A DNA stretch of 64,000 bases, taken from Haladaptatus cibarius D43 (GTDB taxonomy: Archaea > Halobacteriota > Halobacteria > Halobacteriales > Haladaptataceae). Positions 1 to 64,000 of the stretch are shown here, piece by piece. The notes below the pieces were generated by a model, which saw only the letters and a program-made list of their open reading frames with translations, was not told the DNA's origin and made no database searches. The stretch's first letter is position 1; every line of letters begins with the position of its first letter. The translations under genes and the position numbers were made by a program. The DNA lies in the NCBI RefSeq assembly GCF_000710615.1, contig NZ_JDTH01000001.1, positions 62,001 to 126,000 of the forward strand, written 5' to 3'.

Positions 1-1
1 G

Positions 2-1825
2 ATTTCACAGCAGACCTCGCCTAATGGCCGAGCTGAGCTGAAGGAAATGCTGTCGGGGTATCAACTCGATGCCACGGCTGTTCGAACCTGCCGACTCTGT
101 GCGAACAAGGGAGAATATTCGCCAATCAGCGGTGAGACGGCGATCGATACGGGTGAAGAGTACATCTGTCCCGACTGCGCGACGGAGGAGTTGGAGCGCG
201 AACTCTCCTTCAGGGGGAACCTAACTGGGTCTGCTCAAGACAGACTCGAAGAACTCCTGCTGGAAGTGCAAGATTTACAGCGAATCACGAACTTGCTCAA
301 GGGGCGACTCGATCCGGATTTGACGAAGTTCGACGAAATCAGCGCGAACGTTGAAGATGTGGACTTGAAACGAGTCGATTCGCTGAATCTCCATCCCGGT
401 GTGCAAAATCTACTCGAATCGCGATTCGATACCCTGCTTCCCGTGCAGAGTCTCGCAGTGCAGAACGGACTGCTCGACGGCGACGACCAACTCGTCGTCA
501 GCGCGACCGCGACCGGGAAAACCCTCGTAGGCGAGATGACCGGTCTCGACCGCGTGCTGAACGGGCAGGGCAAAATGCTCTTTCTCGTGCCACTCGTCGC
601 GCTGGCGAACCAGAAACACGAGGATTTCAAAGACGAGTACGGCGACCTCGCAAACGTCACTATCCGGGTCGGTGCGAGTCGCGTGCGCGATGACGGAAAC
701 AGGTTCGACCCGAGCGCAGACATTATCGTCGGCACCTACGAGGGTATCGACCACGCGCTCCGAACCGGGCGGGATTTGGGCGACATCGGAACCGTCGTCA
801 TCGACGAAGTTCACACCTTGCAAGAGCAAGAACGCGGGCATCGACTCGACGGCCTCATCTCGCGGTTGAAATACTACTGCGAGGAGCGCGCGAAGCAAAA
901 ACAGAACTACGGCGGCGCGCAGTGGGTGTACCTCTCCGCGACGGTTGGCAATCCACGCGACCTCGGGCAGGCGCTCGAAGCGAATCTCGTGGAGTTCGAA
1001 GAACGACCGGTCGCGCTGGAGCGTCACGTCACCTTCGCCAGCGGGCAGGAAAAACCGAACATCGAGAACAAACTCGTCAAGCGCGAGTTCGACCGCGAAT
1101 CATCGAAGGGCTATCGCGGCCAGACCATCATCTTCACCAACTCGCGGCGACGTTGTCACGAGATTTCACGAAAGTTGGAGTACAACGCCGCGCCGTACCA
1201 CGCCGGACTGGATTACGGACGGCGGAAGAAGGTCGAGCGCATGTTCGCCGAACAGGAGCTTTCGGCCGTCGTGACGACCGCGGCACTGGCAGCGGGTGTC
1301 GATTTTCCTGCTTCGCAGGTCATCTTCGACTCGCTTGCGATGGGTATCGAATGGCTCACCGTACAGGAGTTCCACCAGATGCTCGGACGCGCCGGTCGCC
1401 CGGACTACCACGACCGCGGGAAAGTGTACGTCCTCGTGGAACCCGACGGAAGCTATCACAACAGCATGGAGATGTCGGAGGACGAAGTGGCGTTCAAACT
1501 CCTCAAAGGCGAGATGGAAGACGTTCGCACGCTCTACGACGAAAGCGCCGCAATCGAGGAGACGCTGGCAAACGTCACCGTCGGCGGCAGAGCCGCAAAA
1601 CGCCTGAACGACCGCATGATCGGCGACGTGCCGACGAAGCACGCACTCGGCAAACTGCTAGAATACGAGTTCATCGACGGCTTTTCGCCGACGCACCTCG
1701 GGCGCGTCATCACGAGTCACTTCCTTGCACCCGACGAAGCCTTCCGAATCGTGGACGGCATCAGGAAAGACAGACATCCGTTCGACATCGTTGCCGACCT
1801 CGAACTGTTCGATGATGACGAGTAA
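2..1825 (+). CDS. Superfamily 2 DEAD/DEAH-box helicase, 5' end outside window
   Basis: ATP-dependent nucleic-acid helicase, substrate unknown. The frame is open from base 2, so the gene very probably begins upstream of the window and the ATG at 47 is internal. Counting from that ATG: a zinc-finger-like pair of Cys motifs (CRLC near residue 15, CPDC near residue 41), a Walker A motif SATATGKT near residue 152, a DEVH Walker B box near residue 253, and a helicase C domain with the QMLGRAGRP motif typical of Ski2/Hel308-like enzymes. The C-terminal tail is acidic (DLELFDDDE). The zinc-finger plus helicase arrangement is common in haloarchaea. Family call is firm; a specific repair or RNA role is not supported by sequence alone. 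Confidence 0.9.
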   Translation: MSQQTSPNGRAELKEMLSGYQLDATAVRTCRLCANKGEYSPISGETAIDTGEEYICPDCATEELERELSFRGNLTGSAQDRLEELLLEVQDLQRITNLLKGRLDPDLTKFDEISANVEDVDLKRVDSLNLHPGVQNLLESRFDTLLPVQSLAVQNGLLDGDDQLVVSATATGKTLVGEMTGLDRVLNGQGKMLFLVPLVALANQKHEDFKDEYGDLANVTIRVGASRVRDDGNRFDPSADIIVGTYEGIDHALRTGRDLGDIGTVVIDEVHTLQEQERGHRLDGLISRLKYYCEERAKQKQNYGGAQWVYLSATVGNPRDLGQALEANLVEFEERPVALERHVTFASGQEKPNIENKLVKREFDRESSKGYRGQTIIFTNSRRRCHEISRKLEYNAAPYHAGLDYGRRKKVERMFAEQELSAVVTTAALAAGVDFPASQVIFDSLAMGIEWLTVQEFHQMLGRAGRPDYHDRGKVYVLVEPDGSYHNSMEMSEDEVAFKLLKGEMEDVRTLYDESAAIEETLANVTVGGRAAKRLNDRMIGDVPTKHALGKLLEYEFIDGFSPTHLGRVITSHFLAPDEAFRIVDGIRKDRHPFDIVADLELFDDDE

Positions 1826-1881
1826 CAACCCCGAGCGCGAAACGAAACGCTTTACAGTGCAAGTGCGCTACTCGTGAGTAC

Positions 1882-1954
1882 GGGATCGTGGGGTAGCTTG
1901 GTATCCTTTCGGCCTTGGGTGCCGATAACCCCGGTTCAAATCCGGGCGATCCCA
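1882..1954 (+). tRNA. tRNA-Pro (anticodon UGG)
   Basis: Full cloverleaf can be folded by eye. The 7-bp acceptor stem pairs 1882-1888 with 1947-1953, discriminator A1954. The D-stem is 1891-1894/1903-1906. The anticodon stem 1909-1913/1921-1925 encloses a 7-nt loop with TGG at 1916-1918. The T-stem 1930-1934/1942-1946 has loop TTCAAAT. The CCA end is not encoded and no intron is seen. Confidence 0.97.
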
Positions 1955-2043
1955 TTCTTGATTTCTTAGTCCGTGAGCGTCGCTAGCCGTCTGATTTTGG
2001 TAATCGGTTGCTTGAAAAAGGAGATGCGGCGAAGTTCCGTCGC

Positions 2044-2250
2044 TTACTGGCTCTGTTCTGCCTGCGCTTCCGACTCCGCGGTCTCTTCCTCGGTTTCGGT
2101 CGAATCGCCGGCCATCGCCGTCTTGATTTTTCGCTTGACGACGAAATAGCCGCCAACTGCAATCGCGCCGAACGCAACTGCACCGACTTTGCCGAATTTT
2201 CGGTATCCGAACTTTGCGGCCTTTTTACCGACCGTCAATGGTCCAAGCAT
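2044..2250 (-). CDS. Small single-span membrane protein, unknown function
   Basis: 68 residues from ATG at 2250. The open frame extends further upstream but that part is Pro/Ser-rich and unlike a real N-terminus, so the internal Met (MLGPLTVGKK) is preferred. A basic N-terminal segment leads into one hydrophobic helix (about residues 23-38, GAVAFGAIAVGGYFVV), then a basic KRKIK stop-transfer and a Glu/Ala-rich acidic tail. Haloarchaea carry many such short proteins. No function is recognisable. Confidence 0.7.
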   Translation of the reverse strand: MLGPLTVGKKAAKFGYRKFGKVGAVAFGAIAVGGYFVVKRKIKTAMAGDSTETEEETAESEAQAEQSQ

Positions 2251-2454
2251 AGGGGATGGATTGGTGCACAGCGGAGAAGGTGATGGGGTTGCAATCGCAA
2301 GGGGATTATTACGTATCCCAGTCATTGCTGGATTTATTGACTGAAAAGCATGAATGGCGATGGCTCGCTGTAACCGTAATCTCATCAATCAAGAACAATA
2401 TTGAGAAGAGAAAGATAGAATAACTTATAGCCACATAACACATACTTGATAGCG

Positions 2455-2895
2455 ATGATTTGGGCCGTGATACAAAAACTGATGAATGGTGAGGCTATCG
2501 AGAAATGGATAAAACGCGCGGGGGTGGGAAACAACGCCGAAGCGGGAGCGAACGCAGAACAAATCGAAATCATCGAATCGAAACCCGAACGGAGAGCGAA
2601 ATCCGAATCGGAACCAAAGCAAGTGTCGATGACCGATTTCGCGTCCGAAAGTGGATTGACACCCGAGGAATACATCGTGCGTCTGCTCGAAGGGCACAGC
2701 GGTAAACGACGCCAACAGGAACTCATTGCGGAAACCGGCTGGTCGCGTTCGACAGTCAGCAGATTGCTCGGGAGGATGGAAGCACGAGGCGAAATTGTTC
2801 GTGTTCGTCTCGGAAATAAAAACGTAGTTTATCTCCCCGATTCTGTGCCCACGTTTGCTCGCCGAATCGACCCTGTTCCAATCCCGGAACGCTGA
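2455..2895 (+). CDS. Winged-helix transcriptional regulator
   Basis: 146 residues from ATG 2455 (an in-frame TTG at 2446 is an alternative). Short hydrophobic N-terminus, then a Glu/Lys-rich linker (about residues 25-60), then a C-terminal winged helix-turn-helix: EEYIVRLLEGHSGKRRQQEL followed by the recognition-helix region WSRSTVSRLLGRMEARGEI and a wing ending NKNVVYLP. This matches the MarR-like wHTH fused to membrane or linker segments that is frequent in haloarchaea. A TATA-like AACTTATAG at 2422-2430 would give a near-leaderless message. The gene precedes mcm but ends 47 bp before it, so co-regulation is only possible. DNA target unknown. Confidence 0.8.
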   Translation: MIWAVIQKLMNGEAIEKWIKRAGVGNNAEAGANAEQIEIIESKPERRAKSESEPKQVSMTDFASESGLTPEEYIVRLLEGHSGKRRQQELIAETGWSRSTVSRLLGRMEARGEIVRVRLGNKNVVYLPDSVPTFARRIDPVPIPER

Positions 2896-2942
2896 CGAAT
2901 TTTGCGAAAGTTCTTACGTAATCGGCGACCAAGAGTTGATGA

Positions 2943-5039
2943 ATGGCTCGCGCGGAAAATACGGAACTGGTAGACCGATTCGAGCAGTTCTACCGGCGAT
3001 ATTACGGCGACCAAGTCGGGGAACTCGCCCAGCAGTACCCGAACGAAAAGCGGTCGCTGTACATCGACTGGAACGACCTGTATCGGTACGACGCGGACAT
3101 CGCAGACGACTACCTCGCGCAACCACAACAGTTGCAAGAGTACGCGGAGGAAGCACTCCGCCTGTACGACCTCCCCGTGGACGTGAGCCTCGGCCAAGCA
3201 CACGTCCGCCTGCAAGACCTGCCGGAGCACACGGACATCCGCGCAATTCGTGCCCGGCACGTCAATACGATGGTCAGCGTGCAGGGAATCATCCGCAAGG
3301 CGACGGGCGTCCGACCGAAGATTCAGGAGGCCGCCTTCGAATGTCAGCGTTGTGGAACGCTGACGCTCATTCCGCAATCCGGTGGCGATTTTCAGGAACC
3401 GCACGAATGTCAGGGCTGTGAGCGACAGGGACCGTTCCGAATCAACTTCGACCAGTCCGAGTTCATCGACTCGCAGAAACTCCGCGTGCAGGAGAGTCCG
3501 GAAGGACTCCGCGGCGGTGAGACGCCACAGAGCATCGACATCCACATCGAGGACGACATCACCGGCAACGTCTCTCCCGGCGACCACGTGACGGTCACTG
3601 GAATCCTCCACCTCGAACAGCAGGGAAGCGGACAGGAGAAGTCCGCCGTTTTCGACGTCTACATGGACGGCGTTTCGGTCGTCATCGAGGACGAAGAGTT
3701 CGAGGACATGGACATCACAGACGAGGACAAAGAGGAAATCGTCGAGCTCTCGAACGAACCGGACATCTACGAGCAGATGGTCGATTCCATCGCACCCGCC
3801 ATCTACGGCTACGAGGAGGAGAAAATAGCGATGATTCTTCAGCTCTTTTCCGGCGTGACCAAACACCTCCCCGACGGGTCGCGGATTCGCGGCGACTTGC
3901 ATATGCTTCTTATCGGTGATCCGGGTACCGGAAAGAGTCAGATGTTATCATATATTCAACACATTGCACCTCGTTCCGTCTACACCTCCGGTAAGGGCTC
4001 CTCCTCAGCAGGTTTAACCGCAGCGGCAGTTCGCGACGACTTCGGTGACGGGCAACAGTGGACACTGGAAGCGGGTGCGCTCGTTCTCGCCGACAAGGGA
4101 ATCGCGGCAGTGGACGAACTGGACAAAATGAGTCCGGACGACCGCTCCGCCATGCACGAGGGATTGGAACAGCAGAAAATCAGCGTGAGCAAAGCCGGAA
4201 TTAATGCGACGTTAAAGTCCCGCTGTTCGCTTCTTGGCGCGGCGAACCCGAAGTACGGGCGATTCGACCAGTACGAATCAATCGGGGAGCAAATCGACCT
4301 CGAACCCGCGCTCATCTCACGGTTCGACCTCATCTTCACGGTGACGGACAAACCCGACCCAGACCACGACGCACGACTCGCGGAACACATCCTACAAACC
4401 AACTTTGCAGGCGAACTGAACACGCAGCGGACGGAAATCAACGCCCCGAACATCAGCGAAGAACAGGTGCAAAGCCAGACGGAAGAGGTCGCCCCGGCAA
4501 TAGACGCGGAACTCCTTCGAAAGTACATCGCCTACGCGAAATCGAACATCTATCCGACGATGAAACCGGAGGCCCGGGAGGCGATTCGGGATTTCTACGT
4601 CGATTTGCGTTCGAAAGGTACGGACGAGGACGCACCGATTCCGGTGACCGCGCGAAAACTAGAGGCACTGGTTCGACTGGCGGAGGCCAGCGCCCGAGTT
4701 CGGCTGTCGGATACGGTCGAACAGGAAGACGCGAATCGTGTCATCGAAATCGTTCGGTCGTGTCTACAGGACATCGGTGTTGACCCGGAAACGGGGCAGT
4801 TCGACGCCGACGTGGTCGAAACGGGAACGTCGAAAACCCAGCGCGACCGTATCAAAAATATCAAACAGCTCATTGCGAGTATCGAGGAGGAGTACGACGA
4901 AGGTGCTCCCGTCGAAGTCGTCCTCGACAGGGCGGACGAAATCGGTTTAGATCCGTCCAAGGCAGAGCACGAAATTAACAAGCTAAAGCAGAAAGGCGAG
5001 GTGTACGAACCGTCCACCGACCATCTTCGAACGACCTAA
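2943..5039 (+). CDS. mcm: MCM replicative DNA helicase
   Basis: The hexameric 3'-5' helicase of archaeal chromosome replication. 698 residues, the normal haloarchaeal length, with no intein. An N-terminal OB domain carries a zinc site (CQRC and CQGC, about residues 131-160), followed by the AAA+ core with Walker A GDPGTGKSQ near residue 325 and Walker B DELDKM near residue 393. The sequence ALISRFDLIF is the MCM arginine-finger region. A C-terminal winged helix covers about the last 70 residues. ATG 2943 gives MARAENTEL, a typical start. The next small gene follows after a single base, implying co-transcription. It lies about 60 kb from the oriC at the other end of the window. Confidence 0.98.
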   Translation: MARAENTELVDRFEQFYRRYYGDQVGELAQQYPNEKRSLYIDWNDLYRYDADIADDYLAQPQQLQEYAEEALRLYDLPVDVSLGQAHVRLQDLPEHTDIRAIRARHVNTMVSVQGIIRKATGVRPKIQEAAFECQRCGTLTLIPQSGGDFQEPHECQGCERQGPFRINFDQSEFIDSQKLRVQESPEGLRGGETPQSIDIHIEDDITGNVSPGDHVTVTGILHLEQQGSGQEKSAVFDVYMDGVSVVIEDEEFEDMDITDEDKEEIVELSNEPDIYEQMVDSIAPAIYGYEEEKIAMILQLFSGVTKHLPDGSRIRGDLHMLLIGDPGTGKSQMLSYIQHIAPRSVYTSGKGSSSAGLTAAAVRDDFGDGQQWTLEAGALVLADKGIAAVDELDKMSPDDRSAMHEGLEQQKISVSKAGINATLKSRCSLLGAANPKYGRFDQYESIGEQIDLEPALISRFDLIFTVTDKPDPDHDARLAEHILQTNFAGELNTQRTEINAPNISEEQVQSQTEEVAPAIDAELLRKYIAYAKSNIYPTMKPEAREAIRDFYVDLRSKGTDEDAPIPVTARKLEALVRLAEASARVRLSDTVEQEDANRVIEIVRSCLQDIGVDPETGQFDADVVETGTSKTQRDRIKNIKQLIASIEEEYDEGAPVEVVLDRADEIGLDPSKAEHEINKLKQKGEVYEPSTDHLRTT

Positions 5040-5040
5040 C

Positions 5041-5319
5041 ATGGACAGAATTTCCGCACTCCGCAACATCGAGGATGCACTTTCCGCGTTCGAATCCGGC
5101 GAGAACGACCTGCAAGCCACAGAGCAGCAAGTGCTAGCGGTACTGAGAACATACGCAACCGAGTTCGAGAGCGAGGGCAATTTGTCCGCATATCGGGCAC
5201 GAGGAGACAATCGGGCCGACGGTGTCGTCGTCGTTGCGGAGTCAGCGGAATCCGCACGAACGCGGGTTTATGAACTGCTCGGCGACCATGATGTCGATTT
5301 CAGGGTAGATATTATATAG
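5041..5319 (+). CDS. Conserved small haloarchaeal protein downstream of mcm
   Basis: 92 residues starting one base after the mcm stop, so almost certainly in the mcm transcript. Acidic and soluble: an N-terminal helical part (ISALRNIEDALSAFESG) and a C-terminal alpha/beta-like part (GVVVVAESAESARTRVYELL, then DVDFRVDII). It has no motif I recognise. Position after mcm is, as I recall, conserved in haloarchaea (possibly the DUF7854 family), which suggests but does not prove a replication-linked role. Confidence 0.8.
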   Translation: MDRISALRNIEDALSAFESGENDLQATEQQVLAVLRTYATEFESEGNLSAYRARGDNRADGVVVVAESAESARTRVYELLGDHDVDFRVDII

Positions 5320-5538
5320 CGACTGTCAAAATTTGGAATATGGAAAAATAAATAAACATGCTCCGGGAATAGGAAAGACATAGAACTGCGTTCGCAGGTG
5401 TATCAAATGGGACAGCATCGACAAAGATTTCGGGACTTATCCAGCCCATAATAATGCAGGTGGCCAAACGATACACACTGGATGGCACGGGACGGATCAC
5501 ACAAAGATCGAACGCGGTATCGCCGAGGGCAGCCTAGT

Positions 5539-6144
5539 ATGAGCGGTGTTCCGGCGAGTTTGGACGGCGAATCCAGTATTTTAGTTCTCGCACCGTCGAT
5601 GAGCACGGAGGCCGACGAAACGTGCATCGATCTGCTCACGCAAGCGCCGTCGGAACAGGAAAACGTTCTCTGGGTCACGTTCACTCGGTCGCCGGACGGC
5701 TGTTTGCAGGATTGGCTCTCACACGCTGGTGGACGTCCGGCAAATCTCCGGTTTCTGAGCGTGGGAGAGACGGTTCGCTCCGTTGCCGCATCCTCGTCCG
5801 TGCACGAGACGCCGAACGAAGCGGTTATCGACACCCTCTCCAATCCCGGCGATTTGACCGGACTTGGAATCAAAGTCAGCGAAATCCTCCAGCAGTGGCA
5901 CGGAAACGGCTACGAGACTGTTGCGTGTTTCCATTCGCTCACCGCCCTGCTCCAGTACTCCGACGTACAAACCGTCTACAAGTTCCTTCACGTGCTCACG
6001 GGACGCTTCGCCACCGCGGACGTGAGCGCTCATTTCCACCTTGACCCCGAAGCCCACGATTTACAAACAATCAACACGCTGAAAACGCTGTTCGACGCCG
6101 TTGCGGAACTCGATGACGGCGATTGGTCGGTTAGAACGCGCTAG
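5539..6144 (+). CDS. Degenerate RecA/KaiC-like protein (DUF7504-type)
   Basis: 201 residues from ATG 5539 (the frame is open to 5482 but the upstream residues are basic and non-typical). Pattern: SSILVLAPSMSTEADETCIDLL, a strand followed by a helix where a Walker A loop would sit in RecA-type proteins, but without GKT/S. Then NVLWVTFTRSPDGCLQDW, and a later hydrophobic strand ETVACFHSLTALLQYSD resembling a Walker B strand without the Asp pair. This looks like the haloarchaeal DUF7504 group, read here as an ATPase-fold protein that has lost nucleotide binding. It opens a co-directional block ending in a MinD-type ATPase. Function unknown. Confidence 0.75.
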   Translation: MSGVPASLDGESSILVLAPSMSTEADETCIDLLTQAPSEQENVLWVTFTRSPDGCLQDWLSHAGGRPANLRFLSVGETVRSVAASSSVHETPNEAVIDTLSNPGDLTGLGIKVSEILQQWHGNGYETVACFHSLTALLQYSDVQTVYKFLHVLTGRFATADVSAHFHLDPEAHDLQTINTLKTLFDAVAELDDGDWSVRTR

Positions 6145-6190
6145 AGTAATTTTTAAACCATATCGACCAAGATAAATAAATATAGTTGAT

Positions 6191-6529
6191 ATGTTACTAG
6201 TGGTTACGTACTCTCAGTCCGCTCGGCAGACGCTTCGAAACGTCTGCACGACATACGAGGAGTGCGTCGTTCGCCGATTCGGGCGTGCCGTTTTACTGTG
6301 TGAGACGGAACTGAGTGCGTTCCTCGCGCTTCGTCTCCGCGAAAAACACGGGACGGACGTACAAATCGAACGTACCACGCCGCTGAACGAGTTTCAGGAA
6401 GTGCCGGAATCGGTTCGAGACGCCGCGTGCGCGTACGAAAATCGCGAACATCCGAGCACGTCGTACAGCAAGTTCGCGGTCGGAACTGACCATCCGTCTC
6501 CGGATAATATGCGCGACGAAGAACTGTGA
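6191..6529 (+). CDS. Conserved haloarchaeal protein of unknown function
   Basis: 112 residues from ATG 6191. It starts MLLVVTYSQSARQTLRNVC, has a mixed alpha/beta look, and includes RRFGRAVLLCETELSAFLALRLREKHG. The C-terminal part is polar and ends SPDNMRDEEL. No catalytic motif is seen. It sits 46 bp after the DUF7504-like gene and 13 bp before the next gene, so it is probably part of the same operon. As I recall the family is restricted to haloarchaea and keeps this position near minD and tfb (perhaps DUF7855). Confidence 0.75.
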   Translation: MLLVVTYSQSARQTLRNVCTTYEECVVRRFGRAVLLCETELSAFLALRLREKHGTDVQIERTTPLNEFQEVPESVRDAACAYENREHPSTSYSKFAVGTDHPSPDNMRDEEL

Positions 6530-6542
6530 GGACGTGCCGTCG

Positions 6543-7400
6543 ATGAAAGTTAGAATCAACGGTGAAACCCTGACCGGACGCGCTATCGACCTGCGAGAAT
6601 GGTCAGTGACGCCGATCGAGGCTGTCGCCGCAGTTCAAGAGAACGTAGAAGCAGACGACGGATCGCTCACAGTTGATGGCCCCGAACCCAGACCGGTACA
6701 CAAACACGTCGGACTCATCGAACCGAAGCTGTCGCTCGCCGTTCGGCCTGCGATGGCCAGCGCCGCACGCTCCAACGGTTTAAGCGCGCCACAGGACGAG
6801 GAGATAGCGATACTCACGAAAAAGATGAATTCGTTCGATGTGCGGGACGTTTCGCTCCGGTCAAAGCGACGGCGAGTTGCGGACGCCAGCGGGTCGGAAA
6901 CGGAACTTCGAGAGCAAGTTGCGGCGCTTCGAGGACGGGTACAGACGCTCCGAGAAACGGACATGGATACGGAATCGGCCGAATCGAGGCTTCGAGAGGC
7001 GACACAAAAACTCTCGGAGATGGAAACGGAGCGAATCGCCGCCCAACAGGCGCTCGAACAGGCACAGAAACGACTGCACTCGGTACGAGACGAACGGGCC
7101 GAACATCTGCGCCTCCGCGACCGGAAGGAGAATCTCGAACGAGACGCTCGAAAATACCTCGCACAGCAGATTCGAGAAGAGTTCGTATCCGCAGTTTCGG
7201 CGGTTCCGAGGGATGAAAACGGAGAGAGACAAATGACGGACTCGGCTCGTCCGGGGCAGTTCGAAGGTGACTCGATAACTGCAGCGTTAGCGACGGCACG
7301 AATCGCAAATATTCAGGCACCAATCGTTCTTTCGTGCGGCCGATTCGAGACTGCGAAATCGGCGAGCGACTGTCTCGATACTCCTGTGCTACAGGTTTAA
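6543..7400 (+). CDS. Coiled-coil protein in the minD-tfb cluster
   Basis: 285 residues from ATG 6543 (a GTG at 6534 would add three). The N-terminal 100 residues are alpha/beta (MKVRINGETLTGRAIDLREW, later EPRPVHKHVGLIEPKLSLAV). Residues about 110-215 are a long charged heptad-like helix (REQVAALRGRVQTLRE, then ERIAAQQALEQAQKRLHSVR), strongly suggesting a coiled coil. The C-terminal 60 residues return to a compact fold with RIANIQAPIVLS. No membrane span. Coiled-coil partners of MinD/ParA ATPases are common, so an adaptor role is a reasonable guess but untested. Confidence 0.75.
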   Translation: MKVRINGETLTGRAIDLREWSVTPIEAVAAVQENVEADDGSLTVDGPEPRPVHKHVGLIEPKLSLAVRPAMASAARSNGLSAPQDEEIAILTKKMNSFDVRDVSLRSKRRRVADASGSETELREQVAALRGRVQTLRETDMDTESAESRLREATQKLSEMETERIAAQQALEQAQKRLHSVRDERAEHLRLRDRKENLERDARKYLAQQIREEFVSAVSAVPRDENGERQMTDSARPGQFEGDSITAALATARIANIQAPIVLSCGRFETAKSASDCLDTPVLQV

Positions 7401-7426
7401 GAGAGAAGACGAACCCAACCCGGGGC

Positions 7427-8044
7427 ATGGTGACGCTACGCTGGGCCACGGACGAACAGTCGGACGGACGAAAAACAATCACGTTGGTCGAACTGGTAAT
7501 CGAAAACTCGACGGAGACGCCAGTTCGGATACGCGTCGGCAATCGACTCGATGGACGGGTTTGGCCACCTCGTCGAGAAGGTGTTCCGGAAACCGGATGG
7601 GACGACGGTGGATTCGAAGGCGTCGTGGCTGCTGGCGAACGACGGTCGCTCGGCTACGCGAGTCCGTCGAAACTGACCGAACCGGACGACGTTCCTGCCG
7701 AAATCGTCTGGACTGAACGGGCGGCCGAACCGCGAAGCGAGGAAACGCTCGGAGGAAGCGATTTCGACGGTGGGGATGCGTTCGAAGAGATTCAACCGAC
7801 GGCAGAAAGCGTCGTTCGAGCGCTCGGCGATTCTCGACCCCCCGCAGATGTCGTGGCGATACCGACCAATCCCGAACTACCGGAGGCGGTTAAATCGTGG
7901 CTATCGCGGGTCGAAGCGCGAATCGAGCGCCGCAAACGAACGGGACGTACCGGGGGAGAGTCGTTTGCGGACGACAAACGGGCGCTTCGTGCAGTCGCAG
8001 AGCGAATTGCCAATCTGCGAGAGCAAGTCGGAGCAGACGGATGA
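7427..8044 (+). CDS. Conserved haloarchaeal protein, beta-rich N-terminus
   Basis: 205 residues from ATG 7427; the longer open frame overlaps the previous gene and is not needed. The first half looks like a beta sandwich (ITLVELVIENSTETPVRIRV, then a Gly/Trp-rich GWDDGGFEGVVAAGERRSLGY). The second half is helical, with an Arg/Glu-rich C-terminal helix (RAVAERIANLREQVGADG). It overlaps the start of the downstream MinD gene by 4 bp (ATGA), so the two are translationally coupled. Function unknown. Confidence 0.75.
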   Translation: MVTLRWATDEQSDGRKTITLVELVIENSTETPVRIRVGNRLDGRVWPPRREGVPETGWDDGGFEGVVAAGERRSLGYASPSKLTEPDDVPAEIVWTERAAEPRSEETLGGSDFDGGDAFEEIQPTAESVVRALGDSRPPADVVAIPTNPELPEAVKSWLSRVEARIERRKRTGRTGGESFADDKRALRAVAERIANLREQVGADG

Positions 8045-8703
8045 TTGTGGCAGTGACGGGTGGAAAAGGAGGGGTCGGGAAATCGACCGTCGCGCTGAAT
8101 CTCGGAAACGAACTCGATGCCGTCGTCGTGGATGCAGACCTTGCGATGGCAGACCTTCCGACGACACGCGGTCCGGACTTACACGACGTGCTTGCGGGGC
8201 GTGCGGAACCACTCGAAGCGATTTCGACGGTCGGAACGGTTTCCCTGCTGTCCTGCGGGCGTACTCTCGCTGGCGCGCGAGGATGCGATTTGCTGGCGTT
8301 CACTAAAGTGATTGAACAGATTACAGAGGAATACGAACACATCGTCATCGACTGCCCAGCAGGAATGGCCGCGGATGCGGGACTGCCGCTGGTCGCCGCG
8401 GATTCGTGTTTGCTCGTCACGATTCCCCAGCGATTCGCGTTGGCGGATGCAGTTCGGACGAGAATGCTGGCACGGCAACTCGATACTGGTCTTTTACGAG
8501 TGGTGTTGAATAGAACTGAAAAGAATCCACCGGTTGAAATCGTCGAACGAACGTTGGGTGCACCGGTAACCGCAATTCCGGAGTCAAAAACAGTTGCGCA
8601 GGCACAACGACACGGTCGGCCAGTTGCAACGGCTGCACCGGAGAGCAAATCAGCGGAACGATTCGCGGAGCTCGGACGGGCGGTTCACCGCTGTAGGTCG
8701 TGA
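8041..8703 (+). CDS. minD: MinD/ParA-family ATPase (probably MinD1 by synteny)
   Basis: 220 residues. It carries the deviant Walker A motif GGKGGVGKST (residues about 7-16) with both signature lysines, the switch region VVDADLAMADLP, and Walker B HIVIDCPAG. MinD/ParA proteins are membrane- or DNA-associated ATPases that position cellular machinery. In Haloferax volcanii the four MinD paralogs influence placement of archaella and chemosensory arrays rather than division, and the copy next to tfb is, as far as I recall, MinD1. No clear C-terminal amphipathic membrane helix is visible here. The gene starts within the stop of the previous gene (ATGA) and ends 19 bp inside the convergent tfb gene. 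Confidence 0.9.
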   Translation: MIVAVTGGKGGVGKSTVALNLGNELDAVVVDADLAMADLPTTRGPDLHDVLAGRAEPLEAISTVGTVSLLSCGRTLAGARGCDLLAFTKVIEQITEEYEHIVIDCPAGMAADAGLPLVAADSCLLVTIPQRFALADAVRTRMLARQLDTGLLRVVLNRTEKNPPVEIVERTLGAPVTAIPESKTVAQAQRHGRPVATAAPESKSAERFAELGRAVHRCRS

Positions 8704-9563
8704 TACGTCGAACGGAGTGTAACCGGCGTTACGTCTGCGACTTCTGCGGCGGCGCGCTGGGTGACCTTCTCGTTGCATTCGCGGGCGGCGGCGTAGAGAC
8801 AGGCCGCGGCGACGCCGCTCGGATTGCGGCCGCTGACGAGATTTTGTGTTTCCGCCGCTTCGACGAATTTCGTCGCGCATCGTTCAACCGCCATCGGCAA
8901 GTCGAGCTGGCTGGCGAATCGGGGGAGATACTCGCGTGGGTCGATTGGGCCGGTCGGAAGGCCAAGTTCGCGGTTCAGTGCATCGTAAGCGACAGTCAGT
9001 TCGTCCCGTTCGGCACGTGCTTTTTCGACGACTTCGTCGAGCGTCCGCGAGACGGTTGCGGTGCGGCAAGTCGCGTAGACGGCCGCCGCGGCGAATCCTT
9101 CCAGCGAGCGACCGCGAAGTAAGTCTTCGTTTTGTGCGGATTCGAACAGTACGCAGGCTTGGTCGCGCACGTTCATGGGGAGTTGGAGCGCACCGACGAG
9201 ACGGCGAATCTCGGTGAATCCGTACACCTGATTCCGCTCGGATTTCGAGGAGATTCTGGCGCGGTTGTGTTGCCGACGCATTCGCGTTATCTGCCGTCGT
9301 TTGCGACCGGTCAATCGAACCGAACTGTCTCGATAGCCGATTTCGGTGGACAGGCCGCGGTCGTGTCGGGAACGCGTCAGCGGCGCACCGGTTCGTTTCT
9401 TGTCCGTCTCGTCGTCGCTGAACGACCGCCACTCCGGCCCGCGGTCTAAGTTGTCCTCTGCGACGACGAGGCCGCATTCGGTGCAGACGGCTTCTGCGCC
9501 GTGTTCGCGGACTCGACTTCTACATTCTGGGCACGTTTTTCCGTGTGTCTGTGTCGTACTCAT
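8685..9563 (-). CDS. tfb: Transcription initiation factor IIB
   Basis: 292 residues. TFB bridges TBP and RNA polymerase at archaeal promoters. The N-terminal zinc ribbon has Cys pairs CPEC (near residue 15) and CTEC (near 32). A B-reader-like segment with Arg-rich RLTGRKRRQITRMRRQH follows. Then come two cyclin-fold repeats, about residues 110-190 (RLVGALQLPMNVRDQACVL) and 205-290 (YLPRFASQLDLPMAVERCA). Haloarchaea encode several TFBs; this is one of them and specificity cannot be read from sequence. The stop lies inside the 3' end of the convergent minD gene. Confidence 0.96.
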   Translation of the reverse strand: MSTTQTHGKTCPECRSRVREHGAEAVCTECGLVVAEDNLDRGPEWRSFSDDETDKKRTGAPLTRSRHDRGLSTEIGYRDSSVRLTGRKRRQITRMRRQHNRARISSKSERNQVYGFTEIRRLVGALQLPMNVRDQACVLFESAQNEDLLRGRSLEGFAAAAVYATCRTATVSRTLDEVVEKARAERDELTVAYDALNRELGLPTGPIDPREYLPRFASQLDLPMAVERCATKFVEAAETQNLVSGRNPSGVAAACLYAAARECNEKVTQRAAAEVADVTPVTLRSTYHDLQR

Positions 9564-9641
9564 CTCAGTGAAAACTTCTCCCGAGATGGTATTTAAACGA
9601 GCGGAGAAATCGGGGTAAAGGAGTGGTTCGGTGGAACAGAG

Positions 9642-9660
9642 CGTACCGGTTACCGGTACG
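9642..9660. promoter_or_regulatory. 19-bp palindrome in the divergent tfb / downstream gene region
   Basis: Arms CGTACCGGT and ACCGGTACG are perfect 9-mers around a single T. It also contains a direct repeat TACCGGT-TACCGGT. It lies between the divergently transcribed tfb (start 9563) and the gene starting at 9736, about 80 bp from each, a good position for an operator. No regulator can be assigned. Confidence 0.45.
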
Positions 9661-9735
9661 TCCTCCCAGTCAGATAATTACCAAATTTGATACCTGTCAC
9701 AAACATTCAAGTCGGTGAGAAGACAAGAAGACCAT

Positions 9736-10251
9736 ATGGCGCTGTCGGATATTGCGGAAGGGTTGGAGGTGACGACCGAGCAGAGAAACCGCGGTGTCGC
9801 AACCGTGGACGACACCGGCCGAAACCTCTGCGAACGACTGGAAGCGTTTGCCAACGGCCTTCCGTGTGATGCCGACACGGCGGAAAAAATATTGGAATCT
9901 CACGCCTCCGGAACATCTGTCGGCGAAAGTGCACGTAAAAGCGGAGTCGCACCGATTACCGCGGCAAAGACGCTCCATCTACTCGGCGTACACGGCGTTT
10001 CGCCACTTCCGCCGATGGGTCACGAAATCATTCGGGATTGGCTGTCGGCCGACCTTTCTCGCTCGGAAGCGCGGGCGTTGACCGGCGCGAACGAAACCGA
10101 GTTCGCACTGGCGACGTTTATCGAAACGCACGAACCGATAGAGGGTGCGGCGGAGGTAGTCGAAGGCGCGTTAACGTTCGGCGGCGATGCCGCAGTGAGA
10201 AAGCGGGATGCGCTGGCGGAGACGATGAGCGGTGTCGGCGACTTGTTCTAA
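9736..10251 (+). CDS. Conserved haloarchaeal protein, helix-rich
   Basis: 171 residues from ATG 9736 (an upstream Met would add seven). All-helical and soluble by inspection. Central segment AEKILESHASGTSVGESARKSG then VAPITAAKTLHLLGVHGV resembles a helix-turn-helix (S-V-G-E-S-A ... T-A-A-K-T-L), so DNA binding is possible. The C-terminal half (LSRSEARALTGANETEFALATF) resembles a second helical bundle. It is divergent from tfb with a palindrome between them, and I believe the neighbourhood is conserved in haloarchaea (perhaps DUF7858). Function unknown. Confidence 0.75.
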   Translation: MALSDIAEGLEVTTEQRNRGVATVDDTGRNLCERLEAFANGLPCDADTAEKILESHASGTSVGESARKSGVAPITAAKTLHLLGVHGVSPLPPMGHEIIRDWLSADLSRSEARALTGANETEFALATFIETHEPIEGAAEVVEGALTFGGDAAVRKRDALAETMSGVGDLF

Positions 10252-10290
10252 TCCGAAGCGCAGAGAATCGTTTCGTCGGTTATCATTTTT

Positions 10291-10317
10291 TAATCGTCGA
10301 TTGACAATCGACGATTA
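10291..10317. terminator. Bidirectional hairpin between convergent genes
   Basis: Perfect 12-bp arms TAATCGTCGATT / AATCGACGATTA around GAC. It sits between the + gene ending at 10251 and the - gene whose stop codon (10315-10317) lies in the arm. A T-run (10285-10290) precedes it on the + strand. The placement suggests a shared transcription end. Confidence 0.5.
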
Positions 10318-11097
10318 CGAAAGCGATTCCGGCAAATAGTCGTTCGGGTCAATGTCTAGGAGACTGTCTTCAGGAAACTCGATGGCGAGCGACGTGTCGA
10401 AGACGATTTCGGCAGCGAGCGCGACAGCAGGTGAGAACGACGTATCGAGGTCGGGAGCACTCGCCGGAGCGTTTTCGGTGGAAGTCGTTTCGCTCGGCGG
10501 AATTGCCAGTTCGTCGGTGAGTGGATGGTCACCGTCCGCTCCTGCACGATTGGCGATGACAGTGTCCGCACTCGTCCCAAGGTCGGCCAATCTGCCACGC
10601 ATGGCTTGCACAGCGTCCGAACCATAACGAGACGCGGGCGCAACCAGTGCGATGGAATCGGCGGCATTTACCGCCGCAACGGCCTGATTCGACGCGACTG
10701 GCGGCGTATCGATGAGAACGTGGTCAAACCGATTCGCCGCGGTTTCGACGAGCGTTTCGAATCGCTTTGCCGCATCAACTGTCTTCGCGCGTGCGAGTCG
10801 TTCGAACGGTGCGTACACCGGACAGAGCGCGAGTCGCCCGGGCGTTTCGACAGGGTGGTCGATGAGCGCCTCGTTCAGTTCGTCCTCGTCAGGGTCGATC
10901 TCGCCGTCGGCCAGAAGCGCGGTGAGGTCGGTGTCGATACGCCCGGGAACGTGGCGGGCCAAGCCTTGCGTGGCGAACGCGGCGTCGAAAATTGCTACGT
11001 CGCGGCCAGCGTGTGTGAGGATGGCCCCAAGTTCGACGCAGAGGCGTGTCGTTCCTGCTCCGCCAGTTGCACCGACAAATGCGGTAGTTCGTTTCAC
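10315..11097 (-). CDS. MinD/ParA-like protein with a lysine-less P-loop
   Basis: 260 residues from GTG 11097. The track frame runs further up, but it overlaps the HIT gene, and VKRTTAF is where the P-loop NTPase fold begins. The canonical KGGxGKT is replaced by TGGAGTT (residues 11-17), so both catalytic/signature lysines are Thr. Other fold landmarks persist: switch-like IFDAAFATQGLARHVPG and Walker-B-like HVLIDTPPVASNQAVAA. Degenerate Walker A sites are known in CpaE/TadZ-like MinD relatives that act as localisation platforms. It may bind ATP weakly or not at all. It starts 47 bp downstream of the HIT gene on the same strand. Confidence 0.8.
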   Translation of the reverse strand: MKRTTAFVGATGGAGTTRLCVELGAILTHAGRDVAIFDAAFATQGLARHVPGRIDTDLTALLADGEIDPDEDELNEALIDHPVETPGRLALCPVYAPFERLARAKTVDAAKRFETLVETAANRFDHVLIDTPPVASNQAVAAVNAADSIALVAPASRYGSDAVQAMRGRLADLGTSADTVIANRAGADGDHPLTDELAIPPSETTSTENAPASAPDLDTSFSPAVALAAEIVFDTSLAIEFPEDSLLDIDPNDYLPESLS

Positions 11098-11143
11098 GGG
11101 TCTACCGCGGAATAGATTCGTGCTGGTATAAAAAATCTGGGAG

Positions 11144-11569
11144 TTACCGGGCGTCGGCGATGTCACCGGCGATTTCATCCAGTTCATCGTCGGAGAGGTC
11201 GGGCGTGCTTCCCGCGATGGCGTGAATCGGGTTGCCGCCGTCGCCGTCGAATCGAGGGATAATGTGTGCGTGAACGTGCGGAACTTCCTGTCCGGCCGCC
11301 TCGCCATTGTTGAACGCGACGTTGCTCGCGTCGGCATCAACCGCGTCCTCGACTGCGGGCGTGAGTCGGTGAAGCACCGAAAACAGGTCGCTGGCGGTAT
11401 CTTCGGGCACATCGGAAAGCGTTTCGTGATGAGTCTTCGGAATGACGAGCGTGTGGCCCGGCGCGAGGGGATTCACGTCGAGGAACGCGAACACGGTGTC
11501 GTCCTCGTAGACGGTCTTGCTCGGGATGTCGCCTGCGACGATTTGGCAGAAGATGCAGTCGTTGGCCAT
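11144..11569 (-). CDS. HIT-family nucleotide hydrolase
   Basis: 141 residues. The histidine-triad signature HVHAH is at residues 98-102, and the N-terminal CIFCQIVAGDIPS segment with its Cys pair is typical of the Hint/PKCI-like branch, which hydrolyses nucleoside phosphoramidates or AMP conjugates. Length and motif order are normal for the family. It is upstream of the lysine-less MinD-like gene with a 46-bp gap. Confidence 0.93.
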   Translation of the reverse strand: MANDCIFCQIVAGDIPSKTVYEDDTVFAFLDVNPLAPGHTLVIPKTHHETLSDVPEDTASDLFSVLHRLTPAVEDAVDADASNVAFNNGEAAGQEVPHVHAHIIPRFDGDGGNPIHAIAGSTPDLSDDELDEIAGDIADAR

Positions 11570-11645
11570 GCTCGTCTAGTTGTGAGACGGCATGATGAAA
11601 GTTGAGGCTTCGTGAGGACGAGAGACGAGAAAGGGAAGCGCTGAT

Positions 11646-12041
11646 TTATTCCCGCAGTTGGAGCAGTTGCCGACGCCGCGATTCGATGTCGAAGTTGGGT
11701 TCGAGTTCCGGGTCGTCCGCAAGTCTGTCAAGGACGAGCAGTGGGTCAACCCCGGCCGCTTCCACCCTGTCGAGCAGGGCGTCGATGTGTTGACGGTGAA
11801 GGGCCAGCGACGAAAGGAGCGCGGTGGCAATCGCCATCGCGGCGGCGGCATCCTTCTCTTTCGGAAGCACGTCGCTTATCGTGGTGAAATCGGTGAGTTC
11901 GGCATCTGGATTTTCGACTGATTCAAGTTGGAGGCAGTGTGGACAGAGGAGTACTGAAGACGGTTTGCCGGGCACATCCTCGCGGAGTGCAGATGGAACG
12001 GTAAACGGAAGTCGTTCCTCTCCGCAGTCGGGGCACGTCAT
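11646..12041 (-). CDS. Zinc-ribbon protein of unknown function (DUF6276-like)
   Basis: 131 residues from ATG 12041, chosen because it puts the first zinc knuckle at MTCPDCG. A second knuckle LLCPHCLQ follows near residue 33, together a probable four-Cys zinc ribbon. The remainder is helical, Ala/Leu/Asp-rich (AAAAMAIATALLSSLALHRQ) and ends with RRRQLLQLRE. Haloarchaeal homologs are, I believe, grouped as DUF6276. No enzymatic motif is seen. Confidence 0.75.
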   Translation of the reverse strand: MTCPDCGEERLPFTVPSALREDVPGKPSSVLLCPHCLQLESVENPDAELTDFTTISDVLPKEKDAAAAMAIATALLSSLALHRQHIDALLDRVEAAGVDPLLVLDRLADDPELEPNFDIESRRRQLLQLRE

Positions 12042-12093
12042 AGATGAACGTAGAATCCCTTTGTTGAAAAATCTACTAGTTCCCACCCTGATA

Positions 12094-12750
12094 CTATCGG
12101 GTCGGCGGCGGTGTCTTGGTGCCGTCCTCTCCCTCGTCGGTTACGTTGATGGGGATTCCACTTTCGCTGTTTTCGCCGAATCCGGCACTGAGGACACGGG
12201 TCAAGGCATCCTCGACGGATTCGTCAGTTTCAGTGAACTGGTCGGGGTCGACTTCCACGACGAATCCGGTTGTGATGTTCGGTGCGGTGGGCAAAAACAG
12301 TAGTTCGCGTCCATCGTCGGTTTTCTTTCCAGTTTTGAAGGCGGTCATCCGCATCCCTTCCCACGTCTCGATTTTGACTGGTTTCTGGAGTTGGTTGGTG
12401 TCAGAAAGAGCGGTTTCTGCGGCCATTTTGGACGCATTGTAGACGATTCGGAGGCCCGGAAGTTGATTCATCGCGCCGTCGATGGCGTTTTCGACGATGC
12501 CACCGACGGTCGTTCGCATGAGATATCCCATGCTTAGCACGAGCATCGAAAACACCGTGAGCACAATGCCGACGCGAATGAGACTCCCGGGAATAGTCAG
12601 TATTCCTTCAATAACGGTGTAATCCGAAATATCCACCAAAAACGGCAAGCCAGCGATTTTCAGGAACATCCATGCGACGATGTACGCAGTGACCAGTAAC
12701 GGGGCGAGAACAATGAGACCACTTCCGGCGTCACGCTTCCACGAAGACAT
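12094..12750 (-). CDS. DUF502 membrane protein
   Basis: 218 residues from ATG 12750 (MSSWKRDAGSG). Two transmembrane helices near the N-terminus (GLIVLAPLLVTAYIVAWMFL, and a second around IRVGIVLTVFSMLVLSMGYL) are followed by a soluble domain with GLRIVYNASKMAAE and ELLFLPTAPNITTGFVVEV, the DUF502 signature region. The C-terminus is acidic and Pro-rich. DUF502 proteins are widespread in bacteria and haloarchaea, with no agreed function. A TATA-like ATATAAA sits just upstream on the minus strand (around 12775). Confidence 0.88.
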   Translation of the reverse strand: MSSWKRDAGSGLIVLAPLLVTAYIVAWMFLKIAGLPFLVDISDYTVIEGILTIPGSLIRVGIVLTVFSMLVLSMGYLMRTTVGGIVENAIDGAMNQLPGLRIVYNASKMAAETALSDTNQLQKPVKIETWEGMRMTAFKTGKKTDDGRELLFLPTAPNITTGFVVEVDPDQFTETDESVEDALTRVLSAGFGENSESGIPINVTDEGEDGTKTPPPTR

Positions 12751-12800
12751 TTGTGTGTAGCATACGAGTGCAGGAATATAAACCAGTTGCAACGTTTCCG

Positions 12801-13631
12801 TTATCGACCGAGCACTGCGCGGGCCGCGAACAGCAGGTTTTCTTTGCGTTCCATAACGCGACGGTAGAAGTAGGACATCCATTTGCCGCCGTAGGGAACG
12901 TACTGCCAGACTTCGTACTCCTCCGCGAGTTCGTACTGGGCGTCCTCGCGCACGCCCATCAGCATCTGAATTTCGAAATCGGTACCGTACTCGTCGTGGA
13001 GTTCCTTCGCGTACTCTATCATCGCCGGGTCGTGACTGCCGACAGCGATACCGTCCTCGAACTCCTGAAACATGTATTCGAGGTACTCGCGGTACACTGC
13101 ATCGACCTTCGCTTTGTCTTTGTACGCGATTTCCTTCGGTTCGTCGTAGGCACCCTTGACCAGTCGAACCTTGCCGGGGAGGGAAGCGAGTCGTTCGAGG
13201 TCGTCTTCCGTGCGCTTTAGATTCGCTTGGATACAGACGCCGACGCCGCCGTCGTGTTCGCGGGTCAACTGCTCGAACACGTCCAAGGTCGCGTCCGTCG
13301 TGTCGTGATCTTCCATATCAATCCAGACGAACGTGTCGTTCGCGGCGTCCGCGATGCGTTCCATATTTTCCCGGAAGACGTGCGTGCCGATGTCGAGTCC
13401 GACCTGCGATGGCTTGACTGAAACGCAGGCGCAAAGGTCGGAACGGTCGATGTCTTCGAGCAGTCGAATGTACACTTCGGCGTCCTCGTCCGCCGGTTTT
13501 CGATTCTGATAATGCTCGCCGAGAAGGTTGAGAATGACGTTGACGTTTCGCTGATTGAGTTCCTGCGTATGTTCGAGCGCCTCCGCCGGAGTTTCTCCCG
13601 CGACGAACCGACTGGCAATCGGAGGTATCAT
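12801..13631 (-). CDS. Proline dehydrogenase
   Basis: 276 residues, monofunctional PRODH size. FAD-dependent oxidation of proline to pyrroline-5-carboxylate, the first step of proline use as carbon and nitrogen. The TIM-barrel features include VSVKPSQVGLDIG, FVWIDMEDHDTTDAT, VGVCIQANLKRTEDDL, VRLVKGAYDEP and the C-terminal RRVMERKENLLFA. The YRR and KGAY elements are substrate/flavin contacts in PutA. No P5C dehydrogenase gene is adjacent. It is transcribed away from carS from a shared promoter region. Confidence 0.93.
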   Translation of the reverse strand: MIPPIASRFVAGETPAEALEHTQELNQRNVNVILNLLGEHYQNRKPADEDAEVYIRLLEDIDRSDLCACVSVKPSQVGLDIGTHVFRENMERIADAANDTFVWIDMEDHDTTDATLDVFEQLTREHDGGVGVCIQANLKRTEDDLERLASLPGKVRLVKGAYDEPKEIAYKDKAKVDAVYREYLEYMFQEFEDGIAVGSHDPAMIEYAKELHDEYGTDFEIQMLMGVREDAQYELAEEYEVWQYVPYGGKWMSYFYRRVMERKENLLFAARAVLGR

Positions 13632-13659
13632 ATCTCGGGATTTGCACCCCCGTGCCTTA

Positions 13660-13674
13660 GGGTTATATATACCC
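13660..13674. promoter_or_regulatory. Near-palindromic TATA element between divergent genes
   Basis: GGGTTATATATACCC reads almost the same on both strands. It lies 29 bp upstream of the proline dehydrogenase start and 46 bp upstream of carS, so it could serve as a TATA box in both directions. Confidence 0.5.
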
Positions 13675-13720
13675 GCGCCAGACCGTCGGTTCTTAAGACC
13701 CGGGGAGTTTCTGTCTCGAT

Positions 13721-14287
13721 ATGGATATACTCGGCGTGGATATTTTCGATTTCGGCGTCCTCATCGTCGCGGTGTGGGCAATGTTGCCCGCGTACGTGCC
13801 GAACAATGTAGCAGTGGTTGCGGGCGGTGGCGCACCCATCGACGGAGGACGGACGTGGAACGGAGAACGACTCCTCGGTGACGGAAAGACGTGGCGCGGC
13901 ACCATCGCCGGAGTCGCAGTCGGTGCACTGCTCGCCCTCGGATTGAACGTCATAAATGGAACGGCGGCGGACGTTCTGAATGTCTCACTGCCGGAATTTC
14001 CCGCGGCCGTCATGGTCGCAATGCCGCTCGGTGCGATGCTCGGCGATATGGGGGCGTCCTTCCTAAAGCGTCGAACTGGACGAAAACGCGGCGCGGCGTT
14101 TCCGGGCGTTGACCAGTTGGACTTCGTCGTGATGGCGCTCTTGCTCACGTCGCTCGCTGCGCCGGGGTGGACGTTGAAGACGTTTACCCTTCCAGTACTC
14201 ACTGTGGTCGTCGTGGTGACGCCGTTCTTGCATCTGACGACGAACATGCTCGCGTACATGCTCGGGTTGAAGAACGAACCGTGGTAG
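13721..14287 (+). CDS. carS: CDP-2,3-bis-(O-geranylgeranyl)-sn-glycerol synthase
   Basis: 188 residues. CTP-dependent formation of CDP-archaeol, the branch point for archaeal phospholipid head groups; an integral membrane enzyme. Hydrophobic helices alternate with the conserved cytoplasmic GDGKTWRG loop (residues about 53-60) and the GDMGASFLKRRTGRKRG segment (about 108-124), followed by the PGVDQLDF motif; these Asp-rich loops bind Mg and CTP. The length fits the archaeal family. Followed 48 bp later by pyrE on the same strand. Confidence 0.95.
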   Translation: MDILGVDIFDFGVLIVAVWAMLPAYVPNNVAVVAGGGAPIDGGRTWNGERLLGDGKTWRGTIAGVAVGALLALGLNVINGTAADVLNVSLPEFPAAVMVAMPLGAMLGDMGASFLKRRTGRKRGAAFPGVDQLDFVVMALLLTSLAAPGWTLKTFTLPVLTVVVVVTPFLHLTTNMLAYMLGLKNEPW

Positions 14288-14335
14288 CGACCGCAAAAAA
14301 CTACTTTTAACCCACCTCCCCGCCCGTTGTCGCAC

Positions 14336-14851
14336 ATGGCGAATCAGGAACTCATCGCGGCCCTGCGCTCGGCGGACGCCGTCCAGTACGGCGAATTCGA
14401 ACTCTCGCACGGCGGAACGAGCAGTTATTACGTAGATAAATACCTGTTCGAAACCGACCCGGACTGCCTCGAACTCATCGCGGAAGCCTTCGCGGAGCAA
14501 CTGGGAGAAACGAAACTCGCGGGAGTCGCCCTCGGTGCAGTTCCACTCGTGGCTGTCACGAGCGTCGAGACGGGCAATCCCTACGTCATCGCGCGAAAAC
14601 AGAAAAAGGAGTACGGCACGGCGAACCTCGTAGAAGGTCGATTAGAAGAGGGTGAAGAAGTCGTCGTCCTCGAAGACATCGTGACGACGGGCCAGAGCGC
14701 GGTTGACGCCGTGGAAGCCCTCCGAGATGCAGGTGCAGAGGTGAACAGAATTCTCGTCGTCGTGGACAGGGAGGAAGGCGGCAGGGAGAATTTGGAAGAC
14801 GCAGGTGTGGAGATGGAAGCGCTTATTTCCGCCTCTGATTTGCTTGAATAG
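14336..14851 (+). CDS. pyrE: Orotate phosphoribosyltransferase
   Basis: 171 residues from ATG 14336 (an in-frame TTG at 14327 is less likely). Converts orotate and PRPP to OMP in pyrimidine synthesis. Motifs: [16 protein letters not shown] near the N-terminus, the flexible-loop [16 protein letters not shown], and the PRPP-binding stretch [18 protein letters not shown]. An ACTTTTAA TATA-like box lies at 14302-14309, giving a short leader. Pathway assignment is firm. Confidence 0.95.
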
Positions 14852-14904
14852 GAAGAGTAGGGAATCGAGGGTGTCTCTTGTTTTGAAATCGACTGTCGTT
14901 CTTG

Positions 14905-15147
14905 GCGCGCGAAGGTGAACCGTCAGGTTCGCCCGCGCGAGGTCTTCGTGAGCGGAGCGAACGAATGGCGCGTCGGAGCTTGTCTCCGACGATGGATGAC
15001 TGAGGAACGGAGTGACGAAGGAGACGATTGGGGAGGATGTGGCGAACGAGATTTCTCCGAAATCTCGATTGCGAGTAGCGCGGAACGCAGTTCCGCGGAC
15101 AGTTGAGCGGCGAAGCCGCGAAACGACGGTGGAACCGCGAGCGCGGT
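14905..15147. repeat. Array of about six short hairpins in a 650-bp gene-free gap
   Basis: Between pyrE and thrS. Successive inverted repeats: 14905-14939 (imperfect, GTGAACC/GGTTCGC inside GCGCG/CGCGC-type arms); 14971-14978/14984-14991 (8 bp perfect); 15047-15055/15059-15067 (9 bp perfect, 3-nt loop); 15079-15086/15090-15097 (8 bp perfect); 15107-15111/15115-15119 (5 bp); 15134-15138/15143-15147 (5 bp). The loops are short and the linkers between stems are also short. No credible ORF is present. It could be a folded RNA, a decayed palindromic repeat or a processing/termination region. Confidence 0.6.
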
Positions 15148-15304
15148 GCGGTTGCGGTCTGATTGGAGACGTGATTTGCGGACGGCACCGAACAAAACCA
15201 TACCAAACAGCGAGAGAACACAATCAACACGAAGCACACTCCAAATCCGCACAAAATATAAATACCATCCCAGAACTACTATTCTGATAAGCAACACGAT
15301 GTTG

Positions 15305-15415
15305 GGTGACTGCTTTACACGCCGGGTTCTCGCCCGCTAACCTAGTCACCACCATCGTCGTTTTCCCGCCCGCTTTTGACACGCGGAGCGATGTGTCCGC
15401 GAATAACTTCGCGGA
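15305..15415 (+). promoter_or_regulatory. Structured leader upstream of thrS with mutually exclusive hairpins
   Basis: A TATA-like AAATATAAATACC lies near 15255. The first stem pairs 15305-15311 with 15344-15350 (7 bp perfect), with an inner CGGG/CCCG stem. Further on, TCCGCG at 15396-15401 can pair either with CGCGGA (15382-15387) or, as TCCGCGA at 15396-15402, with TCGCGGA (15409-15415). The two pairings cannot coexist. The arrangement is suggestive of a leader switch for threonyl-tRNA synthetase, but it is inferred from base pairing alone. Confidence 0.4.
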
Positions 15416-15499
15416 TGCACCGCAGATTTCGCGTCCGGGTGTCTGTTGCGCACTCGAATGGGAAGCAGGGCAGTCAAGAAATACTCATCAGTTACAACC

Positions 15500-17440
15500 A
15501 TGAGCCACCAATCACAGTCAGTAGTCGTCGTATCACTTCCAGATGGGTCGAACCGCGAGTTCGACCACCCCGTATCAGTCGGAGATGTCGCCTACGACAT
15601 CGGGCCGGGACTCGGGAAGGATTGCGTCGCCGCAATCGTAGACGGCGACCTCGTCGCGCCCGAGTATCGAATCGAATCCGACGCGAACCTGCGAATCGTC
15701 ACGCCGGATTCGGACGAGTACGTTCGCGTCCTTCGCCATTCCGCGTCGCACGTTCTTGCACAGGCAGTCCTCCGCCATTTCCCGGACGCGAAACTCGCCA
15801 TCGGCCCGCCGACGGATGACGGCTTCTACTACGATTTCGACTCCATCGAAATCGACAGCGACGACCTCGCGGAAATCGAGGACGAGATGCGACAAATAGT
15901 GGCCGAGGATTACGACATCGTGCGCGAGGAGGTGTCGCCGGAGGAGGCGCGGGAGCGACTGGCAGACCAACCCTACAAACTCGAACTGCTTTCGGAAATC
16001 GAGGAAGCAGGCAAACCGGTGACGTTCTACCGACAGGGCGAGTTCGTTGACCTCTGTGCTGGCCCGCACGTCGAATCGACGGACGAAATCGGCGCGCTGT
16101 CCCTGCTGGAAATAGCGGGCGCGTACTGGCATGGCGACGAGGACGAAGCCATGTTGACGCGAATTTATGGGACGGCGTTCGACCGCGAATCCGAGTTGGA
16201 TGCGTTCCTCGAACGAAAGGAAGAAGCTGAAAAGCGCGACCACCGCAAAATCGGGTCGGCAATGGAATTGTTTTCGGTTCCCGACCACTCACCGGGGTGC
16301 GTGCATTTCCATCCGAACGGGATGGCGATACGCCGAGAATTGGAGGAGTTCGTGCGCGAGAAGAACGCCGAGTTGGGCTACGAGGAAGTGAAAACGCCGG
16401 AACTCAACCGCACCGAGCTGTGGAAAAAGTCGGGGCACTACGAGCATTTCAAAGAGGAAGGCGAGATGTTCGCGTGGGAGCAGGACGGCCACGAATACGG
16501 CCTGAAGCCGATGAACTGCGCGAATCACGCCTATCTCTACAACCACGACAGACGGTCGTATCGTGACCTCCCGCTCCGGTTTTCGGAGTTCGGGATGTGC
16601 TACCGAAACGAGCAATCGGGCGAACTCTCGGGTATGCTGCGAGTGCGCGGGTTCACGCAGGACGACGGCCACGCCTTCGTTCGACCCGACCAAATTCGAG
16701 GCGAAATCGCCCGAACGTTGGCAGTCATCCGCGAGATGTACGCGGTTTTCGGACTGGATGTCCTGCTGAAACTGGAGACGAAACCCGACGACGCAATCGG
16801 TGACGACGAACTCTGGGAACGAGCGCACGACGCTCTCCGAAACGCGCTTTCGGACGAGGAACTGGAGTACGAAGTTGCTGAGGGAGAAGGCGCGTTCTAC
16901 GGGCCGAAAATCGCGATTAATGCGGAGGACGCAATCGGACGCGAGTGGACGATTGGAACGGTACAGTTGGATTTCGTCCAGCCAGAGCGAATCGGCATCA
17001 GTTACGTCGGCGAGGACAACGAGGAACATCGCCCGGTGATGATTCACCGCGCGCTTCTCGGGTCGCTAGAGCGGTTCATGGGCGTGTGTATCGAACACTT
17101 CGCGGGCAATTTTCCGCTGTGGCTCGCACCCGAACAGGTTCGTGTGCTTCCGATTACGGACGAGGACGCGGAGTACGCAGGGGAAATCGCCGAGCAACTC
17201 GGCGATTTCCGCGTCGAAGTGGATAATCGAGACTGGACGCTCGGCAAGAAGATTCGTGTTGGCCACGACGACAACGTTCCGTACATGGTTATCGTCGGCA
17301 ATGACGAAGCGGAGTCGGGGACGATTTCGGTTCGGGATAGAAACGAACGCCAACAGGAAGACATCGAACGTTCAGCGTTTCGCGCACATCTCGAATCGGA
17401 ATACGAGGAAAAGCGCCGTGAGGCCGATTTCCTCGACTAA
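15500..17440 (+). CDS. thrS: Threonine--tRNA ligase
   Basis: 646 residues from ATG 15500 (MSHQSQS). Charges tRNA-Thr. Domain order is bacterial-type: TGS domain (residues 1-65), editing domain with HSASHVLAQAV and CAGPHVESTDEIG, class II catalytic core with motif 2 RFSEFGMCYRNEQSGELSG, zinc ligand MNCANHAYL, motif 3 with HRALLGSLERF, and a C-terminal anticodon-binding domain ending READFLD. Many other archaea use a ThrRS with an unrelated D-aminoacyl-deacylase-like editing domain; haloarchaea commonly have this bacterial-type form. The 190-nt upstream leader is structured. Confidence 0.97.
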   Translation: MSHQSQSVVVVSLPDGSNREFDHPVSVGDVAYDIGPGLGKDCVAAIVDGDLVAPEYRIESDANLRIVTPDSDEYVRVLRHSASHVLAQAVLRHFPDAKLAIGPPTDDGFYYDFDSIEIDSDDLAEIEDEMRQIVAEDYDIVREEVSPEEARERLADQPYKLELLSEIEEAGKPVTFYRQGEFVDLCAGPHVESTDEIGALSLLEIAGAYWHGDEDEAMLTRIYGTAFDRESELDAFLERKEEAEKRDHRKIGSAMELFSVPDHSPGCVHFHPNGMAIRRELEEFVREKNAELGYEEVKTPELNRTELWKKSGHYEHFKEEGEMFAWEQDGHEYGLKPMNCANHAYLYNHDRRSYRDLPLRFSEFGMCYRNEQSGELSGMLRVRGFTQDDGHAFVRPDQIRGEIARTLAVIREMYAVFGLDVLLKLETKPDDAIGDDELWERAHDALRNALSDEELEYEVAEGEGAFYGPKIAINAEDAIGREWTIGTVQLDFVQPERIGISYVGEDNEEHRPVMIHRALLGSLERFMGVCIEHFAGNFPLWLAPEQVRVLPITDEDAEYAGEIAEQLGDFRVEVDNRDWTLGKKIRVGHDDNVPYMVIVGNDEAESGTISVRDRNERQQEDIERSAFRAHLESEYEEKRREADFLD

Positions 17441-17526
17441 GTGGACGAGTCGCGTCGAAAAAAAGTGAGCAGAAGAGGTGTGTAAACGGAAAGATGGGAT
17501 GGAACAGCGGAACGGGAAATAGCACA

Positions 17527-17544
17527 GGTGTGTTCATACACACC
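17527..17544 (+). promoter_or_regulatory. Inverted repeat upstream of the HTH-phosphoribosyltransferase gene
   Basis: GGTGTGT and ACACACC arms around TCAT, 50 bp upstream of the ATG at 17594. The half-site AGGTGTGT also occurs at about 17476-17483, 50 bp upstream. It could be an autoregulatory operator of the adjacent HTH protein or simply a hairpin in the leader. Confidence 0.35.
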
Positions 17545-17593
17545 ACATTCTCCATCGAAGTGTTCAAGGTTGCACGATGGTGAGTATAGGGGT

Positions 17594-18307
17594 ATGAATC
17601 GAGCAGAGAAAGCTACTCTCCAGCTACAGGCAGTCTCAGTTCTGCGGATGTTGAAAGAGACGCGAACCTACGACGAACTCGCGGAGGTAACCGGTCTTCC
17701 TGCGGGCGATTTGAACCGCTACGTGAACGGTCACGTTCTGCCGAGTACCGACCGCGCGGAGGCGGTCGTCGAAGGCGTCGGCAAGGAAGAACTTGCGGAA
17801 GAACTACAAGCCCGCACTCGACTCGACACTGAGGGCTACGTGGACAACTCCGACGTCGTTTTCGACCAGTCGTTTCTTGACCTCGTCGCACCGGTCGCCG
17901 CCGAGACGTTCGATTTCGAACACCCCGACGTGGTGTTGACCGCGGCAACCGACGGCATCACGCTCGCCGCCGCGATGGCGAGTTACTTCGGGGCGCGCTG
18001 TGCCTACGCGAAGAAGTCCAAGGAAACCGCCGTCGAGGAGTTCATCGAGGCTCGTCAGCGACTCGCCTCGGGTATCGAACTCACCTACTATCTCCCATCC
18101 TCCGCCATCGGGTCGGGCGAAACCGTCCTGGTCGTGGACGACCTGATTCGCTCCGGCGAAACCCAAGAACTGCTGTTGGAAATCGCCAGTGACGCGGACG
18201 CGGATGTCGGCGGCGTCTTCGCGCTCATCGCGGCGGGCGACGAAGGTATCGAGCGTGCGAAAGCGCGCACCGACGCGCCCGTCGGTGCGCTAGCATCGTT
18301 CGACTGA
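17594..18307 (+). CDS. HTH-phosphoribosyltransferase protein, probable purine regulator/enzyme
   Basis: 237 residues from ATG 17594. The N-terminal helix-turn-helix (about residues 18-55: MLKETRTYDELAEVTGLPAG, then RYVNGHVLPS) is fused to a type I phosphoribosyltransferase fold with the PRPP-binding motif ETVLVVDDLIRSGETQ near residue 176. This is the architecture of PurR-like and GfcR-like archaeal regulators, in which PRPP may act as an effector. It is followed 158 bp later by a purine permease on the same strand, so purine salvage or its control is the best inference. Whether it retains catalytic activity is unknown. Confidence 0.85.
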   Translation: MNRAEKATLQLQAVSVLRMLKETRTYDELAEVTGLPAGDLNRYVNGHVLPSTDRAEAVVEGVGKEELAEELQARTRLDTEGYVDNSDVVFDQSFLDLVAPVAAETFDFEHPDVVLTAATDGITLAAAMASYFGARCAYAKKSKETAVEEFIEARQRLASGIELTYYLPSSAIGSGETVLVVDDLIRSGETQELLLEIASDADADVGGVFALIAAGDEGIERAKARTDAPVGALASFD

Positions 18308-18465
18308 CGATACGTCGTTCTTCGATTCGAAATTGTAGGCACATCTATGCGAAATTAGACGGTTAAAATCGTCTATTCTGATATTTTATACACGATTGCG
18401 CATAACTGCTCAGAATCAATGGGAACTGTTAAGTATGCTATCACGGATATGCTCACTCGTGCATT

Positions 18466-19911
18466 ATGGGGACGAGTGATACTACAGACACTACCGCCAG
18501 TTCGGGAATGGCCGGTGTCCTCGCAGACTACTTCGGTTTCGACGAACACGGCACAGATTTACGAACGGAAGTCGTCGCGGGGATAACGACCTTCTTGACG
18601 ATGAGTTACATCGTGGTCGTCAATCCGAGTATCCTCGCAGACAGCCCGGAGATTCCGATTCAGGACGGCATCCAACTAGCCGGATACTCCTACGGTCAGA
18701 CGGTTTCGATGCTCGCCGTCGTGACTATCATCGCGGCCGCGGTCGCAACGCTGACGATGGCTTTCTACGCGAACAGACCGTTCGCGCAGGCACCCGGCCT
18801 CGGCCTGAACGCCTTCTTCGCGTTCACGGTCGTCGGCGCGCTCGGAATTTCGTGGCAGACCGCACTGGCCGCGGTGTTCGTGGAAGGACTCATTTTCATC
18901 GCGCTAACCGCAATCGGCGCGCGAAAATACGTCATTCGTCTGTTTCCCGAACCGGTGAAGTTCGCTGTCGGAACCGGTATCGGACTGTTCCTCGCCATCA
19001 TTGGCTTGCAGGCGATGAACGTCGTCGTTCCTGATGACGCGACCTACGTCACGCTCGGCCCTGTCGCGTCCGACCCCGTGGCGATTCTCTCCGTGTTCGG
19101 CCTCTTCCTCACCTTCGCGCTGTACGCCCGCGGCACGCCGGGTTCCATCATTATCGGTATCGGCTTGACGACGCTCATCGGTTACGCAGTAGAATGGTTC
19201 GGCCTCGTCGCGCCCAATACGCTCACCCCGCAGATGGTGGGCGCGACATACGACATTACCCCGGTCGCCGGAGCGTTCATTTCGGGACTCAGCGGCATCG
19301 AGGCCTTCTCGTTCGCGCTCGTCGTGTTCACGTTCTTCTTCGTGGACTTCTTCGACACCGCCGGAACCCTCGTCGGCGTCGGACAGGTCGGCGGCTTCCT
19401 CAACGACAAAGGCAACCTTCCGGACATCGACAAACCGCTCATGGCCGACGCGGTCGGAACGACGGTCGGCGGCATGCTCGGCACTTCGACCGTGACGACC
19501 TACATCGAATCCGCCTCGGGTGTCGAAGAGGGCGGTCGAACCGGAATGACGGCGCTCGTCGTCGGACTCCTGTTCATACTGTCGCTGGTCTTCGTTCCCG
19601 TGGCCGCCGCGATTCCGCAGTACGCCTCCCACATCGCGCTGGTCGTTATCGGCGTCGTGATGCTCGGCAACGTCGTTGACATCGCGTGGGACGACATCAC
19701 CAACACCGTCCCGGCAGGCATGACCATCCTCATCATGCCCTTTACGTTCTCCATCGCCTACGGTATCGCCGCAGGTATCGTCTCCTACCCAATCGTCAAA
19801 CTCGCGGCTGGCGAACTGGAGGACACTCGACCGGGTCACTGGGCACTCGCGGCCGCCTTCGTCCTCTACTTCTTCGTCCGGACGAGTGGAATGTTGCAAG
19901 GCAACGTCTGA
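18466..19911 (+). CDS. NCS2-family purine permease (adenine/guanine/hypoxanthine type)
   Basis: 481 residues with about 12-14 hydrophobic helices. The N-terminal region EHGTDLRTEVVAGITTFLTM and SYIVVVNPSIL is characteristic of AzgA/PbuG purine transporters. The QAPGLGLNAFFAFTV segment and the middle VFTFFFVDFFDTAGTLVGVG are conserved substrate-site helices. Imports purine bases by cation symport. A TATA-like ATATTTTATAC is at about 18380-18390. The upstream HTH-PRTase gene supports a purine role. The C-terminus runs straight into the 55-bp triple repeat. Confidence 0.93.
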   Translation: MGTSDTTDTTASSGMAGVLADYFGFDEHGTDLRTEVVAGITTFLTMSYIVVVNPSILADSPEIPIQDGIQLAGYSYGQTVSMLAVVTIIAAAVATLTMAFYANRPFAQAPGLGLNAFFAFTVVGALGISWQTALAAVFVEGLIFIALTAIGARKYVIRLFPEPVKFAVGTGIGLFLAIIGLQAMNVVVPDDATYVTLGPVASDPVAILSVFGLFLTFALYARGTPGSIIIGIGLTTLIGYAVEWFGLVAPNTLTPQMVGATYDITPVAGAFISGLSGIEAFSFALVVFTFFFVDFFDTAGTLVGVGQVGGFLNDKGNLPDIDKPLMADAVGTTVGGMLGTSTVTTYIESASGVEEGGRTGMTALVVGLLFILSLVFVPVAAAIPQYASHIALVVIGVVMLGNVVDIAWDDITNTVPAGMTILIMPFTFSIAYGIAAGIVSYPIVKLAAGELEDTRPGHWALAAAFVLYFFVRTSGMLQGNV

Positions 19912-19920
19912 GCTATTCTC

Positions 19921-20085
19921 CTCACTACCGAAAGGCAAACCGCACCTTTCGTTGTTCGAAAATCCGGTGGAGTTGCTCACTACCGAAAGGCAAACCGCAC
20001 CTTTCGTTGTTCGAAAATCCGGTGGAGTTGCTCACTACCGAAAGGCAAACCGCACCTTTCGTTGTTCGAAAATCCGGTGGAGTTG
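19921..20085. repeat. Three perfect tandem copies of a 55-bp unit
   Basis: Copies start at 19921, 19976 and 20031 and appear identical over all 55 bases. Each contains an inverted repeat CGAAAGG / CCTTTCG separated by 9 nt. The array begins 10 bp after the permease stop and ends 45 bp before the glutaredoxin-like gene. The unit length is not a multiple of three and the copies are not protein coding. There are no spacers, so it is not a CRISPR. Confidence 0.95.
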
Positions 20086-20130
20086 CTCAGTTCCACCACA
20101 CTCTTATTTCAGTCGCCCCTATCCGCGTCC

Positions 20131-20379
20131 ATGTCGAACCTCGAACTGTACGAACTCGAAGGATGCCCGTTCTGCGCCAAAGTAACGTCAAAGCTTGACG
20201 AACTCGGACTCGACTACGAATCCCACTTCGTCCCCCGCGCTCACAGCGAACGAACCGAAGTGAAAGAAATCAGCGGGCAAACTGGCGTTCCCGTACTGGT
20301 CGATGAAGAACACGGCGTCGAAGGAATGCCGGAAAGCGACGACATCGTGGAGTACCTCGAAAAAACATACGGCGCATAA
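20131..20379 (+). CDS. Glutaredoxin-like / GST-N-type thiol protein
   Basis: 82 residues from ATG 20131. The thioredoxin-fold active site CPFC is at residues 12-15 (LELYELEGCPFCAKV), with the cis-Pro loop TGVPVLVDEEHGVEGMPESD about 50 residues on, and a final helix IVEYLEKTYGA. Size and motif fit haloarchaeal glutaredoxins, small thiol-disulfide oxidoreductases that may work with gamma-glutamylcysteine. No partner reductase is adjacent. Confidence 0.92.
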   Translation: MSNLELYELEGCPFCAKVTSKLDELGLDYESHFVPRAHSERTEVKEISGQTGVPVLVDEEHGVEGMPESDDIVEYLEKTYGA

Positions 20380-20595
20380 AACCGCTTCAGATTATAAGCC
20401 GGAGAACTATCCGAAATACCACCATCGACACAGTCACGACGAACTGTCGGCAAGAGACGAAACAGTAGTGGCGTATTGGGCGACAATCGACCAAATCAAA
20501 GAAAACAGTCTGGTGCCATCAGTTCCCTCACGGGAGCACAATTATTTCAGTTGCTGGCCATTTGATTTACTTCTCAGCGATGCCTCTAGGGCAGT

Positions 20596-20769
20596 ATGAC
20601 GACGAGAAGAAAACTGTTGACCGCAGGCGGACTGCTCATCGCCGGATTTGCGGGATGTACAGGGCCGGGCGAGGACGGTGGCGAAGACGGAGATGGTGGT
20701 GGCGGCGGTGGAGAAGATGGCGGTGGAATGGGAGACGGCGAAGATGGCGGCGGTGAGAACGGGGACTGA
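20596..20769 (+). CDS. Tiny Gly/Asp/Glu-rich lipoprotein
   Basis: 57 residues from ATG 20596. N-terminus MTTRRKLLTAGGLLIAGFAGC is a Tat-type signal with twin Arg (residues 4-5) and a lipobox ending at Cys21, so the mature protein would be lipid-anchored outside the cell. After the Cys, nearly every residue is Gly, Asp or Glu (runs such as GEDGDGGGGGGEDGGG). That would be an unfolded, strongly negative 37-residue tail. Stop at 20767-20769, three bases before the convergent HTH gene ends. No function is known. Confidence 0.75.
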   Translation: MTTRRKLLTAGGLLIAGFAGCTGPGEDGGEDGDGGGGGGEDGGGMGDGEDGGGENGD

Positions 20770-20772
20770 AAC

Positions 20773-21720
20773 CTACGCTTCCGCCCGTTCTCGAATCAGT
20801 TTTCGGAGTTCGTCGGCGTCCTCGATGCCTTCGACTTCCTCGCGTTCGACCAGTGCGGTATCTTCGACGGTTTCGCGCCGCGCTTCGTCAACGAAGTACA
20901 CCGACCGAGTGCGCGCGACTTGACTAATCGAACTCATGATTCGAGCGCGTTTCTCGGCGGTTCGGGTGAATGCCGAGTGACTGGTTAGCACGCGGTCTTC
21001 GTAATCGTCCTCACTCACCGTCTTGAACGGCGCGCGAGTCGTCGGATGAACGGTGAAACCGACACGGGTCAGCGTGGAGAACATGTGTTCGTCCTCCGGT
21101 TCGGTTTCGGAGCCGTCCAGTTCGTCCTCTTCGGTGAGTTCGTCCGCGCCGCCGAACACCTCGACGGCACTCGTCAGTTCGCCCTCGAACAGTTCTTCGA
21201 GTTCGATTGCTACCTCGACGCTTGCGTTCATCCCGTCTTCGTACTTCGAGACGGTTCGTCGGGAGACGCCGAGTTCGGAGGCGAGTTGGCCGAGGCTCCA
21301 ACCGCGACCCTTGCGCTCATCTTTCAGCACGTCGCCGTCGATGTTGACGTACAGGCCGCCGGGCGCGGCGTAGACGAGCGGTGGCACTCCCTCCACGAAC
21401 AAATCGACGGCGGTGTCCGGGTTGAAGACCGGAACGCCGTGTCGGAAGTACACCACGCCGGGTTCGAGGTCTTGATTTCTCGTCCGCAGACCGATGACCA
21501 TCGGTGTCGCATCGAGATACGTTCCGAGTCGTCGCATCTCCATGCCGGTTTGCGCATCGAACGCGTCGATGTTACCAAGAATTTTCAACAGTAGCAGGTC
21601 TGGTCCGCGTCGTGCCGCTACATCGAAACTCTTTGGTCGGATTGCACACCGGTCACTAACCACGAATCCCGCGTCTTCGAGCATCGCGGTTACGTTACCG
21701 ACCAGTGCAGACCGGGACAT
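20773..21720 (-). CDS. Archaeal HTH-type transcriptional regulator
   Basis: 315 residues. Homologs in methanogens and haloarchaea are annotated as putative HTH-type transcriptional regulatory proteins. The N-terminal ~100 residues form a nuclease-like fold ([35 protein letters not shown]). A Cro/C1-type HTH follows at about residues 132-165 ([20 protein letters not shown] then KYEDGMN). The C-terminal ~120 residues are acidic and end in [19 protein letters not shown]-like TTTATATT is at about 21741-21748 on the minus strand. Targets unknown. Confidence 0.88.
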
Positions 21721-21866
21721 GGTGAGAGGTAAGTGAGTCCAATATAAATACGTTTTGGCTGAATAACGTACCGCCGTCTTGCGATTTTCCTACTTATCGG
21801 CGATAGATTCATATAGTACAAGGTAGCTTCGAAACCCGTTAGTTCGACACGCGACAACAGTCTCGT

Positions 21867-23174
21867 GTGACGGTTATCGGGCTGGACGACACCGACTCCC
21901 GAGAACGCGGGATGTGTACGACCTACCTCGCCGCGCGCATCGCAGACGAGGTGCAAGATGCGGGCGGGGACGTGGAGCGACTGCTTCTAATTCGTCTCAA
22001 TCCCGCAGTGAAGCACAAAACGCGGGGCAACGCCGCCCTCGCAATTCACACCGACCTCGACCCGGAATCGGCGTTCGAACTCGCGCGAAACGAACTCGAA
22101 ACCGCCGCGGAAACGGACGACCCGAACACGAATCCCGGCCTCGTGGTCGCGCCGCACGCACCGGAAAACACGCCGAGTGAAATCTCGGATTTCGCTCGGC
22201 ACGCAGTTCGAACCCTCCTGTCCCGCGGGGAAGCCGAACGACGAATCGAATCGGCGGGCTATCGTTCCGCCGGATGGAAAAACGCCCGCGGGAAAATCGG
22301 CGCACTCGCGGCAGTTGGAAGTTGGAACGCCTTCTCGGAGTGGACGCACGAACACATTTCTTACCGCGAATCGGAACGATGGGGAACGCCCCGCGACGTG
22401 GATTTCGATTCGGTGTTCGAGGCTTCGGACGACCATTACCCTGCGGTCTGGGACACCGTAGACCGCGGAACCGGCGAAGCGGTTTGTATCCCACACACAC
22501 CCTGTCCAATTCTGTACGGGATTCGCGGCGACGACCCGGACGCAGTCCGGCGAGTCGCCGACAGAATCGAGGGTGAACCAGTCGTTCAAACCGCGCTGTT
22601 CGTGACGAATCAGGGCACGGACGCCCATCTGCAAGATGGAACTCTCGGCGAGGTCGAACAGAATCACGCCTACAGAATCACCGGAACCGTCGTCTCGAAA
22701 CCCGAGACGAGACGAGGGGGGCACGTCTTTTTCACGCTCTCTGCGGAGTCAGATACCGAACTGGGGTCTAAATCCGAGTCCAAATCTACCGGCAACCTCC
22801 CCTGTGCCGCCTTCGAACCGACGAAGCGCTTCCGCGACCACGTCAGAAATATCCGTCCCGGCGACGAAATCACGGTCTGCGGCGAAGTTTCCCGTGGAAC
22901 GCTGAAACTCGAAAAGTTCGCAGTGAGAAGTCTCGATACGACGGAATTCGTGACGCCGAACTGCCCCGAATGTCGTCGGTCGATGAAAAGCGCGGGAGCA
23001 GGGCAGGGCTATCGCTGTCGGGATTGTAAAACGCAAGCAGACGGAAAGGTCGAGCAGGAAATCGACCGAGAGTTGGAATCGGGATGGTACGAAGTTCCAC
23101 CGGAAGCGCGGCGACATATCGCTAAACCGCTCGTTCGCGGAGGCTTCGATGAACAGACCCATCCGGAACGATAA
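21867..23174 (+). CDS. tiaS: tRNA(Ile2) 2-agmatinylcytidine synthetase
   Basis: 435 residues from GTG 21867. Adds agmatine to C34 of tRNA-Ile2 so it reads AUA, an essential archaeal modification. The N-terminus VIGLDDTDSRERGMCTTYLA is the hallmark. A conserved ferredoxin-like/kinase-like core follows (residues to about 240), then an OB-fold (ITGTVVSKPETRRGGHVFF), and a C-terminal zinc ribbon with CPEC and CRDC pairs (about residues 372-392). The length is normal. It is divergent from the HTH regulator. Confidence 0.96.
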   Translation: MTVIGLDDTDSRERGMCTTYLAARIADEVQDAGGDVERLLLIRLNPAVKHKTRGNAALAIHTDLDPESAFELARNELETAAETDDPNTNPGLVVAPHAPENTPSEISDFARHAVRTLLSRGEAERRIESAGYRSAGWKNARGKIGALAAVGSWNAFSEWTHEHISYRESERWGTPRDVDFDSVFEASDDHYPAVWDTVDRGTGEAVCIPHTPCPILYGIRGDDPDAVRRVADRIEGEPVVQTALFVTNQGTDAHLQDGTLGEVEQNHAYRITGTVVSKPETRRGGHVFFTLSAESDTELGSKSESKSTGNLPCAAFEPTKRFRDHVRNIRPGDEITVCGEVSRGTLKLEKFAVRSLDTTEFVTPNCPECRRSMKSAGAGQGYRCRDCKTQADGKVEQEIDRELESGWYEVPPEARRHIAKPLVRGGFDEQTHPER

Positions 23175-23199
23175 CGGTAAAAATACCGCTCGAAAATGT

Positions 23200-24306
23200 T
23201 TACGACGATTTCAGGCCGCTTCCGGTGAGCGGAACGACCACGTCAGCATCGTCTGCGATGGTTCCTCGCTCACGATATGCCGACAGCCCAGCAACAGCAA
23301 CCGCGCTCGTCGGTTCGACGTAAAACCCGGTTCGGTGGAGTTTGTCGAGCGCATTCTGCGTCGTTTCCGCGTCGAGTGCAATCGCGTCACCGCCCGTCTT
23401 TTCGATGGCATCGACAATCTGATTGCTGCGAACCGGTTGGGTAATTTGGATGCCGTCCGCAACGTCGTTTTTCTCGTCGCTGTCTGTATCACCATCTCCT
23501 TGCAATTCGCTCGCAATCGGTGCGACACCTTCGGCCTGCACGCCGAGCAGTCGAGGCATCTCGTCCGTCCACCCGGCGTCGAACAGGGCTTGGAACCCGC
23601 GGTACATGCCGAGAAAGAGCGTTCCGTGGCCGAGCGGGGAGACGACGGCATCCGGCACTGACCAGTCGCGCTGGGCAGCCAATTCTAGCGCGAAGGTCAT
23701 CGTTCCCGCGAAGAAGGCCGGGTTCCACGCGTGACTCGCGTACCAGCCATCGCCTGCATCGACGCAGTCGAGGCAGGCGTCGGTTACGTCTTGCCTCCTT
23801 CCTTCGACGCGAACCGGGGTCGCACCAGCGCGTTCGATGGCCGTCAGTTTCGATTCCTTCACGTCTGCCGGAACGTATATTTCGGCGTCGATACCTGCTC
23901 GGGCCGCGTACTGCGCGATTGCTGCACCTGCGTTGCCCGAGGAGTCTTCGAGGACGGTTTCGACGCCGAGTTCCGCGGCCCGCGACAGAGTCGCGGTCGC
24001 ACCGCGGTCTTTGAAACTTCCTGAAGGAAACACACAGTCGAGTTTGAACTGGGCGTTCCACTCGTCTGCGTCCGTGAGCGGCGTGAATCCTTCGCCGAGT
24101 GAGACGACCCGACGAACGGGAAGGAACTCTTCGAACGCCCATAGCCCATCTCTGGTGTCGATTTCACGGAAATCAGGGGGGTGGTCGGCATCGGGAAGCG
24201 GTTGCGTTGCGAAATCAAGCGGCTGGCCGCAGTCACAGCGCCACGGTTCGTCCGGCCCGGCGGAATACGTACGATTGCACGCGGAACAGATGAGGTCAGT
24301 TTTCAT
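23200..24306 (-). CDS. PLP-dependent threonine synthase-like protein
   Basis: 368 residues from ATG 24306 (MKTDLICSACNRTY). An N-terminal zinc ribbon (CSAC and CDCG) precedes a fold-type II PLP enzyme. PLP lysine lies in PSGSFKDRGATATLS (residues about 98-112); phosphate-binding segment EDSSGNAGAAIAQYAARAG; C-terminal TGSGLKSS. These match the threonine synthase branch, which converts phosphohomoserine to threonine. Haloarchaea have several such paralogs, and at least some act on other substrates, so exact activity is not certain. The upstream deacylase gene ends only 10 bp before this start, so they likely share a transcript. Confidence 0.88.
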   Translation of the reverse strand: MKTDLICSACNRTYSAGPDEPWRCDCGQPLDFATQPLPDADHPPDFREIDTRDGLWAFEEFLPVRRVVSLGEGFTPLTDADEWNAQFKLDCVFPSGSFKDRGATATLSRAAELGVETVLEDSSGNAGAAIAQYAARAGIDAEIYVPADVKESKLTAIERAGATPVRVEGRRQDVTDACLDCVDAGDGWYASHAWNPAFFAGTMTFALELAAQRDWSVPDAVVSPLGHGTLFLGMYRGFQALFDAGWTDEMPRLLGVQAEGVAPIASELQGDGDTDSDEKNDVADGIQITQPVRSNQIVDAIEKTGGDAIALDAETTQNALDKLHRTGFYVEPTSAVAVAGLSAYRERGTIADDADVVVPLTGSGLKSS

Positions 24307-24316
24307 CAGTATTTTG

Positions 24317-25273
24317 TCAATATTCGTCGATGTTGATGCCGACCGAGCACACGTATTCACCAGTGGCGACCTGCGGCAGTCTACGCGAGCGCCAGAAGAT
24401 ACCGGAACGGTCGGCGGTCACTTCGGCTTTCAGCGTGCCGAACACGTCGGTTACCCCGAACAGGGTTTCGCCCGGTGACACCTCCTCCCCGAGGTCTTTT
24501 TTGAACGTCACGATACCGCCGTTCGGCGCGCCGTAGCGGTCGAATCCGGTTGCACGAGTCTGTGGTTCGAACTCGGCCTCGCCGTCGAGGAAGCCGTAGT
24601 ATCGGAGGACGTTGAACACGCCATTGACGCCGTACTGAATGCTTGTTTCGTCCCAGCCGACACAGCCGCCGAGTTCGGGGTCGATAGTCGGAATGCCCTC
24701 GTCGGGGCCAGCGCGTGCGAGTTGCCCGTCCGGCCCTTTCTGGTCGAGAATGTGCCCACAGCCGAACACCTTGGCGAGTTCCAAACACTCGTCGTGCATT
24801 CGGTGGCGCTTGCCACAGCGCACACGAGTTTCGTTTATCATCCGGCTGGTCGAACCCTGATGCAGGTCGAGAATCATGTCGGCTCGGGACGCCGCTTCGA
24901 AAACGGCCGCCGCGATTCGCTCGCTGGACGTGCCCGATTCGTTGCCGGGGAACGCTCGGTTCATCTTCGTGTCGTCGATGGGGTTGCGGTGCTCCGCCAC
25001 TTGGAAAGCGTGATAGTTAACCAGACCGACGACGAGAATCGTGCCCGAAATCTCTTCGGGTGCGAGTTGTGGGACGACTCGTTTGATGACTCCGAGTCCG
25101 TTGAGTTCGTCACCATCGCTTACGGCCTGTATGTACAGCGTCTTTCCCTCGTTCGCACCATTTATCACGGCGACGGGGAGGCCGAACTGACTCCCATCGC
25201 GAGTCTCTCCCACCGCGAGTCGGCCCGTGTCGATTTCTCCGGGGGCCGCGCTCGCCGTACCGAGCGTTGTCAT
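24317..25273 (-). CDS. Succinylglutamate desuccinylase/aspartoacylase-family protein
   Basis: 318 residues. A zinc-dependent M14-like deacylase. Visible landmarks: KTLYIQAVSDGDELNGLGVI where the zinc-ligand H/E pair would be, the NPIDDTKMNRAFPG motif with the conserved Asn-Arg, MILDLHQGS carrying the metal His, and the C-terminal beta domain (GGIVTFKKDLGEEVSPGETL) resembling a biotinyl-type fold. The first ligand motif reads GDELNG rather than the typical HGDE, so the His is replaced by another residue (SDGDE). This should be checked. It is followed by the threonine-synthase-like gene. Confidence 0.85.
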   Translation of the reverse strand: MTTLGTASAAPGEIDTGRLAVGETRDGSQFGLPVAVINGANEGKTLYIQAVSDGDELNGLGVIKRVVPQLAPEEISGTILVVGLVNYHAFQVAEHRNPIDDTKMNRAFPGNESGTSSERIAAAVFEAASRADMILDLHQGSTSRMINETRVRCGKRHRMHDECLELAKVFGCGHILDQKGPDGQLARAGPDEGIPTIDPELGGCVGWDETSIQYGVNGVFNVLRYYGFLDGEAEFEPQTRATGFDRYGAPNGGIVTFKKDLGEEVSPGETLFGVTDVFGTLKAEVTADRSGIFWRSRRLPQVATGEYVCSVGINIDEY

Positions 25274-25418
25274 TACAGGTACACCGTTTCCGAACTCCCT
25301 TAGCAGTTCGGTATTTCCACCGGCTAACAGTTCGATATTGAAGTGTCACATCGCCACAGTCGGCAGTCACGTTGCCACATTCAGTGAAACTATGAGTAGT
25401 TGGTAGAATCATTCGCGC

Positions 25419-26741
25419 GTGGCAACCGAAGACGAATCGGTAGACGTTCTCGCACCATTCCGACAATTCGTCTCGCTAGAACGTGACGTTCTCGTGCTAT
25501 CCATGGCGATGTTCGCGTTCAGCCTCGGCTTTCAGATGACCGGGCGATACATGGGGCGCTATCTTTCTCTGCTCGGGGCGACCAGCCTCATCATCGGACT
25601 GTACGGGAGTTTCGGCAACCTCATCGGGGCGATGTATCCATATCCCGGTGGAGCGCTGTCGGACAGAATCGGATCACGAACTGCACTGACTCTGTTCGGT
25701 TTCTGCTCGACTATCGGCTTCCTCCTCTGGGTCGGTGCACCCGACCTTCCAACGTTTCCGGGCTTCCCGACGTGGGCGTGGATTTTCGTCGGCCTGCTGT
25801 TGGTGCAGGCGTGGAAATCGTTTGGACTGGGTGCGACATTCGCCATCGTCAAACAGAGCGTCCCGCCCTCCAAACTCGCGCAGGGGTTCGCCAGCACTGA
25901 AACGTTCCGCCGAACCGCGTTCCTGATTGGCCCCCTCGTCGCCGCCAGTCTCATCGCTGCCTACGAGTTCGAACTCGGTTTTCGGTACGTCCTCGCCGTC
26001 GGTGCGGTCTTCGCACTGCTGGCGACCCTCACACAGCACGTTCTGTACGAGGCAAGCGAAGATTCACTCGGTAAATCCTTTGCCGGAACCGCACAAATTG
26101 TGAACGACCTCAAGGGAATGCCCGCCCCACTTCGGCCCCTCCTCGTCGGCGACACGTTGGTTCGGTTCGCCAACGGAATGGTGTACGTCTTCGTCGTGCT
26201 CGCCGTGACCGAGTACCTACAAGTCGATGCGACGCTCCCGTTCGTGGGCTATCTCGGCCCGGAGGCATTCTTCGGCGTCCTCCTCGCAATCGAAATGGCA
26301 GTCGCCCTACTGACGATGCTCCCCGTCTCGAAACTCGCGGAACGAATCGGACTGAAACCGGTCGTCGGAATCGGGTTCGTCGTCTACGCCGTCTTTCCCG
26401 CACTGCTGGTCAACGCGCCCGACGATGCCGGAATCGTCGCCCTGCTGTTCGCCTTCTCGGGACTTCGATTCGCGGGACTCCCCGCCCACAAAGCCCTCAT
26501 CGTCGGCCCCGCCGAGGAGAACGCGGGCGGACGAGTCGTCGGGTCGTACTATCTCGTCAGAAACGCGATTACGATTCCGAGCGCCGCGTTCGGCGGGTGG
26601 CTGTACGGAATCGAATCGGTGCAAGCTGGATTTGCCACCGTAGACGGGCCGATACTGGCGTTCGGCTTGGCAACCGTCGTTGGTATCGCCGGAACGGCCT
26701 ACTTCCTCGTCTTCGGGCAGGAACTCGACGCCTACGCCTGA
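25419..26741 (+). CDS. Major facilitator superfamily transporter
   Basis: 440 residues from GTG 25419, about 12 hydrophobic helices in two halves. The loop 2-3 motif GGALSDRIGSRTALTLFG (residues about 75-92) is the MFS signature. There is a short acidic N-terminus (DESVDVLAPF) and a long central loop around TAQIVNDLKGM. Substrate cannot be read; the sequence resembles multidrug/sugar-phosphate-like haloarchaeal MFS proteins. Neighbours are not obviously linked. Confidence 0.9.
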   Translation: MATEDESVDVLAPFRQFVSLERDVLVLSMAMFAFSLGFQMTGRYMGRYLSLLGATSLIIGLYGSFGNLIGAMYPYPGGALSDRIGSRTALTLFGFCSTIGFLLWVGAPDLPTFPGFPTWAWIFVGLLLVQAWKSFGLGATFAIVKQSVPPSKLAQGFASTETFRRTAFLIGPLVAASLIAAYEFELGFRYVLAVGAVFALLATLTQHVLYEASEDSLGKSFAGTAQIVNDLKGMPAPLRPLLVGDTLVRFANGMVYVFVVLAVTEYLQVDATLPFVGYLGPEAFFGVLLAIEMAVALLTMLPVSKLAERIGLKPVVGIGFVVYAVFPALLVNAPDDAGIVALLFAFSGLRFAGLPAHKALIVGPAEENAGGRVVGSYYLVRNAITIPSAAFGGWLYGIESVQAGFATVDGPILAFGLATVVGIAGTAYFLVFGQELDAYA

Positions 26742-26810
26742 AGTGAAGGTATAGATAGAGGGGAGAGAGGGTCGAGGTGAATTTTTGCGCTCGTTCATCG
26801 TTGCTTGAGC

Positions 26811-27198
26811 ATGACCCGTGAAACCGTCTCTATCGGAATGGAGCGGGAAAATCGCGCCAGCTGCTCGCGCACAGTTCGTGTCGGAAACGACGTTCGAGTG
26901 TCGGGCATCACGGCTACCGACGAGAACGGAGAAATCGTCGGCGTAGACGACCCCCTACGCACAACAAGGCGAACGCTCGAAAACATCGAATCAACGGTCG
27001 AATCCGCAGGCACAAGCCTCGAAGTGGGTTCGAACACGCATGTATGTGACGAATATCGAGAGTTGTGAAGCAATCGGTGACGCCCACGCCGAGTTCTTCG
27101 GAGATGTTCGGCCCGCGACGAGTATGGTCGAAGTGAGTAGACTGGCTGCTCCAGAAACGTTGGTCGAAATCGAAGCCGACGCGATACTCGACGGCTGA
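26811..27198 (+). pseudogene. RidA-family (YjgF/UK114) gene interrupted by a frameshift
   Basis: RidA proteins hydrolyse reactive enamine/imine intermediates. Frame 1 from ATG 26811 gives MTRETVSIGMERENRASCSR, the [18 protein letters not shown] core and [16 protein letters not shown], as expected. After GAA at 27021-27023 the family sequence continues in another frame from GTT 27028: [20 protein letters not shown], then [20 protein letters not shown] and [15 protein letters not shown], stop at 27196-27198. The joint is equivalent to loss of two bases (or gain of one). Within frame 1, PLRTTRR replaces the usual PYAQTRR, as if an extra C in the five-C run (26951-26955) and a later one-base loss cancelled each other. 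The RPAT Arg is intact. Real decay or read errors are both possible. Confidence 0.85.
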
Positions 27199-27236
27199 CC
27201 GACGGCTCTTTTATCTACGCGTTCTAACCGGCGAGC

Positions 27237-27512
27237 GTGCAAGAAGAGATTCCTGACCGCCCCGGAGTGGCGAACCTCATCGAGGCGTTGAACCTCCGCC
27301 GGAACGCCATCATCGGGTTCGCGCTGAGTGCGCTGTTCACGGTACTCGTGTACGCCTACCGCGTGATGTTCATCGGCGAAGTGCGGGGACAGGCCGGGAC
27401 GCCGCTTTCGTTTCTCGCACTCGCTGTCGTGCTGGCGCTCACGCTCGGCGCACTTGTTACCGCGGCGTTGACCCTCATTTCAGTGCGCAATCTCGCACGC
27501 GACCTCGACTGA
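27237..27512 (+). CDS. Small haloarchaeal membrane protein
   Basis: 91 residues from GTG 27237. Three hydrophobic segments: NAIIGFALSALFTVLVYAYR, TPLSFLALAVVLALTLGALV, and its continuation VTAALTLISVRNLA. A cytosolic N-terminus (QEEIPDRPGVANLIEALNL) precedes them. I recognise it as a haloarchaeal DUF-type membrane protein (possibly DUF7536), without known function. It begins 38 bp after the ridA remnant and may have shared its promoter. Confidence 0.75.
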   Translation: MQEEIPDRPGVANLIEALNLRRNAIIGFALSALFTVLVYAYRVMFIGEVRGQAGTPLSFLALAVVLALTLGALVTAALTLISVRNLARDLD

Positions 27513-27537
27513 GTTCGGATGCAGGTCGGTATCGATG

Positions 27538-28743
27538 CTACTCCGGTTCGACCATCCCAGCTAGTTCTGCGAGTCGTTCCGCGCCCGACCGAGTTCCCTT
27601 AGCCAGTAGGACATCGCCAGCCTGAATTTCTGTTTCTGGGCCGGGCGAGATGACCCAGTCGTCGCGCGGCCTGCGAACCGCGATAACTCGCATTCCGGTT
27701 TCGGTTTCGACCCGTTCGTGACCGAGCGTGGTTCCATCGAAATCGCTTGCGTCCGTAACTGTCACCCGGACGATGACCTCGTCGCTTTCTTGCACGGCAT
27801 GTTCGACGACGGGATGAGTTCCGAGTCCGTGGAGCACCCCCTCGCTAATTTCGACCGCGGCGTCGCTGATGACCTCGGTGCTATTTGCGAGGTGAACGAG
27901 CCCGCGCAGTGAAACCGGGTCGTCCGCGCGGCTTGCGGCCTGCAACACCCACGCTTCGAACCGGGATTGGAGGGCATCGACTTCCGCTTCGAGTTCCACG
28001 ACTTCCTCCGCCACGTCCGCACTGTCGAAGAGGACGCTCCCGTAGGCGAGGTCAACGGCGAGTTCGCTCATGTTCTTCATCAGCACGATGGAATCGACCG
28101 CGCGTTCGAGGTCGGTGTCGTCGTCTTCCGGCGGTTCCGGCGGTACGTACTCTTCGCCGGTTGCCTGCTCGTACACCGACCCGATTCCTTCGTCAGGGCC
28201 GCGCAAGAGAAGCCGATCGTCCACCCGGAGGTCGGTGTCCTTGTCGGGATTCAGAATCCAGTCCCCGCCGCGATGGATAGCGATGACCCGAACGCCGGTT
28301 TCGGTTTCGAGATTCAACCGCCCGAGCGTCTGCCCCGCGAGAGACGAGGAATCCGCAATCGAAACTCGAACGAGCGTTTCGATTGCCTCCGGAAGTGCCG
28401 CGCGCATGGTCTGTGGCAGGCCGATGTCCTCTAAGACGACTTTAGCGATGTCACCCGCCGCGTCGCTGATTTTCTCGGCGGCCCCGACGACGCCGAAAAC
28501 CGGCGCGAGTTCCTCCGCGTCTTCCGGACTTCTGGCGGCCATGAGCAGGCTCATTCGAGCCTGTAATTCCAGCACGTCCATCTTCCCTTCGAGGGCGAGT
28601 ACTTCGGACGCGATGTCGTCGCTTCCGTGGAACACGGCAGAAAAGGAGAGGTCGATGAGCAGTTCGGCGGTGTCTTTCATCTCCGCTAAAACCTCCTTCA
28701 CACTCCGTGGTTCGTACTCCACCTCGCCGCTCGCGGGTTCCAT
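27538..28743 (-). CDS. PhoU/TrkA-C domain protein, probable potassium-channel regulator
   Basis: 401 residues from ATG 28743. It is built from two copies of the same pair of modules: a PhoU-like helical bundle (VKEVLAEMKDTAELLIDLSF and, in copy 2, SIVLMKNMSELAVDLAYGSV) followed by a TrkA-C/RCK_C beta domain (GQTLGRLNLETETGVRVIAI and GTTLGHERVETETGMRVIAV). The acidic linker PPEPPEDDDTDLE joins them. Proteins of this design accompany potassium uptake or efflux systems and bind nucleotides/ligands via TrkA-C. No channel gene is adjacent. A soluble cytoplasmic location is expected. Confidence 0.88.
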   Translation of the reverse strand: MEPASGEVEYEPRSVKEVLAEMKDTAELLIDLSFSAVFHGSDDIASEVLALEGKMDVLELQARMSLLMAARSPEDAEELAPVFGVVGAAEKISDAAGDIAKVVLEDIGLPQTMRAALPEAIETLVRVSIADSSSLAGQTLGRLNLETETGVRVIAIHRGGDWILNPDKDTDLRVDDRLLLRGPDEGIGSVYEQATGEEYVPPEPPEDDDTDLERAVDSIVLMKNMSELAVDLAYGSVLFDSADVAEEVVELEAEVDALQSRFEAWVLQAASRADDPVSLRGLVHLANSTEVISDAAVEISEGVLHGLGTHPVVEHAVQESDEVIVRVTVTDASDFDGTTLGHERVETETGMRVIAVRRPRDDWVISPGPETEIQAGDVLLAKGTRSGAERLAELAGMVEPE

Positions 28744-28912
28744 AGTTCGGGGTTGGTCGTTCTTCCGTAAAAACGTTCGTAGAAAATGGAAAGACAGCGT
28801 AACCCCTGTTTCGTGCGCCGAATCGACTGATAAAGATGTTGCAGGGAACAAGTCCCGACAGAACGACCACGAAAGATAATCCTTTTGCGGGTACCCCGTG
28901 AATTGTCGTGGT

Positions 28913-30052
28913 ATGGCAGACGAGGTCAAAAAAGGCTTAGAGGGCGTGGTCGTCGCGGAATCAGCACTCAGCCACATCGATGGAGACGTGGGAAAACTCG
29001 TTTATCGAGGATATACGATAGAAGACCTCGCGCGAGATGCGAGTTACGAAGAAGTGCTGTATCTCCTTTGGCACGGTACTCTTCCGAATCGTGAGGAGCT
29101 AGAATCGTTCAGCGAGTCGATGGCGGAAGAACGCGCAGTGGACGACGGCGTCATGGACACTGTGCGCGAACTCGCTGAATCGGATTCGAACCCGATGGCG
29201 GCGCTCCGGACTGCGGTTTCGATGCTCGCAACGTACGACGCGGACGATTCCGACTCCGACCCGGCAGACCGCGAGGCAAACCTCAGGAAGGGCCGACGAA
29301 TCACCGCGAAGATGCCGACCATTCTCGCAGCCTTCACACGCATCCGAAACGGTGACGACCGGGTCGAACCGCGAACCGACCTCGGACACGCCGAGAACTT
29401 CCTCTACATGCTCAACGACGAGGAACCCGACGACGTGCTCGCAGACGTGTTCGACCAAGCACTCGTCCTGCACGCAGACCACGGCCTGAACGCCTCGACG
29501 TTCTCCGCGATGGTCACGGCGAGCACGCTTGCCGACCTCCACAGCGCGGTGACGAGCGCAATCGGCACGCTGTCCGGTTCGCTCCACGGCGGCGCGAACG
29601 CTAACGTCATGCGGATGCTGAAGGAAGTGGACGACGCGAACCAAGACCCAGTCGAATGGGTGCAGGATGCGCTCGACGAGGGACGCCGCGTCGCCGGATT
29701 CGGCCACCGCGTCTACAACGTAAAAGACCCGCGCGCAAAGATTCTCGGCGAACAGAGCGAGGAACTCGGCGAGGCCGCAGGCGACACCAAATGGTACGAG
29801 ATGTCCGTCGCCATCGAGGACTACATCAGCGAAGAGAAAGGACTCGCACCGAACGTGGACTTCTACTCCGCCTCGACGTACTACCAGATGGGAATCCCAA
29901 TCGACATCTACACGCCGATTTTCGCCGTCTCGCGCGTCGGTGGCTGGATTGCCCACGTGCTGGAACAGTACGACGACAACCGCCTAATTCGCCCCCGTGC
30001 GAAGTACATCGGCGAAGAAGACGCCGACTTCGTCCCGCTCGACGAGCGATAA
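28913..30052 (+). CDS. gltA: Citrate synthase
   Basis: 379 residues from ATG 28913. Condenses acetyl-CoA and oxaloacetate in the TCA cycle. Key elements: LVYRGYTIEDLA near the N-terminus, catalytic-His region LHGGANANVMRML, GFGHRVYNVKDPRAKIL with the second His, and the catalytic Asp region VDFYSASTYYQMGIP. Two-domain helical enzyme of the short archaeal/Gram-positive type, with an acidic C-terminus EEDADFVPLDER. The citrate synthase versus 2-methylcitrate synthase distinction is not clear from sequence, but no prp genes are near. Confidence 0.95.
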   Translation: MADEVKKGLEGVVVAESALSHIDGDVGKLVYRGYTIEDLARDASYEEVLYLLWHGTLPNREELESFSESMAEERAVDDGVMDTVRELAESDSNPMAALRTAVSMLATYDADDSDSDPADREANLRKGRRITAKMPTILAAFTRIRNGDDRVEPRTDLGHAENFLYMLNDEEPDDVLADVFDQALVLHADHGLNASTFSAMVTASTLADLHSAVTSAIGTLSGSLHGGANANVMRMLKEVDDANQDPVEWVQDALDEGRRVAGFGHRVYNVKDPRAKILGEQSEELGEAAGDTKWYEMSVAIEDYISEEKGLAPNVDFYSASTYYQMGIPIDIYTPIFAVSRVGGWIAHVLEQYDDNRLIRPRAKYIGEEDADFVPLDER

Positions 30053-30073
30053 CGAACTCGTTCGGCAGTCGGT

Positions 30074-30469
30074 TTACGCACTAGACGCTTTCTTTTCGAG
30101 ATACGTTATTTCGACCATCAGATCCGGACGGTCGGCGTCCGAGAACCGGAACCGCCACGACCGGTCGAACGCTACTCGACCGTCCTGTGCCTTCATCAGT
30201 AGTTCTCTAAGCATGGAATCGAATTGAGGTAGTGAAGAAGATGTAGATGCGTCACCTACTGACCCGGAAGACGTTGTCCGCGGCTCAAGAGGAAGAAGAC
30301 GCGTGATTTCGACCATCAAGTCACGATAGTGACTGTCGGGATACCGAAACGTCCACGCCCGGTCGAACAGCGCCGAGGAGTCGTGATGAAGACCGAGTAG
30401 CAACTTCAACGTTGACCGGAACTCTTCCGGCGAAGCGACCCACGAAGAGAAGCCGCGAGGATTGCTCAT
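30074..30469 (-). CDS. Unknown protein with an internal duplication
   Basis: 131 residues from ATG 30469. Two copies of a ~45-residue unit: first LKLLLGLHHDSSALFDRAWT then FRYPDSHYRDLMVEIT; second LRELLMKAQDGRVAFDRSWR then FRFSDADRPDLMVEIT. Shared pattern: L..LL....D....FDR.W.FR..D.....DLMVEIT. A Ser/Thr-rich linker (about residues 67-80) separates them. No signal peptide, membrane span or known domain is recognised. It is convergent with citrate synthase. Confidence 0.75.
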   Translation of the reverse strand: MSNPRGFSSWVASPEEFRSTLKLLLGLHHDSSALFDRAWTFRYPDSHYRDLMVEITRLLPLEPRTTSSGSVGDASTSSSLPQFDSMLRELLMKAQDGRVAFDRSWRFRFSDADRPDLMVEITYLEKKASSA

Positions 30470-30603
30470 ACACCGTGATTTTCTACGAGCTACATAAGCC
30501 GGGTCAACGCTCCCCCTCCGTTCCACTGATTCTTCCGCCGATGAACAGTTCGAAACGTGGTAAACGATTCTGAACGGTCGAATTTGGCGTGGTTCAGTCG
30601 ATT

Positions 30604-31275
30604 TCAGTCGTTCAGCAGTTCATCCAACATTCCACCGACGTGGTCGATTTCCTCCGGGATGACGCCGTGGCCCATTTCCTCGAAGATTTGCTCGGTCACG
30701 TCGCCGTCGAGTTCGCGGAGCACGTCTCGCGTCTCGTGGACGCGCTCGACAGGAATATGCGGGTCGCGGTCGCTACAGCCGAGATAGACCGGTGTACCAT
30801 CGAGTGACCCGTCGTACTCTCGGGACGTCCCGTCCGGGCCGATAAGACCGCCACTGAATCCAGCGACACCGCCGTATCGCTCCGCGTTTCGTGCAACGAA
30901 CTCGGTCGTCAGACAGGCACCCTGCGAGAAGCCGAGGATGAAGGTTCGTTCCGGGGAAATGCCCGCGTCTTCGAGGTCGGAGAAAATCGTTTCGAGCAGC
31001 GCCAACGCCGACGATAAATACGGCTGATTCGATTCTATCGGCGCGAGGAACGATTGTGGGTACCACGTGTTTCTTGACGCTTGCGGAGCGAGATAGGCGA
31101 TTTCCGGGTGTTGAAATTCTTGAGTCAGTTCGAAAATGCTTTCGGCGGTCGCACCGCGCCCGTGGACGAGCACCATCGCTGTGTCGGCGTCGTCGATAGC
31201 CGTCCCTGTAGTTGCAACCGGTTGTCCGGCGTGCGGGCCATCTACGTCGTCCGTGGTGAACTGGAAATCCGTCAT
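30604..31275 (-). CDS. Alpha/beta hydrolase, phospholipase/carboxylesterase family
   Basis: 223 residues. The catalytic Ser is in GFSQGACL (about residue 117), Asp in CSDRDPHIP (about 170), and His in EEMGHGVIPEE (about 203). The N-terminal oxyanion region AMVLVHGRGATAESI is normal. The family (Pfam abhydrolase_2) includes small esterases acting on acyl thioesters or phospholipid-like esters; the substrate here is unknown. It lies 80 bp downstream of a MATE transporter gene on the same strand. Confidence 0.9.
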   Translation of the reverse strand: MTDFQFTTDDVDGPHAGQPVATTGTAIDDADTAMVLVHGRGATAESIFELTQEFQHPEIAYLAPQASRNTWYPQSFLAPIESNQPYLSSALALLETIFSDLEDAGISPERTFILGFSQGACLTTEFVARNAERYGGVAGFSGGLIGPDGTSREYDGSLDGTPVYLGCSDRDPHIPVERVHETRDVLRELDGDVTEQIFEEMGHGVIPEEIDHVGGMLDELLND

Positions 31276-31355
31276 CTATCTCAGAAATAGTGCTCCTCCA
31301 TCCTACCGTTTTCTGCACCCGAATTTTCTGCCGTTAGGTGTTTTACTGTCTCCTC

Positions 31356-32729
31356 TCAGGTTTCCTCGGCACTCCCGCGTTCTTCCATCATCGCGGCGGC
31401 ACGGGAGGCCCATCCGCCCCAATAAAATCCCGCGCTGACGATGCCCATCGACCAGACGTAGTGAAGCAAAATTCCGGCGTACACGCCCATCACGCCGTAG
31501 TCCATCTGCACTCCAACCAGCCACGAAAAGCCGACCATGAACAGAAACATTCCAGAAGTACGCGCGAAAAAGGGCGTTTTCGTGTCGCTTCCGCCTTGCA
31601 GTGACCCGGCGAGAATGACGAAGAGGACGAGGAACGGCGCAGCCAATCCGTACACCCGGGCGAAATCTGCGGCGTATTCGAGGGTCGGCGGGTCGGAGGT
31701 GAAAAGCCGAACCAATGGCTCGGCAGTGAGAAAGAGCAGGCCGCCGATTCCACCGACCGTTAGCAGTCCGAGGGCGGCGGTTGCCCAGCCTTCGAAGCGC
31801 GCTCTGTCTGGGTCGCCACTGCCGAGGGCTTGGCCGACGACGACGCTGGAGGCGACACTGTACCCTCGGGAGAGCGGCCCGGTCACTTGCTGGTACACCC
31901 GGCGACCGATTTGATAGGCCGCGTTGACTTCCGTTCCGAAGGCGAGCAGAATTGCGTTGAACGGGAACTCCGCAATCGTCGCGGCGATTCCTTCACCGAT
32001 TCGGGGCGCGCTGACGACGAGCAGTTGCTTCGTAATGGTGCGATTTTGCGGTCGGACAAACGATGCCTGCGTCCAATTGGTGCTAATCGCAAGCAAAAGT
32101 GCGGTCGCGGTGAACAAATTGCCGACGGCGGTGGCAATGCCGACACCGACGATTTGCAGGTTCGGAAACGGGCCGAGGCCGAGTCCGAGCGCCACGGTTC
32201 CACCGATGTTGAGCAGATTGGAGACGACGTTGATGTACATCGGCGTTTTCGTGTCGCCAGTACCCTGTAAGGAGCGCGCGGCAACCAGCGCGACGTGTCG
32301 CGCTGGTGCCGTGAGGAAGATGATGAGAAGATACGTGCCGCCCATCCGCGCGACGTTTTCGGGCGCGCCGAGAATGGCGATTGCAGGTTCTGCGAACAAC
32401 AGACCGAAGAGAACGAACGGAATCCCGGCGACCGTACCGACCAAAATTGCTTGGGTAATTGCCTCGTCGCGGTTCGCGGTCGCGCCGACGCCGGTATCCT
32501 GACTGGAGAGCGCAATCGCTCCGCCACCGAGTCCGAGTCCGATTCTGAGTGGCAGGCGCGCGTAGAGGTCTGCAAGACCGATTGCCGCGACCGCGGCGGG
32601 CGAGAACAAGGCAGTAACGATGATGTCGGTCGTCCGCATCAGCGTTCGGAGCACCTGCTCGGCCATCACCGGCCACGAGAGCGAAAGCACTCGACGCCAG
32701 ACGGCAATCGTTCGCGCGCGAAGCGTCAC
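31356..32729 (-). CDS. MATE-family efflux transporter
   Basis: 457 residues from GTG 32729, chosen because the upstream part of the frame lacks hydrophobic character and this start gives a typical length. About 12 transmembrane helices arranged as two six-helix halves: SLSWPVMAEQVLRTLMRTTD opens the first; conserved RSLQGTGDTKTPMYINVVSN and its counterpart GSLQGGSDTKTPFFA are the MATE signature loops in each half. Uses Na+ or H+ to export cationic compounds. A second MATE gene lies 1.1 kb to the right, on the same strand, separated by two + strand genes. Confidence 0.92.
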   Translation of the reverse strand: MTLRARTIAVWRRVLSLSWPVMAEQVLRTLMRTTDIIVTALFSPAAVAAIGLADLYARLPLRIGLGLGGGAIALSSQDTGVGATANRDEAITQAILVGTVAGIPFVLFGLLFAEPAIAILGAPENVARMGGTYLLIIFLTAPARHVALVAARSLQGTGDTKTPMYINVVSNLLNIGGTVALGLGLGPFPNLQIVGVGIATAVGNLFTATALLLAISTNWTQASFVRPQNRTITKQLLVVSAPRIGEGIAATIAEFPFNAILLAFGTEVNAAYQIGRRVYQQVTGPLSRGYSVASSVVVGQALGSGDPDRARFEGWATAALGLLTVGGIGGLLFLTAEPLVRLFTSDPPTLEYAADFARVYGLAAPFLVLFVILAGSLQGGSDTKTPFFARTSGMFLFMVGFSWLVGVQMDYGVMGVYAGILLHYVWSMGIVSAGFYWGGWASRAAAMMEERGSAEET

Positions 32730-32854
32730 TGGAACGTGATTCCGTCCGGCGGGGTTTGGCTGTACCGGAACGGGCAACCGACGCGAAATGGACAAAATGC
32801 GATTAACCGGCCCATAACTATCCCTTCTATCGGGGTACGTACCACCAATCAACG

Positions 32855-33280
32855 ATGAGGACGCTGGCAATCGTCAACGGCAGCGAGGAGCAGTACGGTG
32901 GATGGCGACCTGCGCGCGAGCAGTACGCTTCGCCACAGTTCAGGTCGAAAGCGAAATACGCGGAAACGTGTGACGATTGGCGAATCGTCTCCGAAAAGCA
33001 TGGTCTGTTCTCTCCCGACGCTAGAATCGGACTGGACGAGGCCACGCTCGCTTCGTTGACACCGTCCGAGCGAAACGACTGGGCGCGAGCGGTGCGCGTT
33101 GAAATCAAGCGACTCGTCGTAGAGGAAGACAACTACGACGCACTGGTCGCGCTTCTCGATTCGGAGTACGTTCGCCCGCTGTCCCCGCTCTGGAAGGAGT
33201 TAGAGAGGAATGACATTCAGGTGCGTATCGAGCAGACGCCGCATGAGGGGGCGAAGGAGACGAACGAATCCACATGTTAG
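32855..33280 (+). CDS. DUF6884-type protein
   Basis: 141 residues from ATG 32855 (MRTLAIVNGSEEQYGG). It contains the pattern SKAKYAETCDDWRIVSEKHG followed by LFSPDARIGLDE, which resembles DUF6884, a family related to the DUF523/YaaA-like group where the KHG motif sits near the active site or nucleotide-binding region. It overlaps the following GGCT gene by 7 bp, so they are co-transcribed. A nucleic-acid-linked role is only guessed from the wider family. Confidence 0.75.
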   Translation: MRTLAIVNGSEEQYGGWRPAREQYASPQFRSKAKYAETCDDWRIVSEKHGLFSPDARIGLDEATLASLTPSERNDWARAVRVEIKRLVVEEDNYDALVALLDSEYVRPLSPLWKELERNDIQVRIEQTPHEGAKETNESTC

Positions 33281-33660
33281 TGTTCGTCTACGGAACACTC
33301 ACCGACCCGAATCGGGCCGATAGCGTCGTTGAGACGTTCGAGTTCGTCGGCGATGCAGTTCTCTCGGGACTACATCGCGTCGATGGGGAGTACCCGACAC
33401 TGGCACCGGATGGCGAGACGGAAGGACGACTGCTCGAAACGCCGGATATAGCGATGTTAGACGCATACGAAGGTGTCGGGCGAGGACTGTACGTCAGAGT
33501 TACAGTTCCGATGGAGGAAACGGAAGTCGCGGTGTACGTCGGCGACCCGACTCGATTAGGCGTGAAAAAGCCAGTTTCGTGGCCGGACGGTGAAACGTTC
33601 GAACAGCGCGTCCGTCGGTACGTTCGTGAGGAAGGGGTTCAGGTGGAATCGGCCACATGA
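33274..33660 (+). CDS. Gamma-glutamylcyclotransferase (AIG2-like) family protein
   Basis: 128 residues. The N-terminal VYGTLTDPNRAD is the GGCT substrate loop. The catalytic Glu lies in LDAYEGVGRGLYVRVTV (about residues 64-80). These enzymes release 5-oxoproline from gamma-glutamyl compounds; haloarchaea use gamma-glutamylcysteine, so a link to thiol turnover is plausible. The start codon overlaps the preceding gene by 7 bp. Confidence 0.88.
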   Translation: MLVFVYGTLTDPNRADSVVETFEFVGDAVLSGLHRVDGEYPTLAPDGETEGRLLETPDIAMLDAYEGVGRGLYVRVTVPMEETEVAVYVGDPTRLGVKKPVSWPDGETFEQRVRRYVREEGVQVESAT

Positions 33661-33852
33661 TTTATGTATGACGTTCGTCAGACAGCGATGTCTGCCTTCC
33701 GTCAGACACACAGCTTTCTTCGGTGCTTGCTTGTGATTTCACTTTCACTCCACCCTCCATGGCTTTATATACTCGGGAGTTCACTCTCCGGACGCGGTTA
33801 CACGCTCCGCGCTCTCCGTTCTTTCCCCTTTCCCCACCGAACCAGTGCCGAC

Positions 33853-35256
33853 TCAATCCGAGGGACTCGATGCGACTTCGACCGCCCGTTCGAGCATCCC
33901 GTTATGAGTCGTATAATAGTAGTACAGACCGGCACCGACCGCCGCGACACAATTGGAGATCGTGACGGCCCAGAACACGGCAGACACGCCGTAGTCGAGC
34001 CAGAGGACGCCGATTGCGGCGATAGGGAGCCGTAGTCCCCAGTATTTTACCAAGTCGGCCACCAAACTCACTTTCGTCCGACGTGCGCCGTTAAAGCCCG
34101 CGTTGAACAGATACATCGCACCGATGGCCCAGTAGCCGTACACCAGAATCCGGAGATATTCGACAGTCAAGTCGAATCCTTGAGAAGTCATATCCGGAAC
34201 GAACGTTCTGACCAGTAGTTCGGGAGCAACCCACTGGAAGACACCGATTAGGGTCAAACCGACAGCGGCGATGCCTGCGCCCACCCACGTAGTGAGGCGT
34301 GCACGGTTCGGTTTTTCTGCACCGATATTCTGACCGATGACGCTCTGTGCGGCCTGCGAAAGACCACTGGCAGGAATGAATGCAACGCTGGCGATACGGG
34401 CACCGACAGTGTAGGCCGCGAGAGCAGCAGACCCGCCAGCGGCGGCGACAACCCCGACGATGAGCAGTCGAACCGATTGCCCGGCGGCGCGTTGGCCGCA
34501 GATAGGAAGGCCAATATCGACGATTTCACGGTAATCGTTCATTTCGAACGTCATCGACTCTTTCGTAAGCGAGAAGCCGTTTCGCCCGCGAAGCATCATT
34601 CCAAGACCCAACAGCGACGAAATACCGTATCCGAGGATAGTTGCTAGTGCAGCGCCCGCGATTTCGAACCCTGAGAATCCGGGAATCCCGTAGCCAAAGA
34701 TGAGAATCGGGTCGAGAACAATGTTGATAGCGACCGCAGCGACGTTGATGTAGAGGGCCGCGCGCGAATCGCCCGATCCGATGAATCCCATCTCGATGGC
34801 GTCGCCCATTCCCACGAGTGGCAGGCCGAGCGAAAACGTCGTGAAATAGATGACGGTCAGCGACGTGACTTCAGGTTCGGCACTGAACAAGGAAATGGCA
34901 TCGGCACCGAAAATCAACACGAGAATGGTGAGCGCCAAACCGAGGACGAACGCGAGGGTGACACCGTGAAACACCGCGCGGCGCGCGAGCGAATCCTCTT
35001 CAGCCCCGACGCGCTGGGAGACGAGAACCTGTGTTCCGATGTTAGTCATCATGAGGACGGCGAACAAAAACGCGGTCAACGGGAAGCTTAGCCCCACCGC
35101 GGCAACCGCATCTTCCCCGAGTCGGCCGACCCAAAATGTATCGACGACCTGTTGGGCGACCTGTACGAAATTCTGCATGACGAGAGGGGCGGCAAGAAGC
35201 AGAAGAGAGCGTATCAGTGACCCATCAGTTATTTCCTCACGTGACACATCGACCAT
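33853..35256 (-). CDS. MATE-family efflux transporter (second copy)
   Basis: 467 residues from ATG 35256. About 12 transmembrane helices. SLLLLAAPLVMQNFVQVAQQ and VVDTFWVGRLGEDAVAAVGL at the N-terminus, FIGSGDSRAALYINVAAVAI in the first half and FNGARRTKVSLVADLVKYWG in the second half are the MATE signature loops. It is only distantly similar to the gene at 31356-32729 and is likely of different substrate range. It converges on the GGCT gene with 192 bp between them. A TATA-like TTATAA lies just upstream on the minus strand (about 35277). Confidence 0.92.
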   Translation of the reverse strand: MVDVSREEITDGSLIRSLLLLAAPLVMQNFVQVAQQVVDTFWVGRLGEDAVAAVGLSFPLTAFLFAVLMMTNIGTQVLVSQRVGAEEDSLARRAVFHGVTLAFVLGLALTILVLIFGADAISLFSAEPEVTSLTVIYFTTFSLGLPLVGMGDAIEMGFIGSGDSRAALYINVAAVAINIVLDPILIFGYGIPGFSGFEIAGAALATILGYGISSLLGLGMMLRGRNGFSLTKESMTFEMNDYREIVDIGLPICGQRAAGQSVRLLIVGVVAAAGGSAALAAYTVGARIASVAFIPASGLSQAAQSVIGQNIGAEKPNRARLTTWVGAGIAAVGLTLIGVFQWVAPELLVRTFVPDMTSQGFDLTVEYLRILVYGYWAIGAMYLFNAGFNGARRTKVSLVADLVKYWGLRLPIAAIGVLWLDYGVSAVFWAVTISNCVAAVGAGLYYYYTTHNGMLERAVEVASSPSD

Positions 35257-35370
35257 GGTTTTTGCCGTTACACAGATTATAAAATCTTGATAGTATTTAT
35301 AAGTATCCCAGTGAAAATATGAGAATAGTTATCTCGTAACACTGAATTTCAGCGGCGAATCGAAAAGCGA

Positions 35371-35682
35371 TTATTCGGTTTGCTGTACCGTTTGGCGAGT
35401 CGTCTGACGACTCGCGCGCCTGATTTTGTAGCTGGTGTAGATGAAGTACAGTCCCGCTAATCCGACGAGAACGTAGATAAGATTCGTAAGTATCTGTGCA
35501 ACATCGGGAAGAAACAGCATACCCATCCCTTGTCGCACGACGTTTACCTGTCTACCGATGAGACTCGTTATACCGACGATTCCCCAGTTGAGCGCGCCAA
35601 TGACGACGAGGAGGATACTGAACCAGTCCAGTCCGTTGGTTTCCATCGCTCCACTCGTCCTCACGGTACTGTCGGTAGCCAT
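35371..35682 (-). CDS. DUF378 membrane protein
   Basis: 103 residues. The DUF378 core is NGLDWFSILLVVIGALNWGI and VGITSL, followed by a second helix LTNLIYVLVGLAGLYFIY. Two transmembrane spans and a polar C-terminal tail rich in Arg, Thr and Gln. Met13 (METNGLDW) is an equally good start. Function unknown; the family is widespread in bacteria and haloarchaea. Confidence 0.85.
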   Translation of the reverse strand: MATDSTVRTSGAMETNGLDWFSILLVVIGALNWGIVGITSLIGRQVNVVRQGMGMLFLPDVAQILTNLIYVLVGLAGLYFIYTSYKIRRASRQTTRQTVQQTE

Positions 35683-35859
35683 GACCTGTGAGTAAACGAA
35701 GGAGAGGTATTGTTATTTGGCAGTTATCCGCCGTCCGGCGAGGGTATTTTGAGATTTCCATTCGGCAACGCCGAACTACACGGAGATTGTAAACGGAACA
35801 GGCAAACTGGCTTCGCCAATACCCTACCCTTTTGTCGTACCGGCCCCAAACCGTGAGCA

Positions 35860-36798
35860 ATGAGTGGGCGGCGCAAACCCGATTGGTTGAAGATGCGGCC
35901 CCCGTCGGGTCAGGAGTTTACAGGAATCAAACAGACGCTCCGCGAACACGACTTGAACACCGTCTGTGAGGAAGCGAACTGTCCAAACCTCGGAGAATGT
36001 TGGAGCGGTCGGGGTTCGGACGGCGGTGGCACGGCCACGTTCATGTTGATGGGTCACAAATGCACCCGAAGTTGTGGGTTCTGCGACGTGGATACGGGCG
36101 GCGGCGAACCGCTCGATCCGGACGAACCCGTAAACGTGGCGAGCGCCATCGCGGAAATCGGCCTCGATTACGTAGTTCTCACGTCGGTTGACCGGGACGA
36201 TCTCGACGGACAGGGCGCAGAACACTTCGCGCAGACGATTCGGGAAATCAAAAAGCGCCATCCCGGCATCCTCGTGGAAGTGCTGATTCCCGACTTCCAA
36301 GGCGAAGAAAAGTTGGTTCGAAAAATTATCGACGCCGAACCGGACGTGATTGCGCACAACGTCGAGACGGTCGAACGACTGCAGCGTCCGGTTCGTGACC
36401 CGCGTGCGGGATACGAACAGAGTTTGGGCGTTCTCGAACAGGTCAAACGCGAGTCGAACATCTACACGAAAACGAGTCTGATGCTCGGCCTCGGAGAATA
36501 CGACCACGAAGTGTATCAGGCGCTTTCGGATCTCCGGGAGACGGACGTGGACATCGTCACGCTTGGGCAGTATCTCCAACCGTCGCGGACGCACCTCGAC
36601 GTGGAGGAGTACGTCCATCCATCGAAGTTCGAAACATGGCGACAGGTCGCGGAAGACGAGTTGTCCTTCCTCTACTGCGCCAGCGGTGCGATGGTTCGCT
36701 CGTCGTACAAAGCGGGCGAACTGTTCGTGGACGCCATCCTCCGAGATGGAAAAAGCGTGGAGCAGGCGAGGAAAGAGGCCCGAAGAGCCTCCGTATAA
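35860..36798 (+). CDS. lipA: Lipoyl synthase
   Basis: 312 residues. Radical-SAM enzyme inserting two sulfurs into octanoyl groups bound to E2 or GcvH proteins. Both iron-sulfur sites are visible: the N-terminal auxiliary cluster Cys (CEEANCPNLGECW, residues about 32-44) and the radical-SAM CTRSCGFCDV (about 68-77). The C-terminal RSSYKAGE contains the conserved R-S-S-Y. It lies just upstream of the lipoyl-dependent 2-oxoacid dehydrogenase genes, a functional link. Confidence 0.96.
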   Translation: MSGRRKPDWLKMRPPSGQEFTGIKQTLREHDLNTVCEEANCPNLGECWSGRGSDGGGTATFMLMGHKCTRSCGFCDVDTGGGEPLDPDEPVNVASAIAEIGLDYVVLTSVDRDDLDGQGAEHFAQTIREIKKRHPGILVEVLIPDFQGEEKLVRKIIDAEPDVIAHNVETVERLQRPVRDPRAGYEQSLGVLEQVKRESNIYTKTSLMLGLGEYDHEVYQALSDLRETDVDIVTLGQYLQPSRTHLDVEEYVHPSKFETWRQVAEDELSFLYCASGAMVRSSYKAGELFVDAILRDGKSVEQARKEARRASV

Positions 36799-37103
36799 AA
36801 ACGGTCGAGTCGGAAGACGGAACGCACGAGAGAAACCGGCACGGTGGGTTGGGAGGTGCGAACTTCGAATCACAAAGCAGTTACAAATTTGTTTTAGACG
36901 ACACAAGTCGGGGGAAGTGGGAAATCGACAGCACGGATGACCTGTCCATCATTCGACTTACAACCGGCCAGAAATTTTAAATAGAGAAATTAATTCGGTT
37001 CTCGAAGAACAATATACGAAAAATGGCAGACGGAGCAATCTCTATGGGAAGTTAATTACGAAAACCCTATAACCTGCGCCAGAGTTCTTTCGTACATGTC
37101 AGG
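36799..37103 (+). other. Gene-free gap before the dehydrogenase operon
   Basis: About 305 bp without a credible gene; an open frame that overlaps lipA and enters here lacks coding character. Two AT-rich promoter-like stretches are visible: AAATTTTAAATAG near 36971 and CCCTATAACC near 37065. The second is about 35-40 bp upstream of pdhA and is the better TATA candidate for the E1alpha-E1beta-E2 genes. Confidence 0.5.
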
Positions 37104-38225
37104 ATGGGTTCGACCGTGAGCATCGTACACCAAGACCCCCAGGAACGAGTACAGATACTGGACGAAGACGGAACGGTGTTGGACGGTGCGGAAGTGCCGG
37201 ACCTCTCCGACGAGGAACTGGTGGATATGTACCACCAGATGCGCCTCGCCCGTCACTTCGACGAACGAGCAGTCAGCCTCCAACGGCAAGGCCGAATGGG
37301 AACCTACCCGCCCCTCTCGGGACAGGAAGGTGCCCAAATCGGCAGTGTCTACGCGCTGGCCGACGACGACTGGATGTACCCGAGTTACCGCGAACACGGG
37401 GCCGCACTCGTCCGTGGTCTTTCGCTGACCCAGACCATGCTTTACTGGATGGGTCACGAGAAAGGCAACGAAATCGCGGAGGATTCCAACATCTTCACCG
37501 TCTCAGTGCCAATTGCAACGCAAATCCTTCACGCGACGGGAGGAGCGTGGGCATCCCGCCTGAAAGACGAAAGTAAGGCGTTCATGTGTTACTTTGGTGA
37601 CGGTGCAACCAGCGAGGGTGACTTCCACGAAGGACTCAACTTCGCAGGCGTCTTCGACGCACCTGCAGTTTTCTTCTGTAACAACAACCAGTGGGCGATT
37701 TCGGTGCCACGAGAGCGCCAGACCGCCTCGAAGACCATCGCGCAGAAAGCCACTGCATACGGCTTCGAAGGCGTACAGGTCGATGGGATGGACCCACTCG
37801 CAGTGTACCAGGTGACGAAAGAGGCCGTCGAGAAGGCCAAAAACCCCGGCGAGGACGAACTGCGTCCGACACTCATCGAGGCGGTTCAGTACCGCTTCGG
37901 TGCACACACCACTGCCGACGACCCGACTGTCTACCGTGATGACGAAGAAGTCAAAAAGTGGAAGAAAAAGGATCCGATTCCGCGGATGGAGAAATTCCTG
38001 CTCAACACGGGCCGTCTGGACGAAGAAGGCGTCGAAGAAATCGAGGCCGACATCAAACAGCAGGTCGCAGACGCCATCGACGAGGCCGAAGCAGTTGAGC
38101 GACCCGAACCCGAGGAAATCTTCAATCACGTCTATGCGGATATGCCACGGCGACTCCGAGAACAGATGGAGTCGTTCGAGCAAATCCGAGAAAAGTACGG
38201 AGACGAAGCGCTTCTGGAGGATTAA
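37104..38225 (+). CDS. pdhA: 2-oxoacid (pyruvate-type) dehydrogenase E1 alpha subunit
   Basis: 373 residues from ATG 37104 (GTG at 37116 possible). Thiamine-diphosphate decarboxylase component. The ThDP/Mg motif is [20 protein letters not shown] ending in NNNQWA (residues about 169-200). The N-terminal [19 protein letters not shown] is typical of the E1alpha family. Haloarchaea oxidise pyruvate mainly by ferredoxin oxidoreductase, so the true substrate of this complex (pyruvate, branched-chain 2-oxoacids or another) is open; the gene name only reflects family. pdhB starts 4 bp later. Confidence 0.93.
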
Positions 38226-38228
38226 AAC

Positions 38229-39224
38229 ATGAGTCAGGCAACTACCGAATCCGAGAATCTTACGCTCGTGCAGGCAGTCCGCGACGGACTGTACACTGAA
38301 ATGCAACAGGACGACGACGTCATCGTTATGGGCGAGGACGTCGGCAAGAACGGCGGCGTGTTCCGCGCCACGGAAGGACTCTACGAGGAGTTCGGCGACG
38401 ACCGCGTCATCGACACCCCGCTAGCAGAGTCCGGTATCGTTGGAACGGCTATCGGTATGGCCGCCTACGGTCTGAAGCCCGTTCCGGAAATGCAGTTCTC
38501 CGGCTTCATGTACCCGGCATTCGACCAAATCGTCTCCCACGCGGCGCGACTTCGCACGCGAAGTCGCGGCCGGTTCACCTGTCCGATGGTCGTTCGCGCG
38601 CCATACGGTGGCGGAATCCGTGCGCCGGAACACCACTCCGAGTCGATGGAAGCGTTCTACACCCATCAGCCCGGCCTCAAGGTCGTTATGCCGAGTACGC
38701 CCTACGACACGAAGGGACTGCTCACGTCCGCAATCCGCGACCCCGACCCGGTCATCTTCCTCGAACCGAAACTCATCTATCGCGCGTTCCGCGGCGAAGT
38801 GCCGACGGAATCTTACGAAGTCCCGCTCGGCGAGGCCGCAGTCCGCCGCGAAGGGGCAGACATTTCGGTGTTCACGTGGGGTGCGATGACCCGACCGACG
38901 ATGGAAGCCGCGGAGGAACTGGAAGGCGAAATCGACGTGGAAGTCGTCGACCTCAGAACGGTGTCGCCACTCGACGAGGACACCATCATCGAATCGTTCA
39001 AGAAGACCGGACGCGCGGCAGTCGTCCACGAGGCTCCGAAAACTGGCGGTTTGGCCGGTGAAATCGCGGCGACGATTCAAGAGGAAGCCCTGCTGTATCA
39101 GGAGGCACCAGTCGAACGAATCACCGGCTTCGACACGCCGTTCCCGCTCTACAGCCTCGAAGACTACTACCTGCCCGAACCAGCACGCATCAAGGAAGGC
39201 ATCCGAGACGCGGTGAACTTCTAA
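38229..39224 (+). CDS. pdhB: 2-oxoacid dehydrogenase E1 beta subunit
   Basis: 331 residues. Pairs with E1alpha to form the alpha2beta2 decarboxylase. Conserved stretches: MGEDVGKNGGVFRATEGL, RVIDTPLAESGIVGTAIGMA, MQFSGFMYPAFDQIVSHAAR and APYGGGIRAPEHHSES in the ThDP-binding domain; then the C-terminal domain with VVDLRTVSPLDEDTI and VVHEAPKTGGLAGEI. It is followed by pdhC after one base, so translation is probably coupled. Confidence 0.95.
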   Translation: MSQATTESENLTLVQAVRDGLYTEMQQDDDVIVMGEDVGKNGGVFRATEGLYEEFGDDRVIDTPLAESGIVGTAIGMAAYGLKPVPEMQFSGFMYPAFDQIVSHAARLRTRSRGRFTCPMVVRAPYGGGIRAPEHHSESMEAFYTHQPGLKVVMPSTPYDTKGLLTSAIRDPDPVIFLEPKLIYRAFRGEVPTESYEVPLGEAAVRREGADISVFTWGAMTRPTMEAAEELEGEIDVEVVDLRTVSPLDEDTIIESFKKTGRAAVVHEAPKTGGLAGEIAATIQEEALLYQEAPVERITGFDTPFPLYSLEDYYLPEPARIKEGIRDAVNF

Positions 39225-39225
39225 T

Positions 39226-40722
39226 ATGGTACGCGAATTCAAACTCCCCGACGTCGGCGAAGGTGTCGCCGAAGGTGAACTCGTCAGTTGGCTTGTCGAG
39301 GAAGGCGACGAGGTCAGCGAAGACCAACCCGTCGCGGAAGTCGAGACGGACAAGGCAATCGTGGAGGTTCCCTCCCCGGTTAACGGGAGCGTCCGCGAAC
39401 TCCGCGCAGAGGAGGGCGAAGTCGTCCCCGTCGGCAACGTCATCATCACGTTCAACGTGGAGGGCGAGGACGATGAGGACACGGCCACCGAGAGCGCCGA
39501 ATCCGAAGAGCCGACGGAATCACAAGAGGAAGTCGCCGAGGAGCCAGAAGTTTCGGAGGAAACCGAGACTCCCGAAGGACGCGTCTTCGCGGCACCGAGC
39601 GCACGCCGACTCGCGCGTGAACTCGGTGTGGATATTGCAACCGTCGAAGGCACCGGGCCGAGCGGTCGCGTAACCGAACACGACGTTCGCACGACGGCCG
39701 AAAGCACGACGGACGAAGTCGAGCAGGAAACCGACGAAGTCCAACCGGACGATGACCTCGACATTCAACCTGAAAACATAAGTTCAGGTGGTGGCGGACC
39801 GGCACCGGATTCGGTCGAACCTGCTGACCGCGAACGAACACTGGCCGCACCCGCAACCCGGCGACTCGCCGACGAGCAGGGTGTCAATCTTAATGCCGTA
39901 CCCGCGGTCGAAGAGCACGACGGACAGGCGTTCGTCACGCCGGAAGCCGTGCGGGAGTACGCCGAGGCTCAACAGCAAGCGCAGGCAGCGGACGCCGCCG
40001 CAGTCGCAACGGGCGAGACTGGCCCACGCGAAGAGCGGATTCCGTACCGCGGCATTCGGCGAACTATCGGCAAGCAGATGCAGAAGTCGAAGTTCACCGC
40101 GCCGCACGTCACTCACCACGACACGACGGAAGTGTCGGAACTGGTCGAGACGCGCGAGGAACTGCGCGGTATCGCCGACGAACAGGGTATCAAGCTTACC
40201 TACATGCCGTTCGTGCTGAAGGCGGTCGTCGCCGCGCTCAAGGACTTCCCGTACCTCAACTCCGCACTGGACGAGGAGAACGAGGAAATCGTCGTCAAGA
40301 ACTACTACAACATCGGTATCGCAGTGGCGACCGACGACGGCCTGATGGTTCCCGTCATCAAGAACGTAGACCAGAAGGATATGCTCCAACTCGCCTCGGA
40401 GATGAACGAACTGGTCGAGAAAGCCCGCGACCGCACCATCTCCCGCGAGGAGATGCAGGGCGGAACGTTCACCATCACGAACTTCGGCGCGATTGGCGGA
40501 AAACACGCGACGCCTATCATCAACCACCCCGAAGTCGGTATCCTCGGACTGGGGTCGCTGAAAAAGCGCCCGGTCGTCGTGGACGATGAGGTGGAAGCGC
40601 GGCCGGTGCTCCCGATTTCGATGTCCATCGACCACCGCATCATCGACGGTGCAATCGTCGCGCAGTTCGCCAACCAGTTGTTGGAGTACCTGCACAATCC
40701 GAAACTGCTCCTGTTGGAGTAG
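39226..40722 (+). CDS. pdhC: 2-oxoacid dehydrogenase E2 (dihydrolipoamide acyltransferase)
   Basis: 498 residues. One N-terminal lipoyl domain with the lipoylated Lys in VETDKAIVEVPSPVNG (about residues 40-55). An acidic linker is followed by two peripheral-subunit-binding-like modules (APSARRLARELGVDIATVEG at about 123 and a second, APATRRLADEQGVNLNAV at about 206), then the catalytic acyltransferase core from about residue 265 (RIPYRGIRRTIGKQMQKSKF) ending with the SIDHRIIDGA active-site motif. Two E3/E1-binding modules is slightly unusual. Acts as core of the complex with E1 and the LpdA E3. Confidence 0.95.
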   Translation: MVREFKLPDVGEGVAEGELVSWLVEEGDEVSEDQPVAEVETDKAIVEVPSPVNGSVRELRAEEGEVVPVGNVIITFNVEGEDDEDTATESAESEEPTESQEEVAEEPEVSEETETPEGRVFAAPSARRLARELGVDIATVEGTGPSGRVTEHDVRTTAESTTDEVEQETDEVQPDDDLDIQPENISSGGGGPAPDSVEPADRERTLAAPATRRLADEQGVNLNAVPAVEEHDGQAFVTPEAVREYAEAQQQAQAADAAAVATGETGPREERIPYRGIRRTIGKQMQKSKFTAPHVTHHDTTEVSELVETREELRGIADEQGIKLTYMPFVLKAVVAALKDFPYLNSALDEENEEIVVKNYYNIGIAVATDDGLMVPVIKNVDQKDMLQLASEMNELVEKARDRTISREEMQGGTFTITNFGAIGGKHATPIINHPEVGILGLGSLKKRPVVVDDEVEARPVLPISMSIDHRIIDGAIVAQFANQLLEYLHNPKLLLLE

Positions 40723-40785
40723 TCCGAAAGTCGTTGCAGAGTTTTCGATTTGTGTTTTTTCGATTTGACAAGAAGAAGGTGATAG

Positions 40786-41139
40786 CTACTCGGTTTCTCG
40801 CTCGTGTTCGAATCCAACACCGGATATGAATCCGAATATCGAGAGACCATAGCCGAGCACCATTACGGTGAAATTAGGTGTCGGGGTGACGCCATTGAGT
40901 AGACTCAGACAACCAAACGTCATGACTCCGGCGAACGCACCGCTCAACCAGTTCGGCCCGTCGGTGCTTCGAAGAAGCGACCCATATTGAAGCGCAACTG
41001 CGGTTCCAACGCCGTACACCGACGCGATACCGACGAGGAGGATGAGAGATTCATCCGTCGGCGATTCGAAGAAAGCGACACTGCCGGTTACGACGATACT
41101 GACGAGTAAGGCGATAGCGTGGCGGAGAAGGCGATTCAT
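40786..41139 (-). CDS. Small four-helix membrane protein, unknown
   Basis: 117 residues from ATG 41139 (MNRLLRHAIALL). Four hydrophobic segments: IALLVSIVVTGSVAFF, SLILLVGIASVYGVGTAVAL, WLSGAFAGVMTFGCLSLLNG and FTVMVLGYGLSIFGFISGVG. A short acidic tail follows. No family is recognised. It sits between the E2 gene and lpdA on the opposite strand, interrupting the dehydrogenase gene order. Confidence 0.7.
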   Translation of the reverse strand: MNRLLRHAIALLVSIVVTGSVAFFESPTDESLILLVGIASVYGVGTAVALQYGSLLRSTDGPNWLSGAFAGVMTFGCLSLLNGVTPTPNFTVMVLGYGLSIFGFISGVGFEHERETE

Positions 41140-41173
41140 AATCTCGATCGATGTCATCAGGATATAATATTTC

Positions 41174-41199
41174 TTGTAGCGAGAACGAACTCGCTACAA
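41174..41199. promoter_or_regulatory. Perfect 10-bp inverted repeat between a membrane protein gene and lpdA
   Basis: TTGTAGCGAG and CTCGCTACAA, separated by AACGAA, in the divergent region between the membrane protein (start 41139) and lpdA (ATG 41283). An AT-rich ATATAATATTTC at 41162-41173 abuts it and looks like a TATA element. It may be an operator for either gene. Not a terminator by position, since both genes point away. Confidence 0.5.
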
Positions 41200-41282
41200 A
41201 ATCATGCGATTTGCCAACATACGTTCGGTTGCCGGTTCGTAATCCACCTGATTTTTTACCCGGTAGCGCATCCGTCCACCTA

Positions 41283-42707
41283 ATGGTCGTCGGAGACATC
41301 TCGACAGGAACGGACGTGCTGGTTATCGGCGCAGGACCGGGTGGCTACGTCGCCGCGATTCGCGCCGGGCAACTGGGTCTGGACGTAACGCTCGTCGAAA
41401 AGGACGCCTACGGCGGAACCTGCCTGAACTACGGGTGCATCCCGTCGAAGGCAATGATTACGGCGTCCGACTTGGCCTACGACGCGAACAACGCCGAGGA
41501 CATGGGAATCTACACCAAACTCGACGTGAACTACGGCGAGATGGTCGATTGGAAAGACGACGTCGTCTCCCAGTTGACCGGCGGCGTCGAAAAGCTCTGC
41601 AAGGCAAACGGCGTCTCGCTGATGGAAGGCCGTGCCGAGTTCGCTGACGACAAATCGGTTCGCGTCGTCCACGGCGGCGAAGGACAGGGTTCGGAAACCG
41701 TCGAGTTCGAGAATGCAATCGTCTCGACCGGAAGCCGAGCAATCGAGGTTCCCGGCTTCGAGTTCGACGGCGAGCACATCCTTAGTTCGCGGGAAGCACT
41801 CGCGCTGGACGACGTTCCGGAGAGCATCGTCATCGTCGGCGCAGGCTACATCGGCATGGAACTGGCGGGCGTCTTCGCCAAACTCGGTTCCGACGTGACC
41901 GTGGTCGAAATGCTCGATTCGGTGCTTCCCGGCTACGAGGACGACCTCGCACGCCCGGTCAAAAAGAAGGCCGACGAGTTGGGAATCGACTTCCACTTCG
42001 GGCAGGCGGCGAAGGAGTGGGAAGAATCAGGCGACGGTATTACGGTCATGACCGAGAACGAGGACGGCGAAGTCTCGGAGTTCGGTGCCGAAAAGGCGCT
42101 CGTGGCGGTCGGTCGCCAACCCGTGACGGACACGCTCGAACTCGAAAACGCGGGCATCGAAACTGACGAGAAGGGCTTCATCCAGACGGACGACCGCGCC
42201 CGAACCGAGCAAGAACACATCTTCGCAATCGGTGACGTGGCGGGCGAACCGATGCTCGCGCACAAAGCCAGCAAGGAAGGACAGGTCGCCGCGGAAGTCA
42301 TCGCGGGCAAACCCTCGGCCCTCGACTATCAGGCCATGCCCGCCGCGGTGTTCACCGACCCCGAAATCGGCACGGTCGGCATGACGGAAGCGGAAGCCGA
42401 GGCACAAGGCTTCGAACCGGTCGTCGGCAAGTTCCCGTTCCAAGCCAGTGGTCGCGCACTGACCACGGGCCACGCCGAAGGATTCGTCCGAATCGTCGCC
42501 GACGAACCGAGCGGGTTCGTCCTCGGCGCGCAGATTGTCGGGCCGGAAGCCTCCGAACTGATTGCCGAGTTGGGACTGGCAATCGAGATGGGTGCAACGC
42601 TCGAAGACCTCGCCGCGACGGTTCACACCCACCCGACGCTCTCGGAAGCCGTGATGGAGTGTGCCGAGAACGCGCTCGGACACGCGATTCACACGCTGAA
42701 TCGGTGA
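41283..42707 (+). CDS. lpdA: Dihydrolipoyl dehydrogenase (E3)
   Basis: 474 residues from ATG 41283 (MVVGDISTG); the open frame upstream reads through the promoter and is rejected. FAD-dependent reoxidation of dihydrolipoamide with NAD. FAD motif VIGAGPGGYVAAIRAGQLG, redox disulfide GGTCLNYGCIPSK (about residues 42-54), NAD motif VGAGYIGMELAGVFAKLG (about 183), second FAD motif FAIGDVAGEP (about 315), and the C-terminal catalytic HTHPTLSE (about 445). It serves the E1/E2 genes just upstream and possibly other lipoyl complexes. Confidence 0.97.
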   Translation: MVVGDISTGTDVLVIGAGPGGYVAAIRAGQLGLDVTLVEKDAYGGTCLNYGCIPSKAMITASDLAYDANNAEDMGIYTKLDVNYGEMVDWKDDVVSQLTGGVEKLCKANGVSLMEGRAEFADDKSVRVVHGGEGQGSETVEFENAIVSTGSRAIEVPGFEFDGEHILSSREALALDDVPESIVIVGAGYIGMELAGVFAKLGSDVTVVEMLDSVLPGYEDDLARPVKKKADELGIDFHFGQAAKEWEESGDGITVMTENEDGEVSEFGAEKALVAVGRQPVTDTLELENAGIETDEKGFIQTDDRARTEQEHIFAIGDVAGEPMLAHKASKEGQVAAEVIAGKPSALDYQAMPAAVFTDPEIGTVGMTEAEAEAQGFEPVVGKFPFQASGRALTTGHAEGFVRIVADEPSGFVLGAQIVGPEASELIAELGLAIEMGATLEDLAATVHTHPTLSEAVMECAENALGHAIHTLNR

Positions 42708-42770
42708 GGTTTCGTCCGCAGTAAACGACTGGCCGCGGCACCGACGTTCAAAAATTCAGCTCTCTTTCGT

Positions 42771-43403
42771 TCAACACTCGTAAACGCACGAGTTGTCGCT
42801 ACAATCACAACACTCGCAGTAGCAATCGCATTCGTCACAGACTGCGATGCACGAATTATCGTCTGGATGACGTTCACAGCAGACGGTTTCACAGTCACAG
42901 GTTTCACACAGACCGAGCGAGCTGTCACAGTCGACTTCGGGTTCCGGTAGGGAACCGTATCTGACGAGATGGTCTTCACCGAGGGGTTCGCCGTCTTCGA
43001 CCGGGTTGAGAATCGCGTGGGCAGTGTCCTCTTCGGGGAAGACGGAAAGAGAGAGATAGCCGTCCTCGACGCGGCGGATGATGAGAATCCGTGGCGTATG
43101 GCTGTCGCCGAGTTGGTTGGCGGTCAACCGTTCACCCTCTATTCTACCGGTCGGGTCGGTCAGTTCGTGGAGGTCGCCGATTTTTGCTTCCTCGATAACG
43201 CCGTCGTCCGAGAGTTCTTCGAGAACGTCCGACTGCTGTTGGACGGCGGCTTTGACGATGTCTGCGTCGCGGTAGTCGCGAAGAAACGCATCTTGCTCCG
43301 ACCGCGTGAGGTCGAAGCGCTGTGTGGTAGCGAGATTACTCCGTTCTGCGGCGGCGCTCGCTGGAGCGAGTGTCACCAATGCTCCGGTTGCGGTTCCTTT
43401 CAA
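42771..43403 (-). CDS. Cysteine-rich Tat-type secreted protein, paralog 1; native start disrupted
   Basis: 210 residues if read from the TTG at 43403. Compared residue by residue with its paralog at 43608-44240, the homologous start is the ATG at 43443-43445, 14 codons upstream, and it would include the Tat motif SRRQILK. In this copy codon 2 is TAA (43440-43442), where the paralog has a Ser codon. The N-terminal ~125 residues after the signal are alike in both proteins (RDYRDADIVKAAVQQQSDVL, ELSDDGVIEEAKIGDL, HTPRILIIRRVEDGYLSL). The C-terminal 53 residues hold 16 Cys in CxC, CC and CxxC patterns. It is either a pseudogene, a cytosolic protein started from TTG, or a read error. Function unknown. 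Confidence 0.7.
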   Translation of the reverse strand: MKGTATGALVTLAPASAAAERSNLATTQRFDLTRSEQDAFLRDYRDADIVKAAVQQQSDVLEELSDDGVIEEAKIGDLHELTDPTGRIEGERLTANQLGDSHTPRILIIRRVEDGYLSLSVFPEEDTAHAILNPVEDGEPLGEDHLVRYGSLPEPEVDCDSSLGLCETCDCETVCCERHPDDNSCIAVCDECDCYCECCDCSDNSCVYEC

Positions 43404-43445
43404 GATTTGACGCCGACTCAGCTCGGTATTGTTTTGATTTTACAT

Positions 43446-43607
43446 ACCATATTAATATATGAATACTACGGTAAAAAATATACATTCTGGATATGTAGAA
43501 TTTTATTTAATTTAGGTATTTGCGAATAATACTGCCGAGCTACTGCGCGGAATCCAATAATTTAACCATAAAAATCGAAATCCGACGAGGATGTCAGTAG
43601 GAGTCTC
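43446..43607 (-). promoter_or_regulatory. AT-rich promoter region of cysteine-rich paralog 1
   Basis: 162 bp strongly AT-rich compared with the surrounding genome, with several TATA-like runs on the minus strand near 43451-43460 (ATTAATATAT on the + strand) and 43478-43486. It separates the two tandem paralogs, so each may have its own promoter. No regulator site is recognised. Confidence 0.4.
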
Positions 43608-44240
43608 TCAGCACCACGTAGAGCTACAACTGCAGTAACACTCTTCACACATCTCCTCGCAAATGGTACCTTCACCATTGAACTTACAACAGTAGGTGGA
43701 ACAACCATGACACCCGTAACACTGCCACGGAGACAAGCACGCTTCCGGTTCGACTTCCATGTCCGGCATGCTACCGTACTTTACGATGTGGTCTTCACCG
43801 AGTTGTTCACCGTCTTCAACTGGGTTGAACAGCGCACGTGCAGTACCCTTTTCAGGGAACAACAGAAGAGAGAGATAACCGGATTCGACGCGCCGGAACA
43901 CCTTAATCTCCGGTGTGTGGCCTTTACCGAGGTTGTACGTCGTCAGTCGCTCACCGACGCCGCCACTGGGTTCGGTTAACTCTTCCAAGTCGTCGATACG
44001 TGGGTTGTCAAGGACGCCGTCGTCCGAGAGTTCTTCAAGGAGGTCAGAATGCTGGTGAACGATGTCCCGAACGACGTATGCGTCCCGATAATCTCGTAGG
44101 AGCTTCTCCTGTTCAACCTGTGATATTTCAGTTGTCTGCTCCGCTGAAACGTTCGCCGAGCCAAAAGCCACCAACGCACCGGTCGCTGAACCTTTCAAAA
44201 TCTGTCGCCGACTTAGACCGTTGTTGTTTTGTCTGGACAT
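43608..44240 (-). CDS. Cysteine-rich Tat-type secreted protein, paralog 2 (halocin-like architecture)
   Basis: 210 residues from ATG 44240. The N-terminus MSRQNNNGLSRRQILKGSAT is a Tat signal (SRRQILK at residues 10-16), with a short hydrophobic stretch and a likely cleavage around NVSAEQ. Next, ~125 residues resemble paralog 1 (LRDYRDAYVVRDIVHQHSDL, LEELSDDGVLDNPRIDDLEE, VFRRVESGYLSLLLFPEKGT). The last ~50 residues carry 12 Cys (QCYGCHGC, TYCC, ICEEMCEECYCSC) and end in Cys. A Tat-exported precursor with a conserved N-terminal domain and a Cys-rich C-terminal peptide is the layout of pro-halocin C8 (N-terminal immunity part, C-terminal halocin). I see no clear sequence similarity to it, so this is an analogy. 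A secreted metal-binding protein is the main alternative. Confidence 0.8.
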   Translation of the reverse strand: MSRQNNNGLSRRQILKGSATGALVAFGSANVSAEQTTEISQVEQEKLLRDYRDAYVVRDIVHQHSDLLEELSDDGVLDNPRIDDLEELTEPSGGVGERLTTYNLGKGHTPEIKVFRRVESGYLSLLLFPEKGTARALFNPVEDGEQLGEDHIVKYGSMPDMEVEPEACLSPWQCYGCHGCSTYCCKFNGEGTICEEMCEECYCSCSSTWC

Positions 44241-44498
44241 AAGCCCATAGTTATATAATTTTTTATAATATAAAAGTTGTACTATTTTTATTAGTGTTAT
44301 ATTTCACGGTACGAAGTGCTCGATAGTATGATTAACCTAGACGTGTATCCTATGGAGTGGCAGTGATGGGGAACAATAAGACAGAATACAACGAATATCA
44401 ATAGCAGTGGGGTCAAAAGAAGACACAACGCTTTCAAAGTTACAAATAGAACGGTGGAGAAATCAATCCCCTCGTTTCAACTGGAGGAAAAGACCATC
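44241..44498 (-). promoter_or_regulatory. AT-rich region upstream of the cysteine-rich pair
   Basis: 258 bp between the paralog 2 start and the 3' end of DP1. The first ~60 bp are very AT-rich (TTATATAATTTTTTATAATA at 44251-44270), a likely promoter zone for the minus-strand gene. Near 44466-44485 is an ORB-like sequence (minus orientation). The rest shows nothing recognisable. Confidence 0.4.
44466..44485 (-). other. ORB-like sequence outside the origin
   Basis: On the minus strand it reads TCCAGTTGAAACGAGGGGAT, close to the ORB pattern seen in the origin (TTCCACCYGAAACGAAGGGG) but one base shorter. It lies in the gap beyond the DP1 3' end, 18 kb from the oriC. Function is not implied. Confidence 0.35.
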
Positions 44499-46058
44499 TC
44501 AAGCAAATTTGTGAACCGTCACGTCCAACGTATCCAAATCCACGACTGGCGCGAATCCCGAATCAGGATTGATGTTGACGCTTTTCTGGAAATCCGTCTG
44601 TGATTGCCAGCAACCGGAGTTCATGGCGAGGACGTTGTGGTACTTGCCGAATCCGAGTTTGTGGACGTGACCAGTGTGGAAGATGTCGGGAACCTCGTCG
44701 ATGACGAGGTAGTCCTTTTCCTCCGGTGCAACGCGGGTGTGGCCACCGTACTGCGGGGCGACGTGACGCTTTTTCAGGAGTTGGTACATCGCCTTGTGCG
44801 GTTCCTCGTAACTCGCTTTTTCCTCCGGCATCTCCGCGATTACCTCGTCCAGCGAGACGCCGTGGTACATCAGTACCGAGACGCCTTCGACTGTAACTGT
44901 AGAGGGATTGCCCGTGATTCGGGCATCGTGAACATCCATGATGTCGCGGAGTTCCTCGTCGAATCCCGGTTGCGGTTCGGCGAGTCGAACCGCGTCGTGG
45001 TTGCCGGGAATCATGACGATTTCCATGTCGCCGGGGACTTCTTTCAGATACTCCGAGAACTTCTCGTACTGCTCGAAGATGTCGATGATGTCGAGTTCCT
45101 CGTCCTGATTCGGATAGATACCGACGCCCTCCACCATGTCGCCTGCGATGAGGAGATATTCGACGTGTTCTGCCTCCTCGGTGTGCAGCCAACTGGTGAA
45201 CCGCGACCACGCGTCGGCCATGAACTCCTGACTGCCGACGTGAACGTCGCTGATGAGTGCGGCTTGTACGTGGCGGTCGGCGGTCGATGGTTTGTAGGTT
45301 CGCGGAACGTCGGGGAAATGAAGCGAGTCAACGAACAGGATTCCGGCATCGCTCGAAAGCGTTCCCTCGACGGCAATCGTCTCGTCCAACAGGAGTTCGT
45401 TCACGACGCTGGCGAACTCCTTGTCCTTCATGATGAGACACGGGAACGTGCCGTTCGTGTCTTCGAGTTCGACAAGCCAGTGTCCGCTCGCCGTCGAACG
45501 AATGTCGCTTATCATCCCGACCATGGCGGCGTCGCTTCCGCCCGGCATGCTGGCGACTGCGTTCGTTGGACGAGCATTGACACGACCACGAAGTTGTCCC
45601 GAAAGCCGCTGGAAACGGTCGCGGAACACCGTAACGAAATCGTCGTACTCGCCGGTTCCAGTGCTCTGTCCGGTTACGTCGCCCTCGATACCGACCGACT
45701 GAAGGGCTTCGTTCCGTGAGATGGACCCCTCTGTTTCAACTGGAGAGGTCACCTCATGCACTGAGGATTCGGTGTTTTTCGTTCCAGTAGAAAAGGGGGT
45801 ATTATCGGGGATGGAAACATCTCCGTTCTCCGATAGAGACGATGCCGATGAAGCTGACTCCGATGAAGCCGAGTCGAGAACGTTCCTGACGTGTTCGACG
45901 GAGATTTTCAGCGCGTGTTCGGGGGCGGACTCGACTGCCTCGTTGAGCGCGCCGTCTGGGTCTGGCGCGTTTGCAAGAAGCGTCACGGCCTCTCGGTCGG
46001 CGTTGTACCCGCGACTCGTGAGTTCTCTGACGATTCGAGCCGGGGTTTCTAATGGCAC
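44499..46058 (-). CDS. polD1: DNA polymerase D small subunit (DP1)
   Basis: 519 residues. DP1 carries the 3'-5' proofreading exonuclease of the archaeal family D replicative polymerase. The N-terminal ~45 residues form a helical domain (RIVRELTSRGYNADREAVTL), then a Ser/Thr/Glu-rich linker to about residue 135. An OB domain covers about 175-260 (AAMVGMISDIRSTASGHWLV). The calcineurin-like phosphodiesterase domain shows metal motifs ISDVHVGS (about 280), AGDMVEG (about 318), PGNHDAVR (about 360), YHGVSL and FHTGHVHKLG (about 457). The large subunit DP2 is not in the window. Confidence 0.96.
   Translation of the reverse strand: MPLETPARIVRELTSRGYNADREAVTLLANAPDPDGALNEAVESAPEHALKISVEHVRNVLDSASSESASSASSLSENGDVSIPDNTPFSTGTKNTESSVHEVTSPVETEGSISRNEALQSVGIEGDVTGQSTGTGEYDDFVTVFRDRFQRLSGQLRGRVNARPTNAVASMPGGSDAAMVGMISDIRSTASGHWLVELEDTNGTFPCLIMKDKEFASVVNELLLDETIAVEGTLSSDAGILFVDSLHFPDVPRTYKPSTADRHVQAALISDVHVGSQEFMADAWSRFTSWLHTEEAEHVEYLLIAGDMVEGVGIYPNQDEELDIIDIFEQYEKFSEYLKEVPGDMEIVMIPGNHDAVRLAEPQPGFDEELRDIMDVHDARITGNPSTVTVEGVSVLMYHGVSLDEVIAEMPEEKASYEEPHKAMYQLLKKRHVAPQYGGHTRVAPEEKDYLVIDEVPDIFHTGHVHKLGFGKYHNVLAMNSGCWQSQTDFQKSVNINPDSGFAPVVDLDTLDVTVHKFA
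45724..45745 (-). other. ORB-like sequence inside DP1
   Basis: Minus-strand reading contains TCCAGTTGAAAC followed by AGAGGGGTC, resembling the origin repeats but imperfect. It lies in the Ser/Thr-rich linker codons of DP1. It shares GTTTCAACTGGAG (plus strand) with the copy at 44466. Could be chance. Confidence 0.2.
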
Positions 46059-46141
46059 GAGTCGGTAAAGACGCGGATGAGCAAAAAATATAGCGAACTA
46101 ACCCAGAAGGTTGACAACCCGTGGTAGTTTAGAGAACCGTA

Positions 46142-46903
46142 ATGAGTCCCCCAGACGAGTCGTCGTCAGACGACGTACGGGACACCGGCCCGGAGGGGTC
46201 AGGGGTCGTCTCGTGGCTTCGTTGGTTCCGACACACCGATAACGGGACGGTGGTGTTCGTTCGAGAAATGTTGGAGAGCGCCGCCGTCGTCGCCGCAATC
46301 GGCCTCGTTCTCTTTGCTATCAGCGGCGTCTGGCCGCCGATGGTCGCCGTCGAAAGCGGCAGTATGGAGCCACAGATGGAGCGCGGTGACCTGATTTTCA
46401 TCATGGATGAGAGTCGCTTCGTTCCGGACGCCGCACAGGAGGGAACGGGAATCGTCACGTATCAACAGGGACAACAAAGCGGCTACAACAGTTTCAATCA
46501 AGCCGGAGACGTGATAATCTACCGTCCGGACGGAAGCGCGTACCGAACGCCGATTATTCATCGAGCGCGGTTCTGGGTTGACGAAGGCGAAAACTGGTAC
46601 GACAGAGGGAATCCACAGTACATGAACGGTGCAGACAGTTGTCAAGAACTGCCGAACTGCCCTGCACCATACGCCGGATTCATCACGAAGGGTGATGCGA
46701 ACGACCAGTACGACCAAGTCTCCGCCATTAGCGACCCCGTCAAGCCGAGTTGGATTCGCGGCACCGCCGAAGTGAAAATCCCATGGCTCGGCCACGTTCG
46801 CCTGTTCTTCGCCACTACAGGCGTCCCCGTGGACGTGCAGTACCAATCGCAACAACCAGCACAGGTAACACCGAACGGAACCCAGTACGCGCCGCCTGCG
46901 TAA
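46142..46903 (+). CDS. sec11: Signal peptidase I (Sec11-type, S26)
   Basis: 253 residues. Membrane-bound serine protease that removes Sec signal peptides. One N-terminal transmembrane helix (about residues 46-62, SAAVVAAIGLVLFAISG), then the catalytic-Ser box ESGSMEPQMERGD with Ser74, the PIIHRARFWV box with the His that replaces the bacterial Lys, and KGDANDQYDQ with the Asp. The His in place of Lys is the eukaryotic/archaeal ER-type arrangement. A polar Gln/Pro-rich C-terminal tail follows. Divergent from DP1 by 83 bp. Confidence 0.94.
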   Translation: MSPPDESSSDDVRDTGPEGSGVVSWLRWFRHTDNGTVVFVREMLESAAVVAAIGLVLFAISGVWPPMVAVESGSMEPQMERGDLIFIMDESRFVPDAAQEGTGIVTYQQGQQSGYNSFNQAGDVIIYRPDGSAYRTPIIHRARFWVDEGENWYDRGNPQYMNGADSCQELPNCPAPYAGFITKGDANDQYDQVSAISDPVKPSWIRGTAEVKIPWLGHVRLFFATTGVPVDVQYQSQQPAQVTPNGTQYAPPA

Positions 46904-46964
46904 CCGTCGTTGCGCTGCCCGATACCCAACGAGTTTTATATATCCTGCGTCACATTGACCGCGC

Positions 46965-47180
46965 ATGAGCGACGAAGACGAACCGGAACTGTGTGACGAC
47001 TGTCAAGAACCACTGACGGACGCTCTCGCCAGAACGATTCGATTGACGGTTGACCGTTCACAAATCGACAGCCAACGACTCTGTCCCGAATGTTTTGCCG
47101 ACTGGATAGACCGCTACGAAAGCGAGATGCAACCGACGCACGAATCCGAGAACAGCGGTTCGGAAATCATCGTGGACTGA
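46965..47180 (+). CDS. Small zinc-finger protein
   Basis: 71 residues. CDDC (residues 10-13) and CPEC (residues about 40-43) form a likely zinc site flanking LTVDRSQIDSQRL; the rest is acidic (ESEMQPTHESENSGSEIIVD). A good TATA element TTTTATATATCC lies at 46933-46944. Small zinc-ribbon proteins of this kind are common in haloarchaea; some bind nucleic acids or proteins. Specific role unknown. Confidence 0.8.
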   Translation: MSDEDEPELCDDCQEPLTDALARTIRLTVDRSQIDSQRLCPECFADWIDRYESEMQPTHESENSGSEIIVD

Positions 47181-47382
47181 ACCCCCTTCTTTCGAGTCGA
47201 AAACGGACGGGGGCACCGGGAAGAGATAAGTTTTGTTGCTAGTGAAACCGACCACCGGACAGTACAGAGTGCTCGGTACTGCTGTAGAGAAACAGTTACT
47301 GCAGGATGAACACCGAGAGCAGTAGCAGACGGTATAATATTGGTTTCTCAACTGTCCGATAGAAAGATTTGAGCGTCAGTCG

Positions 47383-47404
47383 AACCCCTTCGTTTCGGGT
47401 GAAA
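47383..47404 (-). other. ORB-like sequence far from the origin
   Basis: Plus strand AACCCCTTCGTTTCGGGTGA, minus-strand TCACCCGAAACGAAGGGGTT. It matches the core of the ORBs at 62510 and 62643 (CACCCGAAACGAAGGGGT) in full. It is isolated, 15 kb from the oriC, in the gap between convergent genes. Confidence 0.5.
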
Positions 47405-47427
47405 ATCGCCCGCATGCGGGCGATTTT
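47402..47427. terminator. Perfect 26-bp palindrome between convergent genes
   Basis: Arms AAAATCGCCCGCA / TGCGGGCGATTTT are perfect 13-mers with no spacer, ending in T-runs on both strands. It sits between the + zinc-finger gene (ends 47180) and the - peptidase gene (ends 47493), overlapping the ORB-like element. A bidirectional transcription terminator is the likely role. Confidence 0.6.
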
Positions 47428-47492
47428 TCGGTATCGAAGCCGCGGACGAAACGTACCACCCTATGCCAACAGTTATCGCGGTTTGTCTTCGG

Positions 47493-49535
47493 TCACTGTT
47501 CGTCTTCGCTATCCGTTTCTTCGTCTCCGTTTTCTTCCGCCGCGGACAGTCCGTCGTCGCCGCGCTCTAACGCCGTTGGCACTTCGTGGTAATCGGAATA
47601 GCCGTCGAACCAGCGAACGATGCGCTCCAATCGGTCAACGACGTGGCCGGGTTCGCCGCTCCGGGAGAGTTCGTGGCCCTCGCGCGGATAGCGCACGAGT
47701 CGGGTTTCCACGTCGTTCTTCTTGAGGAGGAGATAGAGCATCTCCGCGTTGTTCACCGGGACGCGGAAGTCGTTGTCGCTGTGAACGACGAGCGTCGGCG
47801 TGGTTACGTTCTGGACGTGCGCCATCGGCGAGCGTTCCCACAGGAACTCCGGTTCTTCCCACGGCGTCGTGTCGAAATCCCACTCGATGAGTTTGAAGGC
47901 GTCCGTCGAACCGTAGAAACTGTTGAGTTCGTACACGCCGCGCTGTGTGACCGCTCCTTTGAATCGGTCAGTTTGCCCGATAATCCACGAGGTGAGATAG
48001 CCACCGTAACTGCCGCCCGTGACGAACATGTTATCCGTGTCCACGTACTCGCGCTCCGCGATGGCGTCGGTTCCCGCCATTACGTCGTCGTAATCGACGG
48101 TTCCCCAACCGCGTTCGATTGCGGCCATATGTTCCTCGCCGTAACCGGTTGAACCGCGCGGGTTAGACCAGAAGACGACGTAGCCCTGTGCCGCGAGCGT
48201 CTGGAACTCGTGCCACATCGTACCGGTGGTAGACCACATCGAGTGTGGCCCGCCGTGAATCTCCACGACCAGCGGATACTGCTCGTCCGAATCGAAATCC
48301 GGCGGCGTCAGCACCCAACCCTGAACCTCGGTGCCATCGTCCGATTCGAACCACAGTTCCTCCGGTTGCCCGACCGCCCGTTCGTCCAAGTACTCCGCAT
48401 TGAGACGGGTGAGTCGGTGGGTTTCGGCCCCGCCGGGTGTCGAGACGAACACGTCGCCGGGATGGTCCCACTCGGATTTCGCGTAGGCGATGGCATCGGC
48501 ACCGACAGAGAAATCGGTGATATGACCCTCGCCGACGACCTGCTGGGGTTCGTCGCTTCCGTCGCCAGCGACTCGCCATATGACGTAGTCGCCCTCGTCG
48601 GGCGTTCCGAAATAAACGCGCTCCTCGTCTGCGTCCCACTGCGGTGGATTCGAGAGCGTCCTGTCGAGCGATTCGGTGAGTGTGACCGTTTCTTCGGTTG
48701 CGCGGTCGAACAGTTTTATTTCCGACTGGCGGAGTGTCGCGTTTTCCTCGGGACTGTAGACGTAGGCGATTCGCCCGTCTTCAGTTGCCGCCATGGACGC
48801 ACCCCAGCCGCTCGTCTGAAACAGTGTTTCCTCTTCGCCGGAATCGGTGTCGTAGGCCACAATATCGACAATGATGTTGTCGTCCGGGTCGCCCTCGCGC
48901 TTGACGCCGTAGTAGAGCGTCGTCTCGTCGCCCCACTCCGGGCCGGAAAAGTCGAAATCGCCGTCAGTGAGTCGGGAGACAGAATCGTCGTCGAGGTCAG
49001 CAGTATAGACGTGGCTTCGTTTGCCGTCGAAGTACCGCTGGCCTGCTCGGTACACTTTCCGGTCGATGACGCGCGGGTCGGGCGTTTCCGGTTCGTACTC
49101 CTCGCCGTTAAGGGAGATGTCTCGCTCTTTCTCGCGGTCGTCCTCCGTACTCTGCTGGACGAACGCGATTCGCGTTCCGTCGGGCGACCACGCGAGTTGT
49201 GAGACGCCACCGGCAACGTCGGTCACCTGTCGAGCCTCGCCACCTGCGGTCGGGAGTACCCAAAGTTGTGGACGGTCGTCGTCCGCACCACGGGTGCTCA
49301 CGAAGGCGAGGCGGTCGCCGCTCGGACTCCATCGCGGACTACTGTCCACGCCTTCGCTGATGGTGAATTGCGTCGGTTCGCCGCCGCCAAGCGGAACGAC
49401 GTGAATGGTCGATTCGTACCCCTCACCATCTTCCGGGACGGAACGCACGAACGCCACTCGCTCGCCGTCCGGGGCGACCTGCGGGTCGCTGGCTTTGACT
49501 ATATCGTGATATTCGTTGGCATGTATCGTTTCCAT
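47493..49535 (-). CDS. S9-family (prolyl oligopeptidase-type) peptidase
   Basis: 680 residues from ATG 49535. The N-terminal part is a WD40/PD40-like beta propeller (APDGERVAFVRSVPEDG, SPSGDRLAFVSTRG, SPDGTRIAFVQQS), which gates substrate entry. The C-terminal alpha/beta hydrolase domain starts about residue 415, with the catalytic Ser in GGSYGGYLTSW (about 518), Asp in VHSDNDFRVP (about 606) and His in YPREGHELSRSG (about 639). The acylaminoacyl-peptidase/dipeptidyl-peptidase branch acts on short peptides. No signal peptide is visible, so it is probably cytoplasmic. The C-terminus is very acidic. Confidence 0.93.
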   Translation of the reverse strand: METIHANEYHDIVKASDPQVAPDGERVAFVRSVPEDGEGYESTIHVVPLGGGEPTQFTISEGVDSSPRWSPSGDRLAFVSTRGADDDRPQLWVLPTAGGEARQVTDVAGGVSQLAWSPDGTRIAFVQQSTEDDREKERDISLNGEEYEPETPDPRVIDRKVYRAGQRYFDGKRSHVYTADLDDDSVSRLTDGDFDFSGPEWGDETTLYYGVKREGDPDDNIIVDIVAYDTDSGEEETLFQTSGWGASMAATEDGRIAYVYSPEENATLRQSEIKLFDRATEETVTLTESLDRTLSNPPQWDADEERVYFGTPDEGDYVIWRVAGDGSDEPQQVVGEGHITDFSVGADAIAYAKSEWDHPGDVFVSTPGGAETHRLTRLNAEYLDERAVGQPEELWFESDDGTEVQGWVLTPPDFDSDEQYPLVVEIHGGPHSMWSTTGTMWHEFQTLAAQGYVVFWSNPRGSTGYGEEHMAAIERGWGTVDYDDVMAGTDAIAEREYVDTDNMFVTGGSYGGYLTSWIIGQTDRFKGAVTQRGVYELNSFYGSTDAFKLIEWDFDTTPWEEPEFLWERSPMAHVQNVTTPTLVVHSDNDFRVPVNNAEMLYLLLKKNDVETRLVRYPREGHELSRSGEPGHVVDRLERIVRWFDGYSDYHEVPTALERGDDGLSAAEENGDEETDSEDEQ

Positions 49536-49716
49536 ACACCGTCTCTCGGAACGAGTGCAAAATATACTTTCGATTCGAAACACTCGGGTTACGGAAGCGT
49601 TTCCTATCGCCATTTCCCGTTACCGCCCGGTATCGCGGGATTTCGCCACGGTAGCGTGATATTTCGATTTCGAAGCGTCGGTTGGCTATATGAACATTCA
49701 CGGAGAGGTCAGAACC

Positions 49717-50757
49717 ATGGTGGGGGAACTCAACCGACGCAGATTTGTGAAAACCGTGGGAGCAGCGGGGCTTCTCGGATTTTCGGGGACTGTACTGGCA
49801 CAACAGCGATTAACGTGGTTCGCAGGCGGAACCGGCGGGACGTACTTTCCGCTTTCGAACCAGTTCAAGACGATTATCGAGAACAACACCGACTACACCG
49901 TACAGGTGCAGTCAACGGGTGCGAGCGTCGAAAACGTCGGCGGACTCGCACAAGGAAACGCCGATTTCGCGCTCATCCAGAACGACGTTGCCTTCTTCGC
50001 GTACAACGGAACTGGTATCGAGGAGTTCCAAGGAACGAGAATACGGAGCTTGCGGGGCGTAGCGACGTTGTACCCCGAAACGATTCACGTCGTGACGCTT
50101 CAGGGGAACAACATCGAGACGCTACAAGATCTCCAAGGAGCAACCATCAACACGGGTGACCTCGGAAGCGGGACACAGGTAAACGCGCTTCAGATTTTAG
50201 AGTCAGTCGGCATCCAGCAAAACGACTTCACGGAGCAGAATACCGGGTTCTCGCAGGCAGCAGACCAACTCAGAAACGGCGACATCGACGCCGCATTCGT
50301 CGTCGGTGGCTGGCCTGTCGGCGCAATAGAGGAACTTGCGACGACGAACAACATCGCATTCGTGCAAATTTCCGGACAAGCACAGCAGAACATCCTTCAA
50401 CAGGCCCAATGGTTCGCGGAGGACACGATTCCGGCGAATACGTACACCGGACAGAACGAACCGGTTCAGACCGTCGCGGTGCAGGCGATGATTGCGACGA
50501 CCCAAGACCAACCGAACGCCGCGGTGCGAGGCGTGACAGAATCCATCTTCAACAACACCGGCCAGTTGAGCCTGAAACAGCAGTTCATCAACCGAGAGAG
50601 TGCACTGGATGGGATGTCCATTCCGCTCCATCCCGCCGCACGGGAAATCTTCGGCCCGGCCACGACACAGGCAGGAGGTGGCAACCAAACCGGCGGAAAT
50701 CAGACTGGCGGGAACCAGTCAGGAGGCAATGACGCAGGTGGAAACAACAGTTCGTAA
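49717..50757 (+). CDS. TRAP-TAXI solute-binding protein
   Basis: 346 residues from ATG 49717, preferred because GGAG at 49702-49705 precedes it; ATG 49690 would add nine. Tat signal NRRRFVKTVGAAGLLGFSG. TAXI-family receptor core: TWFAGGTGGTYFPLSNQFKT opens the domain, with GNADFALIQNDVAFFAYNG and DLGSGTQVNALQILE as usual. The C-terminal tail is Gly/Asn/Gln-rich (about the last 30 residues, GGNQTGGNQTGGNQSGG), possibly a glycosylated linker since it has N-x-S/T sites. It starts an operon with the DUF1850 and permease genes; substrates of TAXI systems include glutamate-like and other carboxylates. Confidence 0.93.
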   Translation: MVGELNRRRFVKTVGAAGLLGFSGTVLAQQRLTWFAGGTGGTYFPLSNQFKTIIENNTDYTVQVQSTGASVENVGGLAQGNADFALIQNDVAFFAYNGTGIEEFQGTRIRSLRGVATLYPETIHVVTLQGNNIETLQDLQGATINTGDLGSGTQVNALQILESVGIQQNDFTEQNTGFSQAADQLRNGDIDAAFVVGGWPVGAIEELATTNNIAFVQISGQAQQNILQQAQWFAEDTIPANTYTGQNEPVQTVAVQAMIATTQDQPNAAVRGVTESIFNNTGQLSLKQQFINRESALDGMSIPLHPAAREIFGPATTQAGGGNQTGGNQTGGNQSGGNDAGGNNSS

Positions 50758-51241
50758 CACTGCTCGACTGTCGCTCGCCCTGTGTGCAATCCTCCTGCTC
50801 GCGGTTCCGGCGGGTGCTGTCGGGGGGAGCAGTTCACAGAGCGGCGACGATAACGACAAAGTCCTCGTCGTCGCCGACGTCGAGACGGGCGAACCGATAC
50901 TGGTCACGCCGGTCGAAAACGGAACGCAGGTTGCGCTCGCATACACGCACAGCGTCGAGAAAACGCCGGTTCGGGACGTGTACGTCGTGGATGGAGCTGA
51001 GTTGGAGATGACCGAAATGCGATTCCAATCCTACGGCGCTGGACTTCCGGCTAACGCGAACGTGACGAGCGAAAGCGGTTGGTTCGTCTTCGACCCGCCG
51101 GGGCGCTACGCACAGATTTCCGTCGCACCCGGGGACGTGGCGAATCACGAACTGCGAGTCGGAGACGAGCAGTACGACCTCGCGGCACTCTCGGGCGGTG
51201 AATCGGTCAAACTGTTCGTCATCGAACGGTGTCCGACATGA
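50729..51241 (+). CDS. DUF1850 protein of the TRAP-TAXI operon
   Basis: 170 residues from ATG 50729 with AGGAGG immediately before it; it overlaps the solute-binding gene by 29 bp. A hydrophobic N-terminal segment (RLSLALCAILLLAVPAGAVG) looks like a Sec signal peptide or anchor. The DUF1850 domain follows: YTHSVEKTPVRDVYVV, a substrate-like motif, and LEMTEMRFQSYGAGLPANAN. DUF1850 genes are regularly found between TAXI receptor and permease. The next gene overlaps by ATGA, so the three are translationally coupled. Confidence 0.88.
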   Translation: MTQVETTVRNTARLSLALCAILLLAVPAGAVGGSSSQSGDDNDKVLVVADVETGEPILVTPVENGTQVALAYTHSVEKTPVRDVYVVDGAELEMTEMRFQSYGAGLPANANVTSESGWFVFDPPGRYAQISVAPGDVANHELRVGDEQYDLAALSGGESVKLFVIERCPT

Positions 51242-53922
51242 GCGACACGCTAAGCGAGCAAGAACAGGAAGAACTCGTTCAGGAACTCGAACACAGACGT
51301 GACCTTCGCGGGGTGGTTGCCGTCATCGCTTCGGCAATCGCCATCACCTTCTCTGCGTTTCAGATATGGCTCGCGGCGCGGGGATTCATCTTTCAAGTAA
51401 CGCTCCCTGTGGTCGGTGAAATTCGAATCGCCGCCCTGCAACTGTTGCAGGTCAACGCGGTTCACGTCATCTTTGCCCTGCTGCTGTCGTTTTTACTGTT
51501 TCCGACGACGACTGGAAATGGCTTTCTCTCGCGTCGTCTCGGCCGAATCGTTCCCGCACTGCGGGAACGATTCGGCGAGCATAGTCCGGTCACCCGGGTC
51601 GCCGCAGGCATGCGCCGGGTCGTCCGATGGCTGATGGTTGACCCCAACAGAAGACGAGTGACGCCGGTCGATTTCGTGATGATGGCGATAGCGATACTAG
51701 CCGTCTGGTACATGCTGACGGATTTCGACGAAATTCGCGGAATGCGCGCGCTCGGACTCGGGTTCGGACGAACGACTTCGGAGGTGTATCCGTTCCTCTC
51801 GCCCGTCGTGGACGCGATTTCAGCAATCGGAATCCCGTTAAACGAAGCGTCCTACGCGTTCGTCCTCGGCGCACTCGGCGTCTTGCTCGTGCTCGAAGCG
51901 ACTCGCCGAGTCCTCGGCCTGTATCTCATGATTATCGTCGCGTCGTTCATCGTCTACGCCCGCTGGGGCTATCTGATTCCACTCGACGCACCCATCGTCG
52001 GCGTCCTCTCGATTCCACCACTCGACTGGAGTTCCATCGTTCAGAACCTCTGGTATAACACCGAGAACGGCGTGTTCGGGATTCCGGTGACGGTGAGCGT
52101 CCGATTCATCTTCATCTTCATCCTATTCGGCGCGTTTTTGGAGATGAGCGGCGCGGGCCAATGGTTCATCGAACTCGCATACTCCGCGACGGGACAGCGA
52201 AAAGGCGGTCCCGCCAAAGCCTCGATTCTCGCCTCGGGATTCATGGGTACCATCAGCGGGTCGTCGATTGCGAACACGGTGACGACCGGAGCCTTCACGA
52301 TTCCGCTGATGAAACGCTCCGGTTATCGACCGGAGTTCGCGGGGGCCGTCGAAGCCTCCGCCTCCTCGGGCGGGCAGATTCTTCCACCCGTCATGGGCGC
52401 AGCAGCGTTCCTCATCGTAGAGTACACACTGACGCCCTTCCGCGACGTGATTATGGCCGCGGCGATTCCCGCGGTCGTCTTCTTTTTCGGCGTCTGGGTG
52501 ATGGTGCATCTGGAAGCCTCGAAGGAGAACATCGGTGGCTTAGCCGACTCGAAAATCGTGGGCTTTCGGCCCCACCTTCTTCGCGGCTGGTTCTACCTCG
52601 TCCCGCTAATTCTGCTCCTCCACTATCTCATCATCGAACGACTCTCAATCGAGCGAGCGGCGTGGTACACCCTCGTCGCCATCGCCGCACTCATCGCACT
52701 CATCGCGGCCTACAACCGAACTTCGAGGGTGCCGCTGGTCGGAACGATTGTCGGAATTTCCGCGCTCCAGTTCGCCTCCTTTGTGACCGCAGGCGTCGGT
52801 ATCGTTTCCCTGCTCGCGGGCGGAGGCGGTACAGGAACGGGACTCGCACCGCTCGCTGCACTCAACGTGGTGGCGGGGCAACTCGGGTGGATAATTCTCG
52901 CCGTGAGTCTCGTTACGCTTTTGCTTCGCCCGCACGCGGACGCACCACTGCTCGATTTCGACGGCCAAGTCGATAGTGCGGTTGCGAAAGGTGCGAACGT
53001 CCTTCGGCGACCCCGACTCGCGGACAATCGCGGATTCCAGTACGGTGGGTTCGTCCTCACCTCGATGGATTCGGGTGCGAGGACTGCGACGACGGTCGTC
53101 ATCGCGGTTGCGGCGGCGGGCGTCATTCCCGGCGTCATCAGCGTCAGCGGATTGGGACCGAATCTCACCGCGCTCATCCAAACTGTCAGCGGCGGTTCGA
53201 TCGTCGTGCTGTTGGTTCTTACGGCGATTTCGTCCATCATTCTCGGGATGGGAATGCCGACGACGGTGACCTACATCATCCTCGTTTCGATGCTCGGCGA
53301 CGCCATCGCAGGGTTCGGGATTCCGATTCTGTCGGCGCACCTCTTCATTCTCTATTTCGGCGTCATCGCCGACATCACGCCGCCAGTGGCGGTCGCGGCC
53401 TACGCAGCTTCGGGAATCGCCAAATCCGACCAGTTCCAGACGGGCGTCGAGGCGTTTTCGCTCTCACTGAACAAGGCAATTGTTCCGTTCGCGTTCGTGC
53501 TGACGCCCGGAATCCTGCTCCTTCGCGGCGTCGGAACCGGACAGGAGGTTCGCGTCATCGGCGTGAACGACGTAACCAATCTCGGGTATTTCGTCCCCGA
53601 CGTGCTGATTCCAGTGGCGGGAGTGTTCGTCGGCGTCGTCGCACTCGGCGCAACAGTCATCGGCTATCTCTACGCCGACGTGAGCAGGGCAGACCGGGCG
53701 TGGTTCGCACTAACTGCACTCTTGCTTATGGCTCCGCTCTTGCTGTTCAACACCGTGACGAGCATACTGGGGTTGGTCGGTCTACCGACAGTGGAACCGG
53801 GTTCGTTCGACCTCCTGCTTCGAGCGGTCGGCGCAGTCGCTTTCGGCGCGCTGGCGCTCAAAAACCGGCGGCGGGCGGACAGGGAAGCTGCCGAGGAGCG
53901 CGGAACGACGGAGGCGGCCTAA
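51238..53922 (+). CDS. TRAP transporter fused permease (TAXI type)
   Basis: 894 residues from ATG 51238 (GTG at 51229 would add three); it overlaps DUF1850 by 4 bp. About 18-20 transmembrane helices: an N-terminal DctQ-like four-helix part fused to a DctM-like 12-helix part. Signature segments: AKASILASGFMGTISGSSIA and NTVTTGAFTIPLMKRSGYRP in the first repeat, ILGMGMPTTVTYIILVSMLG and IADITPPVAVAAYAASGIAK in the second. Uses an ion gradient to import the solute captured by the TAXI protein. The fused form is usual in TAXI systems. A 16-bp-arm palindrome follows the stop. Confidence 0.95.
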   Translation: MSDTLSEQEQEELVQELEHRRDLRGVVAVIASAIAITFSAFQIWLAARGFIFQVTLPVVGEIRIAALQLLQVNAVHVIFALLLSFLLFPTTTGNGFLSRRLGRIVPALRERFGEHSPVTRVAAGMRRVVRWLMVDPNRRRVTPVDFVMMAIAILAVWYMLTDFDEIRGMRALGLGFGRTTSEVYPFLSPVVDAISAIGIPLNEASYAFVLGALGVLLVLEATRRVLGLYLMIIVASFIVYARWGYLIPLDAPIVGVLSIPPLDWSSIVQNLWYNTENGVFGIPVTVSVRFIFIFILFGAFLEMSGAGQWFIELAYSATGQRKGGPAKASILASGFMGTISGSSIANTVTTGAFTIPLMKRSGYRPEFAGAVEASASSGGQILPPVMGAAAFLIVEYTLTPFRDVIMAAAIPAVVFFFGVWVMVHLEASKENIGGLADSKIVGFRPHLLRGWFYLVPLILLLHYLIIERLSIERAAWYTLVAIAALIALIAAYNRTSRVPLVGTIVGISALQFASFVTAGVGIVSLLAGGGGTGTGLAPLAALNVVAGQLGWIILAVSLVTLLLRPHADAPLLDFDGQVDSAVAKGANVLRRPRLADNRGFQYGGFVLTSMDSGARTATTVVIAVAAAGVIPGVISVSGLGPNLTALIQTVSGGSIVVLLVLTAISSIILGMGMPTTVTYIILVSMLGDAIAGFGIPILSAHLFILYFGVIADITPPVAVAAYAASGIAKSDQFQTGVEAFSLSLNKAIVPFAFVLTPGILLLRGVGTGQEVRVIGVNDVTNLGYFVPDVLIPVAGVFVGVVALGATVIGYLYADVSRADRAWFALTALLLMAPLLLFNTVTSILGLVGLPTVEPGSFDLLLRAVGAVAFGALALKNRRRADREAAEERGTTEAA

Positions 53923-53954
53923 AACTGGCCGCAGTCGCCGAGTCGGGTTTCGAA

Positions 53955-53987
53955 GCGGATTTCAGCGCCAGTGGCGCTGAAATCCGC
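53955..53987 (+). terminator. 33-bp palindrome after the TRAP operon
   Basis: Two perfect 16-base arms, GCGGATTTCAGCGCCA and TGGCGCTGAAATCCGC, around a single G. It lies 32 bp after the permease stop. There is no T-run after it, so it may act as a 3'-end hairpin rather than a classical terminator, or as a DNA-level palindrome. Confidence 0.5.
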
Positions 53988-54286
53988 GTTGGGTCGTTCT
54001 GGATTCGTTGAACTTTTTCGAATACCCTCGGCTATCAAAACTGTTTTCGAAAGGATGCGTCCGCGCGGCGCTCATGGCATGGCACGCGACAAACGGCACG
54101 CGGACGCACTCGAAAGTACGCATTCAGGAGTGTTAGGTCTATCGCTATGGTAAAACCAAGTCAATTTCAATATTGACTCGATTACGTCGGGGATTTTCCG
54201 ACAGGAGTTCGATTGTCAGCGAAAAGTGAAATCGGTGTCAGAATGTGGGAAGGAAATTCAGAGGGAGAAAATCAGAATGAGCGCAA
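53988..54286. other. Gene-free region with a distant inverted repeat
   Basis: About 300 bp. Arms TGCGTCCGCG (54056-54065) and CGCGGACGCA (54099-54108) are perfect, and flanking TTTCGAAAGG / CTCGAAAG are imperfect partners, giving a longer possible stem. Nothing coding is credible. It ends at the 3' end of the DedA gene. Confidence 0.4.
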
Positions 54287-55006
54287 TCAGAATGGGAGGA
54301 AATCGAGCAGGCCGAGTTCGATAGTGTAAATCGCAAAGGCGGCCAGCCACGACTGGAAAATCAGCGTTCCAATCGCGGAGAGAACGATGAACTCCCAATC
54401 CTTCATTTCCGCGAATCCGGCGGGGACGGTGAGCATTCCGCGGGTGAACAGGAGGGCGTTGCTGACCGGGACGACGATGCGACCCCAGCGGTCGAACCAG
54501 CCGTCGAATCGGTCGAGCGAGTCCTCGCTGATGCGAAACCACGGTTTTTCGAGCAGGTACTCTCGACCGCCGCGCTTCGCCAGCGAAAACAGCGCGTACT
54601 GGCCAGTCGTTGCGCCGATGACGGCGACGAAGATGATGACGGCGATAGCTTGAATGTTGTCCGGAGACGCGAGAACGGTCACCGAGAACGGAACGAGACT
54701 CTCGCTCGGTGCGAAATACAGCAACATCGCGCCCTCCAAAATGAGGATAAGGAAGAGTGCGATGAGTCCGTACTGGTCGAGCCACTGTTTTGCGAGTTCC
54801 TCATCCCCGGTCAAAAAGAGGTAGATACCGACAACCGCGGCAACCGCAACACCGGCCACGAGAAAGATAATTCCGTAATCCGAGAGGAACTTCCGGAGGG
54901 AGTTCGAACCGGAGCCAACCGAGAGGAGCGCCAAACCGAACATCAAGAGGGCGAACAGACCGACGAGAGGTGTCGTCTCGACTGCGACGAGCGAGGCGAG
55001 TTGCAT
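54287..55006 (-). CDS. DedA-family membrane protein (VTT domain)
   Basis: 239 residues. DedA/VTT proteins are predicted or shown to be lipid scramblases or flippases. The first ~75 residues hold two or three extra hydrophobic segments. Then come LDQYGLIALFLILILEGAML and FAPSESLVPFSVTVLA, the re-entrant VTT helix with the conserved E/P pattern, and GATTGQYALFSLAKRGGREY. The GRIVVPVSNALLFTRGMLTV segment is the DedA Arg-containing loop near residue 173. C-terminal span WLAAFAIYTIELGLLDFLPF. It is divergent from hemB. Confidence 0.9.
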   Translation of the reverse strand: MQLASLVAVETTPLVGLFALLMFGLALLSVGSGSNSLRKFLSDYGIIFLVAGVAVAAVVGIYLFLTGDEELAKQWLDQYGLIALFLILILEGAMLLYFAPSESLVPFSVTVLASPDNIQAIAVIIFVAVIGATTGQYALFSLAKRGGREYLLEKPWFRISEDSLDRFDGWFDRWGRIVVPVSNALLFTRGMLTVPAGFAEMKDWEFIVLSAIGTLIFQSWLAAFAIYTIELGLLDFLPF

Positions 55007-55095
55007 CTGGTACGGCTATTGACGTGATATACTAAATGCGTTGTGACCTGCGCCCGGAGCGACGCGGTTTTGGCCGTTCCGCCGATAGCACCGGT

Positions 55096-56079
55096 ATGGA
55101 CCCAATCGAGCGCCCGCGTCGGCTCCGCCGGGACGGACTCCGGAAACTGGTCAGCGAGAACAAACTGGCGGCCAGCGACCTCATCGCACCCGTTTTCGTG
55201 GACGCAACCACGGACGAACGAGTCGAGATAGAAACCATGCCGGGCCACGAGCGCGTTCCAATCGAAGAGTGCGTAGCCCGCGTCGAGGAAGTACTGGAAA
55301 CCGGCGTCGAGGCCGTGATGCTGTTCGGGATTCCCAAATCGAAGGACGAACGCGGCAGTCGCGCGTGGGCCGAAGACGGTGTGGTACAGGAAGCGACGCG
55401 CCGAATCACGAGCGAGACGGACGCCACGGTCATCACCGATATCTGTCTCTGTGAGTACACCGAACACGGCCACTGTGGCGTGCTCGAAGACGATGCCGCG
55501 GACGACCCCCGACTCACAGTGAAAAACGACGAAACGTTAGACCTCCTTCGGAAGATTTCGGTTTCGCACGCCGAGGCGGGAGCGGAGATGGTCGCCCCCA
55601 GCGGCATGATGGATGGCATGGTCGGCGCGATTCGGGAAGCACTGGACGACGCGGGCTACACCGACGTTCCCATCATGAGCTACGCCGCGAAGTACGAAAG
55701 CGCGTTTTACGGGCCGTTCCGCGACGCCGCGGACGGCGCACCCTCGTTCGGAAACCGGCGCCACTACCAGATGGATCCGGCCAACTCGCGCGAAGCCATT
55801 CGGGAAGTCGAACTGGACGTGGAACAGGGTGCGGACGTACTGATGGTGAAACCCGCACTGCCGTACCTCGACATCGTCCGCGACATCCGCGAGGAGTTCG
55901 ACCACCCTGTCGCCGCCTACAACGTTTCGGGCGAATACGCGATGCTTCACGCCGGGAGCGAGAAGGGATGGCTCGATTTGCAGGAAACCGCGCTCGAATC
56001 CTTACTGTCAATGAAACGGGCAGGAGCAGACCTCATTCTCACCTACTTCGCGGAAGACATCGCCGACGAACTCGCGTAA
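55096..56079 (+). CDS. hemB: Porphobilinogen synthase (delta-aminolevulinate dehydratase)
   Basis: 327 residues from ATG 55096 (MDPIERPRRLRRD). Condenses two 5-aminolevulinate molecules in haem/corrin synthesis. The zinc Cys cluster is in DICLCEYTEHGHC (about residues 115-127). Schiff-base lysines lie in SYAAKYESAFYGPFRDA (about 195) and LMVKPALPYLDIV (about 248). Homo-octameric TIM barrel. The C-terminus RAGADLILTYFAEDIADEL is typical. No other haem genes are adjacent. Confidence 0.96.
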   Translation: MDPIERPRRLRRDGLRKLVSENKLAASDLIAPVFVDATTDERVEIETMPGHERVPIEECVARVEEVLETGVEAVMLFGIPKSKDERGSRAWAEDGVVQEATRRITSETDATVITDICLCEYTEHGHCGVLEDDAADDPRLTVKNDETLDLLRKISVSHAEAGAEMVAPSGMMDGMVGAIREALDDAGYTDVPIMSYAAKYESAFYGPFRDAADGAPSFGNRRHYQMDPANSREAIREVELDVEQGADVLMVKPALPYLDIVRDIREEFDHPVAAYNVSGEYAMLHAGSEKGWLDLQETALESLLSMKRAGADLILTYFAEDIADELA

Positions 56080-56514
56080 ACGAGTTCATCGGCCCTCGTA
56101 ATCGGGCGAAATCGAACGAAAATTACTATAATCGAGGGAAGCAGTGATTCGAATTTCGGTCGAATCGATGGATGCACACTGGTTTGCGAGTGAATCTCGT
56201 GCGCACTAAGTTCGGCGTGGTGAGTGCCGTCGTCCAATGGCGACCGATTTGTCGATGGACGAGCGTCCAGAAACGAGTTTTCGGATGGTCGTTTTTCGAC
56301 CACATTACAACCTTAAGGAGATAGTATCCGATAATAAGCTGGTCGTTCGGCCACCCAACCGGCAGTAAAAACGGATATTTCAACGATTAACGTCATAAGC
56401 AAGAGCTCTGTTGCGTCACACCGTGATGCAGAAAATAAACAACGTAGAATACTAAGTATTCGTGGACATTTGTCCAGATGATATCGTCGTGATAGACACG
56501 AAGGAGGACGACGA
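56080..56514. other. Gene-free promoter region between hemB and the amt fusion
   Basis: 435 bp. Inverted repeats CCCTCG (56094-56099)/CGAGGG (56133-56138) and TGGACA (56463-56468)/TGTCCA (56471-56476) are visible; the second, 39 bp upstream of the amt ATG, could be an operator. A Shine-Dalgarno-like GGAGG lies at about 56503-56507 before ATG 56515. Nothing coding is credible. Confidence 0.5.
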
Positions 56515-58118
56515 ATGAGCGAGTTACTCGTGCTGGCGCAGGGTGCGAGCGCCCTCGAAGTGCTTGCAGAGGGCGTCAACCTGCTGTGGGTGTTGGTCGT
56601 AACCTTCCTCATCTTCTTCATGCACGCCGGATTCGCCATGCTGGAGGCCGGACAGGTGCGCTCGAAAAACGTCGCCAACCAGTTGACGAAGAACCTGCTG
56701 ACGTGGAGCGTCGGCGTCCTCGCCTTCTTTCTCGTGGGTGCAGCGCTGTCGAGCATCGTTGGCTACCTGACCGGCGCAGCGGGAGCGTGGTCGGTCGCCG
56801 GAGAGTTCGCGGCAATCCTCGAACCCAGCGGCGTGAACAGTTGGGTCGATTGGCTCTTCGGCGCGGTGTTCGCCATGACCGCCGCAACCATCGTCAGCGG
56901 GGCCGTCGCGGGGCGCTGTAAACTCCGCACCTACGTGAGCTACACCGTCCTGCTCGCGGCGGTCATCTACCCCGTCGACGTCGGATTCATGTGGGGTGGC
57001 GGCATCCTCGCGACGATTGGCTTCCGCGACTTCGCGGGCGGCATGGTCGTTCACGGAATGGGCGGCATCGCCGGATTGACCGCCGCGTGGGTCATCGGGC
57101 CGCGTCTCGGTCGCTTCGACGAGAACGGCGGTGCGAACGTCATCCCCGGCCATTCCGTGACCTTCGCCGTCCTCGGGACGCTCATCCTCGCGTTCGGTTG
57201 GTTCGGGTTCAACGTCGACACCGCGGCTACGGTGTTCGCGGCAGACGGCGGGGCGCTCTCGCTGGACGCATTCGCAACGGTCAGTCGAGTCGCCCTCGTC
57301 ACGACGCTCGGAATGGCGACGGGCGCAATCGGTGCAAGCATCGTTTCGCTGGTTCGCACCGGTGAGGTAGACACCTTGTACGTCGCCAACGGCCTGCTCG
57401 CCGGATTGGTCGGCGTTACCGGAATCGCGACGACATCGTCTGGCCCGGCGCACTCGCGGTCGGTCTGCTTGCAGGTGCACAACTCCCGTTCGTCTTCGAG
57501 TTCGTGGAAAAACGCCTTAACATCGACGACGTGTGTGCAGTGTTCCCTGTTCACATGTCTGCCGAGATTCTCGGAGCACTGGCTTATCCGTTCGTCGCAG
57601 TCGGAACGTGGCAGGGAGCGGGACTCGGTTCCGTGCTCTCGGGGCTCGCAGTGCAGACCGCAGGCGTCCTGCTCATCGGTTTGTGGACAGTCGTCGCAAC
57701 TGGCTCGGTATTCGGCGTCGGCGACACCGCGGAGATTCCCGCCGAGCACCTGCGCGCCGACGGCGGTTCTCTGCTCAACGACGGCGATATCAAACTCGTC
57801 ACCGCAATCGTGCGTCCGGACAGACTGACCAACGTGAAGCGAGCGCTGGCTGACATCGGCGCGCCGAGTCTCGCGTAACGAACGTGAGTGGCCGCGGCAG
57901 TCAACCCGCAAAACTCGGCCAGTGGCGCGGCGAGGAGTACGTCGTGGATTTACACCAGAAGGTAAAAGTCGAGTGCGTCGTCGCGGACATCCCCGCAGAC
58001 GACGTCATCGAGGCGATTCGCGAAGCCGCAAACACGGGCGAACCCGGCGACGGGAAGATATTCGTCGTCCCTGTCGGGGAAACCTGTCAGGTGAGAACGG
58101 GTAACAGAGGCCGTCTGA
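56515..58118 (+). pseudogene. amt: Ammonium transporter fused to a PII protein, broken by frameshifts
   Basis: Frame 1 from ATG 56515 gives a normal Amt channel (LIFFMHAGFAMLEAGQVRSK, FMWGGGILATIGFRDFAGGM, VHGMGGIAGL, FGWFGFNVDTAATVF) to about 57431. The Amt sequence then continues in the next frame (DDIVWPGALAVGLLAGAQLP ... NIDDVCAVFPVHMSAEILGA) and, without a stop, into a GlnB/PII domain (DIKLVTAIVRPDRLTNVKRA). Near 57876 a second shift is needed to follow the T-loop ([40 protein letters not shown]). A third shift near 58103 would reach EAV-stop at 58116-58118. Losses 1 and 2 both fit loss of one G from GCGG. Amt-PII fusions occur in other prokaryotes. Read errors must be excluded before calling it dead. 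Confidence 0.85.
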
Positions 58119-58174
58119 GACGAGAACAAGAGCGACAAAATTCGACTCTCTTTCTTCTCGCAACCTTCGCCCTA

Positions 58175-58951
58175 CTATTCAGTATTTAGCGTTTTTTCGG
58201 CCCATTTGATTGCATAATCGACGCCGTGATGACGGTACGCCTGTGTATCTAGTGCAGAAAACGGCGCAGGTGGTTCGATGCCGTGTTTGATGGCGCTACA
58301 GGCGAGTTCCGTGGCGTCTGAGAAATCCGTGCGACCGGTGGCAATTTCTCGGGAGATTCCTTCTACCCGGGGTTCGATTCGTTCACCAGCGTCCTGCCAC
58401 GCTTCGAACAAACGAGGATACGATTCGCGCCACTCCGTAAATGCTTCGCGGGTATGAAGTCCGTTGTAGGCGTCACAGAGCGCGACGGCGAGTTGGTACG
58501 TACTTCCGGAATTGAGCGGAACCACGTCGGCGAACTTCCGGTATCTCTCACCGAAAAATTCGAGGAACTGTTCGGGCAGGTCGAGTCCGATTTCGACCAG
58601 TGCCTCCGCGAGCAGAAAGTCGATGAACTCCTCTGGTGACCCCTCTACTCGTGCTTTGACGAAGACGACAGGTGGAGACGTTTGGTGCGTCCACGCCACA
58701 CTTCCGTCGCCCGGCATGCCAACCACGAGGTCAGTTCCGGCGAATCGCCGCAGCAGTTCGGGCGCGTCGTCAGGTAGCCACTCGTCGGCTGCAGAGAACG
58801 GACGGATTTCGTCGGTCAGAAGCGCGAGGTCGTCGCGCGCCGGAACCGGAAGCGTCTCGAAATCCCGGTTGCAGTCGAGGACGAGCGTATCGGGCGCGTG
58901 TTCGTCTCGAACCGCCGCCACATCCTCGGGGAGCGTTCGTTGACTGAACAT
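58175..58951 (-). CDS. Haloarchaeal protein of unknown function (DUF7089-like)
   Basis: 258 residues from ATG 58951 ([16 protein letters not shown]). Soluble and acidic. Alpha/beta first half ([40 protein letters not shown]), then mostly helical ([40 protein letters not shown]), ending [14 protein letters not shown]. No catalytic motif is seen. I believe homologs are listed as DUF7089 and confined to haloarchaea. Just upstream on the same strand is a 30-residue membrane peptide gene, 5 bp apart, so they probably share a transcript. Confidence 0.8.
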
Positions 58952-58956
58952 CGCGC

Positions 58957-59049
58957 TCAGGCGACGAACCAGAGGTTGAGGATGACTGCAACTGCGGCCA
59001 ACGCCGTCAGTCCAACAGTGCCGATAACGATTTTCGTCGGAGTGCTCAT
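58957..59049 (-). CDS. 30-residue single-span membrane peptide
   Basis: ATG at 59049, stop at 58957-58959. Sequence begins MSTPTKIVIGTVGLTALAAV and continues through VILNLWFVA: a basic N-terminus and one hydrophobic helix filling the rest. It ends 5 bp before the start of the DUF7089-like gene. The short size, hydrophobicity and operon position argue for a real gene, but there is no independent evidence. Confidence 0.6.
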   Translation of the reverse strand: MSTPTKIVIGTVGLTALAAVAVILNLWFVA

Positions 59050-59096
59050 ACCCGACTGTTTCCACTCGAACGCTTAAAATCTGCCGAGTCCGGGTG

Positions 59097-59119
59097 AAAC
59101 CCCTTCGTTTCCACTCCAG
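59097..59119 (-). other. ORB-like sequence upstream of the small membrane peptide
   Basis: Plus strand AAACCCCTTCGTTTCCACTC; on the minus strand GAGTGGAAACGAAGGGGTTT. It matches the ORB at 63215 (CCAGTGGAAACGAAGGGGT) closely. It is 2.9 kb from the nearest origin repeat, beyond oapC. Confidence 0.55.
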
Positions 59120-59143
59120 AACTGTGAATAACTACTCACGAAC

Positions 59144-59590
59144 TTACGAGCTTACACCGACAGCATCGACCCGAACCGTGACGAAGCGGGCAACGCCATC
59201 TTCCAAGAGCAACAGCAGATTGTAGACGAGTGTCCCTTGAAATCCGATGGCGAGAAACACCCAGTTCGCTGGAAATCCCGGGTTGAGAGCCGCGACAATG
59301 CTATAGCTCAACAGGAGATTGCCGAACGTAGCGACAACGTGAACCATGGATGCCGCGATGAGTCTCCCGCTGGGATTCGAATCGATGTCCTCGAAGAGGT
59401 CATCGAACGCGATACTGGCCATCGCCCCGAACGCGACCAACGCACCGACGACGTAGAGGAAAATTTCGAGAATGCGTGACGACCCGTACTGGTTCATCAG
59501 TATCGCGCCACCGCCCCAAATCATCAGTGTGTAGCCGTATGCCTTCGACTCCGAAAGCAAGTTTTGTGCGAGTTCTTCGACGGGATTCAT
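59144..59590 (-). CDS. Membrane protein, unknown function
   Basis: 148 residues, four hydrophobic segments: YGYTLMIWGGGAILM, ILEIFLYVVGALVAFGAMAS, SMVHVVATFGNLLLSYSIV and NWVFLAIGFQGTLVYNLLLL. The N-terminus NPVEELAQNLLSESKA is soluble. No conserved motif is recognised. It ends 95 bp before the DUF7089 operon start, downstream of the oap genes. Confidence 0.75.
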   Translation of the reverse strand: MNPVEELAQNLLSESKAYGYTLMIWGGGAILMNQYGSSRILEIFLYVVGALVAFGAMASIAFDDLFEDIDSNPSGRLIAASMVHVVATFGNLLLSYSIVAALNPGFPANWVFLAIGFQGTLVYNLLLLLEDGVARFVTVRVDAVGVSS

Positions 59591-59717
59591 ACAGTCGCTG
59601 AGCTATCAAGTGACAAAGATCACGTCCCTGGTATCGCGTGCTGTTTGAGTGGCTATCGAGGAAAGGAGGTATTGACAATGAAGAAAACTGTCGAGGAAAG
59701 AGAAACGATAAAAACGG

Positions 59718-60587
59718 TTAGCTGTCGGTTGAACCAGCCCACGAATCTGGGACTTGGATGACGTATCGGCCGTTCTCCTTGAGGGCGATGATGTACTCGT
59801 CACGTTCGTACAGCTCCATCAGATTGAGTTCGTACTGGCCGGGTTCGACCACCTTGATGCTCTCGAACTGGCTGTTGAGTTCCTCTCGGAGTTCATCGAG
59901 GCTCGGTTGGTTATCGCTGGGTGCCTCGACGACGGTTCCAGTTCCCTCCTGAGTCGGCGTTTCCGGAAGTTCGTCCTCGGGGACGATTTCCGCGCGCGCG
60001 CTTGCCTGCGCGCGGTCTTCTTCCGATTGAACAGGTGCAGGTGAATCGCCCTGCGATTCATCTGCTGGCGTTCGTGTGCGAGTCGAATTTCGATTGCCGG
60101 TTGGTTTCTGCCGGTCGTCTGTGGGTTTTGCTCCGCTCGCAGATGTCGGTTCTCCTGCTGATTTCGCTGATTTCGTTCGTTGCTTGCGTTCGCGTGCAGG
60201 TGTCTCGCTTGCTGTAGACTCCGTCTGCTGGTTTTGTGAAGTCTTCTGCTGATTCCGCGAAGCGTTTGTTTGCGTATCGCGCGATGACGTCGTCTGTTCG
60301 TTCCGCGAGCCGCCGGATTGGGTGTTTTTCGTGCGGTCGTTCGAACCGACCCACCCCCGAACAGTCGAGGCGGCGCGGCCAACCGCGCCAGAGCTCGACG
60401 CGGTGTCAGGAGCCTCGTTTTTCGTCTCCGCAGTCGCGTTCGCCGAACCAGTGGCCGTTGTTTCGTCTGGAGACGACCCGGACGGACGGAACTGAAACTT
60501 ATTGCCGCCGCAGTCCGGACATCCCGAAAGCATCTCCTTCGACCCGTCGGCGAATGCGCGCCCACAGTTCGTACACTTGTGCGGCAT
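59718..60587 (-). CDS. oapC: Origin-associated zinc-ribbon protein OapC
   Basis: 289 residues. N-terminal zinc ribbon CTNCGRAF and CPDCGG (residues about 5-28). Residues about 35-200 are a very polar, disordered-looking Ser/Thr/Gln/Asn/Arg-rich linker. The C-terminal 60 residues (LREELNSQFESIKVVEPGQY, LNLMELYERDEYIIALKENG, YVIQVP) form the conserved Oap-type domain. In Haloferax the oapABC genes sit by the main origin beside orc1, hence the name; their biochemical role is unclear. The start overlaps the oapB stop by one base. Confidence 0.88.
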   Translation of the reverse strand: MPHKCTNCGRAFADGSKEMLSGCPDCGGNKFQFRPSGSSPDETTATGSANATAETKNEAPDTASSSGAVGRAASTVRGWVGSNDRTKNTQSGGSRNEQTTSSRDTQTNASRNQQKTSQNQQTESTASETPARERKQRTKSAKSAGEPTSASGAKPTDDRQKPTGNRNSTRTRTPADESQGDSPAPVQSEEDRAQASARAEIVPEDELPETPTQEGTGTVVEAPSDNQPSLDELREELNSQFESIKVVEPGQYELNLMELYERDEYIIALKENGRYVIQVPDSWAGSTDS

Positions 60588-60973
60588 TATTTACGGGATA
60601 TGAGGGCGCTGATGAGGTTCTCGTCCTTGTGGAGCGTTTCGATTTGGTTTGCGGGGCCGATAACCGTGAGCTTCGAACTGTCCGACTCACGTCCCATCAA
60701 ACGACCTAAAAGCCCACTGTCGGAAGTCTTCGAGCGCGGGTAGGTTTCGATTTCGATACCGCTGAACTCGTCGGGACTGATTTCGGCCATCGTCACCTCG
60801 ATGAGTTTGCTCTCTTCGTCCGGCGAAAGCCCTTCCTCCAAGATGACGATATTTCCGTCGTGGACACCGTCCAGTATCATCCGAATCTTTTCCATGCTGG
60901 TCTTGCCAGCCATCCGTTCACCACCGATGAGGTCGATTTGGACGCCGTCGTCCGATTTTTTCACTTCCGGCAT
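60587..60973 (-). CDS. oapB: Origin-associated protein OapB (DUF2073)
   Basis: 128 residues. DUF2073 core: VQIDLIGGERMAGKTSMEKI, MILDGVHDGNIVILEEGLSP, EIETYPRSKTSDSGLLGRLM and KLTVIGPANQIETLHKDENL. Compact alpha/beta. Overlaps oapC by one base and follows oapA by 4 bp, so the three are a tight operon reading away from the origin. DUF2073 proteins bind RNA/DNA-like ligands in some archaea, but the function here is not established. Confidence 0.9.
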   Translation of the reverse strand: MPEVKKSDDGVQIDLIGGERMAGKTSMEKIRMILDGVHDGNIVILEEGLSPDEESKLIEVTMAEISPDEFSGIEIETYPRSKTSDSGLLGRLMGRESDSSKLTVIGPANQIETLHKDENLISALISRK

Positions 60974-60977
60974 GGAA

Positions 60978-61619
60978 TCACCCGAAGTACTCCGCGATTT
61001 TCGTGTACACTTCGTCCATGTTCTCCCCTTCGAGCGCCGAGAGTGGAATCGTCTCGTGCTGTGGGTAGGCGTTTCGAATCCGCTGGACGCTCGAATCTTC
61101 GAGGTCGGTTTTGTTGGCGAGAATCAGAACGGGCAGGTCTTGACTCTCGATGATGCCGATGAGCATCGTGTTGACCTGTGTGAACGGGTCGGTCGAACTG
61201 TCAAGCACATAGATAACACCGTCTACGTCTTCACGGAGCCAGTGCATCGCTTCCGCGACACCCTCGGTGGCTTCACGGGAACGACGAACCGCATCCTCCT
61301 TTTCCATGTCGTGGTCGAGGAACTCCTCGTAATCGACTTTCGTCGTCACACCCGGTGTGTCCACGATGTCGATGGTGACGGTTCTTCCGTCTCGCTCGAT
61401 TTCGACGTTTTCTTTTCTCCGTGCGCGCCGTGTTTCGTGTGGAACGTGGCTTTCGGGGCCGATGGCGTCGCCAGTCCAATCACGGGCGATTCGATTGGCG
61501 AGCGTCGTTTTGCCAGCGTTCGGCGGGCCGTAGATTCCGATTCGTTTCGGCTCTTCGGATGTGAAGAGCTTATCTGTGACTCTTTTAACACTTTGCTTGA
61601 GACCTGTAAACAATCCCAT
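60978..61619 (-). CDS. oapA: Origin-associated Era/Obg-like GTPase OapA
   Basis: 213 residues from ATG 61619; the open frame extends upstream into the origin, but MGLFTGLKQSVKRVTDKLFT is the typical start. G1 GPPNAGKTTL (about residues 33-42), G3 DTPGV (about 90), G4 NKTD (about 166), G5-like SALEG. Small Era-like GTP-binding protein. First gene of oapABC, transcribed away from the oriC. Confidence 0.92.
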   Translation of the reverse strand: MGLFTGLKQSVKRVTDKLFTSEEPKRIGIYGPPNAGKTTLANRIARDWTGDAIGPESHVPHETRRARRKENVEIERDGRTVTIDIVDTPGVTTKVDYEEFLDHDMEKEDAVRRSREATEGVAEAMHWLREDVDGVIYVLDSSTDPFTQVNTMLIGIIESQDLPVLILANKTDLEDSSVQRIRNAYPQHETIPLSALEGENMDEVYTKIAEYFG

Positions 61620-61996
61620 CCTATTTCCTCCCAGACCCCGGCTGTCGGCACCCTCACTAGACAGATTTGCTATCGAATGGCTGCCCATCGCTGAACAGTC
61701 ACCTACCGTTGAGTGACTGCCCGTCGGTGAGCGACCGAGTGATTGTACCCGGACACGCGGGGCTGTTGCGCGTACAACTTTACGCCACTCACTTAAACCT
61801 ACGTCAGACAACTATTGACACAAATCATCGACTTGCTTGCAGAAGAGGAATAATTGTTTGCAAGAGATATGGGTCGAAACTAGAGGGACGAAATGACGAA
61901 AGAAGAAGAAATAAATGGTTTCTGTAAATCGGTGGTAAACCTCGTGAGGAAGTCCTCATAAGCCCGAAACACCGTCTCTCGCAGTACCATGTGAAT

Positions 61997-62019
61997 GTTC
62001 CACTTGAAATGGAGGGGTT
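61997..62019 (+). other. Degenerate ORB repeat (left-most)
   Basis: GTTCCACTTGAAATGGAGGG: keeps the TTCCAC..GAAA..GGGG spacing but differs from the consensus at several bases. Same orientation as the copies at 62510 and 62643. Confidence 0.5.
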
Positions 62020-62040
62020 GGCGCGAGTTTGGGGTGGACG

Positions 62041-62165
62041 TAAGTCAAGTAGAGAAGTGCAAGGAAAGACAGACAGTAACAGAGAGAAAGAGAGAGAGAG
62101 TTGGAAGTGAAAGTCGAAGTGGGAAACGGTGGGAGAAGTCGAAGGGAGAACTGAAACGAAGACCC
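62041..62165 (+). repeat. Purine-rich strand asymmetry with GA repeats in the origin
   Basis: The + strand is almost free of pyrimidine runs; the GA core (ACAGAGAGAAAGAGAGAGAG at 62079-62098) is close to a mirror repeat. Such tracts can form triplex (H-) DNA under supercoiling. No ORF. Confidence 0.6.
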
Positions 62166-62327
62166 GAAGGAAGTAATTCGGTCGTGGAGGCCAGTTTCGT
62201 GTGAACAAATAACACAAGGGACGCAGGAAACACGAAGGATGCAGAGGGCGTGGAAGATGCGGAAGACGCGGACCCCAACGTTGGTTGCTATTAAGGAACA
62301 CGTATCATAGGCCGGAACCCCACCCCC

Positions 62328-62348
62328 ACCCCTTCGTTTCAGGTGGAA
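62328..62348 (-). other. ORB repeat, inverted
   Basis: Minus strand TTCCACCTGAAACGAAGGGG; a full match to the haloarchaeal ORB core, including the G-string. Orientation is opposite to the copies on its right. Confidence 0.85.
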
Positions 62349-62509
62349 TCGGGAAAATATGGGGTGGGGGTTGTCGGTGACGGATAATTTACAGACAACA
62401 ACCCCATCTAGAAAACAGATTGCTCTAGTTTGCGGATGCTGTTTAAGTTGTGTTCTGATAAAGGTTTGTGTTCTAGATGCCAACTCACACCCCACCCTCC
62501 CTTTCTCGC

Positions 62510-62531
62510 GTTCCACCCGAAACGAAGGGGT
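62510..62531 (+). other. ORB repeat
   Basis: GTTCCACCCGAAACGAAGGG then GT, followed by a further G-run (62531-62537). Matches the copy at 62643 over the whole core. Confidence 0.88.
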
Positions 62532-62642
62532 GGGGGGTTCCCAAGTTCATCGGTACCACACGACATGGGCGGGTTTCCGACGACCTACGGACGAGTCTCT
62601 GTTATTTTGCATCACATCGCGTTTCTCTCAATGCGGTCTCGT

Positions 62643-62664
62643 GTTCCACCCGAAACGAAGGGGT
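62643..62664 (+). other. ORB repeat
   Basis: Identical core GTTCCACCCGAAACGAAGGG then GT; located 133 bp right of the previous copy, same orientation. The next feature is the 20-bp direct repeat. Confidence 0.88.
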
Positions 62665-62730
62665 TAATCAAAACGCCGGTTTTCGGAAACCTCGTTACTT
62701 CAGTTCCACGATTTCGTCGAGCCGGTTCCA

Positions 62731-62770
62731 TCGAGTTACCCTTTGTAACACCGAGTTACCCTTTGTAACA
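62731..62770 (+). repeat. Two tandem 20-bp repeats beside the ORBs
   Basis: TCGAGTTACCCTTTGTAACA then CCGAGTTACCCTTTGTAACA, differing only at the first base, with a partial third copy (TCGAGTTAAC) from 62771. Each holds GTTAC/GTAAC half-sites (an inverted GTTACCCTTTGTAAC). They lie at the border between the ORB cluster and the AT-rich zone, as iteron-like sites. Confidence 0.8.
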
Positions 62771-62909
62771 TCGAGTTAACTTTCTCAAAGTTTCCTTCCT
62801 CTCTTCTTTGACCTACTTCCTATTGACTTACTTCCTGTTAATCCATTTTCATAAATGAAATTTATATAATTTTTGCATCGACAGTTTGAGTATGAGTAAA
62901 TAAGTAAAC

Positions 62910-62953
<44 letters not shown>

Positions 62954-63214
62954 CTGACAGTAAAAAATGAAATTAAAAGTGAAAGTGAGAGTGGGGGGGG
63001 GTGAGCTTCGAACTCGACTTGAAACGATGCTGTTTCCGACGAGTACCGCCGAAAAACCCGTATTTCGCCCGTCATGCTACCAATAAGAAAGATTTTAATA
63101 CTGTGCTGTACCTTTTGTTCATCTGCATCAACTGGACGCGCTGTCGTTTCTGTGGGAAGTGAATCCGGGTGTTTGTCCCGGTGTCTTCCCGTCTCTCTCC
63201 GCACGGCGCGATAA

Positions 63215-63235
63215 TTCCAGTGGAAACGAAGGGGT
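63215..63235 (+). other. ORB repeat proximal to orc1
   Basis: TTCCAGTGGAAACGAAGGGG then T, 13 bp before the orc1 ATG. It differs from the other copies in the middle (AGTGG for ACCCG), as does the copy at 59097. Could place orc1 under autoregulation. Confidence 0.75.
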
Positions 63236-63248
63236 CTGTAGCCGACGC

Positions 63249-64000
63249 ATGTCAGACGAGAATACCAACCCATCGGACGAACGAACCGGCCACGGGAGTC
63301 GTGGCTTCGAGGGCGTCGATTTGGACGAGGTCGTGTTGGACGATACAGCCGAGGGCAACCAAGGGTTGTTCGACGACCTACTTAGTGGCGAGCCGATTTT
63401 CGAGAACAAAGAAGTTCTTCGACCCTCGTACACGCCGCACGAACTCCCGCACAGAAAAGAACAAATCAACCGGATGGCGACTATCCTCGTCGCCGCACTC
63501 AGAGGTGAGACACCGTCGAATATCCTTATTTATGGAAAAACGGGAACCGGAAAAACTGCGAGCGCGAAATTCGTCAGTCAAGAACTCGAACGCACATCGC
63601 TGAAATACGAGGTTCCCTGCGAAGTCGAGTACATCAACTGCGAAGTGACCGACACACAGTATCGTGTGCTCGCGCAACTCGCCAACAAGTTCATCGAAAA
63701 CAACCAAATCGAAATAGGAGAACGAATCTCCGAACTCCAAGACATCCGTGATGGTGTCGCCGCCGAATCCGACCAACTCGAAAACACGGACTTTTCGTCG
63801 CTCGATGCAATCGAAGACCGCATCTCCGAACTCGAAGCGGACGCAGACGAAATGGAGGCCGTCCCGATGACCGGGTGGCCGACCGACCGCGTGTACAACA
63901 CCTTTTTCGAGGCCGTCGATTATCAGGAACGGGTCGTCGTCATCATGCTGGACGAAATCGACAAACTGGTCGAAAAATCCGGTGACGACACGCTCTACAA
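63249..64000 (+). CDS. orc1: Orc1/Cdc6 replication initiator, 3' end outside window
   Basis: ATG 63249 (MSDENTNPSDERTGHGS), frame open to the end of the window, so about 250 residues are seen. AAA+ initiator that binds ORBs and loads MCM. Walker A ILIYGKTGTGKTASAKF (about residues 92-108), Walker B VVVIMLDEIDKLVE (about 228-241). A segment VAAESDQLENTDFSSLDAIE with coiled-coil character sits between, longer than in many paralogs. The winged-helix domain is beyond the window. Its position beside oapABC suggests the main origin-linked Orc1. Confidence 0.97.
   Translation, partial: MSDENTNPSDERTGHGSRGFEGVDLDEVVLDDTAEGNQGLFDDLLSGEPIFENKEVLRPSYTPHELPHRKEQINRMATILVAALRGETPSNILIYGKTGTGKTASAKFVSQELERTSLKYEVPCEVEYINCEVTDTQYRVLAQLANKFIENNQIEIGERISELQDIRDGVAAESDQLENTDFSSLDAIEDRISELEADADEMEAVPMTGWPTDRVYNTFFEAVDYQERVVVIMLDEIDKLVEKSGDDTLY

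Follow-up and report, generated by a model that had tools for sequence, protein, structure and literature searches.

The two adjacent genes described here belong, judging from their sequences, to an unregistered and undescribed protein family in which a Tat signal is followed by a domain of about 115 residues and a cysteine-rich tail, and which we have seen only in haloarchaea. The explanation that we favor, and hold with roughly even confidence, is that its members are secreted precursors of disulfide-rich peptides that probably serve in microbial competition and work much as ProC8 does.

Organization of the gene pair

The genes, here called A and B, lie in the window, the 64,000-nucleotide stretch of the Haladaptatus cibarius D43 genome that was analyzed. 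Their features are as follows.

43608..44240, minus strand: gene A, 210 aa, with an ATG start and an intact Tat-type N-terminus
44139..44216, minus strand: Tat signal region of gene A, LSRRQILKGSATGALVAFGSANVSAE, with SRRQILK (PF10518, 17.4 bits, E = 0.0042, gathering score 22.7)
43800..44126, minus strand: conserved N-terminal domain of gene A, residues ~39–147 (A3 profile, E = 7e-28)
43611..43739, minus strand: cysteine-rich tail of gene A, 12 Cys
43446..43607, no strand: A+T-rich intergenic gap between A and B
42771..43445, minus strand: gene B frame from the aligned ATG, with TAA at codon 2 (43440–43442), open from 43439 to the end
42771–43403, minus strand: gene B open reading frame counted from TTG 43403, 210 aa
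42981..43310, minus strand: conserved N-terminal domain of gene B (A3 profile, E = 3.6e-30)
42774..42929, minus strand: cysteine-rich tail of gene B, 16 Cys, with the cysteine framework of gene A plus extra C-terminal cysteines

From their alignment, genes A and B are tandem paralogs. The two 210-residue open reading frames reported on the minus strand by the initial annotation are present at 42771–43403 and 43608–44240, the N-terminal alignment that it put at about 125 residues extends over some 126 residues at 60% identity, and its counts of 16 and 12 tail cysteines are correct, for B and A respectively. It had also placed a Tat region in both proteins, which is probable for gene A, where SRRQILK is read from the ATG and the PF10518 match is below the gathering score, and falls for gene B, where the stop codon severs the twin arginine from the ATG. 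Gene B aligns to gene A from the same ATG position, and its frame reads methionine, stop and then NQNNTELSRRQILK; one TAA inside the gene is also given by the genome search. The first ATG, GTG or TTG after this TAA is the TTG at 43403, beyond the twin arginine. As written, gene B offers neither a usable Tat signal nor a start ahead of the twin arginine, barring unconventional initiation or a base error. It is probably a crippled, recently silenced copy, and because of the start lesion it may be neither made nor exported.

The G+C content between the genes is about 32% (over 43440–43607) compared with 58% for the whole window. No processing or modifying gene adjoins the pair in the window, just as had been claimed; from reading their open reading frames, we take the flanking genes to be lpdA (41151–42707, plus strand) and a DNA polymerase D small-subunit-like gene (44499–46058, minus strand).

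A conserved domain with cysteine-rich tails

The pattern proposed for the pair, a conserved part joined to a variable cysteine-rich core, is a real and general one, as a profile built on just the N-terminal domain (A3, 41 rows, excluding both the Tat region and the tail) picks out dozens of haloarchaeal proteins whose cysteine tails are of many kinds. Matches occur in at least 47 of the 391 genomes sampled from the class and at least 22 of 86 genera, counts that are lower bounds because the candidates scored in each genome were capped; the genome draws are samples and not the full set. The genome of the window holds six copies, the maximum seen per genome, and tandem or adjacent copies occur elsewhere (three in genome G185, two in G076 and two in G027). 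Nearly all members carry an N-terminal twin-arginine motif together with the cysteine tail. Among 295 genomes drawn from the whole phylum, matches were confined to the same order, and no relatives were found in GTDB-220 contigs, viral contigs, plasmids or phages. A profile that included the Tat region (A1) had counted 268 of the 391 genomes and was discarded in favor of the Tat-free count, as most of its matches were to the Tat region only. Pfam, NCBIfam and PHROGs contain no family that covers these proteins, returning only Tat-signal and other sub-threshold matches such as DUF7776 in one member (19.7 bits, below the cut-off of 27), and a profile search of the PDB gave no significant match to a solved structure.

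The tails of A and B pack 12–16 cysteines into 43–52 residues, and the same layout across 66 homologous open reading frames is more than chance. Divergence of the two tails, noted in the initial annotation, applies to the loops, where non-cysteine residues are only 14% identical; the cysteine spacing is nearly the same (5-2-2-3-0-8-3-2-1-1-4 in A and 6-2-1-3-0-8-3-2-1-1-1-0-1-4-3 in B), and 11 of 15 tail cysteines are kept in a global alignment. Identity between A and B drops from 76 of 126 positions in the domain (60%) to 4 of 28 non-cysteine positions in the tail (Fisher p = 1.3e-5), where composition alone would give 7%. The tandem pair in G076 behaves similarly (58% versus 21%, with 8 of 10 cysteines kept), and over homologous pairs the conservation is 86% for cysteine columns, 40% for non-cysteine tail positions and 50% for the domain. 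When A or B is compared with the three closest homologs, pN is 0.57–0.67 in the tails and 0.23–0.39 in the domains; among those three homologs themselves the tails give 0.28–0.39. As pS is near saturation, the contrast in pN indicates fast loop change and not proven positive selection. Strict conservation of the tail cysteines, taken beforehand as the mark of a fixed metal-binding domain, is found among the closest five proteins (11 invariant columns) and does not hold family-wide, where most frameworks differ. Both tails are acidic, unlike cationic peptides, with 5 D/E in A, 14 D/E in B and a single K/R each. Structure prediction from the two-sequence A/B alignment gave a mean pLDDT of 31.5, too low for a model.

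The number of tail cysteines ranges from 3 to 22 and is even in 63 of 65 members, although the associated p = 6e-17 is too small owing to relatedness; the parity argument is instead carried by the count after clustering at 40%, which is even in 47 of 48 clusters. As a control, 107 of 167 neighboring open reading frames, crudely called, have an even count. Even numbers of tail cysteines point to disulfides rather than metal sites, and cysteines that are both even in number and more conserved than the loops between them are what would be expected of precursors of disulfide-rich secreted peptides.

Known precursors and neighboring transporters

ProC8 is a 283-residue protein exported by Tat that comprises HalI and the 76-residue halocin C8 peptide (PMC11509114). 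The parallel with pro-halocin C8 (NCBIfam TIGR04449) drawn in the initial annotation is sound as to the order of parts, since both are haloarchaeal and place a Tat signal (a probable one in gene A) and a pro-part ahead of a C-terminal cysteine-rich peptide, but it does not extend to a C8 domain or to detectable HalI homology. Hydrophobic and small residues abound in the C8 core, whereas the tails here are polar and acidic. TIGR04449 has no match in the genome of the window, and the C8 profile found nothing significant among the 66 family open reading frames (best E = 5.9). Homology to HalI had been raised when the Tat-containing A1 profile matched several open reading frames with a halocin C8 domain, and it was dropped when the signal disappeared on removal of the Tat region. 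Profile–profile alignment (hhalign) of the N-terminal domain with the corresponding regions of the collected C8 proteins gave a probability of 0.5–0.6%, compared with 99.6% in a control between two halves of the family, though the domain and HalI may still be remotely homologous. The family thus resembles ProC8 in layout and is not a member of halocin C8.

A V[ST]xQ-type motif lies shortly before the first tail cysteine in 8 of 65 members and 6 of 14 TIGR04449 proteins, more often than shuffling would give in either group (0 of 5000 shuffles), for a pattern that was picked after viewing the data. It is a possible processing site shared by both groups, and is not present before the tail in A or B. 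Another secreted haloarchaeal precursor, HFX_0892/HapP of Haloferax mediterranei, is inactive until cleaved by halolysin, an extracellular serine protease; a pair of N-terminal helices carries its activity, and cysteine is not mentioned in the main text (PMC12893001). The likeness drawn here concerns the proposed mechanism, and the active part of HapP is N-terminal, in contrast to the C-terminal cysteine tail proposed for the A/B family.

ABC-2 genes adjoin all three of the closest homologs in apparent operons. At two of these loci (L113 and L122, both in genome G149) a same-strand ABC ATPase gene begins within about 15 bases downstream of the family member, with an ABC-2 permease gene next in line, and at the third (L162, genome G026) two ABC units precede the member on the same strand. 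The neighbors of homologs contain ABC-2 and ABC_tran Pfam domains. The arrangement of an ATPase and an ABC-2 permease beside a peptide gene resembles lantibiotic-protection ABC systems (MutG/EpiE permeases, gallidermin-type ATPase; DrrA), and lantibiotic-protection and drug-resistance subunits are among the best named matches of the L162 and L113 neighbors; their scores, however, are far under the curated cut-offs (27.5 versus 117.2 and 170.7 versus 309.75 bits), and such genes are absent beside those of the window. No ABC, protease or immunity gene adjoins the window pair. The own-genome paralog L109 has a divergent ABC pair 116 bases away, and no cysteine-rich Tat gene lies beside either of two homologs of the L162 permease in the same genome, at C2:1513243 and C1:370727. 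Among the other ~55 family loci, ABC genes are nearby at only a few, which makes the linkage a trait of the subfamily; as a family-wide trait it was rejected, being close only in the A/B subfamily, in L109 and, more loosely, in the own-genome paralog L108. With crude gene calls, ABC ATPases are the sole widespread neighbor family around ~60 loci, and apart from the A/B subfamily they are roughly as frequent as we would expect of so common a family. No adjoining RiPP modifying enzyme (LanM, YcaO or radical SAM) was found among the window open reading frames at 38–50 kb or, again with crude calls, as a recurring neighbor family around the ~60 loci.

Proposed function and turnover of the family

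In the mechanism that we propose, the Tat signal would export a folded precursor, as predicted for A from its sequence; B as written lacks a start. The domain of about 115 residues would be a conserved pro-domain, perhaps aiding folding or keeping the peptide inactive, and the C-terminal 40–60 residues would be a peptide held by 6–8 disulfides, a pairing backed by the parity of the cysteines. An extracellular protease, for example a subtilisin-like halolysin, would then release the peptide, which most likely targets competing microbes, while an adjoining ABC-2 transporter, where there is one, would most likely shield the producer or carry the peptide. The genome has 14 Peptidase_S8 (subtilisin-like) hits that score above the curated threshold and are candidate halolysins (G000:C10:38182–38925, C10:78656–79372, C1:932260–932997, C2:542390–545676 and others), and HFX_0892 provides a precedent for protease activation of secreted precursors in haloarchaea (PMC12893001).

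Of the other explanations, we think it unlikely, though deserving of serious weight, that these are never-cleaved, secreted or surface-anchored two-domain proteins whose cysteine tail, acting with the N-terminal domain, forms a rigid module for binding (as an adhesin, protease inhibitor or receptor-like part). Domain and tail do stay joined across the class, A and B are without a cleavage motif, and an even number of cysteines would suit any disulfide module; against this, between tandem copies the loops of the tail diverge much more quickly than the domain, ABC-2 genes adjoin the three closest homologs, and the possible processing motif precedes the tail in some members other than A and B. 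A metal-binding module, metallothionein-like or for zinc or iron-sulfur storage and loaded ahead of export, seems improbable. The dense CC and CxC motifs and the fixed cysteine positions of the closest five proteins speak for it, and Tat exports folded cofactor proteins. Yet the even counts are often not multiples of four, with 27 of 65 equal to 2 mod 4, which argues against four-cysteine metal sites; each A/B tail has only one histidine, the frameworks and their spacings vary among branches with neither multiples of four nor Cys/His ligands shared family-wide, and the searches matched neither a solved structure nor a registered metal family. We give very little credence to a precursor of a signaling or quorum peptide rather than a toxin: the secreted precursor layout and the ABC transporter beside some homologs would suit one, but no receptor or regulator recurs beside members, and as many as six divergent copies in one genome do not suit it well.

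The fixed cysteines and free loops, together with the tandem copies and gene loss, are in keeping with an arms-race peptide. We suggest more tentatively, and at somewhat less than even confidence, that this is a haloarchaea-wide family of bacteriocin-like precursors, not registered before, in which one conserved pro-domain carries many disulfide scaffolds with fast-changing loops and self-protection comes from ABC-2 transporters in some lineages and perhaps from the pro-domain in others. To our knowledge, sequences are available for few peptide antibiotics of archaea, with halocin C8 as the main model. If correct, this would be a second family with the ProC8 layout, different in sequence, present in many copies per genome and ABC-linked in some lineages; it would offer a searchable source of disulfide-stabilized archaeal peptides and a testable example, in archaea, of loops diversifying while the cysteine frame stays fixed.

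Broken starts recur in the family. Among ~63 members with readable starts, four (B, L108, L154 and L162) have no ATG or GTG before the twin arginine, a clustering that is not a measured excess, as an ORF-based search favors N-terminal lesions. Gene B has ATG-TAA (43440–43445, minus strand), L108 has MMAE and a stop (TGA) ahead of the frame, L154 has an apparent frameshift, and L162 (4684–4725) has ATA where A has ATG, leaving TTG only; the rest of the frame is open in all four. The lesions reflect either recent silencing or unusual initiation and fit birth-and-death turnover, and sequencing error may be the source of any single one.

A second, unrelated Tat/cysteine-rich open reading frame (CFDCGTNAPECASNCFNAC..., 5922–6767, plus strand) adjoins the nearest homolog at L162; it has no match in Pfam, NCBIfam or PHROGs and is negative with the halocin C8 profile. 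The gene that we take to be lpdA is also found near the L162 member, which is therefore probably at the same chromosomal site as the window pair. There, the family member and the full lpdA appear to be separated by a partial copy of the lpdA 3'-end (~5433–5876 and 8155–9840), which suggests insertion or recombination at the site.
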